A stretch of 64,000 bases of DNA from Ecdyonurus torrentis (Eukaryota > Arthropoda > Insecta > Ephemeroptera > Heptageniidae). Made by a program: the position numbers and the translations under genes. Each line of letters opens with the position of its first letter. Within the stretch, counting starts at the first letter, position 1. A model generated the notes under the pieces. That model saw nothing but the letters and a program-made list of their open reading frames with translations. It searched no databases and was not told the origin of the DNA. Shown one piece after another: positions 1 through 64,000 of the stretch. The stretch covers positions 25,390,050 through 25,454,049 of the forward strand of contig OX439135.1 in the NCBI GenBank assembly GCA_949318235.1, in the 5' to 3' direction.

Positions 1-141
1 AGAACTTGAGGGAGGGGCTTAAATTTATCACGTGACCAGAGCGGTGACTGTGATTGGCGGCAGTACATTGTGACGTCAGATACGTGATATAACAGTCAAA
101 ATGAAAAATAAATACAAAATCAACGTGTTGGTGTCTAATTC
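1..141 (+). promoter_or_regulatory. Promoter-like region upstream of first exon
   Basis: Within about 100 bases lie an E-box CACGTG (about 30-35), an inverted CCAAT box (ATTGG, about 53-57) and a full CRE-type palindrome TGACGTCA (about 71-78), followed by a short ATG exon with a donor. This cluster is unlike the AT-rich surroundings. The window starts here, so the upstream part is missing. A related copy sits at 4265-4410. No TATA box was identified. Confidence 0.5.
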
Positions 142-153
142 ATGGATAATAAG
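142..153 (+). CDS. Putative first coding exon (MDNK) of the THAP-ZAD gene
   Basis: ATG GAT AAT AAG is followed at once by a donor (GTATGG) in phase 0. That phase fits all three THAP exons, which all begin in phase 0. Joined to the first one it reads MDNK-SIEKDPLAL. Joining it directly to the common exon at 7546 makes AAG-TGA, an immediate stop, so a THAP exon must be included. The exon is very short and the choice rests on phase, donor and promoter context. The same ATG exon and donor recur in the copies at 4399-4410 (+) and in the inverted arm near 4160. Confidence 0.45.
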
Positions 154-266
154 GTATGGTGATTATCAATCTAGTATTCTAAATGATAAAATAGTAAGTT
201 GACAAGGGATTTAAGGAAAATAATTATTGATAGCTACAGTACATTAAATCAATATTTTAATTCCAG

Positions 267-751
267 TCGATTGAAAAAGACCCGTTAGCACTACGGTCAG
301 ATATAGCAGAAAATCCACGCAGTATTAAAGTAAAAAAAGATGCCAAGTGCATGAAGCACTGCTATGTGGTCGGGTGTAATTATGAAGAAAGACACAAGCG
401 AGGCTCCTTGCTTCCTAAAGACCCTACATTACAATATAAATGGCTCAAAGCTTGCGGCTATGGACCAGACTTTAAACCATACGTAAAATCATTTAGAGTT
501 TGTTTTCGTCATTTCCCCGAGGATATTCATCATGAAATATCTTGTCGTATCTTACGTCTCAAGCCAGGGTATGAAAATATGGAATGTAGATGTAGGATCT
601 TAGACAATGATCCAACCTGCGTCCCTACTTTACACTTACCTAGCAGTGCAGTTATTAGTAAAGAATTAGAAATGTGTAAGACGAGAAGAAATGAGAGAGC
701 AAAAAAGAGGGATAATAAGAAAATTGTTCAAGAACTTTTAGAGAAAGCAAG
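267..751 (+). CDS. THAP zinc finger exon 1 (alternative)
   Basis: The acceptor ends at 266 (TTTTAATTCCAG) and the donor GTACCG starts at 752. The exon is 485 bases, 3n+2. From the internal Met at 351 the THAP signature is clear: C4-x4-C9, conserved W31, then C51-x2-H54 followed by F-P, and a closing VPTLHLP that matches the family's AVPTIF box. Additional Cys residues (SCRIL, CRCRIL) lie between the C2CH module and that box. A basic, probably helical tail (RRNERAKKRDNKKIV) leads into the common linker. THAP domains are C2CH zinc modules that bind DNA. The frame is open upstream of the Met to the acceptor, which supports splicing rather than initiation at 351. Unspliced reading stops at 779. 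It most resembles the exon at 3476. Confidence 0.88.
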
Positions 752-753
752 GT

Positions 754-2515
754 ACCGTACTTTTCAATTTTATATTTAATACTAGCATGGGGCTTAATGT
801 GCTGAATTAACATATGTACCTCTTATTGTATTAGAGTACATGCAAAATATACTTTTCTAAAACTATTTTATTGTATGTATAGCTCTGGTCAAAATTTCCC
901 GAACGATTTGTATAGGCAACCCGCTGCCACAATGTTATCCTTATGAAAAAACGCAGCGGCCGCCGCTGCCCCGTTCGGCCAGAGCTGTACATGATAATAA
1001 TAAATTGAAATGCCCAAAATGTAAATTTTTTGAATACAGTAATTCTTAAAGGAACTCATTGAACAAAAAACATGTCTAAAAATACAGTACAGTACCTAAA
1101 TATAAATTGTTACTGTGCGTCAATGAGGAAATATTTATTTATTGCATTTATTTGTGTTTGAAATAAAGTTATCTAAAATGCAAAAATTTCTTTGCAACGT
1201 ACAATTAAAGATACTTCTAAATCATTATGAGTTTTAGTACAGTAAATATAATTATATTACAATAAAATCAGTTAAGAGTGTATATAATACGCTGTGCACT
1301 TTCTCTCTAGCTACGCTTTCATTTCTTTTGTCTTATTTATTCATTTCAATCTATGTAAACAAAAATAATAACAATAATAAAAAGGTGAAGTTGGGATACA
1401 ATTTGGATCTAGTACCGTATTTCCAGTGGTAGAAGTGAGGCAGGACTTGTCCCGTCATAAGAAATTTAATTAACATTGGGCTAATGGAACTTCCCTTCCT
1501 TTACCCCTAATAGTCCCGCCATAAGAGTCAAAGCCACTTCTACCCCTGCGTATTTCTATTAATTTTGTGCAACTAAATACAGTTTAGTAATTTTTTTTTA
1601 TCAATAAAGCAAAAATTATAAAAAAATAATAATAAAAATAATAAAAAAATAATAATAGGCCTAAAAAAAAAAAAAAAAAAAAAACTTACAAGTGTTTCCA
1701 GTATCTCTCATAATCAGGCTTGTATCTCAAAATCTAAAAAGAAAACTTGCAAACTTTATGATGACATTTGAAAGTTAATAGTAACAGCTACCTATGATAA
1801 CATTTTTTTTGAACTCATGACCATCAGATAAGAAAGAAAATAATTATTAAAATTAACATAGGTTCTTATGGGTCTAAAACTTCAAAAAATTATAATTTAA
1901 AATATAGCATGGTGACCCCTCAAAAAAAAAAAAAAAATACATTTTTGAAGATACTTATCCTAATGTATCACTGGGCAAAATTTCAGATTTTTCTTTCTCT
2001 ACAATTTTTTAGTCAAATCCCCTAGTACCTCCCGCCTTAAATATTTCCAGCCTATAGCTAAAAAAAAAAAAAAAAAAAAAAAAAGGTCTTGTAATGCTAA
2101 CAGATAGGAAATTAGGTAACCTTTATTGACTATACTTGTGGAACATGATGACAACAAACTCTAAAATATCAGTTATGTTTATAATTACATAAATAATCAC
2201 AATTTGTAATAAAAATAATACATGAAATAATTTTCATATTATTAAATGTTGTTTAAAATAAATATCTCTAAATTATTTGTGCGTATCAATTGTTCAACTT
2301 TATATCAGAAGAGATTAATGTTTATTGCTTCAAAGTCGGGCAATAGCTTGTTGAATTTATGTCATTACCAAAATGTTTAAGACAAAAAGTAATATTAAAA
2401 CAGACATACAGAATGGAATATCATTTGAAACAGCAGTAAATCCAAAGGAAAGGATACGAGTGTTAATATTGTAATTAAACCAATAATTAACCATAAAAAT
2501 ATTTTTTGTTATTTT
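754..2515. other. Intron between THAP exons 1 and 2, first part: small foldbacks and an H repeat
   Basis: No further coding signal was seen. Contents: a foldback of about 110 bp (about 880-992) with termini AGCTCTGG / CCAGAGCT and a GC-rich core; a short foldback at about 1425-1553 (GTGGTAGAAGTG near one end, CACTTCTACC near the other); poly(A) at 1664-1684; repeat H1 at 1706-2037; and simple AT-rich sequence. Confidence 0.5.
1706..2037 (+). repeat. Interspersed repeat H, copy 1
   Basis: It matches 52610-52945 directly and 57268-57575 in inverse orientation. Shared blocks include CTTGTATCTCAAAA at one end, AACAGCTACCTATGATAA and CATGGTGACC inside, and a CTAGTACC..CCGCCTTAA end. The layout parallels family G (23560, 52230, 54353, 59169), suggesting a common ancestor. 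No coding capacity was seen. The transposon class is undetermined. Confidence 0.6.
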
Positions 2516-2855
2516 CTACAACAATTCAATAGAAATCAGTTGTTTATTTGACTTTTCTAGCTTGGGGATAAACAAGTCCCACAAGGGTACAGATTTTTTA
2601 CTGACACAGTAACGTAAATCTACTACGTAAGATGGACAATGAAGTAAGTGGTACCTAGTACATAGGCCACCACATAAAAAACATACACATTTATCACTAC
2701 ACTCGTGATATTCCTTAATCTGACAGATTACATGGTGGAAACCATGCACCGCATAACGGGTAATAACATGCCTGTCTGTACAGTTTGGGCCTTTCCACCC
2801 ATTAATATTAAATGCAGTAGTATTATAGAAGGCCAGGCTGATATCTTCAGTTTTT
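2516..2855 (-). pseudogene. Cys/His-rich open frame, possible LINE C-terminal zinc motif
   Basis: On the minus strand a frame runs open from about 2855 to a TAG at 2516-2518. It encodes ISLAFYNTTAFNINGWKGPN, then CTDRHVITRY and CVCFLCGGLC followed by YHLLHCPSY. The pattern C-x2-CG..H-L-L-x-CP resembles the zinc-binding tail found after the reverse transcriptase of several non-LTR retrotransposons, and a similar fragment (CKLCG..YHLL.C) occurs at 30470 and 32170. No convincing acceptor or start was seen, so it is probably a truncated transposon remnant inside the THAP intron. A host 3' exon is the alternative. Confidence 0.4.
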
Positions 2856-2856
2856 A

Positions 2857-3093
2857 ATAAGGTTCGAACAGGTTTTTAAACCTGGATTTTTGCCGGGTGG
2901 TTTTTTATAAAACACCGGGCAATAAGATTTTTAAAAAACCCCTTTAAAATTCAAATTCAAATTTTCAAATTTCAAATTCAAAAATATATTTATTCATTTC
3001 TTTCATCCTACAATCAAAATACACAAAAGTGTATCCGCTTAGGTTATTGTACATTATATATACATATATACATTTACTTTAAAAAAAAACATT

Positions 3094-3160
<67 letters not shown>

Positions 3161-3419
3161 TATAGGCCCTATTAATAACAGTTGAAATTCTTAATTTACT
3201 TGTATTACTAATTACTATGAATAAATAAACCTCTATAAAATTGATATTTGATGAGGTTTATTTATTTATTTTTTTCAAATGACTAAAAACTATGCGATTT
3301 TATTATTTTTATGTTATTATTGTGAAAATTAGGAAAAAATTATTTTTTTTTTTACTTGAAATACCGGGTTTTATTAAAAAAAAAAAAAAAAAAAAAAACA
3401 GGTTTAATCCGAACCCTGA
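2857..3419. mobile_element. hAT-like non-autonomous element with internal (TA)n
   Basis: Imperfect terminal inverted repeats are seen: AAGGTTCGAACAGGTTTTTA at the left and GGTTTAATCCGAACCCTG at the right. The left end continues with AAACCTGG and GCCGGGTGG-type palindromes, and the right end has CCGGGTTTTATTAA. The interior holds a possible minus-strand LINE tail (about 2960-3060, related to 37441-37560) and a (TA)n run at 3097-3159. It ends 57 bases before THAP exon 2. No clean 8 bp target duplication was found, so the class is tentative. Confidence 0.4.
3097..3159. repeat. (TA)n microsatellite
   Basis: Uninterrupted alternating AT for about 60 bases. Confidence 0.95.
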
Positions 3420-3475
3420 AATTTATAGAGGGAGTCAGATTTAAGACATGTAACTGGGACATTGTTTACTTTCAG

Positions 3476-3969
3476 TCCAGTGAAACAGATCCGTTACAAC
3501 TTCCATCTGATGTAGAAGCTAATGCAGTGACAATCAAAGCCTCTACGTATGAGAAAAGATACGTTGGTTCTGAACAGCCTTGTCACGTAATTGGGTGTAC
3601 TCCTAAAGATAGGCACATCAGACGTTCTGGATTTCCTAAAGATCCTGTATTACGTAACAAGTGGATCAAAGCGTGCGGCTATGTGTTGCCTTATAAGCCA
3701 AATACAAAAATGAAAATTTGTTTCCGACATTTCCCTGAGGAGATTCATCATGAATTATCTTGTCGAATACTGAGACTAAAGCCAGGGTATGAGAACATGA
3801 AGTGCACGTGTCAAGTATTGAAAGTAGATCCACATTGTGTCCCCACGTTACATCTACCTGCCCATGCAGGCATTAGTCAAGAAGTAGAACACTGTAATAC
3901 AAGAAGAAATGAGAGAGCTAGAAAGAGAGAAAATAAAAAAATTGTGGATGAACTTTTAGCAAAAGCAAG
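3476..3969 (+). CDS. THAP zinc finger exon 2 (alternative)
   Basis: The acceptor TTTACTTTCAG ends at 3475 and the donor GTAATT starts at 3970. Length is 494, again 3n+2. It opens with SSETDPLQLPSD, parallel to SIEKDPLALRSD in exon 1, which fixes the acceptor. THAP module: CHVIGC (C-x4-C), KWIKACGY with the conserved Trp, ICFRHFPEE (C-x2-H) and CVPTLHLP. The basic tail (TRRNERARKRENKKIV) ends in the same KAR|GT splice context. Shared blocks such as SCRILRLKPGYENM show it is a close tandem duplicate of exon 1. If exon 1 were spliced to this exon the frame would shift and hit TAG 14 codons in. Confidence 0.88.
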
Positions 3970-3995
3970 GTAATTTTTTGTATCGTTAATTAATA

Positions 3996-4550
3996 ATCAA
4001 AGAAAAGGATAGGAGAAACTAACAAGCGCCTTACCACGATGAGGTTCGTAGCTTGGTGATGGCACAGGCTACACAAATATATTTACAAGTTTTAAATCCC
4101 TTGTCAACTTACTTTTTTATCATTTAGAATACTAGATTGATAATTACCATACCTTATTATCCATGAATAAGACACCAACACATTGATTTTGTATTTATTT
4201 TCATTATGACGGTTATTTCACGTATCTGAGGACACAATGTACCGATGGGGTCGTAATAAGGGTAAAGAACTTGAGGAAGGGGCTTCACTTTATCACGTGA
4301 CCAGAGCGGTGACTGTGATTGTCCATTGTGACGTCAGATACGTGAAATAACTGTCAAAAAGAAAATAAATACAAAATCAAGGTGTTGGTGTCTAATTCAT
4401 GGATAATAAGGTATGGTAATTATCAATCTAGTATTCTAAATGATAAAAAAGTAACTTGACAAGGGATTTAAGATGTTTCAAGCCTTCTTCTTTAGTTGCT
4501 TAGAGTGTCTCATCGTGGTCTTGTTGGTTTCTCCTGTCCTTTCCTTTGAT
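3996..4550. mobile_element. MITE family A, copy 1, carrying copies of the gene's promoter and first exon
   Basis: The ends are ATCAAAGAAAAGGATAGGAG (left) and the complement of ATCAAAGGAAAGGACAGGAG (right), with TA on both flanks (3994-3995, 4551-4552). TA duplication suggests a Tc1/mariner-type element. Family-A sequence occupies the outer parts (ACAAGCGCCTTACCACGATG; TTGCTTAGAGTG). The interior, about 4095-4475, is a palindrome: the right arm matches window bases 1-215 directly and the left arm matches about 62-215 inverted. Those copies include E-box, CRE and ATGGATAATAAG|GTATGG. Confidence 0.7.
4265..4410 (+). promoter_or_regulatory. Duplicated promoter plus ATG first exon inside the MITE
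   Basis: It retains CACGTG (about 4293), TGACGTCA (about 4331) and the ATG exon 4399-4410 with its GTATGG donor. It is nearly identical to the region at 1-153. It lies between THAP exons 2 and 3, and its donor is phase 0, so splicing 4410 to 5915 would give MDNK-IVKIYPSV in frame. Inferred: an alternative start for the THAP-3 isoform. Sequence similarity alone cannot show that it is active. The inverted arm at about 4095-4245 carries the same signals on the minus strand. Confidence 0.4.
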
Positions 4551-4847
4551 TATAAATTCAAACCAAAATGCTTTTTACCTTTCCTTATTAATTATATTTT
4601 GCATCATTAATTTGATTTGTTCATTATCTTTAACCCAGGCATGATATATATGTAACATTAATATATGCATGTTAATGTCTGCTTAAGTATAATTGTTAAC
4701 ATGCTTTCTTCTATAAGTACCTAAGCTAAGTGTACGCCTTTGTCTACAAACAAAAAGGGTTCATTATTTATAGTCACCCACTAAAGTCATTAGCAAATTA
4801 CAATTTGTATATTTCTGATTTTTACCATGATTTAACCCTCGATCAAC

Positions 4848-4878
<31 letters not shown>

Positions 4879-5267
4879 AAAAAGCAATTAAATGATTTTA
4901 AAAGTTTTGATAAACTTCTGATTTGTGACAATTATCCTACGTTTATCAAATTATATGCTGCTTTTTTAGCTCAATCCTATATGTATCAAACGTTAATAAT
5001 GTTATTTTCAAAGAAAGCAAAATGTCTATCAGACTTTATCAAAACTTGGTCAACATATTATCAGCAAATCAAAACTTTTTAACACCTTTCTCAACACTTA
5101 ATCAGAAATTATCAGCAATTCCTTTTCGATCGGGACAAGTCTTTTTTTATTATTATTATTATTTTAAACATTAAAAAATAATAAAAAGATAATTATCACA
5201 ACTGTGATAATATCCAGGTATGCAAATTCAAATTTACATTGAGTAATGAAATCCTCTCCACACATCA

Positions 5268-5406
5268 AACCAACAAGCGCCTTACCACGATGAGGTCCGC
5301 AGCTTGGTGAAAATCTTGATGGCACAGCTTACACAAATATATACAATTTTACTAAGACGTTTTAAAGGCAACAGCCTTCTTCTTCAGTTGCTTAGAGTGT
5401 CATATA
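5268..5406. mobile_element. MITE family A, truncated copy 2
   Basis: It matches the left half of family A (ACCAACAAGCGCCTTACCAC through TTGCTTAGAGTG), then stops. Neither terminal repeat is complete. It lies in the intron before THAP exon 3. The flanks 4551-5267 and 5407-5914 are AT-rich with poly(A) tracts and no other recognisable feature. Confidence 0.6.
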
Positions 5407-5914
5407 TTTTTGTCATATAATGTGATCCTTGTGTATTGTGTCAGAATGCACAAGGATCCTTGCTTGCTTCTTACTGACTTGGAGACAAACTAAGATATTC
5501 TGCAATATTAAACTTATATCATTTTGTGACTGTATCAAATTTTAATTTAGTTTTAAAAACAACATTACAAATAGATAGCAAAGAAATTTTAAACCTGCCA
5601 TCTTACTAAAAAAAAAAAAAATAAAAAAAAAAATAAAATAGAAACACTAATAAATAACAAGTACTGTACTTTTTATTTTGTATTAAAAATAAAATCAAAA
5701 CCACTGTGCTTGATTTTATATAGGCCTATTATTATTTCCTCAACAATGTTGAAGATTCATTAGGAAAATGGTTTCATCCGAGCATAAAAAATGTTATAAA
5801 TTGTTAAAGTGGTTGCATATTTTCACTTACATTTATAGTGGGGGAAAAAAAGTTAAATGAATAATAAAAAAAAAAAAAAAAGTTATTTAAATTTATAAAA
5901 TCTTGACTTTTCAG

Positions 5915-6492
5915 ATTGTTAAAATTTACCCATCTGTTGCGTCATCAGGTTTACTAGACGTAGCACGTTGCAATGACGTAGAACACACGACAGTATCAAG
6001 TAAACACAATACGTTACCCAATACAAACTCACTGGCTAAGCCCAGTGAAGAGCCCTGTATTCCAGTTGATAATGGAAGAAAAAAGAAACCATATAAAACG
6101 TGCAATGTCATGGGGTGCAGACAAAAATTTAGACATGCCAGGAGTTCTGCGTTACCATTAGATACTAAGCTTCAAAAACTGTGGTTGAAAGTTTGTGGTT
6201 ATCCCCCTAATTATAAGCCTCTGGGCAGGTACAATTTTAAAGTCTGTTTTCGTCATTTTCCTGAACAACTGCACCACGACATGCAGTGCAAAATCCAACG
6301 TACCAGTGGGAATAACAAATATAAATGTGTTTGTAAAATCTTATTCCAAGATCCAAATGCCGTCCCTTCTTTATTTTTACCTGGACAAAAAGTTTTAAGT
6401 GAAGAAGTTCAAATGTTAAAGAAAAAGAGGAAAGAAAGATTTGAAAAAAGAGAAAATAAGAAAATTGTTGAGGAATTGCTTAAAAAAGCAAG
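5915..6492 (+). CDS. THAP zinc finger exon 3 (alternative, more divergent)
   Basis: The acceptor TCTTGACTTTTCAG ends at 5914 and the donor GTAACT starts at 6493. Length is 578, 3n+2. A longer N-terminal leader of about 60 residues (Ser/Thr/Asn-rich) precedes CNVMGC (C-x4-C), the Trp in LWLKVCGY, VCFRHFPEQ (C-x2-H) and AVPSLFLP, the closest of the three to the canonical AVPTIF box. The basic tail (KRKERFEKRENKKIV) and ELLKKAR|GT junction are conserved. It is clearly homologous to exons 1 and 2 but more diverged, so the 1/2 duplication looks younger. Splicing exon 1 or 2 into it gives TAG at codon 15 after the junction. Confidence 0.88.
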
Positions 6493-6879
6493 GTAACTTT
6501 TTTCTTTCTTACATTTTAAGTAAATAAGATTTATGTTAGTTTTTCTACTGTTTATTGGAATTTTTTTTTTGTGCATCCATTAATTAATTGAGACACTTTT
6601 GTTTGTGAAAGGCTTGGACTTTCTTTGCATGTTACCTACCTGCTTTTAATTTATATTAAATGCAAATCAAAGACAAGTAATGATTATTAAAATTAAAACA
6701 CGTTTTATTGAAAGCTATATTACTCAAAAATGTGTTGTTTTTCTTGCTTAAATTAAAAGTTGCATGCTTTTGGCATGAGATTTTTTTCTTTCTTTATTAT
6801 TATTATAATTTTTTTTTTTGGTGCAGTAAAATTCTGTATATGATAAAAATAGCAAAAAGATGTATAATTTACAAATGAT

Positions 6880-7508
6880 GAAAGAATAAGGATAGGAGAA
6901 ACCAACAAGCAGCGCCTTACCACGATGAGGTCCTCACGTAGCTTGGTGAAAATCTTGCTGGCACAGGTTACACACATATTTTTACAATTTTACTAAGATG
7001 TTTCCAGGGCAACGACCCTCTTCTTCAGTTGCTTAGAGTATAGGGTGTATGCACATGACGTCATATTTATTGCGCTTGGTAGCCATACTGGAGTAGTGAA
7101 TAACATTGCTCAGCATAGGACAAACTTCATTTAAGCCAATTTTATTTGAGAAATCTGTTAATTTGTTGTTATTGTTATTTTTCTCACATACTTGAGGTAC
7201 AAATTCAACATATTTACAACATCAATGCTCTCACAAAATATTGCATAGTGTTTTTAAACTGGCAAAATGAATTATTTTCCTATGCCACCCATGTTATTGA
7301 GTTATCCAACATGGCGTCGACTTTAACATGAATGCATACACCCTATATTAAACTCTAAGCAACTGAAGAAGAAGGCTGTTGCCCTCAAAGCGTCTCTAAA
7401 CTTGTAAAAATATTTGTGTAAGCTGCCATCAGGATAGTCACCAAGCTACGTAAGGACCTCATCGTGGTAAGTAAGGCGCTCGTTGGTTTCTCCTGTCCTT
7501 TCTTTGAA
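6880..7508. mobile_element. MITE family A, copy 3, interrupted by family B
   Basis: The left end GGATAGGAGAAACCAACAAG and the right end TTGGTTTCTCCTGTCC are inverted. Inner arms (TTCTTCAGTTGCTTAGAG and CTCTAAGCAACTGAAGAA) flank a complete family B MITE at 7043-7343. The right end lies about 37 bases upstream of the acceptor of the common linker exon. Confidence 0.75.
7043..7343 (+). mobile_element. MITE family B, copy 1 (nested in family A)
   Basis: About 301 bp, bounded by GGGTGTATGC and GCATACACCC, with TATA on each side. Near the left end is GACGTCAT; inside are GGTAGCCATACTGGAGTAG and GCTCAGCATAGGACAAAC. No coding capacity. TA or TATA duplication points to a Tc1/mariner-like or related transposase supplied in trans. 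Confidence 0.85.
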
Positions 7509-7545
7509 TTTCTTTGCTCTAAGGTATTGTGTTCTATTTTTATAG

Positions 7546-7741
7546 TGAAGAGGACAGGAAGAAAAAAGAGGAAAAGGAAAGAGAGAAACAATTATTAGAG
7601 GATTGGAGTGAAGAGGAGGAGGAGAAGAGTGGGGGAGCAAGTGACAGTTTGCTGTATCAGCTGCTTCAAAGTAGAGAGGAATCTGCACCACAGTTTGCTG
7701 TGGACATGGACCAGTTTGGTCATGAAGAGGAGGATTTAGAG
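7546..7741 (+). CDS. Common linker exon, highly charged
   Basis: The acceptor ATTTTTATAG ends at 7545 and the donor GTACAT starts at 7742. The first base completes the codon left open by each THAP exon (AG+T, Ser). It encodes EEDRKKKEEKEREKQLLEDW, then an acidic stretch, then a segment ending GHEEEDLE. With the basic helix from the THAP exons it likely forms a charged, coiled-coil-like spacer. The exon ends in phase 0. A nested MITE (6880-7508) ends only about 37 bases before the acceptor. The opposite-strand frames here are shadows. Confidence 0.82.
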
Positions 7742-7796
7742 GTACATAATATATTTTATTGTGTGTGTGTTTTTTTTTTTTACTGCTCCATTTAAA

Positions 7797-7975
7797 GACG
7801 TAGAACACCTTGAACAAAAAACTTGCCTGATATCCTAACATACCCAAATATCAACATTATTTTGGCCGGAGTCATTGATTTCTAATTTATTTTCCATTTA
7901 CAAAATGTCAGTTGCGGGTTTACTACGTCACAGCTCGCCTGTTTCCCTGCGCGCGGACCAATTACCGCGATAATT
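7797..7975. repeat. Repeat E, half copy
   Basis: It matches the left half of the foldback at 9496-9786 (TCCTAACATACCCAAATATC; ATTTACAAAATGTCAG; a TACGTCAC site). It lies in the intron between the linker and ZAD exons. The right arm is absent. Confidence 0.6.
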
Positions 7976-8067
7976 TTTTCCTTAACTAAATATTCCCTAT
8001 TTTTGCCAATAAAATATTAAATATGAGTGCCATATAAATATAATTGTTGTTTTGTTTTTGTCCTCAG

Positions 8068-8358
8068 ATGTTCTCTGAGTCTGAACCAGAAGTAACGTCT
8101 GACACAGATGACCCTGACTACGTGCCTTACTCCCCTGAGATGCAGATTGAGGTTGACCCTCACGATCTCCTACAAGGTCACACTCCAGAGGAAGCTACAA
8201 TGATGGACCACACGTCTTTAGAACCAACGTCAGATAATCCTGCAGCCAAGTTGTGTCGTGTATGTGCGTGTCCTGCGTTTGATATGGTGCAAGTTTTTAG
8301 TGAAGAAGGCAGAGACTTGCAACTGCAGGATAAGATTTCACTGTGCTTACCTATCAAG
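8068..8358 (+). CDS. ZAD exon, first half (acidic leader plus first Cys pair)
   Basis: The acceptor TTGTCCTCAG ends at 8067, the donor GTGAGA starts at 8359, and both ends are phase 0 (97 codons). An acidic leader with Pro and Tyr (TDDPDYVPYSPEM) is followed by KLCRVCACPAFDMVQVFSEE, where C63 and C66 form the first C-x2-C pair of a zf-AD (ZAD) domain. The second pair is in the next exon. An intron splitting the ZAD between its Cys pairs explains why neither exon alone looks complete. In known members ZAD mediates dimerisation. Confidence 0.85.
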
Positions 8359-8436
8359 GTGAGATATATGTACACTGATGCTGATAGAAATATGAACTTT
8401 TATGTTTAAGTTTACCCATGTATGTCATTGTGGTTT

Positions 8437-8439
<3 letters not shown>

Positions 8440-8529
<90 letters not shown>
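8440..8529. repeat. (TC)n microsatellite
   Basis: About 90 bases of TC with one GC interruption. Long Ser-Leu frames read through it are artefacts. Confidence 0.95.
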
Positions 8530-8671
8530 TGCTTTTCTTTTCTTTTCTATAGAATATTTGAATCCTAGTCCCAATTTACTATATCAATTAGAGAATTTTC
8601 GCGTTTTTTTAATTTTCAATTCAACGTACTCTAATCTCTACCAACTATTTTCTAAATATTTTTTTAAACTT

Positions 8672-8962
8672 ATTAATAATAATAATAATAATAGTAATGG
8701 TCTGGTTAGCAAGGATTGGTTAAAAGCAAGAGAAAAGTTAAACCTCGAGCACAGGCATTTACGTGTCATGCAGAAAGCTGCAGTTCTTGGCACAGCTAAC
8801 ATCGTGCGCAAAGTGCTTAGTTTGTGACCCCTCTGTATACCATCTGCAGTTTCTGATATAATTGGTACTGGATTATTCTCACCTTCACCTTGAATCAAGT
8901 AGGATTCCGGTGTTGGTGTTACACAAGAAGACAGAAAAAAACTCATAATAATAATAATAATG
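8672..8962 (+). mobile_element. Dong/R4-like LINE 3' fragment flanked by (TAA)n
   Basis: A (AAT)n run at 8672-8693 leads into an open frame encoding LEHRHLRVMQKAAVLGTANI then VRKVLSL and a stop at 8825-8827. The pattern QK..LLGTA.I.RK.L at a C-terminus is typical of R4/Dong-type non-LTR retrotransposons as I recall them. About 115 bases of 3' UTR follow and end in another (ATA)n run at 8944-8962. Dong-type elements target TAA repeats, which matches the flanks. It is a 5'-truncated, inactive copy within the ZAD intron. Confidence 0.55.
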
Positions 8963-9069
8963 TAAGAGAAAAAAGAAAGAAAGAAAAAAAGAGACTTTTG
9001 TTTGTTTGTTTGTTTGTTTGTTTGTTAGTTATAATGTAAACTAACCTGAGCTTGCTTGTGATGTGACAG

Positions 9070-9204
9070 CCCCACGAGGATGATATTCTGCCGCTGAACG
9101 TGTGCAGGGAGTGTGTGCGACGTCTAGAGGCCAGTTACTTTCTCTTCACCACATGTGAGCACGCAGACGTCACTCTCAGGTGTTTGATGGACTTACCTCC
9201 ACAG
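9070..9204 (+). CDS. ZAD exon, second half
   Basis: The acceptor GATGTGACAG ends at 9069 and the donor GTGAGT starts at 9205. It has 45 codons, phase 0 at both ends. It encodes DDILPLNVCRECVRRLEASY, with C12-x2-C15 as the second ZAD Cys pair after the usual LP. ASYFLFTTCEHADVTL then matches the C-terminal helix pattern of ZAD (aromatic, Cys, then Ala/Ser-Asp and Leu). Together with the 8068 exon it gives a complete C2..C2 ZAD. Confidence 0.85.
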
Positions 9205-9495
9205 GTGAGTCAACTTGAGACACTGCTCAGTGTTTATAATTATAAATAACACTAAAAATTATCTAAAGAGTTACTATTTAGACTTTTTTTTTATAATAAA
9301 ACGTTAGATACAAACTAAACTTTTTAGAATCTAAAGAGTTAACTATGTTTTTACTGCTAAAGAAATTACGTTTATACTAACAAGTTACTCTTTAAACTTA
9401 ATTAAAAAAAGTTATTGGTTTGTACTAAAGAGTTATTTACAATGTACCTGAATAGTTTCTTAAATTTATGTTTTCCTTGTATACTGTAATATGAT

Positions 9496-9786
9496 AGTTA
9501 TAACACTCGTTGAATAAAAACCATGTCTAGTATCTTAACATACCCAAATATCAACTTTGATTTTTTGGACATAGTCACTGATTTCTAATTTATTTTACAT
9601 TTACAAAATGTCAGATGCATGTTTATGACGTCACAGCTCACTGGTCCACACTCGCGGAAATAGGCGAGCTAATACGTCATAAACCCGCAACTGACATTTC
9701 TTGAATGTAAAATAAATTAGAAATCAACGACTGTGGCCAAATTAATGTTGCTATTTAGGTATGTTAGGATATTACACAACGTTTTT
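9496..9786. mobile_element. Foldback repeat E, full copy
   Basis: Arms of about 100 bases (9536-9640 and 9670-9772) are inverted copies of each other (ACATACCCAAATATCAAC.. and ..TTGCTATTTAGGTATGT; TTCTAATTTATTTTACATTT and its complement). The centre has ATGACGTCAC and GCGGAAATAGGC. A half copy lies at 7797. Confidence 0.7.
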
Positions 9787-10291
9787 GTACAGTGTTTTCT
9801 ACGCTTTTAAATTAAGCTCGGTTGGTGATCGGCTGATATGTGACAAACTGAATGGTCGTCAAATATAAAATTAACATGCAGTAAAGAAGAAAAGTTTACT
9901 TAAAACTTTAGTTATGTCAAACATGGGAAAACACATGCAGACAATATTGAAGTTATTTCACTGCAAAGATAACATGTGTAAATGTGGAAATTAAAATTTT
10001 AGCTCTAACTTTTAAGTCAATTTAGAAACTTTTTTTTAATTAAAAATATAACTTAAACTTTAAGTAGGGTGACTGGCCAAATTTTCATTTTTTTTTTTTT
10101 AATAAATAATTTTTGAAATTTTACCAGTCACCCATATTGATGGTATTACCCCCCCCCCCCCAAATCATAATTTATATTTTTATTAATAGTATCAAAGTCA
10201 CTGCATTGATGAAACATGTCAATAACAATAGTGACAGCTATAGTGAAGCTAATGAAGTTACGTCCTTTTGTAATAAAACTTATTTTGGACC

Positions 10292-10446
10292 TTCATTCAT
10301 TCATTCATTCATTCATTCATTCATTCATTCATTCATTCATTCATTCATTCATTCATTCATTCATTCATTCATTCATTCATTCATTCATTCATTCATTCAT
10401 TCATTCATTCATTCATTCATTCATTCATTCATTCATTCATTCATTC
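10292..10446. repeat. (ATTC)n microsatellite
   Basis: About 38 units of ATTC. The Phe-Ile-His-Ser repeat frames over it are spurious. Confidence 0.95.
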
Positions 10447-10486
10447 GTCTATCACATTATTCATTCTGTCTCTCTCCCTCCCCCCT

Positions 10487-10494
<8 letters not shown>

Positions 10495-10563
<69 letters not shown>
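10495..10563. repeat. (CT)n microsatellite
   Basis: It follows a C-rich stretch directly downstream of the (ATTC)n run. Confidence 0.95.
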
Positions 10564-10567
<4 letters not shown>

Positions 10568-11149
10568 CATTAAAAAGTTATAGTAATTGTTTTAATGGAT
10601 ATAAATAATGTATCAATAATAATAAATAAAAATGTGAATATAGAAGTTTCTGTTTTGACTTTGCTCAAAAAGTCAGTTTACATTGATTAAACTATGTCAA
10701 TAACAATGATGACAAAACAATAGTGAAGCTAGTGACCTCGTGTACTTGATATTTGTCATAAGTCATGAAGCTTGGTGTATTGGCGAGGCTTCATTATATT
10801 TCAATGTCAGTTTCACTTTTCATTACGTACTTCAGTTTTGACAGAAGTAAGGCAGAGAAACCTTACGGTGCTCACATGTATGTAACTGGCTGCTCTTTGG
10901 TGTGCACTAGCAACATCTTATTATTTTCTTCAAGATTAGTTTAGTTTTTCTTGATAATAAGTAAAAAGAAAAGGATAGCAGTGTATTTTTAAATAGAATA
11001 ACTGTGTAGGGATTTTTTTTTGACCATTCTTTTTTTATGTTATATAGTATCAAACAACTGTGACGATTTGTTCTTTATTATGTTAAGTTTTTCTTTTAAA
11101 TATTATTTCTAACTTTCTTGTATGATAAATTTGAAAGATAAGGATAGAA

Positions 11150-11445
11150 GAAACCAGCGCATAGTGAAGAGATATAGTACCATAGTTTGTCTTGCTAGCA
11201 CACATATAAAAAACTAACATGTTGTAAATATTTCAGCAATAAACTACAAGAGAGATGCAGTGTCTTCATCAGTCATTACAGATCATTCCCAGTTTGTCTC
11301 CAAGTGTGTAATGATCACTGATGAAGACACTTCATCTCTCTTGTAGTTTATTGCTGAAATATTTGCAATGTTAGTTTTTTACATGTGTGCTAGCAAGACA
11401 AACTATGGACTATATCTCTTCACTATGGTAAGACCAGGCTATGCT
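11150..11445. mobile_element. Foldback element with about 125 bp arms
   Basis: The left arm (CATAGTGAAGAGATATAGT .. GAGATGCAGTGTCTTCATCA) is repeated inverted at the right (TGATGAAGACACTTCATCTC .. CTTCACTATGG). The spacer is about 30-40 bases. Arm identity is high by eye. No open reading frame of note. Confidence 0.75.
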
Positions 11446-11486
11446 TTCTCCTAGCATTTGCATTGCAAAATTATCATAATTGTAGT

Positions 11487-12865
11487 CAGTAGTCAGGGCC
11501 GGCTTGGGGCACGTTGGCCCGGTCTGGCAATCTGGGAATTGGCCCGCATATGCTGGGGGGTCTGGGGGGCGCTAGCCCCCCAGCTTGCGCCGCAGGCGAA
11601 AATTTTTTTAAAAGGGGGCGTGGCACTGGTTTTTTCGCTAATTTTAAATTAAATTTTAATTTTTTCACATTTTTTAAAATAATGTTTAACACTATTATAT
11701 TGAAAAATAAGTATGCAATTGAACCATGACATTATTTTGATATACTACGATCTACATGACATGACCTTCGGCCACCTTAAAAAAATATTAGACAAAAAAA
11801 ATTGATGTATGATAGAAAACAAACTATATTGAAGGAAATTGTTATAATGTAATGATTTAATTGAAGTATGGGGGAAAAAAGAAAAAAAAAAGGGGGGGGG
11901 CAGAACAGGGATTTGTAAATTTATAATTATAGGTGTAGATAACTTAAAATTTTTTCGAATGGTTTGACTTGAAAGAGCTTGATTTTGAGCTTAAATTTGA
12001 AAAAAACGAGCCATTACTTGGGGAAATCAATATTTAGGCCAAAATTAAAAAAAAAAAAAAAAAAAAAAAAGCTCTTGAACCTGTGTGTCAAAAAAAAAAA
12101 AAAAAAAAAGGCTCAATTCTCATTATATACAAAAATTTATTTTTATTTTGAAGACAAAAGTTGTAAATTATTATTATTTTTAAGTATTAACAATTGATTT
12201 TACATGCTATAGAGAATTATAAATATATTGTAGGCCTACTAAAAAAAAAAGGTTTTATCCTTCTTTTTTTTTATCTTGTATTCTTTGCAAATGCTTTTTT
12301 TTTAACGAGTCATTTACGGGCTCATCTCGTGTTTAGAAATATATATTTTAACAATAAATATATTTTTTATAAATAATATAAATAAAATATAAATATAGGG
12401 CTATGAATTTAATAACTTTCCAAAATATAATATTTTATTTACATACTATAGTGCAAGAAGTATTGAAAAAAACGCAAATACGACGGCTTAAAAAAAAGGG
12501 TTTAATTGAAACTGATAATTAAAAAAATGATATCACTTCTTTTCAAATAATAAAAAAGTGAGCTATTTTTCAAAGTACCTTTGAACTTTTTTTAATTGAT
12601 TTTTTTTCCATCAGAACCAAAGGCCCGCAAAAGCAAAGTCCCTATCCAGGAGCCCGCGGATTAACTTGTACGGCCTTATGCCTAGCTGGCCCAAGTGCAT
12701 AAAAAAATTTAGTTGGCTTGCAATGATCTCAATGCATTTTTCTCAATGCAATAAAAATGCGCAATTCAAGTAATTTGTGTGCATGCATCATAGATTAAAT
12801 TCATATGATACAAAATTAAATTTAAAAAAATATGCTGGCAAAGGTTTTAAAGTTTAGTTGTTTTT

Positions 12866-12917
<52 letters not shown>

Positions 12918-13351
12918 CTTTTTTTTTTTTTTTTACTAATTAAGAGCAAGCAAAAAGGCCCGCAAAGTCAAAAGCCCGGGCCGCGGGATCCCGGCCTTAC
13001 GTCTTATGCCAAGCCGGCCCTGATCAGATTCATTATCAGATTTTTCACTTTCACTGCGTATACTAATTTTTTGCATAACTAAGATTTTCATTTCTCTGCT
13101 CTGTCTCTGAATTAAATAAACTGTAGAAGTAGAAAAACTATTATATTGTGCTGCAAACTTTTGAGTAAATTTAAATTATTGTCTTCTTCTTCTTTCTTTC
13201 GTTTCTTTTCTTTTCTTTTCTTTTCTTTTCTTTTTTTTCTTTTTTTTTTTTTTTTTTTTCTTTTTTTTTTTTTTTTCTGGCCCGCTTGGCCCGCAATGAC
13301 GTTGGCCCGGTCTGCGATCACAGACCTCGTCTTATGGCCAAGCCGGCCCTG
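11487..13351. mobile_element. Composite hAT-type elements in the last intron
   Basis: The left end CAGGGCCGGCTTGG at 11494 and the right end CCAAGCCGGCCCTG ending at 13351 are perfect inverted repeats, with ATTGTAGT on both sides (11479-11486, 13352-13359). That is an 8 bp duplication as expected for hAT. A 7-base slip (CAGTAGT) sits between the left duplication and the CAGGG end. A second perfect right end lies at 13009-13022, and a degraded one (GCCTAGCTGGCCC) near 12679-12691, so at least two right-end modules were added by nesting. GC-rich ends (GGCCCGCAAAG) mark each. No transposase frame was seen. Confidence 0.65.
12870..13290. repeat. Simple-sequence tracts inside the composite hAT
   Basis: (CT)n at 12870-12913, a T-rich tract to 12934, then (TTTTC)n and poly(T) at 13196-13277. 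Apparent Lys/Arg-rich and Phe-rich frames here are low complexity only. Confidence 0.85.
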
Positions 13352-13456
13352 ATTGTAGTAAAAATGATTATTGCTTATTATTACCAATCTGCAAAAAAAT
13401 AAATAATAATAATAAATAAATAAATAAATAAAACTTGTGTTAATTTTTTGTTACAG

Positions 13457-14668
13457 CCCAAAGAAAGTTCAGCCCAATGTTCCAACTGTGACACCCAAGA
13501 CCAACTTACAGCCATGAAAACCACTGAGCCCACATTAGAAGAGCCCAATCCTACCATAGAGCCCAACACTTACACAGAATACACTTGCGATCATTGCGAC
13601 GTAAACTTCAGTAGCAAACTGATATTAGTTGAACATTTAATTACAAAACATAAGATGAACTGCCAGCTGTGTCAATATTATACATTTAGTCACGACATTA
13701 AGCAATTAGACAACCACTTTGTCAAACATCATATTGAGAACACAGAGGAAACTCACCTATTTACGTCAAAATATCTGCACTTCAAAAAACTGGAAAAAGA
13801 AAGCAAAAAATTAAAAATCCCTAAAGAAATCCCCACCCCTGAAATAATCCCTAAAAAAATTAAACCAAATCCAATAAAATTTGAAGCTGCATATAATTAT
13901 CCATGTAAAAATTGTAACTTGACGTTTAAGTATAAATTAGAATTAAAATCACATTATGAAATTAATCATTCGTTATATTTATGTCATAAAAATGAATGTT
14001 TTGATTTATTTCATAACGAAGATCAGTTACATGAACATTTGAAATCTCATTCGTTGCACACGTCTGCTAAATTGTGTCCTCGGTGCGGGATAACTTTTAA
14101 AAATCTGGTAACCTTAGAGGATCACATTTATCATGATCATGATTACCAGCCTGAGAAATATGATTGTAAAATATGTAGTAAGAAATATAAATCAGTGAAT
14201 AGTTATAAGATGCATATGAAAAAACATGAAGCTAAATCGTTAGAAAAAGAATATATTTGCGATAATTGTGAAAAAATATTTACAAATAAAAACTCAATTA
14301 AAAATCATATTAAAAATGTTCATGGTATTAAGAAATTTAGTTGTAAACGTTGTAAGAAAGTTTTTGTTAACAGAAAAAGTTTGGATGTTCATAAAGATAA
14401 AGTTCATTCTAATTGTTGGATTTACCATTGTCAGGTGTGTGACGCAGCGTACAGAGGTTTTAAATCTGTAAGAGAACATTATAATACACATTCTAACACT
14501 GAAGTAACAAAATGTTCCAGTAAAAATATGTTTTATAGAACTTCTAAATACCAGTGTGTCATCTGTCTGGAGTATTTTCAAAATAACAATAAATTTATTT
14601 TACATTTAAAACCAATGCATGGGATTTCTGAGGCGGAATATCGCGAAGATGTTCAAGCAACTTTTTAA
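13457..14668 (+). CDS. Terminal exon with about ten C2H2 zinc fingers
   Basis: The acceptor TTTTTTGTTACAG ends at 13456. The frame is phase 0 and runs 403 codons to TAA at 14666-14668. C2H2 modules in order start at YTCDHC, NCQLC, YPCKNC, YLCHKNEC (C-x4-C), KLCPRC, YDCKIC, YICDNC, FSCKRC, YHCQVC and YQCVIC, spread from about residue 44 to residue 390. A Lys/Pro/Ile-rich linker without fingers separates the second and third. Most fingers lack TGEKP linkers, typical of arthropod ZAD proteins. AATAAA overlaps the stop codon (14668-14673) and a GT-rich stretch follows. Confidence 0.9.
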   Translation, partial: PKESSAQCSNCDTQDQLTAMKTTEPTLEEPNPTIEPNTYTEYTCDHCDVNFSSKLILVEHLITKHKMNCQLCQYYTFSHDIKQLDNHFVKHHIENTEETHLFTSKYLHFKKLEKESKKLKIPKEIPTPEIIPKKIKPNPIKFEAAYNYPCKNCNLTFKYKLELKSHYEINHSLYLCHKNECFDLFHNEDQLHEHLKSHSLHTSAKLCPRCGITFKNLVTLEDHIYHDHDYQPEKYDCKICSKKYKSVNSYKMHMKKHEAKSLEKEYICDNCEKIFTNKNSIKNHIKNVHGIKKFSCKRCKKVFVNRKSLDVHKDKVHSNCWIYHCQVCDAAYRGFKSVREHYNTHSNTEVTKCSSKNMFYRTSKYQCVICLEYFQNNNKFILHLKPMHGISEAEYREDVQATF

Positions 14669-14695
14669 ATAAACTTATGTTGTCTGGGTTGCGTC
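14668..14695 (+). terminator. Putative poly(A) signal overlapping the stop codon
   Basis: AATAAA at 14668-14673 shares its first base with the TAA stop. A GT-rich tract (TGTTGTCTGGGTTG) follows within 30 bases, the normal order of polyadenylation elements. This would give a very short 3' UTR. The next AATAAA on this strand, at 15142-15147, lies beyond an inserted MITE (14728-15029). Confidence 0.4.
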
Positions 14696-14727
14696 AACAC
14701 TTAAGCAAATCATACCAAACTTGTTTA

Positions 14728-15029
14728 GGGTGTATGCGGATGACGTCATATTTATTGCGCTTGGTAGCCATACTGGAGTAGTGAACAACATTGCTCAGCA
14801 TAGGACAAACTTCATTTAAGTCAATTTTCTTTGAGAAATCTGTTAATATTTTGTTCATGTTATTTTTCTCACATACTTGAGATACTAATTCAACATATTT
14901 ACAACATCAATGCTCTCAAAAATATTGCATAGTGGTTTTTAGCTGGCAAAATTTATCTTTTTTTCCTATGCCACCCATGTTATTGAGTTATCCAACATGG
15001 CGTCGACTTTAACATGAATGCATACACCC
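14728..15029 (+). mobile_element. MITE family B, copy 2
   Basis: GGGTGTATGCGGATGACGTC at the left and GCATACACCC at the right, 302 bp, with TA flanks. It sits about 60 bases after the stop codon of the zinc finger gene. Confidence 0.85.
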
Positions 15030-16025
15030 TATAGTTTATTATCAATCTTATTTTATGTATAAAATTTATGTTCCTCTTTGTGTTTATTTTAAATATTATT
15101 TTTTTTTCATACAAATAGACCCAATATTGTATACAAATTTCAATAAAATTAATATGTAATGATAAATTGGTTCTCATTATTAGTTCTATTTTCTATTATT
15201 AATTAAAATATACTGCATTAGAATTTTAAATAAATATAAAATATATTAATAACATTATTATTGCATAAAATATAAAATAATTCTTATTTATAATTTTAAA
15301 AATTATATTTTTAATTTTTATATAAAATTATTTATTTAAAAATTTTCATGTGTTTTATTAAAAATAATTAGGCAAATTTTATTATAATTTTATTATTGAA
15401 ATTTATCTTAATTTAAATAAAAATAAAATATATGTAATTATTGTCTTATTTTCATGTATACTGTTATCTGGAAACAAAATATTATTGTGTTGACATCCGT
15501 GCTGAAAATGCTTACGATTGAACTGCGAATTGCTGTGACTGCCCGATTGTTGAAACTTAAATTAAATTGTGACTTATTATATATCAGTGATAAAGAAGCG
15601 TTTTATTTATTATTAAATTTTTTTCAATACTTACAAAAGTAAAAGGATATGATCTGGAAATACTTGGTACCGATAATGACTAGAACCAATAAAAGATGTG
15701 AGAGGTAAAACGGCATACGGCCTATATAAACTCGACTCAAAAAATCTGAGTTACCTGCCGTTCGACCTTTTACAGTATCGCCCAGCCGCCCCCCTTCTCC
15801 TCAAATGTGACAATGGGCGATACTTTAGGCATGCCCGATTTAAATCGACTGAGGTTTTTTGAGTCGAGTATATATATAATATATTATATTAATTTCCACA
15901 AATTACAGTACATACTCCAACCAAGGCATAGCCTTATCGGTCGGTTCAATTAATTTCTAAAAAATTCATTTTATTAAATTATACATTACATAACAAAAGG
16001 ACAAAAACAAAAAGTATTAAAGTAT

Positions 16026-16061
<36 letters not shown>

Positions 16062-17384
16062 CTACTTTGATATATCATATTTTCTCATAGCAAATAAAAA
16101 AAATGCCATCATTTAAAAGAACTAAGCAATTATAGGGAAAACTGCAGTTAGAAGTTAATAAAGCCATGCATGTTCTTTGTTAATATATCCATGGTTATAA
16201 AACAAAATTTAAAAATTACGCACATGCCGCACTTTAACAATTTTTTTTAAGTAGTAAAAAAATTTAGCTATAGTTAACTATAAGTAATTCACAAACTACT
16301 TCAGCTTTGACAAAAAAAAAAAAAAAAGTTAAGAAGAAAAAAATGTCACTAATATGTATTTATTAAAATTTAGAAATGAAAACAATTGAAAATGTAATGT
16401 ATCCATACGTAATATGAATATATATGCTATGGAAGCAAGAAACCAAGAAATTAATTTTACCATTCATCAAAGCTTCTTTTTTTTTCTTTTTTTTTTTTTT
16501 TTCTTTTCTTTTTCTTTTTCTTTTCCTTTTTTTTTCTTTTTTTTTTTTCTTTCCTTTTTTTTTTTTTCTTCTTCATTTTCTTATTTCTTTTTTTTCTCTT
16601 CTTCATTTTCTTATTTCTGTTTTTCAGCATGCGAATTGGGATCATTTTACAAATGTTTACCTGAAAGTAAAAATAAAAATAATCAACACTCGCAGCTCGC
16701 GACGTCACGGCCAATTATTTTTTTTTGTTACTCGCGCAATTTGTTTTTATTTCGAAGTTTAAATTGGTGTTTCGTAAATTTTACGTTTTACGTACCTACC
16801 CGCAGCCTCTATAGATAGAGCAAAGAAATACTTCGCATTTTATTTACTTTTTTTATATACGCAGAATTGCGCGCAACATGTCTTGCGTCTCAGTTTAAAA
16901 TAATTCTTTACATTTTAACTGATTTTTAGTATAAATAAAATTTATTTAATAAATATTCGTCTTTATTCAACAATTAAAAAAAAAAAAAAAAAAAAATGAA
17001 AGAGCGAGGTTTAGGCGTAATACACTATATGAAAATTATCCCAGGAATTTGTGCATTTCAAACATGAAATCTTTATTAAGAATCGCAATGTTAAATAAAA
17101 ATATTGAAGTCAGTAAAAACTAAAAAGATGAGTGAGAAACGAGAGAGCTCATCTCGTTTGCTTCTACTTTTTTGAAATTTTATTTAATATTTACTGGAAA
17201 TTACAAAAAAAAAAAAAAAAAAAAGAAAAGAGAGAGAAGAAGAAGAAGAAGAAGAAGAAGAAGAAGAAGAAGAAGAAGAAAAACCGTTTAAAATATAATA
17301 GTTTTATGAATGTTTTAAAAATTCATAGAATTATACTAAATTTTAATTATATTTTATATTAATGTCTATTTATTTTTTATTTTA
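15030..17384. other. AT-rich intergenic stretch, low complexity
   Basis: It holds element K1 (15731-15868), poly(T) at 16027-16055, T-rich/CTT tracts at 16475-16620, poly(A) at 16977-16996 and a purine tract at 17206-17282. One GC-richer pocket (16685-16800) has a CGACGTCACG site. No supported gene was seen. Confidence 0.5.
15731..15868. mobile_element. Short TIR element K, copy 1
   Basis: 138 bp with ends CTCGACTCAAAAAA and TTTTTTGAGTCGAG. The GC-rich interior has an inner inverted pair CAGTATCGCCCA / TGGGCGATACT. TATA follows on the right. A near-identical copy is at 27876-28014. Confidence 0.8.
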
Positions 17385-17775
17385 TTATTTTTTTTTTTTT
17401 GCTTGCCATATTGTGTTATCGTGCTATACACCAATCCCAGTCCCAGTCAAGACATTGTCTTATCGACAGGTAAGGACTTTCCAATTAATGGAAAAGCACA
17501 CACGGGCTGGCCACGGCCTAAGTACACAGCCCGGCAGTCGCCATGACAGCCTAGAGAAACCGTGGAAACATCTAGGCAGGCTGGTCGGTGCAATCACATC
17601 AATCATGCACCTCCCGAATACTGTGCGTCGTCATGGAATGCATGTAAACATGCATCGTGCAACGTGTTGTGCTCTCACACTTCACGTACGCACCTAGCAG
17701 TGGCTCGAACCTTATTTACTCGGTGAGGAGTACAGAGTTGCGAGTCAGCTGCCTTCACCACTCGGCCATACCAGC
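17385..17775 (-). mobile_element. tRNA-derived SINE
   Basis: Read on the minus strand, the head at 17775 begins GCTGGTATGGCCGAGTGG, containing a pol III A box. The B box GGTTCGAGCC (17702-17711 on the plus strand as GGCTCGAACC) follows at normal spacing. The head resembles a class II tRNA such as Ser or Leu. A body of about 290 bases without tRNA likeness follows, ending in GGCAAGC plus a poly(A) tail (poly T at 17388-17400). It is much GC-richer than its surroundings. The plus-strand frame over it is not a gene. Fragments like its tail (CAAGACAATGCCTTATCGG) occur near 23165. Confidence 0.8.
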
Positions 17776-18167
17776 TCGGTATTAATATATTTTATTTATA
17801 TTTTAAACGGTATTTTATATGAGTCATTATCATATTAGATAGCAAAACTACTATATTATTTTTTTTTTTTTTCATGCTCTTGTATACGCTGGTATGGCAT
17901 ACGATTAGAGCCCTATAATTTAATGTCATTTAGCATTGCGCTGGAACCCAGAATCTATTATATAAATAGAAATGTGAAATTAAAACAACACATATATTAA
18001 TTATACACTTTTGCATGTTCTTCGAAGCTGCAAAACAAATTCTAGTAAAATTGTCAGCATTATATTTTATTAACAAAAATTAAGGAAACCTGAAATAAAA
18101 ATCTGTAATTTTTGAGGGAAAAGTTTCGTAATGTGGAGATGAGATGAAAAGATGGAAATTAAAGAAA

Positions 18168-18401
<234 letters not shown>

Positions 18402-18409
18402 CTAAGATG

Positions 18410-18450
18410 AGTAATCAATAAAAAAAACTAAAAAGCTATATATCACTTAC

Positions 18451-18485
<35 letters not shown>

Positions 18486-18930
18486 TGGCACGTGTATTTA
18501 CTAGGAAACAAGATTTGACCTAGAGAAATAAATAGCATCACGGCACACGGCACAACAAAATACTCGTCACACCCTCACTCACTCACGGCTCATTATTTTG
18601 TTAGAATCAACACTGCGGTGACTTTTCTCTGCTGCTCATTTGTATATGTTCTCGTTTCAAACACCTAGCTCGCCGCTCTGCACGTTTTTTTTTTTTTTTT
18701 TTTTTTTTTTTGGCAACCACGATCAAATATCAAAGTGTGATTATTTTCATCTCAAATGCGTTGTTATGTTTTTTATGTTTATTATTGTTTTCGTTCCGTT
18801 CAATTTAGGTCAACGTTGCGCAGATCTCGCAGTTTTAATCTCTAATTATGTCGCACATTTATTTATTATTATTATTGTCTCCTTTCATAGTATTGAAAAT
18901 GATACAGAAAATACAGTTTTCACCTTACAG

Positions 18931-18961
<31 letters not shown>

Positions 18962-19563
18962 GTTATTTGCTAGTAAAAAATAATAAGAATTAATAAGAAT
19001 TTTTTATTAAATAATATTGGTAATAATATTGGTTTACTAGAGGCAATAGAGTAAAATTTTGCCCGATTTTTTTTTTGTTAAATTTTTTTAAATTTTATTC
19101 CTAGGTCCTTCTGTTTTATTTTTATTTTTTATTTTTTTCCCAATGCTTTTAAGTAGTAGTTTAATTATACTCATTAATTATTTTTTATGTCAAATTTGCT
19201 TCCATTACTTATAATTTATAATATAAGTATCATGTTATTATAGTAATGTAAAAATAAATACGTCATAATTCTACTACATATATATCTCAATGCAGTAACA
19301 TTCATACATCTTTGTGTTTGTGTATTTATTTTTATGTTTATTTTTTGACAAAGCAGTATTTTCTGATATTACTACATGGTGTCCTTGGTGTGTGAAATCA
19401 CGTATGTCTAGGCTTTTTGCCTTTCTCTCATCACCCGTTGGGTAATTTACTTGTTTTCATGTATAATTATTTAATTAGAGAACGATTAATAGTATTTATA
19501 TGATAATTAAAGAATGGTAATAAATATTTATTTGATCATAAAAATTACAATAATGATAACTTA
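18410..19563. other. AT-rich stretch with homopolymer tracts
   Basis: Poly(A) at 18452-18483 and poly(T) at 18686-18711 and 18931-18956. No gene or dispersed repeat was recognised. Confidence 0.5.
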
Positions 19564-19825
19564 ATAGACCGGTTGCACTCATATTTAAAAGCCGCCATTT
19601 TGGTGGTCAGGAATACATATAGGCCAGCATAGGAAAAACGTCATTTTTATTTTTTTAAAGAATTAAGCTTTAAACCTCAATCAAAGTCTTATTTCTAACT
19701 TCTAAGAAGATTGAAAAATTTGAGAAAAATTTGTTAAGTGAAAAATTAGGAGAAATGATGTTTCTCCTATACTGGCCAAATGCATTAGGCACCACAAACA
19801 TGGCGACAAAGCGCAAGGGGTCTAT
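19564..19825. mobile_element. Repeat F, copy 1
   Basis: The left end ATAGACCGGTTGCACTCATA and the right end GCGCAAGGGGTCTAT are imperfectly inverted. Internal blocks are GGCCAGCATAGGAAAAACGT and GGCACCACAAACATGGCGAC. Other copies are at 48818, 53434 (inverted) and 62506. Confidence 0.7.
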
Positions 19826-20264
19826 AAATACTATTAATATAAGATCTAATCATAAAATCCCGTGGTTCCAGTGTAATAATAATAAAATCAAGTATACATT
19901 ACCAATTCCACATAATATGTTGAAAAGCGCCTAAAAGTCGGCTACCAGCATAGATTTCCAGCACAAAAAGTTGCATAAGTGTAAGGATAACATAAACATG
20001 CCGAGTATTCAAGCGCTTTTAGAATAGAATTCAATTCATATTTCAAAATAGCATTTAAAAAAAAATACAAAAATCTTTGAGGAATACTAATACATAATAT
20101 TTAAATATTTTCAGAAGCCATGGTTTTATGTCTATAATCACTTTTGTGGAAGTTGAAAATGTCTTTCAAATGTTGACTGCAGTTGATCATATGCGCATAA
20201 ATACATTGCACCAATACTTATCTGAGTAGAGTATTCAAAATCAATCAAGTTTTAACAGTAAAAA

Positions 20265-20617
20265 TAATATACAAAATAAGTAATAAAAATTACTTTTTAT
20301 GCTACAAACTATATTTTAAATAAAACTAATAATTTTATTATTATTTAGGTTTTAGATATTTTTATGTAAAAATAATATAATATACAAAATAATTGATACC
20401 ATTAATTTTTTTCTGCTAAAAATGATATTTTAAATAAAACTGATAATTTTATTAATATTATTATTTAGGTTTAGAAACTATTATGTAAAAATAATATAAT
20501 ATAGAAAATAATGTAGAGATTAAAATTTTTTTTATGCTAAAAATTACATTTTAAATAAAACTAATAATTTTATTAATATTATTATTTAGGTTTTAGATAT
20601 TATCATGTAAAAATACT
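20265..20617. repeat. Tandem array, 114-124 bp unit, three copies
   Basis: The block TTTAAATAAAACTAATAATT recurs with its start near 20316, 20430 and 20551. Each is followed by TTATTATTTAGGTTT and ATGTAAAAATAATATAATAT. A fourth unit (near 21220) lies beyond the inserted element at 20626-21162. Subtracting that insert and its 8 bp duplication restores a spacing of about 124. Confidence 0.75.
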
Positions 20618-20625
20618 ATAATATA

Positions 20626-21162
20626 TAGAGAGCGCAGAAATAGGCGTTTTTTTCTCAAAAATAGTTAACTATAGTTAATAGTTTGTTTTTTTTGGCAAAA
20701 TAGGTGGTAAAATAGGTGATTTTTAAGAAATAGTTAATTAAATAGTTGATTTTTCTTTTATTATATATATTTTCATGAAAAACAATTTCAACATTTTTCA
20801 CCTATTTGTCAACTATTTTCATATTTTTTTCATGATTTGTTGGAAACGTGTACATTTCTAAGGAAATTAAAAAAAAAAGTTTAAAAAAAAGTTCTTTCTG
20901 TCAAAAAAAAATTTTTTTTAACTTTTTTTTCAAATTTTCTTAGAAATGTACACGTTTTTAACAAATCATGAAATAAATATGAAAATAGTTGACAAATAGG
21001 TGAAAAATGTTGAAATAGTTGTTTTTCATGAAATAGGTGAAAATAGGTGATCTTTAGATGGGGTCAAACGGTCAGAATTTAATGGATCGATGGAGCTGGT
21101 TAAAAATTAAAATAGCACCTGAAACGCAAATAGTAAAAAAAAAACTATTTCTGAGCTCTCTA
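20626..21162. mobile_element. hAT-like non-autonomous element N1
   Basis: Ends TAGAGAGCGCAGAAATAG and CTATTTCTGAGCTCTCTA. The 8 bp duplication ATAATATA is at 20618-20625 and 21163-21170. The interior is palindromic (GAAACGTGTACATTTCTAAG and its complement around 20900), with many GTGAAAATAGGTGA-like motifs. It splits the tandem array. Confidence 0.8.
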
Positions 21163-21490
21163 ATAATATACAAAAAAATTAAGTGATAAATTATTTTTAT
21201 TTATACTAACAATTATATTTTAAATAAAACTAATAATTTTATTAATATTATTATTTAGTTTTTAAATATTATCATACAGCAAATACTTTAAATAAAATTA
21301 AATTTGGTTTTTATTTTATAAATATTTTTTTAAAAATTATTTTTATTTTTAAGTCTCTTTACCATATCGCATCCACTTAATAAATTAATTTGTGAAGACA
21401 TAAAGTATTTGAGATTATTAAGAAGGCGAGTGACCGACTGATATCTCGCCCAATAGACGTTCGCGAATTATAAAAAAGAAGGAATGGTAC

Positions 21491-22410
21491 TTAAAGGAAT
21501 AGACCAGAGAAAAAAATGAGCATTAAAATCACAAAACACTTGATGGGACTTACATAAATAACGTTAGTTTGACTCAAAACCCGCAGTAGCTCCGTAGCAG
21601 TGATCAGAAATTTCGATTTATGCAACCCGCACAACATTTTCATACTTATTTTTGCATGTTTCTGACGTCATAAACATGAATAGTCACGCAAATTGCATAC
21701 TTTACAGCTTTTTCACGCTCTCTCGTGGGGCTACATTAACATTCTGGTAAAAATTGTCATCAGTTTTGAAGATCACATTTCGTGTTTATTCATTAAAAAG
21801 CACATGTTGTTTTATGTGGTCTATTTGTGGTGCCTTATTAAGTATTGTCCAGCATAGGGGATACATCATTTCACCTCATTTGTCAAAAAAAAAAGTTTAT
21901 TTCGATTGTAAGCATTTGATATATTTATACCCTATACAGAGCGTTCAATGTTAGAAGAACATTTTAGAACATTATCTCGATCAAGAGATCAAGAGAGCAA
22001 CTCAGTTTTTGTTGTATTATTCCACAGCATAATGCGGTAAATAAAAATTATTTGTTTCCCTTGATCCTTAAAGGCATAGAACACATAAAACAACATGTGC
22101 TTTTTAAAAGAATAAACACGGAATGGGATCTTCAAAACTGATGACAATTTTTACCAGAATGTAAATATAGCCCCACGAGAGAACTTGAAAAAGCTGTAAA
22201 GTATGCAATTATGTGACTATTCATGTTTATGACGTCACAAACATGCAAAAATTAGTATGAAAATGTTGTGCTGGTTGCATAAATCGAAATTTCTGATCAC
22301 TGCTACGTGGCTACAGTTGGGTTTTGAGACAAACTAAAGTCATTTATGTAAGTCCCATCAAGTGTTTTGTGATATAAATGCTTATGTTTTTCTCTGGTCT
22401 ATTCCTTTAA
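21491..22410. mobile_element. TTAA-flanked foldback element D
   Basis: Arms of about 330 bases (21491-21828 and 22075-22410) are inverted copies. The termini read TTAA-AGGAATAGACCAGAG and its complement, so a TTAA target duplication as in piggyBac-type elements is possible. Each arm has GACGTCA and TTGCATGTTT-type blocks. The spacer of about 245 bases shows no coding. A further copy begins at the right window edge (63954). Confidence 0.75.
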
Positions 22411-22906
22411 ACATATTTTATAAAACCATTAAAAAAGCAGCCGTATGATATATTTTGTTTTTAATAGTTCAATGCTGTGTTATGCGGTCAACAAAATTAT
22501 ATAATTCTTGGCACGCAGAGAAGACAAAAGATATTTATATATAAATAAGAAATTTTTTAAAGACATTTTGGCGGCTAGACGAAGTAAAAAAGATCGTAAA
22601 TTTGGCATTCAAACCACACGCATCATTTAACTTCCGTACCACTTTGTATACAAAATAAAAAAAAACTGTTCTAATTAGTAACTAATTACTTCAATTAAAA
22701 CTGCTCTTTAGGTGGAATTTTTTTTAATTATTCATTGTCTTATTTATATATTGTGTTACGTCATTAATTTAGATATGGCATTCAATCTTCATGTTGACAA
22801 AACATTGCAATTTTACATGCAGTTTGTTTTATTGCATATAGTGCTAATAATTGCTTCATGTAGCGAAGATATACGTATAAAAAAATGAAAGATGCATAAC
22901 TCTTCG

Positions 22907-22969
<63 letters not shown>

Positions 22970-24425
22970 CATATATATATATATTTTTTAACTTTTTATA
23001 TTACAAAAATTTGGAACTTAATTTTTAGATTAGTAATTAGCTAATTATAGACTATACTCTAATCGCAGCATAACTTAATTTTTATTTTTTTTCATACATT
23101 TCTTTCTTTATTTATTTTATTACTTGTTTTTTTTTTTTTTTTTTTTTTTTTAGCACAAGACAAGACGAATCAAGACAATGCCTTATCGGTTTGTGTACTT
23201 TCATAAATATATATCAGTATACAATTTCTACAATTTTATATATCATTATACCTTTCAAAAAAATAAATTTTATAATAAATCACATAACAAGAAAAAAAAT
23301 CCATGTAGTGATTTTACTACAAAATGCAAATTTTAATTTAATAAAATTGTAAACATAGGACCATGTACCTTTTTTTGGCCTCGTAATAAAAACCATTTAT
23401 TTTATTATATAAACATTGAGTTTACAATGATAACGAGAGAGAGAGAGAGAGAACTTTCTGTAAACTAGATGAGAAGTTCCCCAGGGGCAAAGGTAGCAGT
23501 ATAATATAATTTAGTATTTGCAGATTAAGTTAGTAGAATCTAGTATAGAATAGTAAAATCTGAAATTTTGCACAATGATACTTCAGCTTTTTGAGATAAT
23601 TGCAAATATTATATAAAAATTTTGGGAGGTCACCGTGCAAATTAATTTTATATGATTATTTGAAATTCTAAGCCCATAAAGCCCAATGTTAATCAATAAT
23701 TTTATTCTTTTTTTCGGGACAATCAAACATCTTGAAATTTTTATCACGGCTACATGTGACCCTTAGCTACACAATGACACTAAATTTAGACCCAAAACAG
23801 TTCTAATTTTTGAGATATAAGGTCGGTACCCTACTCCCTTAATAAGAATATAAGCTATATATTTTTAAACTGTAAGCATCTCTGAGATTTTTAATTACGT
23901 TTTATTACACAGTTATTAAGTTAAATATTTTTAAAATTTATTATTAAAAAGTTAATCAAACAAGATAATTTAAGGGTTTCATTTTGAAAATCTGCGCATA
24001 TATTTCTTAAAAGTTGACGACCTCCTTTTTTTTTTTTCTTTGTAAGTGAATGGTAACAAAACTACGCATTCAGAATCCGTGACCATCATTCAGATAATAA
24101 GGAAGAAAAAACACCAACAAGGTAATGCGAGATGAGGCTCCGTGGGTGTTAACAAAATTTAATTAAATAATTAATTAATTATGAAGTTTGACCCCTCTAT
24201 AGCACCCCCATTTTTTTCTTTTCCTTTTTTCACTGTAATTTTAATATTTTTATTTTAAAAATTACATTATTTTTTTCTGCGTAAATTGCACTTTTGCGTC
24301 TTAAAAATCAAAATCATATGTTAAAAAAATAATGAAAGGAAGAAATTAAAAAAAAAAAAGTTGAATTTTATTAATTGTTTTTACTTAAACGTATTTTGAC
24401 TATCGGATACTTAAATTAAGAAATA
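22411..24425. other. Repeat-poor AT-rich stretch with a G fragment
   Basis: (TC)n at 22909-22962; poly(T) at 23129-23150 followed by a SINE-tail-like piece (to about 23200); repeat G1 at 23560-23832. No gene was supported. Confidence 0.5.
23560..23832. repeat. Repeat G, copy 1 (left end missing)
   Basis: It shares AAATCTGAAATTTTGCACAA, TGACACTAAATTTAGACC and the end GGTCGGTACCCTA with copies at 52230, 54353 and 59169. Confidence 0.6.
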
Positions 24426-24523
24426 TTGCAACTCAGGGTCGGACTGGTCATTTAAGTTGGTCAGGAATTCCTGACCGGGCCCCCCTGGTCTGGGGGCCCT
24501 TTGCTCGCTAATAAACAAAAATG

Positions 24524-24559
<36 letters not shown>

Positions 24560-24714
24560 AGAAGAGAGAAGAAGAAGAAGAAGAGAAGAAGAAGAAGAAA
24601 GTTGAAAGGAACAGAGTTAAAAAAAAAATTTAAAAATTCCATCAAATTACACACATACTTATTTTTTTGTTTCACATCTTAAATTAAAGCGCTCATGAAT
24701 AATACGTGAATGGT

Positions 24715-25074
24715 GTAATTGATTTGATTTGTTTATTGTTATCCAAAAACAGACAATGTTACTTGTCCAATACATTGGTGGTACACACAGTACATAATAT
24801 ACAAATTGCATGATACATAAAAATAAAAGACAAAAATAATAATAATACATTTTTACAAATTATTATAGAACACATTACACAAAAAATTTTAAGTATAGTT
24901 TTCACAAAGCATTGTATGCTTTTTTAATGTTATTATATGAGTCGCAATAAACATCAACATGCATTTCATTACATAATGAAGTAGCTCTTGGGATAAATGA
25001 ATTTTTTGAAACATCATTGGTATAAGTTGATATATAAAAGTAGGATACATTTCTTAATGATCTTTGTGAGCAAT
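24715..25074 (-). pseudogene. LINE 3' end: reverse transcriptase C-terminus plus 3' UTR
   Basis: On the minus strand, from about 25073 to the TGA at 24902-24904, the frame encodes SQRSLRNVSYFYISTYTNDV then SKNSFIPRATSLCNEM. The RS.RN..YFY..T..NSF.PRATSLWN pattern is the conserved end of many LINE reverse-transcriptase ORFs. About 180 bases of 3' UTR follow, ending AATAAACAAATCAAATC. It is 5'-truncated at about 25074 and lies inside the hAT element, so it inserted there later. Confidence 0.65.
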
Positions 25075-25309
25075 TAATTGTTATATTTATTATATTTACT
25101 TATTTCATTGCACAAGAACTATATTATGAACTATTCTCTTATCTCAAACACCTTCAGAAACCTAGGTTAATTTATTTTCCAGTATTCAGCTTTTAAGATT
25201 TTTTTTTTATCTACTAGTCATTACAAAGTATAATTATACAAAATTGACTGAAATATTTTATTCATATACGAAAAAATATTAACGATCGAGTCGCAAAAAA
25301 AAAAAAAAA

Positions 25310-25327
25310 AAAAAAGAAAAAGAAAAG

Positions 25328-25371
<44 letters not shown>

Positions 25372-25670
25372 ATAGTGGAAGAAAAAATATTAAGCTGTTA
25401 ACTATTACAGAACAAAGAGGAATACCAAGAAATTTTAAGGGGTAGTTTTCATAAAAACATTATATATAAAACAGAACACAATGTCCTAAATCGATAAATA
25501 TGTGAATTTTTTAATTTTTAGTTCATTAAGTATTTTTAATTAATTTTTAAAAGACGCAATGACCTCACAGTGATAGTCAGCTTTTTCCTATGCCCAGACA
25601 ATTTAAAGTTATAAAACATAACATCATTTTTCAATTTTCTAAAATTCGGGACAATGTTCTCTTTTAGAAT
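25310..25670. repeat. (AG)n tract and repeat R, copy 1
   Basis: (AG)n at 25331-25367. From about 25436, blocks such as AATCGATAAATATGTG and a following ATGACCTCA-like segment resemble 34170-34420. Confidence 0.4.
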
Positions 25671-25849
25671 ATAATTATTTTTTTATTTTATTTTTTTTAG
25701 ATTCGAATTCCTTATTGATGCTGGCTATAATTTAATTAAAAATAAATAAATAAAGTTATGGTTTATATTTAAAGATTAAGCTGCATGGATCCAAACAAAT
25801 TTCAAAGTATCATAAAATATCTTTGCTATAAGTTTTGCATGTGATACTA

Positions 25850-27034
25850 CAGGGTGTTTTTTTAAAAGCGCGCATTTTAAAACGCAAATTAAAATATGAA
25901 GAAATAAAATAAAATTAACTTTTTATATATCATTTTATAGCCAAGGGTTAGACATTTTTAAAACTCTTCTTAGAAATAAAATTGACTGACCGGTTTTCTT
26001 GCACCGAGCGTCAACGTAAAATGTGCTATTTTTTTTTTCCAAACGTATTTTTTTCTACAAAAATGATCAGAAATTTGCTTTTTTAACTATCCTTTATTGA
26101 CAATTAATGGAGTCTGTTGTCATAAATAAGATACCTATAGCACTCTAAACATGTTCTGTGATAAAAATAGAAGGATGGGGCCACATTGTTATCAGGGTTA
26201 AGGTAAAAACATTTGAGTAAAGCATTGCTAAATTTGCCAACATTTTCTCTAATTCGAGATTTTTTTATAATGATTTAACGAAATTTTTAGTTTCTCTATA
26301 ATGGCTTATAGCACTCACAGTTTTCTTTCAAATCTAAAAGTAATGTTTGGTTTAAGTATTAAAAAAAATTCAACATGAAGGCTTCATTAAATTCAAGATG
26401 CAAAGAATTAATGAATTCAGCAAAAACCAAATGAAATGTGCGGATTTGCATGTGGACCAACTTTTAAAGAAAGAGATGCAAATTAAAAATTTCCGATCTT
26501 TAAACTGAAATGTTTAAGGTTTAATAATCTAACCAAACCAGTTTGTAAGAATTGACAGAAAATGATAGTTACAAACAATGTTATGAAAATTAAAATTCAT
26601 ACAAAATCGATAAAAAAAAAACAAAAAAAAACTTTGATATAAGAGAATTTTTTAAAGCAAATTTAGCCATGTTTAACGCAAAAATTTTCACCTCAACCCT
26701 GATACCCCATCCTTCTATTTTTATCACAGAACATGTTTAGAGTGCTATAGGTATCTTATTTATGACAACAGACTCCATTAATTGTCAATAAAGGATAGTT
26801 AAAAAAGCAAATTTCTGATCATTTTTGTAGAAAAAAATACGTTTTGAAAAAAAATAGCACATTTTTACGTTGACGCTCGGTGCAAGAAAACCGGCCACTC
26901 AATTTTATTTCTAAGAACAGTTTTAAAAATGTCTAACCCTTGGCTACAAAATGATATATAAAAAGTTAATTTAATTTTATTTCTTCATATTTTAATTTGC
27001 GTTTAAAAATGCGCGCTTTTAAAAAAACACCCTG
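25850..27034. mobile_element. Foldback element J with about 350 bp arms
   Basis: Ends CAGGGTGTTTTTTTAAAAGC and its complement. Arms 25850-26205 and about 26690-27034 are nearly identical inverted copies (GACCGGTTTTCTTGCACCGA; GAAGGATGGGG). TA lies on both flanks. The centre (26206-26690) has no open frame of note. Confidence 0.8.
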
Positions 27035-27875
27035 TATATAATTATTTCAAAAATAAAAGTTGCACACATTTGAATTTATGTTGATTAATAAAATAAAATA
27101 TTATACGTTACAATTTTATGTAAATTTAAGTAAAATATATGACATTCACTAAATTAATAGATAGTATTTCGTTCTTATATATTTTTTGTTTGTTTTTTAC
27201 TCTTTCATTGTTTAACTTATTTCTTTACTGAAAAAACTGAAAAATTATAATTTTTTTTTTGCAAAACAAATATTTAATAAAAGCACCCTTTTTAAGTGAT
27301 TTTTTCCTCAAAAAAGGGGCGTGTCTTGAAATTTTCCGGGGGGCTTCGCCCCCCGGACCCCCCTATTGCTGGGGGGGCTGCGCCCCCCCAGACCCCCCCA
27401 GTGGGCCCTCTCTGGTCTCTTCCTGAGTGGGCCTTTTCGAGCCAGTCCGACCCTGTTGCAACTGAATTAATATCTTCAAATTCACCCCACAACGCCGCCG
27501 CAACTACAATTTATTATAAATAAATAAATAAATAATCGTTTTTATTCAAAAAAAAAAAAAAAAAAAAAAAAAAGCATAAAAGAAAATACAATTTTTGAAA
27601 GTTCTAGATTTATATAGCCTGACTAAATGTCTTAACACTTAACCCCAATAGAAAAAAGTAATGAATTTTTAATTACAAACAAAACCCATAGTATGAGATA
27701 AATAATAATATGTAGAAAAAAAAACATGCACAAATATCATTATTTATATTATATAAAAAAAAAATGCAAATTATGTGGAATAAGCGGCAAAATTAACGCA
27801 AAAAAAAAAAAATTATAGTAATAATTAAATAAAGAAATATAAATAAATATGTATAATATAATGTATTTATGTATA

Positions 27876-28014
27876 CTCGACTCAAAAAATCTGATTTACC
27901 TGCCGTTCGACCTTTTACGGTATCGCCCAGCCGCCCCCCTTCTCCTCAAATGTGACAATGGGCGATACTTTAGGCATGCCCGATTTAAATCGACTGAGGT
28001 TTTTTTGAGTCGGG
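27876..28014. mobile_element. Short TIR element K, copy 2
   Basis: Nearly identical to 15731-15868 over its length (same GC-rich core TATCGCCCAGCCGCCCCC). TATA lies on both sides. Confidence 0.8.
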
Positions 28015-28378
28015 TATATGTATCTACAATAATAATAATAAAAAAAATTAGCAATATTACAGCTATTAGATTATTTTACCTACAGCAAGCAAAAGGTAAA
28101 ATTAGTCGCGTACAATGCGCGCAGTAGGTTGAAAATATTACAGGTGTATTATTACAAAGAGAAGCAAATGAGGGGAAGGTACAAAGGAATGTGCAGAGCT
28201 TGGGAGAAGAGGGGAGTATAGAGGGAGGGGGGTACAAATGTGACGTGTATTATATACATACATACGATAGTGAGTGCAGACACACACACGCATATTTCTC
28301 CAGTTTTTACCGTGCTTTCGTGTGGTAAACATCACGTGTGTTGATTATCTGCTCAATTAGCGTCAAGTTTTCAAGAAA

Positions 28379-28393
28379 ATGGGTCTCCATAAG
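28379..28393 (+). CDS. Possible first coding exon (MGLHK) of the kinase gene
   Basis: ATG GGT CTC CAT AAG is followed by a strong donor (GTAAGAAG), phase 0, which is compatible with the phase 0 acceptor at 40432. Upstream, 28190-28378 is GC-richer than its surroundings, with a CACGTG E-box near 28333. No transcript evidence; the assignment rests on donor quality and phase alone. Confidence 0.3.
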
Positions 28394-28399
28394 GTAAGA

Positions 28400-30460
<2,061 letters not shown>

Positions 30461-30461
30461 C

Positions 30462-30632
30462 AAATTACAAAATGTAAATTGTGTGGTGAGTGGTGAGCCA
30501 TGTGACCAATATCATCTGTTGAAATGTACTAATCGTAGCATTAGTCTAACAGCTTATGCTCAAGATTAATATTTATTTATATATGGAATTTAATATTTCT
30601 TATTTTGTTAATTTAAGTTATATGTTGTACAC
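30462..30632 (+). pseudogene. LINE-like C-terminal fragment with CxxC motif
   Basis: It encodes ITKCKLCGE, then after a 10-base tandem slip PCDQYHLLKCTNRSISLTAY and a stop. C-x2-CG..YHLL.C resembles the zinc motif at the end of some LINE ORFs. A related inverted copy is at about 32100-32265. Confidence 0.45.
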
Positions 30633-30635
30633 TAT

Positions 30636-30957
30636 AGCTCGTTCTATAAACTACATACAAACATTGAGCCAGCTTCGAAAATGTTCCTTTTTTATTGTTA
30701 AAAACAGCTGATTATGACGTCGTTAACTGTTTTCTACGTTTATACATATGGTCGATCCTTGTTATTTCTATAGAAATTTGAACTTGATAAAAATGAAAGA
30801 AACTTGCAAAAAAAAAAAAAAAAAAAAGTGCCAGTCTCAATGCGACTCACTTTTATCGGCTCAAAAAAACAAGATCAACCAAAGAATGTGTCTTATTTTG
30901 TTGGTCAGCTATAATCACTGTTATTGAGATTCACGACTTTACTTTACAGAACGAGCT
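30636..30957. mobile_element. TIR element I, copy 1
   Basis: Ends AGCTCGTTCTATAAAC and TTTACAGAACGAGCT. Inside are GATTATGACGTCGTTAA and ACATATGGTCGATC. Other copies are at 58073 and 60022. Confidence 0.8.
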
Positions 30958-31410
30958 CATGTGTGTTTATTGAATAATATAATAAAAAATAATACAATAT
31001 TGATGATTCTTATAATATCAGTGAGTCATATGCATGATAAATCAATATTGAACTCCAGAGGTGGAAATAGGTCACATCGCAGTAGAGATGATAAAGTTAT
31101 TTTGGAAACATCGAGAAAATGTAAACAAAACAGATGAGAGCTGGCATGCACGAGAAATGACGTTTTAGAGGATTATCTAGCTTTGTTTATCACTAGAGTA
31201 GGCTACATTCACGTTAGATTTTATATCAAAATATTTTGATAATAATAGTTATGGGGGAAAAAAATATTAGAAAATTAGTATAATAGGAGCTTACTGCAAA
31301 ATTATTTATATAAATTTTATTTTCTAGGATTAGTATTTTACCTAAACTATACAAATTCAAAAAAATTAAAATCAAATTTCAAAGTTGTTTTCGAGGCAAT
31401 GCTATATATA

Positions 31411-31708
31411 GGGTGTATGCGGATGACGTCATATTTATTGCACTTGGAGGCCATACTGGAGTAGTGCTTATTATTGCTCACCATAGGACAAACTTTGTTT
31501 AAGTCAATATTCTTTGGAAAATCGGTTAATTTTTTGTTATTGTTATTTTTCTCACATACTTGAGATACTAATTTAACATATTTACAACATTAATTCTCTC
31601 AAAAATATTGCATAGTGTTTTTAAACTGGCAAATTTTTTTTTTCTTATGCCACGCATGTTATTGAGTTATCCAACATGGCGTCGACTTTAACATGAATGC
31701 ATACACCC
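31411..31708 (+). mobile_element. MITE family B, copy 3
   Basis: GGGTGTATGCGGATGACGTC to GCATACACCC. It is preceded by TATATATA. Confidence 0.85.
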
Positions 31709-32099
31709 TTTTTAATTTAGAAATTAATTTATCAAACAAAACTGTAGTGGATTTTTATGATATTTTTGTGTTAATATAAGAAATGATTAGAATAAGAATG
31801 GTTTAAATTTTCAAGTATGTAGAAATATTATAATTTGGTTTTATATTATAATTTTATAGATTTTTTTTAGATACGACTGAAAAAACACGTCATTATTAAT
31901 TAAGAATGAATAATCACTTACTAATTAGTGGATAGGGTAATATTGCACTTGAAATAAGCCATTGAAATAAAATTTAAGTCGATAAATCATTTAGTTTATA
32001 TTATTACTAAAAAAAAAAAAAAAAAAAAAAAATTCGAGCTGTTATATTAAATGCATTACAATTTATTTTATTCGTTTATTCTATTCAATAAACACTGCA

Positions 32100-32265
32100 C
32101 ACACATGGTGTACAACATTATAACCTAAATTAACAAAATAATAATAGTAAATTCCATACATAAACCTTACTCTTGAGCATAAGCTGTTAGGCTAATGCTA
32201 CGTTTAGTACATTCCAGCCAATGATATTAATCACATGGCTCACCACACAATTTACATTTACATTA
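32100..32265 (-). pseudogene. LINE-like C-terminal fragment, inverted copy
   Basis: On the minus strand it reads CKLCGEPCD, stop, YHWLECTKRSISLTAYAQ. It is homologous to 30462-30632 in opposite orientation, with decayed coding. Confidence 0.4.
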
Positions 32266-32269
32266 GGTA

Positions 32270-33244
32270 CCAGACTCGTGCTACTCTTTAATTATGCAAA
32301 TCTTATGATAAAAAACGTGCCTTGCGAATCGAGTAAAAATGTGCCTATTTTTAAAATTTGGATTTTTCCAATTAACATTATCAAAGGCCGGGGTATTGTA
32401 AAATGATATAGGTTGATTTAAGTTATCAATAATAGTAAAAAATAAAAATAAAAAAACTTGTACACAATGACACATATTGACCTATTGACACTTTTTCTTG
32501 TCAGTATAAGAAAACGTAGAGCAGGTGATTGCGCACAAAAGTTTTATCTATATTTATTTTACACTCTTCACGTACAATTATGATATAAGATAGATCACGC
32601 TACATGTTGTGTGTGCTATCAGATATCAAGTTGAACATGACGTGATTTTTATATAACATCGTATGACAAATTACTAGTAATTGGAATTTGACACGCGGGT
32701 GCAATGAATGAGTGCTGGCTGATCTATACTTCCTATCCTCTGGCATGAAGTATGGCTGTTTATCACATGATTCGCTTTATCATGAAGCATAATGGGAAAA
32801 TACCTATATATGATTAAATCTCATGAATATCTTATAATTATATAATATTACCTTTATGATTTTTTTCGCAGTAATTACAAGTGCTGTATTTGTCAATATT
32901 CATTGGCTATTGCTTGTTGCCTTGTAAATTTAATTATTTTTTTTTATTAAAATTTATTAATGATATAATATGTATACTAAAACTCATATAAGCGTATGTT
33001 TTGGATATATATAAAATTACAATTTTTATTTATTTATATAATATGTATAATATTGAAATTTTCTTTTATTTTTAATTTTTAATATTATTATTAAACGTAG
33101 TTATTATTTTAATAATTTAATTAATTTATTTTTTATTAGTTTTCATAATTTATTGATCTCTATGATTAATTCAAAACTTGTGCAGTTGTAACATTGTACT
33201 AGGGTTTAAACAATACGTAAAAGTATGCATAGTAATTCTCATTG
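32270..33244. other. AT-rich stretch, nothing recognised
   Basis: No gene, terminal repeat or dispersed family was identified. Confidence 0.4.
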
Positions 33245-33388
33245 AAACATCTCCGGTATTGGTGGCGCAATTTCTCAATAATCGCAAAAAAAAAATGAAA
33301 TGAAATCCCCACGAGCGTAATGTTAAATAAGGGACCCTTTTAGCTTCCCCCGCGTTTCTCCGCTCGCTAAACCGATAAGCTCCATTTA
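33245..33388 (-). repeat. Repeat P, copy 1
   Basis: Inverse of 35328-35485 and 57045-57202: shared TAAATGGAGCTTAT, GGGGGAAGCTAAGGGTCCC and CACCGTTTCCAGAT-like ends. Confidence 0.55.
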
Positions 33389-33419
33389 CAAAATAATAAA
33401 TAGATATGTATATGCAGCA

Positions 33420-33582
33420 TTATTGTACACTGTATATGGGTTAAATTTTAAATAGCTAAGTTAAAATAAAATAGCGGTGTTCTTGTAATGCCTTGTATGT
33501 GCCCTCCATCATTCTACTTATTTTGTACATTTTTGTAAAATTTGAATTGTTTACAATGTATGATGGAATAAATAAATAAATA
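33420..33582 (+). repeat. Possible LINE 3' UTR tail
   Basis: It ends TGTATGATGGAATAAATAAA, the style of tail found on many non-LTR retrotransposons. No coding part is visible. Confidence 0.3.
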
Positions 33583-34169
33583 CAATTTAGATATTGTATT
33601 TGATATAAAATACAAAGTCAAGATATAATTCAACAGTGTCAGAGGTTGAAGTGTCAAAATCATTATTAAATTTCCTCATTTTCTAGAGGATGAAAATATT
33701 ATATTGTATTTTGTAAAAAAACAAAAAAAAAACTCTCAAAGTTAGTAACAGTGACAATGTCCTATATCCTATTGTATACGACTTCAATGCACTGGTAAAC
33801 ACCAACCACGCTATTCTAAATATAACCCATATATAAAAATAAACATATTGATTGCATTTTTATATCTAAAATTAATCAATTATACACTTATATGAGAACG
33901 AAATCATTAAATTATATGTTTGGAAAATCGATTTATATAATATTTTTATACAAAATTAAACTTAATAAGCTAGAGTATTGTTTCATAATATATTTATTAT
34001 AAAACATATTTTGCTTAAACTAATTGCTTTACGTTTATAAATATAGTGCACCACATGCATAAGGCGAGCTCTACTGTATGTATATTGTATAACCGTGCAA
34101 TTATAAACATATCGCAACATAATGCAACACTCGTATCTTATCTTAAAATGCGAAACAAAAAAAAATTGA

Positions 34170-34420
34170 GGGGGGAGGTAATTTTACTGCATATTCTAAA
34201 AGAGTACATTGCCCTGAATCGATAAATATACATGCAAATTTTAAAGTTCATTATTTTTAATTAATTACTCAAATTCGAGAAATGACGTCATAGACGTGAA
34301 CGTTTTTTTTTATGCGTTTTCTTATGAGTTGACGCCCCATGACGTCAGTTTTCAATTTCCATTATTTAAAAATAGTTTATGAACTCAAAAATCAAAATTT
34401 GCAATAGATTCAGGATTTTT
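34170..34420. repeat. Repeat R, copy 2
   Basis: It shares GAATCGATAAATATA-type blocks with 25436-25670. It contains ATGACGTCAT (about 34284) and ATGACGTCAG (about 34330). Confidence 0.4.
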
Positions 34421-35327
34421 TTATTTTTATTTTTTTACAATAGAAAATAAAATTACATCCTAATTGTGTTCCTCGATGCAAAATTATAAATTGTCACTGG
34501 AAAATAATTATTTTGTATCAGTTTTATTTATAATGTTATACTATCATTTGAAAATAACGTAATTTGTGTTTTAAGTATAATATAAGTATGTTATATTTTA
34601 CTTTATAAATAATAAAATATGTATAAGAGATACCATTTTACATAAATATAAATAAAATATGTATAAAGATATATTATTTTACATTATAATATGACTTTAA
34701 GAAATGTTATTTTACTTTATAAATAATACGTATAAAGAGATATTATGTTATGTTATTTTACATAAATACTGTGTGTAGTCTATAACAACCAGAGGTTTGT
34801 TTATTTACGTCAGCGACTTAGTGGTGCCGACTTGGTGCTAAAATCTCGTGTGTGATGACTACAGAAACGTGATATACATTATATACACATATATATACAT
34901 AAATATATTATAAATATACATTATATATATACATATACATAAAGCTTCATAATACACGTTTTGTTGATAGTAAAATTGACATTGGATCTCTTTGTTTTGT
35001 TTAACAATTTTTTACTACGCATCATTTCATTCATAACGTTCGTGCTTGCTAATATAATTAAAAAAAATGTTTTTTTATTATGAATATTTATAATTATTTA
35101 TGAATATACATTATAATATATTTGTTTAATATAAAAATTTTATAATTAATTTTTATTTCCTTTTTTTTTATATAATTATATTATTCGCTTAATTTATATA
35201 CTTATGGACTTGGGGCCAATGATTGTAGCTTGATAATTGAAAATGACGTATTTTGTCTTCTAGTTTGGCATTATGCATTAGAAATGAATTAAAATCTAAG
35301 ATTTAGAAAAAAAAAAAAAAAAAACAT

Positions 35328-35485
35328 TAATGGAGCTTATGGATTGTTGCGTGGGGAAGCTTAGGGCGGCTTAGGGTCCTCTAACTTATCATTACGCTTA
35401 TGGGCAAAATAATTTTTTATTATTATCTTTTTTTTTTCTTTTTGCGATTTTTGAGAAAACTACTTCACAGATTCCGGAGAAATGA
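35328..35485 (+). repeat. Repeat P, copy 2
   Basis: It starts TAATGGAGCTTATGGATTG and contains GGGGAAGCTTAGGGCGGC, homologous to 33245-33388 (inverted) and 57045-57202. The flanking 34421-35327 is AT-rich with no recognised feature. Confidence 0.55.
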
Positions 35486-35785
35486 AAATGAGAAATACTA
35501 GACAAAGGCCAGAGAAATTTTTAAACCGATATTCTCAATTTGAATGAAAAACTGACAAAAGATTCGCAATCCGTGTTCTCTCGTTCAGCAATTTCAACCA
35601 ATCCATATTCTTTAATGATAATAATTTATATTTAAACTTGCTTCAAGTTACTGTACAGTAAAATTATTATCTATTAATTTGATTTTTGTATTATTGTGTA
35701 AATATGTATAAGTTATGTAAGAAAAATCTTTTGATTTTAAAAAACATTATGCATATTTTACAAAATTAGTTTAAATTTTACACCT

Positions 35786-35858
35786 GAAGTTATGTTATTC
35801 ATTGCTCCATCATGGTGTCGAAGCGCATTCAGTATGACGTCATGCGCATGTTTTCTTG
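35786..35858 (-). mobile_element. MITE family B/C end fragment
   Basis: It matches only the CRE-bearing end of the family (TTATTCATTGCTCCATCATG; ATGACGTCATGCGCATG). The rest is absent. Confidence 0.6.
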
Positions 35859-36429
35859 TTAAAAAAAATGCGAATTACATTTTAATCATGATATAATTTT
35901 GCGGCTACCGTCTTAATTATATCATGATTTTAATAACCATAATTGAACGTCATTTTAGTAGCAGAAAACCTGCTAGTTGGTAAGAACATCTTTTTATGTA
36001 AAAACAAAAAATAATAATAAAAAAAACTTTGCAATTATTGTTCCTGCAACGTAAGGTATTGCAAAGCCTGTGATGACGTCACAAATTATTACGTCTACGC
36101 TAAAATCTCACGTATATTGTAAAACATGACTGCGCCCGAGTCTGGTGTAAATATACTTGTTGGCGCCGGTGCCAGGCATGACTGCCAACTTGACGTGGAG
36201 ATTTCATAATATACCATCATGCTATCTTTGGAAATATATAATGATGTTATGTACGCACATTGACACAGTAATGTATTAACGAAGAGAGCGACCGACTTGC
36301 TGAGAAAATTGTCATAAGTAGAGCTATATTTTCACAATAATTCTGTCTACGATTTTTATCCATAGAAAACAAATATTGTAATTGAGAGTTTTTGTAATTT
36401 AACGCCTATTTTACACGGGTAGTTTTAAT

Positions 36430-36566
36430 GAAAGGGTTTAGCTTTCGTGTTACACCGTGTTATATAAGCAGTAAACTGACATTGAAAAGGAATTCGAGCC
36501 GAATTCCTTTTCAATGTCAGTTTACTGCTTATATAACACGGTGTAACACGAAAGCTAAACCCTTTC
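36430..36566. repeat. Perfect palindrome, 67 bp arms, 3 bp spacer
   Basis: Arms 36430-36496 and 36500-36566 are exact inverted copies, starting GAAAGGGTTTAGCTTTCGTG and meeting at GGAATTCG-AGC-CGAATTCC. No divergence between arms was seen. It may be a very young foldback element or a replication/assembly hairpin. Confidence 0.9.
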
Positions 36567-36913
36567 AAATATTGTAATTTTTAAATAAAATTGAATGAAT
36601 TAAAAAAAAAAAAAAAATGATATTTTTAATTCTTCTAAACGATCCTATGTGACAAAAGTTGTTGGTTAAATTTGAATTTCCTCATTTTTTGTAAATCATA
36701 TTTAAAATCGAGCAAAAAACTCAAATATTTAATTTTGAAAAAATATATGTGCTTTACAATAATAATTGTTCTGTAATTTGAGCACAATTTGTTCAAATAC
36801 AACATAATCTAATATGATAATATTGCATAATAACTCAGGTTACAGAACAGAGAGCATAAATATTATGTTGATTGTTCTATTTTCGCATCTTAAAGGCATT
36901 AAGGGTCTATAAT

Positions 36914-37204
36914 ATGCATTCATGTTAAAGTCAATAATTAACTCAATAACATGGGTGGCATAGGAAAATAACTCAATTTTTCAGTTTAAAAACACTATTC
37001 AATATTTTTGAGAGCATTGATGCTGTAAATATGTTGAATTAGTATCTCAAGTATATGTGAGAAAAATAACAAATAACAAAAAATTAACCGATTTCCCAAA
37101 GAAAATTGACTTAAATGAAGTTTGTCCTATGCTGAGCAATGTTATTCACTACTCCAGTATGGCCTCCAAGCGCATTAAATATGACGTCATCTGCATACAC
37201 CGTA
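36914..37204 (-). mobile_element. MITE family B, copy 4
   Basis: It begins CTATAATATGCATTCATG and ends ATGACGTCATCTGCATACAC. The termini are somewhat degraded. Confidence 0.75.
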
Positions 37205-39151
37205 TAATGGCATCAATGCAGCATAAATTTTGTAATTTATTTTTTTCCTTGTATTTTATTATTTGAAAATTATTTTATACTATTGCAAAATGTTCAAAAT
37301 AGTAAATTTATAGTCCTTTTTTCTTTTTTTTTTTTTAACTTTATTTTCACAGTTATAAAAAATATTTGAATGATTTTGTAGTATTTTTATGTTCAAATTT
37401 TACAAAAGTAGCACACAGTAAGTTTAGTTGTACACAAAGCAATTCAAAATTCAAAAAATTCTTTATTCATTTCTTTCATGCAACATTGATAATACAATTA
37501 AATGCATTACTTTAGGTTATTGCTATAAATGACAAACTAGAAATGATTGTCAATTAAAAAAAAAAAATAAAAAAAAAAAATAACTACATTAATGTACAAA
37601 AATCACAATTTGTATTTAAATTGTTTAAACTCCAATTTTTTTTATAATTAAAATTAAAAAATAAAATAAATTGAACAAACACGAAGAGTGTGCAATAATA
37701 ATATGTGATATGCTTTATTTACGATGCAATAATATAAATAATGCATGTTTTGTTTCATAAATAACTTCATTCATGAATCAAAGTCACGTTTGTAAAGTCA
37801 GAAACATTTGACATCAAAGTTGTAAATTAAAACAAATTTCCTCAAAGTTGGTAACATTGACTTACGTTTGGTCCTTGGCAAAAGTTCGATATCGATCCTC
37901 GCTTTTTTGTGTGTGTATACATAACGAATCAACATGAGAATCACTACTGTTTTACTATACATGTTATATGGAATTTGAACTTTATTTGTGATAAATTTTG
38001 ATATTGATTTAAGTATAGCCGCTCCCACCTTGCTGCTGATGAGAGAAAAAGATTCAGTCAGTCAGTAGGCAAAAGTCGGCGATTGTAGTAACGTCTCGTA
38101 TTATTACAGCAAGTTCATTTTGCCTGATTATATTTTAATTGTGTTGTTTAAAGATAATATTTTAATTACTTCATTGAGATTAAAGAATTGTTTTTAAGAA
38201 GAAAGACTTTTAACTTTTCTTTTTATTAGTGGATGTTCAGTAAAAATAGGTAAATACAACAATTAGTTTATTTTATTTTTGTAATATATAATAAATTATT
38301 TAAATACAATATATTTAAAATATTATTAAAATAAATTTTAAATTTTTTTATTTTAATTTTTTTAAGACATAATTATAACATCAATTTAAAAAATTTATAA
38401 TTAACATATTTATATTTGTTTATAATATATATTTATAAATAAATTACTAGTTTTGTTAAGTATATATCTACAGTACTGTGATTTGCTTACAGTAGTCTTA
38501 GTATCAGACAATCTTTTACAATATAAATTTGTGGAATATTATTATGTGTAATATTAATTAGCGGTTAAATGGTTTACAACAATAATTTAAGTATAAAATT
38601 GCATGTTTATCATAAATAGTGTTTTTATTAAAAAAAAAAGAAAAGAAAAGGATAATTAATGTTAGGGAAAAAATAAAGCAATGTATTTAATTTATATTCT
38701 TCAATAGTATTATCAGGAGTACGTACGGATCCGTTATTTTGTTTTTATCATAAAATGTGAGTTATTTAAAAAAAGTGAAGGAGAAGAGAAAAGGATAATT
38801 AATGTTAAGAAAAACGACAGCAATATATTCAATATGTTCTTTAATATAGTAATATATCAGGTGAACGTCCGGCTTATATTATATTGTTTAACCATATACA
38901 TTGTGTTTTTATTAAAAAAAAATAATAATAATTAATGTTAAGAAAAACGAAAGCAATATATTCAATATGTTCTTCAATATATTGTAGTATATTATATATC
39001 AGGTGAACGTATGTACGGCTTATATTTTGTTTCCAAAGATCGATAAGGCTGAGGTTATTGTGGATGACGTCACAAACACAACTTCGATTTTCCATCTCGT
39101 ACAATCTCTTTGGGCCACGTGGACAATTCTGCATACAAGCGAGTCTGTATA
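37205..39151. other. AT-rich intron-like stretch
   Basis: A possible LINE tail (37441-37560, matching about 2960-3060), a poly(A) cluster near 37560-37580, and a TCAGTCAGTCAGT cluster near 38055. No supported exon. Confidence 0.4.
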
Positions 39152-39453
39152 GGGTGTATGCGCATGACGTCATATTTAATGCACTTTGATGCCATACTGG
39201 AGTAGTAAATAACATTTTTGCTCAGCTTAGGAAAAACTTAGTTTTTTGGCTATTTTCTTTAAGAAATCTGTTAATTTTTTTGTTATTATTATTTTTCTCA
39301 CATACTTGAGATACTAATTCAACATATTTACAACATCAATGCTCTCAAAAATATTGCATATTATTTTTAAACTGGCATAAGTTTTTTTCCTATTTCACCC
39401 ATGTTATTGAGTGATCCAACATGGTGTCGACTTTAACATGAATGCATACACCC
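39152..39453 (+). mobile_element. MITE family B, copy 5
   Basis: GGGTGTATGCGCATGACGTC to GCATACACCC, 302 bp. It is preceded by TATA. Confidence 0.85.
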
Positions 39454-40183
39454 TTATATTATATTGAGCCATTGTTCATTATTTGTATTATTGTTTCAAA
39501 TTATTTATATAATATCGCAGCCAAGACATGTAACTTTATTTCAGTTTTGATTTTTGAAGTTAATCTTGAAAATCAGATTCTGATAAGTTCGATAATTGAA
39601 TTTCATCTAAATTTTTATATTAGATGGTAAATCTTAAATTTCTTTCCCTTTCCACAATTTTTTATATATTTAATTGAAATAACTGATAAAAAGCTCATTA
39701 ACCCCGTGGCATTCAGAAAAAGAGAACACACTTTTTGACGATGAGTAATAAATATTTTAATTGATACTTTTTCATAGTTCGTCGTTGGTATTTTCTTTCA
39801 TTATTAATAAATCCTTAGCATTTATATTTAAAAAATTCATATCCTATTAGTAATGATTGCAAAATTAAAATGTATTTATATAAATATTATTATAAAATAT
39901 AAATTAAATAAGATTTAATTATTTTAACCTTATTTTTTCAATATTATTTAAATTAACATTTTCTTAAAATTCATTAAGTATTTTAAATTGTTTAAGACAT
40001 TTATTAAATTTAGTAAGGATTTTAATCACATTAAATTTAAACGCAATTTTTTTAAACTTTAAACTAACGTTTTATTAAGATATATAAAATTTACAATAAA
40101 ATGATTTCATTTCTATTATCATACCTTCCTTAAATTTTACACAATTTCTTAAAAATGTGTTTGATTTTTCCTTTCCCAAGAAA

Positions 40184-40319
40184 TAATGGACCACTTGCAA
40201 TGCACTCGTGCACTATTTAAAATAAGTTTAAATATTCTTAACATGTATTTCTTTTAGAAAAGTTGATTTCACTTGCATTCTACAACAATTAAAACCATTT
40301 CATTGCAAGTGGTCCATTA
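40184..40319. mobile_element. Short TIR element W
   Basis: 136 bp with 19 bp ends TAATGGACCACTTGCAATG and CATTGCAAGTGGTCCATTA. It lies about 110 bases upstream of the kinase exon acceptor. Confidence 0.75.
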
Positions 40320-40431
40320 GATTCAATATTAAACAGATTTAGTCCGATACCTTAACTTCCAAGATTTTTGTCATATTTGATGTGATGTATTAAATAATTA
40401 TTGACGATATTTTTCTTGCTCTGTGTTCAGA

Positions 40432-40542
40432 TGAGCAGTGACTCCAAAGAAATGCGTGAGAAGGCGTTTCGTCTGTGCAAGGACTATCTCCGTGGTGTGT
40501 GGAGGGAGATCGGACAAAATGATCTTATTCTTAAGAGAATCA
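40432..40542 (+). CDS. Choline/ethanolamine kinase, N-terminal exon
   Basis: The acceptor TCTGTGTTCAG ends at 40431 and the donor GTAAGAAAAG starts at 40543. The exon encodes MSSDSKEMREKAFRLCKDYL then RGVWREIGQNDLILKRIS. The block (R)AF.LCK.YL.G.WR......I..IS matches the N-terminal region of choline/ethanolamine kinases just before the conserved GGLSN loop. Those cytosolic enzymes phosphorylate choline or ethanolamine in the first step of the Kennedy phospholipid pathway. It ends in phase 2 (AG), so the next exon should complete the Ser and start GGLSN. No such exon was found downstream in the window, implying an intron of more than 23 kb. The ATG lies directly at the acceptor, so this may be the start or an internal exon after 28379. 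Confidence 0.72.
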
Positions 40543-40772
40543 GGTAAGAAAAGAATTTTAAGTCATCAAATATTCACTTTACAAAAATTAATGAGGTTTT
40601 TATACGTATATTTAATGCCTTAAAAATATAAAATTGAAACATAATCTTTTAACGTAAATTTATGATTATTTAACCACTGTACGAAATAAGAGTGACTAAA
40701 TGTTAAATTAGTATTTTGCAAAAACATGACTTATTTCTTCATCAATATTTGCAAATTTTCGTTTCATTGAAA

Positions 40773-40818
<46 letters not shown>

Positions 40819-40995
40819 ATTGGTCGCAAACGTGATGATAAAAGTCATTTTCCCACAAGAAAAGCATTGAAAAGAAACAATTTTACAATAATTAAACAAA
40901 TCTAATGCAAAGCGTGATTTAATAATAAAATTATAAACTTTTAAAAGCATCTAAAATATGAAAAAATTTCCCTAACAATAAAAACACATGGCTAT

Positions 40996-41027
<32 letters not shown>

Positions 41028-41722
41028 CTTTCGCAATTGTTTTATTGATTTCTCTACTTTGACTGTTTAAAAAAAAATTCACCCTAAGAAAGGAAAAAAA
41101 TAAATTACGCATATCATGTTGTATTTATTTACGTAATTTTAGCATAATTCATAATAATTATACAATACTATATTTATATTATGAAACATTATAAAACAAT
41201 GCTTCGTATCTGATGTTGTTGAAAATGGAGAAGAAAAAAATATTACGTAGAATAGGGTTTACATATTTCTTAATAGGTTTTTTCTTTTTGTTTGGAATTT
41301 TTAATAACCATAATATAAAAATGTCAATATCATTTCCTATTACATAAAAATCGTACGTAAATCGTAAAGGTGTTATTATTACATAATATTACGTTTTAAG
41401 TGACGTCAGAGTGAAATATTATATTTTTACACAATCTGTGCATCATTGTTTATTAATATGCATGAATAGATACAAAAACATATAAAATCACGCTATTAAT
41501 TTCTCTATGTGTCTGCTGATGTGTGTTTATATTTGCGATGTTATGTCTCGTCCTTGAAATATTTATTTTTATAAACCCCTATTCTCAAGTTGTAGCGAAA
41601 ACTAAAATAAACTTCAGCGGAATATTTTCAGGGTTAAACAATTCTACGTTTTATATAATTGTTTTCTTAAATTTGGATTTTTGCGGACTAAGGAAATAAC
41701 ATGTAAAATATTATAAAGCATA
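40543..41722. other. Kinase intron, AT-rich
   Basis: (AG)n at 40780-40814 and poly(A) near 41008. No other feature was recognised. Confidence 0.5.
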
Positions 41723-41723
41723 T

Positions 41724-41849
41724 TAATGGTGTTCGTGAACCTGTTTGCAACATGCTCCAAAAATGCGCAATTGCATTTAAAAAGCATTGGCTGATTGTCA
41801 TTTTTTTTGTGTTCTGGAACACGAAGAACAGAGTTTACGAACACCATTA
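41724..41849. mobile_element. Short TIR element M, copy 1
   Basis: Ends TAATGGTGTTCGTGAAC and GTTTACGAACACCATTA. Its right end overlaps the target duplication of the hAT-like element at 41854. Copy 2 is at 57627-57740. Confidence 0.65.
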
Positions 41850-42185
41850 TTATTAGAGCTGTGGATTTAATCCGGTTTATTTTGAAAACCGGTTTCATGA
41901 AATAAGAAAATCGGTTTCGAGTTATTGCATAAAACCGAAAATCGAAAATTAAAAATCGAATTGCATATTAACGATTTTAAATTCGCAAAAACCTTAATTT
42001 AAAAAAAATCGATTAATATTATTTCTTATATATAAAAACCGTCAAAATAATTCGATTTTTTTTAAAATACCCATTAAAAAATCGATAATTTTTTTTAGAA
42101 AAAATCAAGGATTAAAAGTTATTTTAGCTCAATAATTTAACAATATTAAGTTATTGTGTGAGTGTATGTGTGTATATATATATGT

Positions 42186-42187
<2 letters not shown>

Positions 42188-42256
<69 letters not shown>

Positions 42257-42333
42257 TTATATATATATATATATAAATAAATAAATAAATAAATAAATAA
42301 TCGTCTTTATTCAAAAATCATGCAGAAAAATAC

Positions 42334-42390
<57 letters not shown>
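42188..42390. repeat. (TA)n and (AAAT)n microsatellites
   Basis: (TA)n at 42188-42251 and 42337-42390, with AAAT units at 42276-42300. Tyr-Ile frames here are spurious. Confidence 0.9.
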
Positions 42391-42395
<5 letters not shown>

Positions 42396-43599
42396 TATTT
42401 TTCATTCATATTATAATTTATTAACACGCAGCTTATATTTTCCCATACAAATTTTAAAATCTTAGTTATCATTTATCATGTTTGTTCGCTCAATGACAAT
42501 TTTTTTATGGAAGTTGACTTTAGATTTAGACTCCTCTTATCGGGCAGTGCAAGACTGCAGGTGCAAAAATATTTTGACAAGATTCTGGACATATACCTGA
42601 TGTTTATTTTTTCTCTGTTCTTTATACCATTGACGATCCCTCGGGTGTCAACTAACCCGTCTATTATTTTCACAACTATACGGTAAATAGATTCTGAAGA
42701 TTTTGTTTTAAGTATATTATAATTTGATTTTAAAGGACCCTAATTTATTGCTATTTTAATAATACATTATTTTTCAATGTTTTTCTAAATTTATTATTAA
42801 TTTTCATTTATATTATTATATATGTACTATAATATTTAACTTAAAAACTATAAGCGTATCACTAAAAAAAAAAAAAATAAAAAAATAAATAAAAAAAAAA
42901 AAAAAAAAAAAGTAACTTGGTATTTTGATTTTGTATCGGTGGGTGCAAATGAAAACTTATTTTAGCAAACAAAAAGCTGAAAAAGCGTATGATTAATGAT
43001 TATCTGATCATACGACTGAAAGCTTTAATATCTTCAATTAGTAGGAAAAGTTAAAATGATTAAAAATGCATGCAGTTTTTTTTTCTTTTTTTAATACACG
43101 CATACACCTTTATTTTTTGTCGTTCTATAGCGTCTTTTTCAACAAGAAAAAAGACAAGCAAAATAATTCACAATTATTTTTATTAAATATTTAAAATTAA
43201 GCTAGAACGACGATAAAAAAAGATATATATTTGTATTTTCATTAAGAAAACAACTGTGGTAATTATAATTCACTGTAATTGTTTCTTTGAGTGCTCAATA
43301 TTAATTCATGCATAAAGTAATGAGGGTCTTCTGGTCAGGTAGCAAATGATCCCTCACCTAAAATAAAACGCAAATGTATGAGTAGAGGTAGTGTACAATA
43401 CTGCATCTACTTTTACATTGACAATCTCTGAAAGAATGCATCAGGTATATGAGGTATTGGGGAGAAGGTAGAGAGGGAAAAAACAATATAATATTCTAAC
43501 ACTTTAAAATACCATTTTATTTTATTCTTCTGTTACGTAAAAGAATCGTAATAAAATACTGTTTATATACAAAATATGTTTTTACAATTTGCATATAAA

Positions 43600-43752
43600 A
43601 GGCCCGCGCAGCCGTTTTATTTTATTTAATATTAAATTAATTAAAATAATAAGTCGCTGTGATTGGCTGAGAGTCGACTCTCCGCCAATCACAGTGACCT
43701 ATTTTCTTAAATTAATTTAATATTAAATAAAATAAGACGGCTGCGCGGGCCT
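43600..43752. mobile_element. GC-ended foldback
   Basis: Ends AGGCCCGCGCAGCCG and CGGCTGCGCGGGCCT, with arms of about 66 bases (43600-43666, 43687-43752). The centre has GTGATTGGC and its complement around a GAGTCGACTC palindrome. Confidence 0.75.
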
Positions 43753-43797
43753 AAAGAATGCATTTTTTATGCTCTTTAGAATACTCTCAAAACGAGA

Positions 43798-44870
43798 TTA
43801 CCTAAATAAATTAGCTTGCCTAGAATATGATCATTAAATTTGATAGTAAGATTTCTTCAAACACAATAAAAAATGAATTTCTGACTTACATTTTAGTCTC
43901 AACAAATTTTTATTTTGATATTCATGTACAGCAGTATGTTCTACTACATATTGAATACAAAATGATGTATGCATTATTAAATTAGATTTAAGAACGACTA
44001 TTTTGCATACATGCAAAAATAGGTATTTTCAGTGTTTCATACGAATTGCAGTAAAATTTAACCAATATATTTGACATCAGCATAAAATTTGCATTTAGGA
44101 ATAATTTTTTACGATTTAAATTTTTAAAATCGAGGAACGCCCCTTTTTAATAATTGATGAATTTCTAAAAAACTATACGTTGCATCAAAAACTTTTAATG
44201 ACAAGAAATGTGTAGAATTATATAATACAATCTGTGTATAAATTTTAGGCCATTTAAAATGTTTTTGACAATTTGCCAACGCTTTGAAAGTTTTCAAACA
44301 GAGAAATTTTAAAAGTGAAGTAAAACATCATAATAAAAACATTGCACTTTTAAAATTTCTCTGTTTAAAACTTTTCAAAGCGTTGGCAAATTGTCAATAA
44401 CATTTCAAATAGCCTGAAATTTATACTCAAAGTGTATTATATAATTCTACACATTTCTTGTCATTAAAAGTTTTTGATGCAACGTATAGTTTTTTAGAAA
44501 TTCATTAATTATTAAAAAGGGGCGTTCCTTGATTTTAAAATATTGAATCTTGAAAATTTATTCCGAAATGCAAATTTTATGCTGATGTCAAATATATTGG
44601 TTAAATTTTACTGCAATTTGTATGAAATACGGAAAATACCCATATTTGCATGTATGCAAAATAGTTGTTCTTAAATCTAATTCAATAATGCATACATCAT
44701 TTTGTATTCAATATGTAGAAGAAAATACTGCTGTACATGAATATCAAAATAAAAATTTGTTAAGACAAAAATGTAAGTCAGAAATTTAATTTTTTATTGT
44801 ATTTTAACAAATCTTACTATCAAGTTTAACGTTCGTGTTCTAGGCAATTAAGCTAATTTATTAAGGTTAC
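43798..44870. mobile_element. Large foldback, about 520 bp arms and 27 bp loop
   Basis: The left arm 43798-44317 and the right arm 44345-44870 are inverted copies with scattered mismatches (AATAAATTAGCTT.. ; CCAACGCTTTGAAAG ; ..AAAAGTG). The loop is about 27 bases. Short minus-strand frames in the arms are not convincing genes. Confidence 0.8.
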
Positions 44871-45557
44871 TTTATTTAAAAATATTTTAAGAAGAATAAA
44901 AAATGCAGTCTTATATAATCTGCAAATTTTAAACTGATATATTTATGTATATTTGCTTACAATTAGTAGTTTAGTATTATTTTTTTAATTATGAAAAAAA
45001 AATCAATTGTTTAAAAGTTTTAAAAAGTTTAAAATCATACCATTTCTAATCAAAGAAAGGTAATAATGATAAAAATTTGAATTTGAGGAGCAAAAATCAT
45101 AGTTTTAAAATTCTACCTCCAAAAAAATAAGAGAGAGAAAAAAAAGGAATATGTTTTGCACCATGATGTGTTTTGCACCTTTCTTCAGAACGCAAAACAC
45201 AACCAGCTGGACACCTGAGGGCATGTAACTCCCTTTCAACCCCACGGCCGTTTATATACCTTATAATTTTTTTTTACCTCCGTATATCAATTGTAAGCCT
45301 GACGTTTCTTAAACAAAAAAAATTATATATTATAAATTATACCCTGTTTGCAAAATGATTTTAGTTTAATATGAATATTATAGTTAACTATATATTTCAT
45401 ACAAAAATTTAAGCAATACATTTTTAGGTTTTATCATATAATTTTTATATACTAATATTTTTTAAATGATGTCTTTAATATCCGCGGAAAAATAAAAATA
45501 CGGAATAAATGAATGAGAGAGAGAGAGAGAGAAAGAGAGAAAGAAAATAAGTTTTTC

Positions 45558-45640
45558 ATTCATTCATTCATTCATTCATTCATTCATTCATTCATTCATT
45601 CATTCATTCATTCATTCATTCATTCATTCATTCATTCATT
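45558..45640. repeat. (ATTC)n microsatellite
   Basis: About 20 units of ATTC, preceded by a GA-rich run at 45514-45535. Confidence 0.95.
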
Positions 45641-46698
45641 ATATATATTCTATATAGTTATAATAGATAGATAACGATATAGAAAAAATGTAATAATGTT
45701 TTTTATGCAACTTTATATTACATCCTTGTTTAATTTGCTGCTAATAAATTGATAGTAAGAGCGATTTTGTTAATTTTTCTTTCCAAAACTTAAAACAAAC
45801 TTTAATTGCTTTCTTTCTTTCTTTTATATTAAATTATTATTTCTTTTTTCACTTATGTAAAGAAAAAGAAAAAAAAAAAAAAAAAAAAGAGGAAGAAGAG
45901 TATAAAGAACATTCTATGATCATGCAGCTTTTAGTGCTTTTACTGACCAACCACTTCTTCATTTTTTTTACCTACCTGTACTCCAATACTTTTTAAACGG
46001 TACTCCATGAAAAGTACAATAGCCTGGCTTTCCTTTCTTTCTATACCTAATATAAGTCCATAATATATACAGAGTTTAATACGCATTTTTAAGATCTTCA
46101 TTTTGCACAGGTGACTAATTTGATTGATATACATTTTAAATAAAACATATAATATAATATAGTTGCAAAAAACTAAACAAGAATTATTTTAAAAATAATG
46201 GAATATAAAATATTGTGTGAATCATAAGAGCTATTTCAAAATATAAAATTGGTTTCAAATATAATTTAAGAAAAAAAGTGTTATTATTCAATTTTTTTTT
46301 TTTTTTTGGACCGCTGTTTAAATATAAAACTGAATATCATTAAAGAAACTTAAAAATCGTATTAAAGATTTGCAAATCTAAGGATTCCAAGTAAATAATA
46401 ATAAATAAAAAAAAATCGATTTTTAATTTTGTTATTCGGTTTATCATAAAAAAATATTCGATTTTTTATAACAAATGACCTTTACGATTCGATTTTTTAT
46501 TTTTAGATGGTAAAAATCGAATTTTGTAAACCGAATTTTAAAGTCAAAATCATAATAATGACTGAAAAAACCGACAAAATCGAAAACCGAATCGTTCTGT
46601 TTTTAATCGATTTAATCGAACCGATAAAAAATAAAAACGATTATCCGGTTTCGCAATTTTTAGCGGTTTCCACAGCTCTAATTATTATTAACTTAAGG

Positions 46699-46920
46699 TT
46701 GTGTACGCATGACGTCATTCTGAGTGCTTTTCGATGCTCTTCTTGAGCAATGAATAACATTGCTCAGCATAGGACAAACATAGTTTTTGGCTATTTTATT
46801 TAGAAAATTAGCTATTTTTTGGTTATTTTTATTTTTCTTACATATTTGAGGTACTAATCTAACCTTTTAACAGCATCAAAGCTCTGAAGAAAATTGCGAA
46901 TTATTATTAAAAAATATTAT
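46699..46920 (+). mobile_element. MITE family B, subfamily C, truncated
   Basis: It starts GTTGTGTACGCATGACGTC and contains TTTTCGATGCTCTTCTTGAG, diagnostic of subfamily C. The right third is lost. The following 46921-47825 is AT-rich with poly(T) near 47322-47355. Confidence 0.7.
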
Positions 46921-47319
46921 TAAAAAAATATATATAATCAAATTTTTTTTAATTTTTTAAATTTTTTTCTTTTGTTGTTATGTTTTATTATATAATAGTT
47001 TTTTATTATATTATTATTATTTTTCTTATAAATAATTTTTAAAATATGAATTTGTATTATGAAAAAAACAAAATACAAAACACGACTTCTAGTGCACTTC
47101 TAGCGTTATAACTGGCGCATATTTGCATTTTATTACTGAGGTGCAAATTGAAATTGATACAATTTTTGAATAATCAAATCATGATATAAGTTGAACGTAT
47201 ATAAATTAAATGCATATTTATTTTTAAATTGCATAAATGTAGTTGCTCCATCAAGTAAGATTATAAATACGTCTTTATTTTTGTTCATCTTTAAATATTT
47301 AATTTTTGTGCGCACTTCG

Positions 47320-47361
<42 letters not shown>

Positions 47362-47825
47362 TTAGTAACAAAAACCGTATATCAGTCAGATAGCCAGCTT
47401 TTATTTCAATGCCAATTAAGACAAGATAATAAAACTTACAAAGTTAAAATAATTGCATGTATAGAATTACGAGTTGTATAATATATTATAATGTCCATAC
47501 CTCACGTGATACGACCAAATGATAACGCCGGTCATTTTTTATTACAAAATATTTTAAGAGATAACAAAATGTCACCTTTTTTTGTTTCTTCGTGACAAAA
47601 TATTGTTATCGTAAATATGCTTGGCAATGTAAAATATTATACTCTACAGTGTTCATAATTTTTAACTTTTAAGCTATATAATATGTCATTTTAAATCAAA
47701 GTGGGGTTCTGAGGATTTTTTTTAATTTTTTTTTTATTCAATTTAGGTTGATTAGGAATTAGAATCCATGCAGGCAATATCTAGGTATTACTATATATAC
47801 ACCACACAAAACACTATCATATAGG

Positions 47826-48132
47826 TTGGTTTCATTCATATGTTAAAGTCGACGTCATAAGTGAGTACTAAATAACATTGGCTGGTATAAGAAAATGGCA
47901 CATTTTGCCAGGTTAAAAATACTTAGCATTTTTTTTTTCAGAGCATTGATGCTGTTAACAGGTTGAATTAGTACCTCAAGTATACAAGAAAAATAATAAT
48001 GACCAAAAAATAGCTAATTTTCCACAAAAAAAAAGTCAAAAACTACGTTTGTCCTATGCTGAGCAATGTTATTCATTGCTCAAGAAGAGCATCGAAAAGC
48101 ACTCAGAATGACGTCATGCGTACACACCCTAT
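47826..48132 (-). mobile_element. MITE subfamily C copy
   Basis: It ends AGAATGACGTCATGCGTACA then CACCC. It contains CTCAAGAAGAGCATCG. It is a near-complete inverse copy. Confidence 0.8.
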
Positions 48133-48419
48133 ACATTATTACATTTGTATTGAAATGAAATGCTTAAAATGCACTTTTATTGTGTTGAAATTCAGTCTAT
48201 ACATGATTGAGCAATTTTTTTTTATATCTATGAAAATGTCTTGAGTATATATATTAAACTGTTGTTGGTTGTTGTTTTTATTGTTGTTATTAATTCATTA
48301 AAGTTGATTAACTCCACAGGGAAATTTATGTAATTTGTGCTATTTATTTTATGAAGCAAAATTGGAAATGCATAATATAACGTACACCAACCTAATATTT
48401 ATCAATCCCATATGTATCG

Positions 48420-48456
<37 letters not shown>

Positions 48457-48817
48457 TTTTTTGCAGTATTACAGCATAAATTATGCTGTAATGAACAAAT
48501 GTTGCTGAAAATGGGATAGCATAATTTTTACGTACTTATGTTGTCCTTAGTCCTTATACAGTATAAGAATATAAAACATCAAATAGAGAAATTTAAGGGA
48601 ATTATCCTTTGAATACCATGCAACATTTTCAATATATTTTTATTTTTTATTTTTTATAACCCCAAATGTTTTCATTTTTTTACCTTATACCTTATACCTT
48701 ATATAAGAAGGCCGCGAGTTTTTAGATTTTATTTATCATTCTTTATCATCAAATTTCTAAAAATTGGGGATAAACTTTTGAATTTTTAAGAGCCATATCA
48801 TATATAATAAATGGTTC

Positions 48818-49120
48818 TATAGACCGGTTGCACTCATATTTAAGAGCTGCCATTTTGCTGGTCAGGAATACATAGGCCAGCATAGGAAAAACGTCATTTT
48901 TATTTTTTATTTTTTAATAGCAAAAGAAGCTTCAAACCTCAATCAAAGTCTTATTTCTAGCTTATATAAATAAGCTCGAAGAATATCAGAAAAATTCTTT
49001 CAGTTGAAATAAAATCTCTTTTTATGTATTTTTTTTTTTTTTTTTTTTTTTTTAGAGAAATGATGTTTTCCCTATGCTGGAAAATGCATTAGGCACCACA
49101 AACATGGCGACAAAGCGCAA
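48818..49120. mobile_element. Repeat F, copy 2
   Basis: It starts CTATAGACCGGTTGCACTCA and ends GCGACAAAGCGCAAGG. Upstream, 48133-48817 has poly(T) at 48424-48450 and no gene. Confidence 0.7.
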
Positions 49121-49519
49121 GGATGTAAATCTAATATACTACAAAATCCTAATATGCTTTGTATAATATTTCTCCTATGTTATAGTATATTTCTATATCT
49201 AATGTTGTATGGCGATGATACACAAAGGTCAATCAGCACCACGAGATGAACACATCATTAGCACACTTTATAAGCGTGCCATCAATCCTAGAAAAATGAA
49301 AAAAAAAATTTGATCGTTGAGACCCATATTTACGTTGTAGTATATTTTTGTTTTTGAAAAGAGGTCAATGAATATTTCCTAATGGGTTAAAGTCTAAATT
49401 TTATAATTTTTACCAAAATAATATTTTGACTGAATTGTATAAGAAAATATACAAGTATGGTGATACATTTAAATAAACAATATAATTATATTTTAATAAA
49501 CTTTAATTTAATGTGTTTC

Positions 49520-49968
49520 TTTAAGTCAACGCCATATATGAATATTAAATAACACGGGCCGGTATATGGGAAAATTATACATTTTGTGAGCTTAAAAATA
49601 AATGTAAGCAATAATTTGTGTCAAATTAGTGACTGATAGTAAAGAAACAACTGTCTTGAGGCCGACTATAAGCGATTTCGGTCACATCCGCTTCCGTTTC
49701 TACTTACTACGCATGCGCTGAACGTTGAAACGGAAGCGGATGTGTCCGAAATCGCTTATTGTCGGCTTTAAAACAATTGTTTCCTTATTAGTCAATACTA
49801 TGATAAAAATAACAGCATAGAATAACTAATTTCCTAAAGAAAATAATAGCCAAAAACCTCATTTGTTTTATGCTGAGCAATGTTATTCATTGATCCAGTA
49901 TCAAATGGAAGCGCATTTAATATATTATATTGTTATAATATTAATATATACACATTTACACCCCATAC
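49520..49968 (-). mobile_element. Degraded MITE B copy interrupted by a foldback
   Basis: Family B sequence (TTAAGTCAACGCCAT.. ; ATGCTGAGCAATGTTATTCA) is split by an inserted foldback (49625-49797). Confidence 0.6.
49625..49797. mobile_element. Foldback with GC-rich arms
   Basis: The arms (CCGACTATAAGCGATTTCGG and inverse; CATCCGCTTCCGTTTC and inverse) flank a centre with TACGCATGCGCTG, an NRF1-like palindrome. It lies inside a family B copy. Confidence 0.7.
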
Positions 49969-49981
49969 ATTTTCATAAAAT

Positions 49982-50048
<67 letters not shown>

Positions 50049-50130
50049 GCAAGAAGAAGAAAAATCGATGTAAATTAAGCATTCTCTCTCTCTCTCTCTG
50101 TTTCTGTCTCTCTCTGTCTCTCTCTCTCTT
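49982..50130. repeat. (GA)n then (CT)n microsatellites
   Basis: (GA)n at 49983-50046 and CT-rich at 50082-50130, which could pair as a hairpin. Confidence 0.9.
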
Positions 50131-50167
50131 TAATTTTTTAATTTTTTATTTTTTTAATTATTATTAT

Positions 50168-51064
50168 TAGAGAGCGCAAAAATAGTTTTTCGACTATTGC
50201 CATTATGTCGACTATTGCTAGTATTATTTCATATCTCCACCGATCTCAACAAATGGTGCATTTTAAACCAATAAAAAAATCGACTATTTTCGACTATTTC
50301 GAGCTCAGCGACTATTTCACGAAAAATCGACTATTTGTCGACTATTTCGCACTTTTTTTTAAGTTTTTAAGGAGATTTCTACTAGAAATCGGCGATATAT
50401 ATCGATATATCCGATAGTATCGATATTATCGATACTTTTTTGAGGCGATATGTATCGATATATCGATAAAAAAATCCGACTATCGGTATTCGATACTTTT
50501 TGAAAAAAATTCATAGTAATTTATTTACAATTTCAAATAGCAAGCCAGTTTTCGCGCGCTCTGTTGTACCAACGAATCAGCGCGTGCAGCTGAGAGGGCA
50601 CTGTGTATAAAAGCGCACTGCCACTTACTTCCCCAGTTCAGTCAGCTAGTAGATGTTGTGTATGAATCATCTCTAGCTGTACAGAGCTCTCTGCGCTGTG
50701 CCTTGCCTGATGAGTCCTAGGTAAATTTGATACTATTTTGTAATAGTGCTGAAGTCCCATACCCTTTTAAAAAAAATTTCATGGTTTTTATCGCGTTAAC
50801 AAAATACTACATACAAGATAAGGACACGCTCGGCCTATTTGAGTATTTAGATACTAAAATTACTGTTTAACAATAAATTAAATTATTTTTTACTCACAAA
50901 AACCTTTTTTTTTATCATTCTTTATATAAATTTATGTATAAAAAAATCGACTTTTGTCGACTTTTTTGTATAAAATCGACTATTTGTCGACTATTTGCAC
51001 CAAAAATCATCGACTATATAGTCGACTATTTTGTCAAAATGATCGACTATTTTTGCGCTCTCTA
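50168..51064. mobile_element. hAT-like element N2 carrying a promoter-like core
   Basis: Ends TAGAGAGCGCAAAAATAG and CTATTTTTGCGCTCTCTA, with the 8 bp duplication ATTATTAT at 50160-50167 and 51065-51072. It is related to N1 (20626). The subterminal zones have many CGACTATTT motifs. A second hAT-like end (ATCGATATATCGATA motifs, 50390-50490) appears nested inside, followed by a GC-rich promoter-like block. Confidence 0.75.
50606..50720 (+). promoter_or_regulatory. TATA/initiator promoter and 5' exon remnant in a hAT derivative
   Basis: TATAAAAG at 50606-50613 is followed 34 bases from its first T by the A of an initiator TTCAGTC (A at 50640), normal arthropod core promoter geometry. The following GC-richer segment ends in TCCTAG|GTAAAT, a good donor (50721). 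It looks like the promoter and non-coding first exon of a transposase gene whose coding part was deleted. Confidence 0.5.
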
Positions 51065-51072
51065 ATTATTAT

Positions 51073-52204
51073 TATTATTTTGCAGCATAGTTAAATGATT
51101 TTAAAAGCGTGTAACAAAAAATCTCGCAGAGCACTATAGCAATGTTTTTGCAAGTCACTAAAATATTATTCTTTTATAACAAAATAAAAAAGCAGTTGAA
51201 CTCCCGTAATCTTCGTACGTCTCACAAATGTTGAATGCTCGAGCCTAAAGTTAAAGTTGGAGACAAAAGGTCGACCTCCAAGGTTATCGTCAGATGAACA
51301 TGTGAAGTGCAAAAGCATGTCGTACTCACAACATTGGGGCGATTTTTAACTTCGTTTTTTTTAATTTATACTGATTGTTTAAACAAAAATTTAAGGATTG
51401 GTCAATTGGGAATTTAAAATATTTATCACGAACTATATTGTAAGCGCAAGGAAAAAAAAAACGTGTAAGAAACTGCGTAAAAAAAAATCAATGCTTCTTA
51501 CAGCGTTAAAAGAAATAATGGTGGTTATCAGTAATGAAATATTCGTAAAATTTGTGTATGGCTTAAAAGACGTAAAAGTATGTCTCGTGTTCCTCATTTA
51601 AATTTCTCCTCAATCGGTGCAAAAACAAAAACAAAAAAAAAAACAAAACAAAAAAAAACGTGTTTTTTTCCATAGGGAATCAATGCAGCAGGTTACACAA
51701 AAATTACACACACACACACAAACAAACACACACATATATAATATATATATATTATTAAACGTGTTTCTCTAAATAATCGTTAATGTTAAATAAGGGCTTC
51801 GGACCTTTTTCTAGCGTTTCTTTGATTGATGTTAGTACCGCATTGATGTTACTGTACCGCAGGAATAAAAAATTAAAAAATAGTAAAAGAATAATAAAAA
51901 AAGGTTCAAAGAATAATTTGAAATTAGCTTTGAAGACGATGGCTTTGACATTGCAATATTATGAGCAACTATGTTTCACTTCTTGGCATCTTTTCTTGTT
52001 TACACAGTAAAACATAGAAGGTGCTATCTTTGTAACCAGCAAAGTGTAATACGTATTATTTTAATTTACTATTTGTTACTGTTTTATGTCCCTATTTACA
52101 ACGTTTGTGTACGTATATTTTTCACTAATTAAAAAATAATAAATTAACATTAAATTTTGTGGACAAAATTTTGTCTGTATTTCAGTAAGAAAAATTATTG
52201 TATA
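51073..52204. other. AT-rich stretch, no recognised gene
   Basis: Short CA-rich and A-rich tracts near 51640-51735. Open frames at 51398 and 51783 lack any recognisable family or codon signal. Confidence 0.4.
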
Positions 52205-52229
52205 TTTAGAATTATTTATCATAAGGCAG

Positions 52230-52536
52230 TAGAGTACCGACCTTATATCTCAAAAACTAGACGTGTTTTGTGTCTAAATTTGGTGTCATTGTGTAGCTAA
52301 GGGTCACACCTAGCCTTGATAAAAATTCCATGATAGTTGACCGTCCCGAAAAAAGGAAAAAAAATATTGAAATTGATATTAGTCCTTATGGGCTTCAAAT
52401 TTCAAAAAATCATATAAAATTAATTTGCACGGTGATTTTTATCGTATTTGAAATTGTCTCAAGCTGAAGTGTCATTGTGCATTATTTCAGATTGACGACA
52501 GATGTTTATAAATGTAAAGTCCAATGTCGGTACCCT
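52230..52536. repeat. Repeat G, copy 2
   Basis: It starts GTACCGACCTTATATCTC and ends TGTCGGTACCCTC, with AAATTTGGTGTCATTGTG inside. Repeat H copy 2 follows directly. Confidence 0.7.
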
Positions 52537-52609
52537 CCTTAACTTAAATGTTTATTTTCTTAACCATCACTAGAATACTTTTCACTTGGCGTACAAATTA
52601 TTTAAGGGT

Positions 52610-52945
52610 TGTCTTTATAGTTGGCTTCTATCTTAAAATCTAAAAATAAAACCTTCTAATTTTTTCTCGTCAACTCAAACTTTATGATAACAGCTACCTA
52701 TGATAAAATTTTCAATACCCGTAACCATCAGATAAGAGAGAAAATAATGTCTGAAATTTACTAAAATTAACATGGCCTCTTATAGGACCAAAACTTCAAA
52801 AAATCATAATTCAAAATCTAGCATGGTAACCCCCCTAATTTTTTACATTTTTGAAGTTGCCTTAACCTTATGTATCACCATGCTAAATTTCAGATTTTTC
52901 CTTCTTTACGAATTTTTAGTCAAATCCCGTAGTAGCTCATTTCGC
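52610..52945 (+). repeat. Repeat H, copy 2
   Basis: It shares AACAGCTACCTATGATAA and CTAGCATGGTAACCCCCC with 1706-2037 and 57268-57575. Confidence 0.65.
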
Positions 52946-53146
52946 GCCAAATCGACCCATATAATATCTACTGTGATAAATCATGCAATTAGCAAACGTA
53001 TTGGAAATGGTCTTAATAAAAATAAATAAATAATTAAATTTTAAAATATTATTTTTAATTTTTATTATTATTAATAAAAAATAATTATAATATAATATAT
53101 ATTTATTAAAATAAAAGAAATTTTACATTAACATATTAAAAAATGG

Positions 53147-53433
53147 GTATATTTTCATTACGTCATATTTAATGTGCTTGGAGAGGTCATACTGGAGTAA
53201 TGGTAGGATAGGACAAAAATGTTCTTTTTGGCTATTTACTTTGGAAAATCAGTTAATTTTTTGTTATTGTTATTTTTCGGACATATTTAAAATACTAATT
53301 CAAGCTATTAACAACATCAATGCTCTCAAAAATATTGGTAAGTATTTTTTAACTGGCGAAATGAGCTACTTTCCTATGCCACCCATGTTATTGAATGATC
53401 CAATATAGGGTTGACTTTAACATGAATGAATAC
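53147..53433 (+). mobile_element. MITE family B, copy 9
   Basis: Degraded ends (GGGTATATTTTCATTACGTC; TAACATGAATGAATACCC). It abuts repeat F at 53434. Confidence 0.7.
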
Positions 53434-53718
53434 CCTTGCGCTTTGTCGCCATGTTGGTGGTGCCTAATACATTGCCAGCATAGGAAAAACATCATTTTTC
53501 CACATTTGTCGCAAAAAAAAAAAAAAAAAAAAAATGTTATTTTGGCTGTTTTTATTTTTGTGATATTCTTGTAGCTTATTAGGAGCTAGAAATAAGACTT
53601 GGATTGAGGTTAGAAGCTTCGTTTGCTATTTAAAAACAAAAACGTTTTTGCTATGCTGGCCTATGTATTTCTATGACCAACAATATGGCGACTCTTAAAT
53701 ATGAGTGCAACTGCGCTA
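53434..53718. mobile_element. Repeat F, copy 3 (inverted)
   Basis: It starts CCTTGCGCTTTGTCGCCATG and ends ATATGAGTGCAACTGCGCTA. Confidence 0.7.
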
Positions 53719-54352
53719 TACAACAATTTTATATAATATTTTGTTAATTTAATTAAACATATATAAAACTACAACGCAATAAAAAGTTAATTAAAATATT
53801 TAAATGAGTGGACAAATTAGTTTATGTTAATTAAAAAGCTTGCAGTTTATATTAATGTGTTGAAACTTTGATCTAATTTACGAGCTCGGATATTGAACTA
53901 AAGTATTGTGCGGGTCAAGATTCAAAGGTCATCGTGAGGTCACTGCTACTGTTGTAACTTCTTGTCTTTATCTTTTGTGGTTCAAAATTGTAGAAACCTT
54001 GAAAATATTTGTCAATTGTCAACTTTTGTGTTAATAATTCACGTGACGGTTACTAAGCAATTTAAAAAAATATTTTTAACATTTTTTAAAAAAAAATAAT
54101 AATTATTTTAATTTTTATAATTTTTTATTTTAAAATATAATTTTTATTTACTAATTTAACATTTTAATCCATGTTAATATTATATTTATTTAAATTTTAT
54201 TTAAAAAAATTATTTTATTATTATTAAAAAAAAAAAGATATAAATTTTAAAAACTTTTAGACGTTTTATTGTAGTTTAAAAGTTCATATCTTTGCAATAT
54301 CTCCTGAATCCTCAGTTCTCGACTTAATTACTAATGTTAATTTTAGGTAGTT

Positions 54353-54655
54353 GGGTACCAACCTTTAATCATATAAACTAGGAGTGTTTTAGGTCTAAAT
54401 TTGGTGTCATTGTGTAGCTAAGGGTCACACAGCTGTGATAAAAATTTCAACATGTTTGACCGTCCCGAAATAAAGAAAAAATTATTGAAATTAACATTGG
54501 TCCTTATGGGCTTAAAATTTCAAAAAATTATATACAATTAATCTGCACTGTAACCCCCAAAATTTTTTATATATTTGAAATTGTCCCAAACTGAAGTATC
54601 ATTGTCCCAAATTTCAGATATTTTTGACGATAAAAGTTTGAGTCTAATGGCCGAC
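54353..54655. repeat. Repeat G, copy 3
   Basis: It starts GGGTACCAACC and contains TTTGGTGTCATTGTGTAGCT. It ends near TCTAATGGCCGAC, a shared G terminus. The preceding 53719-54352 is AT-rich without a gene. Confidence 0.65.
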
Positions 54656-55233
54656 CAAAAACCTTCATTCTTCATTTTATTATTATAGCATATTTACTAA
54701 TAAAATTGTGTTAATATAAGAAAGCCCAGATTTGACGGTAGACAAAAGGTTAAAAAATCAATATTACAAAACAAGTGAGATGAGAAAAATTTGCGCTGAT
54801 GTCACGCAGCATGAAGGTCAAGTTTGCAAAATCAATAAAGTTTTGCAAAGTCACGTTTGCTAATTTTCTTTACAAGTATCTGCTGTCCTAACTTAACAAT
54901 ATTATATCTGCTGAATAATTTATGAACTTCATCTCTTATGGAGTGGATGCATTTTTTATATTTCTTAATCATAATTATAATATTATTGCAAAGTATGGAA
55001 AGTGAAACTTAAATTACGAAATATTTTTGCAGTAAAAAGTTTTATAATAAAAAATAAAAAAAATTAATTACACATTTTGGCACTAAAAATTTTTTCTTTT
55101 CGATTTAAAAAAAAAATAAAAATAAAAGTAATAAAAAAAAAAGATGAAGAAGAAAATGCGATTATAAATAAATTTGTGTTCCAATAAAGGTGAATTTATG
55201 GTGAATTTAAATTTGATTTGAGCTATTCTATAG

Positions 55234-55530
55234 GGTGTATACACGCATGATGTCATTCTGAATGTTTTTCGATGCTCTTCTTGAGCAATGAATAACATAG
55301 CATAGGACAAACGTAGTTTTTGGCTATTTTCTTTCGAAAATTAGCTATTTTTTGGTCATTATTATTTTTCTTGCATACTTGAGGTACTAACTCAACCTGT
55401 TAACAGCATCAATGCACCCCAAAAAATTGCGAATTTTTTTTAAACTGGCAAAATGTGCCATTTTCCTATACTGGCCAATGTTATTTAGTGCTCACATAAG
55501 ATGTCAACTTTAACATGAATGAAAACACCC
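55234..55530 (+). mobile_element. MITE subfamily C copy
   Basis: GGGTGTATACACGCATGATG to CACCC, flanked by TATA on both sides. Its CRE is mutated (TGATGTCA). Confidence 0.75.
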
Positions 55531-56087
55531 TATAAGATACGAAAAATAAACATAATTTTTAATCTCTTAATTATACATATAAAATAAAGATAATTTAAAA
55601 ATCAATTGTATGAATATAATATTAAAACTACGCATATCTATTTCAACAGGAAAAGACCTTGACAATCTAGTTTGCAAAATCCAGCAGCAATAAGGTTCAG
55701 TTCAGGGTCAGGGTAATTCTTTACCTTTGCTAAGGTCAAAGTATTGTTAGCAGCAAAATATTTTACTTCGATATTTCGCACACACTCACGTGAGGTGACT
55801 TATTTGCGTTTCCTTGTTTAATATTCTGCAAAACAAATCAGGAAATATCTATAATAACTTACTATAAAATATGTTTTCTTCCTCTTTAGTTCTATAGGGT
55901 GTATGCATTCATGTTAAAGTCAACGCCATGTTGGGTCACTCAATAACATTGGCCGCATAGGAAAATAACTCATTTAACAGTTTTAATAATGCTAAGCAAT
56001 GTTTTTGAAAGTATTGATGTTGTTACTTGGTTGAATTTCAAGTACGTGAGAAAAATAATAATAACTGATTCTCCAAAAAAATTATTA

Positions 56088-56215
56088 TTATAATTTTCTC
56101 GCTATTTTGATGTTATTACACCAAAGATTGTGCCTGGCTGTACTGTTAAACAGTTGGGTTCAATTGAGGGGTTGAACGCCTGATTTAGCCCAATAAAAGC
56201 CGTTAATTATTATTA
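56088..56215. mobile_element. Possible LINE 3' tail in (ATT)n
   Basis: A GC-richer insert containing AAAGATTGTGCCTGGCTGTA, bordered by ATTATTATTAT and TTATTATTA. The style matches Dong-type insertion into TAA repeats. There is no coding part. Confidence 0.35.
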
Positions 56216-56278
56216 ACCAAAAATGATCTGATTTCTCAAAGAATATAGCCCCCCCAAAAAAACTCAGTTTGTCCTATA

Positions 56279-56578
56279 GGGTCTATGCATTCATGTTAAA
56301 GTCGACGCCATGTTGGATAACTCAATAACATGGGTCGCATAGGAAAAAAATCATTTTGCCAGTTTAAAAACACTATGCAATAATTTTGAGAGCATTGATG
56401 CTGTAAATATGTTGAATTAGTATCTCAAGTATGTGAGAAAAATAACAAAAAACAAAAAATAAACCGATTTCCCAAAGAAAATTAGCTCAAATGAAATTTG
56501 TCCTATGCTGAGCAATGTTATGCACTACTCCAGTATGGCCTCCAAGCGCAATAAATATGACGTCATCCGCATACACCC
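56279..56578 (-). mobile_element. MITE family B inner copy
   Basis: GGGTCTATGCATTCATG to GCATACACCC, 300 bp, TATA on both sides. It is inserted in the GTCCTATGCTGAG block of the outer copy. Confidence 0.85.
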
Positions 56579-57044
56579 TATACTGAGCAATGTTGTTCAA
56601 CGTTCCAGTATGTTCTCCAAGCGCATTAAATATGACGTCATGCGCATACACCCTTATACATTAACTTAAATAGTTTATATTTCCTGTTTTACATTTCTGC
56701 GCACTATTTTGTTTATAGCAAAAAAAAAAAAGTTAAAAATAAAATATGATGCAGCATCCGTGTCAAAAATGTTAAATAAACCATCAAAATATTTTATATA
56801 AAAACAGCCATGGATCTGGTTTAACCCAGATGATATTTTAATCTATATTATGCACTTTGCATTTTAGTTTCTGACGTTTGAACTTTTAAAAATGGATGCA
56901 AAAAGAAGAAAATATGAGCGGAAACTTGAAGTATAAGCTTCGTATCCTTGGCCTTGGAGATAACTCACAGTTGTGGTCTTATCGCAATGTAGATTGCTTG
57001 GAATATTTTAATTTTGTAAAATATTTGTCTCTATAATTAACTTT

Positions 57045-57202
57045 AAATGGAGCTTATTGGTTTAGCCCGTGGGGGAAGCTAAGGGTCCCCTAATTTAACA
57101 TTATGATTTTTTGGGAAATTTTTTTCTTTTTTAATTTTTTTTTCTTTTTTTTTTTCTTTTTTTTGCAATTTTTAAGAAAAATACTCCACCGTTTCCAGAT
57201 AC
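57045..57202 (+). repeat. Repeat P, copy 3
   Basis: AATGGAGCTTATTGGTTTAG, GGGGGAAGCTAAGGGTCCCC and CCACCGTTTCCAGATAC match the other P copies. Confidence 0.6.
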
Positions 57203-57267
57203 ATTTAAATAAGAAACAGTAATACATACTTTACGTGGTGTAATCCATAGACATTTTTTAAAATAAT

Positions 57268-57575
57268 TTCTTAAGGCGGGAAATTAGGTACTTCGGGATT
57301 TGACTAAAAAATTGCAAAGAAAGAAAAAACTAAAATTTTTGCACATCAGTGATACATTAGGATATAAGATATCTTCAAAAATTTAAAAAAAAATTGGGGT
57401 GTCACCATGCTAGATTTTAAATTAGGGTTTTTTGAAGTTTTAGTCCCATTTATCTGATGGTCACGGGTGCTGAAAATTGTATCATAGCATAGGTAGTTGT
57501 TACTGTTAACTTTCAAATGTCTGTCATCATAAAGTTTGCAAGTTTTTTTTTTTTAAAATTTTGAGATACAAGTCA
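57268..57575 (-). repeat. Repeat H, copy 3 (inverted)
   Basis: It starts TTAAGGCGGGAAATTAGGTA and contains GGTGTCACCATGCTAGATTT. Confidence 0.65.
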
Positions 57576-57626
57576 TCTGAATACAACACTTAAATTATAA
57601 AGTTCTAATACATATACTTTTACATA

Positions 57627-57740
57627 CTAATGCTGTTCGTAAACCCTGTTCTCTTGCACCAAAAAATGCACATTCCATTTAAATAGCCATAGGCGATCAT
57701 CATCTTTGGTGCAGAGAACAGGGTTTACGAAAAGCATTAC
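57627..57740. mobile_element. Short TIR element M, copy 2
   Basis: Ends TAATGCTGTTCGTAAACCC and GGGTTTACGAAAAGCATTA. TGTTCTCTTGCACCAAA inside is inverted. Confidence 0.7.
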
Positions 57741-58072
57741 TGAAATCTATACGTGCCTAGAAATTTTTTAAATTTTAAAGTTATATTTTAACAGCATGTT
57801 AAATATATAATTCTTTAAATAATATTTATTATTTTTTTTACTACATTTTTAATTATTTTAAATTTATTTATATATTTTTATAAATGTTTGTATTTTAATA
57901 AAAATATTTATTAAAATATTTAATTCTCAGAACTATTTATTTAAATATGTTCAATAGAATATAATTGTTGAGATTTGAGATATGCTTGTAAGATTCAGTA
58001 ATTGTATATTACAAATAATTTAGAAACAAAGTAATATGATAACAGTAAAATACCTTATAAATATATCATTAT

Positions 58073-58376
58073 AGCTCGTTCTATAAACTACACACAAATA
58101 TTGAGCCAAGTTGAAAATGTTCCTTTGTTAAAAACATCTGGTTATGACGTCGTTACCTGTTTACTACGTTTATACATATGGTCGATCATTGTTATTTCTT
58201 CTTTTAGAACTTTGAACTTGCTAAAAATGAAAGAAACTCCAAAAAAAAAAAAAAAGTTCCATTCTCTTCATGCGACTCACTTTTGTTAGCTCAAAAAAGA
58301 AGATCAACCAATGAACGTGTCTTATTTTGTTGGTCAGCCAATCACTGTTGTTGAGATTTACTTTACAGAACAAGCT
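58073..58376. mobile_element. TIR element I, copy 2
   Basis: Ends AGCTCGTTCTATAAAC and TTTACAGAACAAGCT. It contains GTTATGACGTCGTTACC. Confidence 0.8.
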
Positions 58377-58423
58377 TATGTTAAATCCTGAATCAAAGAA
58401 TATTATGTTTTATTATCATATCC

Positions 58424-58690
58424 GCATGACGTCATATTTAATGCGCTTGGACGCCATACTGGAGTAATAAATAACATTGCTCAACATAGGCCAAACTTCC
58501 TTTATCCCCATTTTAGTTAATAAATAGGTTATGTTTTGGTTATTATAATTTTTCTTACATACTTTTGAGATACTAATTCAAGTTATTAACATCAAGGCTA
58601 CAAAGTATTGCTAAATGTTGTTATAATGACAGAATGTATCAGTTTTCTATAATGCTATGAGGTTCATATTATTGAGTGATTCAACTTTAA
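58424..58690 (+). mobile_element. MITE family B, degraded copy
   Basis: CCGCATGACGTCATATTTAA and GACGCCATACTGGAGTAATA identify it. The right end is decayed. Confidence 0.6.
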
Positions 58691-59168
58691 TTTATGTATT
58701 CTCTCATTATATATATAACTATAAAATAATAATAATAATTTGTATTATAAATATTATTTATATTACATTTTTAATTATTTTAACTTTATTTATATATTTT
58801 ATTAATTTTTTTATTTTTATAAAAAACATTATTTATATTTTTAATTTAAGCACTCAAGTGAATTTATATTATGTAAGTCTAATCAATAGCAACAATAAGG
58901 ATACGATAAGAGATGGAGTTGTTAATTAGTTATTGAACAAAGAAAAAGGTGATAAAATAATGATGTAAATGGTTAATATTTACAAAATATAAAATAGTTT
59001 TACTTTTATAATATATTCTATACGAAAGTCTGAAAGATGGAGTGTCTATTTAAATTATTATTTTAGGTCCGCTTGCATTATATTTTGAAAATTACTTTTG
59101 AGTGGAAGCAAAAATCGTAGCTAAAAACTCGTAAGGTAAATTTAAAATTAAGAAATTCGATTAAGTTA

Positions 59169-59496
59169 GTAGGGTACCGACGTCGGCCATTAGACTCAAA
59201 CTTTTATCGTCCAAAAAATCTGAAATTTTGCACAATGATACTTCAGCTTGAGACAATTTCAAATATATAAAAATTTTGGGGGGTCACCGTGCAAATTATT
59301 TTTATATAATTTTTTGACATTTTAAGCCCATAAGGCCCAATGTTAATTTCAACATTTTTTTTTTTTTTGTTTTTGTTTTGGGACGGTCAAACATCTTTAA
59401 ATTTTTATCACGGCTAGGTGTGACTCTTAGCTACACAGTGACACCAAATTTAGACCTAAAACCCATTCTAGTTTTTGAGATATAAGGTTGGTACCC
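59169..59496. repeat. Repeat G, copy 4
   Basis: The most complete G copy: GTAGGGTACCGACGTCGGCC to GGTTGGTACCCTATTACC, so the ends are short inverted repeats. Confidence 0.7.
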
Positions 59497-60021
59497 TATT
59501 ACCTTAATAACATCGACATGAAACCTATATAATAATATCCGACGTTTTATTTTCCAGAACGAAATAAGGATCAATTCCTTCTAAGAAGTATAATAGAAGA
59601 GATATATAAATATGCCACGTGCTTGTCGAGATGTGGAAAATAATAACTCAAGCATTTTCTGCTCTTAGTTGCTAGATTGTTCTTATTTTTGTATAATTGA
59701 TGAATAATCACAAATATATAATATTATATTTTTTTACTTTGATTCTTAGTAAGCAAAAGTATGATACACTATAATGTATGTTTGTATGTGGACGTTTTTA
59801 TAATCAGTATAATACTATATGGTGCGATTGCAGTTCAAATGTCATTGAATCGTCAGTACATCCGCGTTGAAACCTAATGCTTAAACTAGTCTACTTATGT
59901 ATATTTTAACGACGATCATACGATAGCAGAAAATATCAAATTATTATCAAGTACCAGGAAATGAAATTTAACCATGAAAATATAAAATAATAATTTTTTG
60001 GAATAATAGTATATTATTTAT

Positions 60022-60326
60022 AGCTCGTTCTATAAACTACACACAAATATTAAGCCAGCTTCAAAAATGTTCCTTTGTTAAACACAGCTGGTTATGACGT
60101 CATTACCTGTTTACTACGTTTATACTTATGGTCGATTACTGTTATTTCTTCTTTTAGAACTTTGAACTTGATGAAAATGAAAGAAACACAAAAAAAAAAA
60201 GTTCCATACGAAACATGCGACTCACTTTTATCTTCTCAAAAAACAAGATCAACCAATGAACGTGTCTTATTTTGTTGGTCAGCCAATCACTGTAAATGAT
60301 ATTCACTTTACTTTACAGAACGAGCT
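60022..60326. mobile_element. TIR element I, copy 3
   Basis: Ends AGCTCGTTCTATAAAC and TTTACAGAACGAGCT. It contains GTTATGACGTCATTACC. A family B copy starts a few bases after it. Confidence 0.8.
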
Positions 60327-60330
60327 AGTG

Positions 60331-60627
60331 TAATTCATGTTAAAGTCTACGCCATGTTGAATCAATTAATAACCTAAGCGTTATTATAACTCTTATTGTC
60401 AGTTTAAAAACACTTTACAATATTTTTGAGAGCATTGATGTTGTAAATATGTTGAATTAGTATCTCAGATATGTGAGAAAAATAACATGAACAAAAAATG
60501 AACCGATTTCCCGAAGAAAATTGGCTTAATTGAAGTTTGTCCTATGCTGATCACTGATCAATGTTATTCACTACTCCAGTATGGCCTCCATGCACATTAA
60601 ATATGACGTCATGCGCATACATCGTAT
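60331..60627 (-). mobile_element. MITE family B copy
   Basis: The left end is degraded (TTCATGTTAAAGTCTACGCC). The right end has ATGACGTCATGCGCATACAT. Confidence 0.75.
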
Positions 60628-60753
60628 AATATAATATCATATATTATGGTGAAGGGGGATTCTTAAAAACTTTCATGCAATAAGTCTGCAATAATATTGT
60701 TTGTAAACTTATATAAAGAAAATAGTTACAATTAAATTAACATAAATATCAGC

Positions 60754-62019
60754 TTAAGGTCTTATATCACATGTAGCTCACGCCAGAAGTTAGCTACCTG
60801 TCTCCCCACCACTGCTTGGAAGGAGGTGGGGAGGGAAAGTAATAAACTTGGCAACGTCGCCGTAATGCCCGCGGGCGACCGCGAAAGAGTGTTATGATTC
60901 GCGCGAATACTCAGGTGTGCGCATACCACACGCACAGGTGCATGCAGTTTTTTAAAAAACATCTCGCGAGTTAGTAAACAACATCATTACACTCATTATA
61001 TTTGTGTCGTGCTGTTGTAAATTGAAACCTTCCATGAAGTGATCTCTTGAACAAAATGTTTTATTTGGTAGGAACTGTGCTAAGCGCAAAGCTTCGAAAG
61101 AACAAAAACTTGTTAAATTACAGAAAGGGAATTTTGGGGCGCGTGTTCCTGTTAAGCCAGAACCTCCACCAAATCCTATAAGTTTTGAAGCTAAGCCTGA
61201 AACAGAGACTCAACCCACCAATAAGCCTTGCCCGATTATTGGGCAAAGACTTTATTACTATATTAAAATTTAAAAAAATATATATCATAAAAAAAAATTA
61301 AAAAAAAATAGTGCCAAAAATCAGCTGATTCTTTTTACCAACTGTAAGGTAAAACCACTACTTTTTAAAATGAAATAATATTATACAAAATATGAAATAC
61401 ACAATGTAGAACATAAAATTTAATAAATACAAATATAATAATAATGAAAAGTTTTTAAGAAGAAATATTAAAAGATACATAATTTACTTTATTTTGTTGA
61501 TTCTGCAGAATAAAAAACTAAAACTTTTTTTCTCATGTTGGCATTTCTGACTCCATTATACTCCCTGTGTAAGCACTTCGGCTACGCTCGGTCTTTTGCG
61601 AGTGCTTTCGTGAAAATATCTCGCCACTTGATTTTCTAGGTTGCCAAACGTTCTCAGTTACTTACACTCATCCCCCTCCAGCTAATTTACATAACCAAAA
61701 TATTTTTTGAAAATTAATATAAAAAAACTTTATCCTTACAAAAATCTGAAAAAAAATTACAAATAGTGAAATAAAATTCTCTATCATGTGATATTTTTTT
61801 TATATGCAATTTACGGACACTTTTTGAGTTATTTCAAAAAAACTGAAACTCCATTTAAACTAATGTTAAATTAATTTTTTTTTAATTGTCTCCTAATACA
61901 TATATCTTTTCAAAAATTGGTATACAAGGGTCTTTTACCTTTATAAATAAACCCTGAAAGTTTGAATGATTTTCCACGGACACTTTTGGCTGTACTTTAC
62001 ATGTAGGATAAGACCTTAA
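60754..62019. mobile_element. TTAA-flanked element O with an exon-like insert
   Basis: Ends TTAAGGTCTTATATCACATG and the inverse CATGTAGGATAAGACCTTAA, imperfectly matched. TTAA at both tips suggests piggyBac-type target duplication. The interior includes two GC-rich zones (60780-60960, 61540-61690) unlike the surroundings, and an exon-like open segment at 61072-61273. Confidence 0.55.
61072..61273 (+). pseudogene. Exon-like open segment of unknown origin
   Basis: After an acceptor-like TTTTATTTGGTAG (ending 61071) an open frame in phase 2 encodes NCAKRKASKEQKLVKLQKGN, then a Pro/Glu-rich stretch (VPVKPEPPPNPISFEAKPE) and CPIIGQ, ending TAA at 61271-61273. The composition looks protein-coding. 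It does not match the GGLSN start expected for the next kinase exon. A basic helix followed by C-x-IIG faintly recalls the THAP exons, but that is weak. It may be a captured gene fragment inside element O, or an alternative last exon, since its phase would accept the kinase donor at 40543. Confidence 0.35.
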
Positions 62020-62094
62020 ATAAACATTTATATAATTATATAATTTAACATTCCTAAGTGCTACTAAATTAACATTAATTGAATATTAAGGGTG

Positions 62095-62391
62095 TGTACG
62101 CATGACGTCATTCTGAGTGCTTTTCGATGCTCTTCTTGAGCAATGAATAACATTGCTCAGCATAGGACAAACGTAGTTTTTGGCTATTTCTTTGGTAAAT
62201 TAGCTATTTTTTGGTCATTATTATTTTTCTTGCATACTTGAGGTACTAATTCAACCTGTTAACAGCATCAATGATCTCAAAAATATTGTGAAGTATTTTT
62301 AAACTGGCAAAATGTGACATTTTCCTATACCGGCCAATGTTATTTAGTACTCACTTATGACGTCGACTTTAACATGAATGAAACAATCCTA
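62095..62391 (+). mobile_element. MITE subfamily C copy
   Basis: GGGTGTGTACGCATGACGTC at the left, TTAACATGAATGAAACAATC at the right. Internal TTTCGATGCTCTTCTTGAG. Confidence 0.8.
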
Positions 62392-62505
62392 TATATTTAT
62401 AAATGTGTTTATAATTAGATAAATACTTGCTGATTTATAGTAGATTTAATAAGCAAGTATAGCAAAAAGAAATAAAAATTTAAAATTTCTTAATAAAATA
62501 TTATT

Positions 62506-62820
62506 TCATCATATTTAATAACCGCAATTTTGCTGCATGCTTAGAATAACACAGGCCAGCATACAGCATGGAAAATACGTTTTTTTTTTTTTTTTTTTTT
62601 TTTGTTTTTTAATAGCAAAATAAGTTTCAAGTCCCAATCTAAGCCTTATTTGTAGCTCCTAATAAGTAATAAGCTACAAGAAGATCACAAAAATGATTAT
62701 AGTCAAAATGAACTTTTATTTTTACCACAAATTAGGAGAAATTATGTTTTCCCTATGTTAGACAATGCATTAGGCACCACAAACATGGCGACAAAGCGCA
62801 AGGATGTACAACTGGTCTAT
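62506..62820. mobile_element. Repeat F, copy 4
   Basis: GGCCAGCATACAGCATGG and AAACATGGCGACAAAGCGCA. It ends TGGTCTATA, matching the family terminus. Confidence 0.65.
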
Positions 62821-63429
62821 AAAGTGCATTATTTGTTAATATTACTTGATAATAAGGTTATGCTACTTAAAAGCACACACAAATTTACTTTCATTTTAGA
62901 AATCGCTGTCTAGCAGTATACACAATAATTATTGATCCACTTGGGTTTATTTCACTGCTGCATGAAATTCTACTATTTTCCAGATATAACTAGTGCGTAC
63001 AAAATAATAATATTTCTTTTTACCGCTCAAAAATATTAGATAAGAATTTATATTGGTTTATTGAATTATGTTAAAAATGCATTTAAAATGTCATTAATTA
63101 TTTTATTTATTAATTTTTATTTTCGTCACTTAAAGCTGCAGCATAAAATTGACATTAATTTGTGTAAATATAATTGAGTGCATTACAGTATTTTATTTAT
63201 TTTTATAAATTTTTTAAATAAATAAAAATAAAAGTTAATAATTTTGTATATAATTTTTTAATATATAAATTTTTGTTTTTAAAAATAAGTAGCAAAAATG
63301 AATAAAAAAAAATTTAATTTTTTTAAATATTTAATAAAACAACTTTACAAGGAAAATTAAAAACGATCATAATTATAGTGAAAATACTAATATAGGTTGT
63401 TATCCATGGAGGAGAGTTAGTCAGTAAGG
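62821..63429. other. AT-rich stretch, nothing recognised
   Basis: No gene or dispersed repeat was identified. Confidence 0.4.
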
Positions 63430-63732
63430 TTGGTTTGATTCATGTTAAAGTTGACGTCATAAGTGAGTACTAAATAACATTGGCCAGTATAGGAAAATTA
63501 ATCATTTTGCCAGTTTAAAAATACTTCGCAATATTTTTGAGAGCATTGATGTTGTTATCAGGTTGAAATATTTTTCAAGTATGCATGCAAAATAATAATA
63601 ACCGCAGTAAATTGCTAATTTTCCGAAGAAAATAGTCAAAAACTAGGTTTGACCTATGCTGAGCAATGTTATTTATTGCTCAAGAAGAGCATCGAAAAGC
63701 ACTCAGAATGACGGCATGCGTACACACCCTAT
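63430..63732 (-). mobile_element. MITE subfamily C copy
   Basis: It contains CTCAAGAAGAGCATCGAAAA and ends GCGTACACACCC. Its CRE is altered to TGACGGCA. Confidence 0.8.
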
Positions 63733-63953
63733 AAGATAACATAATGAACTTGTTTAGCCTCAATTCTGTAGTTAATATATTTTTGCTATTATAAATTTTA
63801 TTTTCATAGTAAATATTCAAATCCTTTTGTTTTTTAATGTTTGATCGACAATGTTTGTGTTTTTATTATTATATTTTGTTGTAAATAGTTGAGACGACCA
63901 ATGCTTGGTACTATGAACCAAGGTATTATTCCTACTATGGTACTATGGACTTA

Positions 63954-64000
63954 AAGTAATAGACCGGAGAAAAACATAAGCATTTATATCACAAAACACT
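63954..64000. mobile_element. Start of a second element D, cut by the window edge
   Basis: TTAAAGTAATAGACCGGAGA and ATATCACAAAACACT match the arm of the foldback at 21491-22410. Confidence 0.6.

Follow-up and report, generated by a model that had tools for sequence, protein, structure and literature searches.

Three tandem THAP exons and their proposed mutually exclusive use in a zfAD-C2H2 gene of the mayfly Ecdyonurus torrentis

The choice between variants of one protein part is made by promoter in the UGT1A and protocadherin clusters, and it can also involve a docking site, as in Dscam exon 6. In the published account of such systems, the docking site lies beside the constitutive upstream exon and the selector 5' of the variable exon, and clusters of more than three exons are stated not to be explicable by decay (PMC6071210, in the part cited here). 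For human mutually exclusive exons, double inclusion is described as leading to a frame shift and an early stop (PMC5740500, likewise in part). Closest in domain content are Drosophila CG6689 and CG10431, for which the cited section reports a THAP domain in a ZAD-ZNF protein, N-terminal in CG6689 (PMC9810180). Here, we analyzed a window of 64,000 nt (the whole stretch of DNA considered; assembly GCA_949318235.1, contig OX439135.1, positions 25,390,050 to 25,454,049, forward strand) together with its surroundings. With modest confidence, we lean towards reading the locus as a THAP-zfAD-C2H2 transcription-factor gene with an upstream host start and three tandem-duplicated, mutually exclusive THAP exons (A, B, and C; Table 1).

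Exon layout, reading frame and domains

Exons were defined as open frames with splice signals. Each THAP exon has an AG acceptor and an AAG-GT donor and continues a phase-0 exon in frame; the three are homologous, lie in tandem and share their phases, as in a mutually exclusive cluster, and are followed by introns of 2724, 1945, and 1053 nt in DNA of 29% G+C. The THAP donors (GTACCG, GTAATT, and GTAACT) do not suggest U12-type introns, nor do the intron lengths suggest introns too short for double splicing. The first-pass annotation had proposed that all three exons start in phase 0, are 3n+2 long and end in AG before GT, with the missing base coming from the common charged exon, and the arithmetic bears this out: all three lengths are 2 mod 3, and the common exon (1 mod 3) puts the frame back. 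It had also been claimed that a transcript lacking all three meets a TGA at once and that double joins stop early. Frame reading agrees on both points: the common exon itself starts with this TGA, which would therefore follow whatever phase-0 exon lies upstream, and stops appear after 13 codons in A+B and after 14 in A+C and B+C; the triple join A+B+C fails too. Exactly one THAP exon thus fits the frame, as had been suggested, and zero, two or three give an early stop. This "lock" is, however, no special evidence of design, because the single THAP exon of a paralogue also ends in phase 2 and is 3n+2 long, and because non-3n exons occur in 377 of 629 (60%) human clusters according to the cited part of PMC5740500. 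The N-terminal extensions of the THAP exons are stop-free in the coding frame only (joint P 2.5e-4 from base composition).

Table 1. Features of the locus (window positions, except where prefixed C17, which are contig positions)
Feature	Position	Strand	Length or phase	Remarks
Candidate host start exon MALNFQYQ	C17:25388180-25388203		8 codons, phase 0	1.87 kb 5' of window
MITE right arm (palindromic, TTAA-flanked)	1..214	+		Holds the MDNK "exon" of the first-pass annotation (142-153); left arm just 5' of window
THAP exon A	267..751	+	485 nt, 3n+2	In-frame ATG at 351 immediately 5' of zinc motif (MKHCYVVGC)
Possible start mini-exon MDNE	2632..2643	+		ATGGACAATGAA followed by GTAAGT; 5' of exon B; weak
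THAP exon B	3476..3969	+	494 nt, 3n+2	Without in-frame ATG 5' of zinc motif
Second full MITE copy	4092..4471	+		Nested in another repeat (about 3979-4558)
Candidate selector	5779..5797	+	19 nt	Perfect complement of C17:25388365-25388383 (1.68 kb 5' of window)
THAP exon C	5915..6492	+	578 nt, 3n+2	Without in-frame ATG 5' of zinc motif
Common charged exon	7546..7741	+	196 nt, 3n+1	Starts with TGA when entered directly from a phase-0 exon
Common exon, acidic linker and zf-AD (ZAD) first half	8068..8358	+
Common exon, zf-AD second half	9070..9204	+
Common exon, C2H2 zinc fingers and stop (last coding exon)	13457..14668	+

The Pfam THAP profile (PF05485) scored A, B, and C at 35.3, 35.9, and 30.9 bits (cut-off 23.9), which places all three in the family. 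The joined zf-AD halves reached 37.7 bits (cut-off 28), with either half alone under the cut-off, and C2H2 fingers were matched in the last coding exon, 3' of the zf-AD exons; the order zf-AD then C2H2 in one gene is that of ZAD-ZNF proteins, the joining across introns being deduced from open phase-0 exons. The predicted structure of THAP A (AlphaFold, three-sequence alignment) was a poor model with a mean pLDDT of 47, and the one hit of a sequence search in the PDB had an E of 0.4. For the THAP domain with its tail, dN/dS values (by NG86 only) were 0.16 (A-B), 0.24 (A-C), and 0.17 (B-C) at dS of 1.4-2.6, which points to purifying selection on the THAP parts of all three copies. The N-terminal extensions are constrained between A and B (0.26), whereas the comparisons with C show no constraint (ratios 1.06 and 1.31, from a doubtful alignment). 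The phase-2 donor is the same in all three exons, and their tails (NKKIV.ELL.KA) are alike.

The paralogue, 17 Mb away, has one THAP exon of 404 nt counted from its ATG (3n+2, same end phase), counterparts of the two zf-AD halves, divided at the matching position, and a C2H2 ORF, all on the same strand and in the same order, which supports a single THAP-zfAD-C2H2 gene at the present locus. Of 77 THAP matches in the genome with E no higher than 0.001, this locus holds just A, B, and C; no fourth THAP exon was detected at that threshold, and going downstream along the chromosome, the next match comes after about 141 kb. Frames, selection and paralogue are consistent with a single gene in which three THAP exons are alternatives, the core of the earlier exon-choice proposal; its MDNK start and the weight of its frame lock do not hold in the form given there.

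The MITE and the start of the transcript

The MDNK start exon and its upstream "promoter" (1-215), as initially annotated, turned out to be one arm of a high-copy palindromic MITE. Both 1-214 and the second copy belong to an element with long inverted arms, a TTAA on either side and a high copy number. In the second copy, ATGGATAATAAG followed by GT occurs at 4399-4412 on the plus strand ("exon" 4399-4410) and at 4151-4164 on the minus strand; the initial annotation names neither these further "exon" copies nor the MDNE site at 2632. A genome search returned 2232 first-look candidates, the best 40 of which were scored and are at least 95% identical. Both ends were found in 19 of 20 loci examined, with TTAA on the left in 15/19 and on the right in 17/19, under a search pattern that itself contained TTAA and allowed 4 substitutions. 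Because the element is high-copy and the identical "exon" is present in 15 of the 20 loci (window copy included), this "exon" did not evolve for this gene. The MITE copies are 3-9% diverged vs. an A-B dS of about 1.5, so the THAP triplication is the older event; judged by divergence the MITE is young, and MDNK was rejected as the original gene start as it consists of MITE sequence much younger than the triplication. Later use of it by the gene is conceivable. A high-copy MITE with a chance ATG and a phase-0 donor can thus mimic a first exon in a by-eye reading.

As B and C have no in-frame ATG 5' of the zinc motif, the start exon must be sought upstream. Six upstream donors scoring at least 1.29 follow an in-frame ATG; three lie inside the MITE, and MALNFQYQ, situated in single-copy DNA, is the best of the other three and our best start-exon candidate outside the MITE. 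On the approximate donor matrix by which this exon of only 8 codons was chosen, the MITE donor (4.58) scores slightly above that of MALNFQYQ (4.47) and above all THAP donors (1.48, 2.97, and 3.93). Promoter calling by CpG content gave no clear signal.

The main rival, which we regard as a serious but less probable reading, is that of alternative promoters, in which each THAP exon has its own start mini-exon (MDNK 142 for A, MDNE 2632 for B, MDNK 4399 for C) and the MITE copies are co-opted promoters that bring along an ATG and a donor in phase 0. A phase-0 start mini-exon does precede every THAP exon, the MITE donor outscores those of the THAP exons, the MITE contains CACGTG and TGACGTCA, and MDNK or MDNE directly followed by GT was reached in the A-B intron by 0/2000 shuffles, for a pattern picked after being seen. 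There are also precedents, i.e., large-scale co-option of MITE promoters in Caenorhabditis (cited section of PMC9757741) and a MADS domain swapped through first exons in the Picea DAL19 clade (PMC6243048, in part). Against this reading stand the copy number and age of the MITE given above and the position of the 2632 site, a weak candidate because it overlaps, in antisense, an ORF of which a decayed relative occurs at 32 kb. The variable exons do not each carry their own start codon either, as 5' of the zinc motif only A has one (at 351). A version with a duplicated promoter and first exon per THAP exon lost weight because MDNK is MITE sequence; the MDNE site is statistically unusual but antisense. 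A two-exon version with separate start mini-exons may still apply.

Intronic pairing and exon choice

Under the favoured reading of an upstream host start and mutually exclusive THAP exons, transcription would begin at a host start exon 5' of the window, for which MALNFQYQ is the best candidate. This exon would be joined to one of A, B, and C, which in turn would be spliced to 7546. Since the frame admits exactly one THAP exon, wrong joins end in early stops. The 19-nt pair could juxtapose the start exon and C, looping out A and B, much like in Dscam exon 6. From the DNA sequence we infer which exon starts the transcript, how the THAP exon is chosen, what the pairing does and a part for nonsense decay.

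The candidate selector lies 117 nt 5' of exon C and its partner about 160 nt 3' of the MALNFQYQ donor, and together they are a possible docking/selector pair for C. The exact 19-mer has two genome occurrences, one per strand (none for the reversed control), and the flanks of both sites are single copy, apart from one additional 35-nt match in one search. A pair of this length was reached by 0/200 shuffles of its own intron pair and by 0/1000 shuffles of all six intron pairs with repeats masked. With repeats unmasked, an equal or better inverted match is present in 54 of 93 nearby placements of the same geometry, and in the 84 kb examined there are 8 isolated pairs, this one included, that match exactly over 19 nt or more within 10 kb. 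Upstream of B no strong pairing partner was found, and upstream of A only a weak one of 15 bp with G-U, so strong pairing exists for C alone rather than for several selectors competing for one docking site. Apart from repeats and low-complexity stretches, the units have no intronic motif of at least 30 nt in common. Repeat arms (3979-4091 with 7398-7507, -131 kcal/mol; 5267-5406 with 7344-7489, -187 kcal/mol) could act as splicing bridges, weaker than the local hairpin 5' of the common exon (-229 kcal/mol).

It is possible, though rather unlikely, that an RNA-structure switch picks one of three complete N-terminal DNA-binding domains, with a second DNA-binding region staying constant, and that later MITEs added portable phase-0 starts; being in the right phase, MITE start exons would then allow these isoforms to be made from promoters as well. 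We consider it improbable that a single THAP exon is used with zfAD-C2H2 and that the other two are separate short genes for THAP proteins or terminate at polyadenylation sites within introns. Reading on through the donors stops A after 9 codons and B and C at once (AGG-TAA), AATAAA is common in the introns (as expected at this G+C), and the genome holds many THAP copies, all of which would suit such genes, but the phase-2 donor and tail kept in all three, the purifying selection, and the lack of an ATG of their own in B and C 5' of the zinc motif speak against them. Least probable is leaky splicing without regulated choice, in which the frame derives from an ancestral phase-2 exon, the nearest exon wins and the rest decays: the 3n+2 paralogue exon, the low THAP donor scores on the approximate matrix and the human non-3n figure are in its favour, but purifying selection that has kept three copies whose dS exceeds 1 suggests a use for each of them.

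Comparison with known systems

In the open-licence literature, judged by the titles and abstract openings listed, no case of a THAP domain with mutually exclusive exons was found. If the favoured exon-choice reading is true, one gene would yield three regulators with a common zfAD and fingers and heads perhaps reading different DNA, a compact means of retargeting a regulator and an added animal case with a whole DNA-binding domain as the swapped unit. Its three 3n+2 exons would then form a cluster of the largest size for which the frame by itself can ensure exclusivity; such a cluster sits at the limit because decay is noted to be no explanation for clusters larger than three (PMC6071210, cited part).

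Like this gene, Drosophila CG6689 and CG10431 have THAP within a ZAD-ZNF protein, but the cited section gives them one THAP (in CG6689, in the first two exons) and describes no exon cluster, vs. three exons here. Human frame-locked exons resemble those of the mayfly in that double inclusion means an early stop, in the part of the source cited above; here, the animal is another one and the unit a DNA-binding domain. Dscam exon 6 likewise has its docking site near the upstream exon and a selector 5' of the variable exon, but it belongs to a cell-surface protein, whereas here a DNA-binding domain would be exchanged with one convincing selector (for C). In the DAL19-clade MADS-box genes of Picea abies, exclusive N-terminal exons swap the DNA-binding domain on a common core, as proposed here; according to the cited part of PMC6243048, these plant exons are first exons, which implies separate promoters, whereas B and C depend on a start exon located 5' of them.

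Reading frame and constraint on the THAP exons

Recomputation of lengths, splice signals and joins reproduced the exon coordinates and frame arithmetic of the first-pass annotation. The three THAP exons, here A, B and C (485, 494 and 578 nt), are each 2 mod 3 and have an AG acceptor and an AAG/GT donor, while the common exon is 1 mod 3, so that one THAP exon and the common exon together keep the frame. With all three skipped, TGA is read immediately, the A+B join meets a stop 13 codons into the second exon, and the A+C and B+C joins stop after 14 codons, all as had been proposed; A+B+C together is 0 mod 3 and also fails. As four 3n+2 exons would be back in frame, three is the maximum that the frame alone can police.

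Positions of the features (window positions unless prefixed; negative, before the window start; C17, chromosome holding the window; L005, stretch upstream of it)
Feature	Position	Remark
MDNK exon and proposed promoter	1-215	exon 142-153
Repeats of 1-215	4266-4472; 4092-4242	second one inverted
Further full MITE copy	L005 about 5607-5997 (C17:25385656-25386046)	~4 kb upstream
THAP exons A, B, C	267-751; 3476-3969; 5915-6492
Common exon	7546-7741
Downstream phase-0 exons	8068-8358; 9070-9204; 13457-14668
19-nt site, upstream	-1684 to -1666	~160 nt past MALNFQYQ donor
19-nt site, partner	5779-5797	117 nt upstream of exon C
Second repeat family	3979-4558; 5267-5406; 6861-7505
Cysteine- and histidine-rich ORF	2519-2875 (-)	relative at 32188-32436 (-)
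Reverse transcriptase frame	L005 1578-4958 (-)	last 43 residues also at about 8696-8824 (+)
THAP of paralogue	C17:8398332-8398658

In the Pfam search, THAP was above cut-off in each of A, B and C, C2H2 fingers were found in the same gene, and zf-AD was matched across the joined halves, either half alone being under cut-off. Aligned amino-acid identity is 61% for A vs B and 46% for A vs C, and dN/dS values (NG86) of THAP plus tail are 0.23/1.45 (A-B), 0.43/1.75 (A-C) and 0.44/2.55 (B-C). By these comparisons the THAP parts are real and old; selection on them is purifying, and their synonymous sites are close to saturated. The N-terminal extensions (31, 35 and 62 codons) are stop-free in the coding frame only (joint P 2.5e-4); taken alone, they are constrained for A-B (0.46/1.75, NG86), whereas the two comparisons with C, in which the alignment is uncertain, show no constraint (A-C 1.67/1.58; B-C 1.15/0.88). 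Those of B and C hold no in-frame ATG; A has one at 351, the place where THAP proteins usually start.

A paralogue with the same domain order

Apart from A, B and C themselves, searching the genome with the THAP of A returned a single relative. At this paralogue (C17:8386000-8405999; stretches L007 and L008), a single THAP exon that starts at an ATG of its own (404 nt counted from there, 3n+2, donor TCTAG/GTAATT) is followed on the same strand by relatives of both zf-AD halves (51% and 48% identical, split at the corresponding place) and a C2H2 ORF. That this order recurs 17 Mb away speaks for THAP and zfAD-C2H2 as parts of one transcript. It also speaks for a phase-2 THAP end that was inherited and did not evolve as a lock. 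Across the whole genome (503 Mb), 77 THAP matches were recorded. Some of these contain stops and others, on separate contigs, have identical scores, so a fraction of the set may be related to transposases.

Candidate start exons and possible promoter choice

The MDNK exon, previously read as the start, lies in repeated sequence, with an inverted left arm directly upstream of the window start. Genome-wide, 2232 first-look candidates were obtained; the best 40, scored with the window copy included, are all at least 95% identical. The opposite strand gave 34 partial matches, and the ones that were compared adjoin a full match. A palindrome of 380-408 bp could be traced to both its ends in 19 of 20 examined loci, with TTAA at the left end in 15/19 and the right end in 17/19, and the exact "exon" ATGGATAATAAGGTATGG occurs in 15 of the 20. 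These features identify the element as a MITE, flanked by TTAA, young and in high copy number. Its copies diverge by 3-9%, which makes it much more recent than the triplication of THAP, so MDNK was not the original start. The upstream copy ends ~17 nt 5' of the apparent last-exon acceptor of a fatty acyl-CoA reductase-like gene, and likewise the window copy ends ~50 nt before THAP A.

That gene, with NAD_binding_4 and Sterile domains (as in fatty acyl-CoA reductases), ends 3.7 kb upstream of the window, which bounds the search interval for the true start. Six donors there score at least 1.29, end in phase 0 and follow an in-frame ATG. Three lie inside the MITE, with a top score of 4.58. Of the three outside it, the highest-scoring, ATGGCGTTGAATTTTCAGTATCAG/GTATGA (4.47; start context AAAAACATGG), closes a single-copy candidate exon encoding MALNFQYQ; THAP donors score 1.48, 2.97 and 3.93, all on one approximate matrix. 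Also upstream of the window is an open frame of 1126 codons that includes a reverse transcriptase domain; its final 43 residues, as judged by eye, are repeated as a truncated copy in the intron separating the two zf-AD halves.

The main rival is that promoters choose the THAP exon through separate start mini-exons. Each THAP exon is preceded by a phase-0 one: A and C have that of the MITE, while B has ATGGACAATGAA/GTAAGT at 2632. The 2632 site would not be expected by chance, since MDN[KE]/GT arose in 0 of 2000 shuffles and MDNx/GT in 7 of 2000, but the pattern was picked after seeing it. Large-scale co-option of MITE promoters is possible (PMC9757741), and in Picea the DNA-binding domain of MADS genes is exchanged through exclusive first exons (PMC6243048). 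The 2632 site is antisense on an open 119-codon frame without Pfam match, probably a transposon remnant, whose decayed relative holds stops.

Intron complementarity and known systems

For exclusive splicing, the longest perfect complementarity between cluster introns, with repeats and low-complexity runs masked, is 19 nt (ATAACATTTTTTATGCTCG). It was matched by 0/200 shuffles of that intron pair and 0/1000 dinucleotide shuffles of all six pairs; the exact 19-mer occurs in 503 Mb once per strand, at those two sites only, and its reversed control nowhere. Flanks are single copy, except for one 35-nt match on the C side. Several results count against a role for the pair. In unmasked neighbouring DNA, 54 of 93 same-geometry placements had an equally good inverted match because of repeats, and among isolated exact pairs of at least 19 nt, at most 10 kb apart, it is one of eight in the 84 kb examined, the other seven spanning at most 2.5 kb. 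No strong partner was found for B, and only a weak one for A. The pair is suggestive of docking and selector sites for exon C. Inverted arms of a second repeat family flank exon C and could pair across it, a local hairpin being stronger; arms of this family also lie next to exon B's donor and the acceptor of the common exon.

A ZAD-ZNF gene with three THAP heads, the combination seen here, was not found among the titles and abstract beginnings listed. Each component by itself is known: clusters under docking/selector control, domains swapped by exclusive exons, and ZAD-ZNF genes that include THAP. Exclusive exons whose length is not a multiple of three are common, occurring in 377 of 629 human clusters (PMC5740500), Drosophila CG6689 and CG10431 are ZAD-ZNF proteins with a THAP domain, as here (PMC9810180), and the docking and selector sites of Dscam exon 6 (PMC6071210) have a layout like that of the 19-nt pair.
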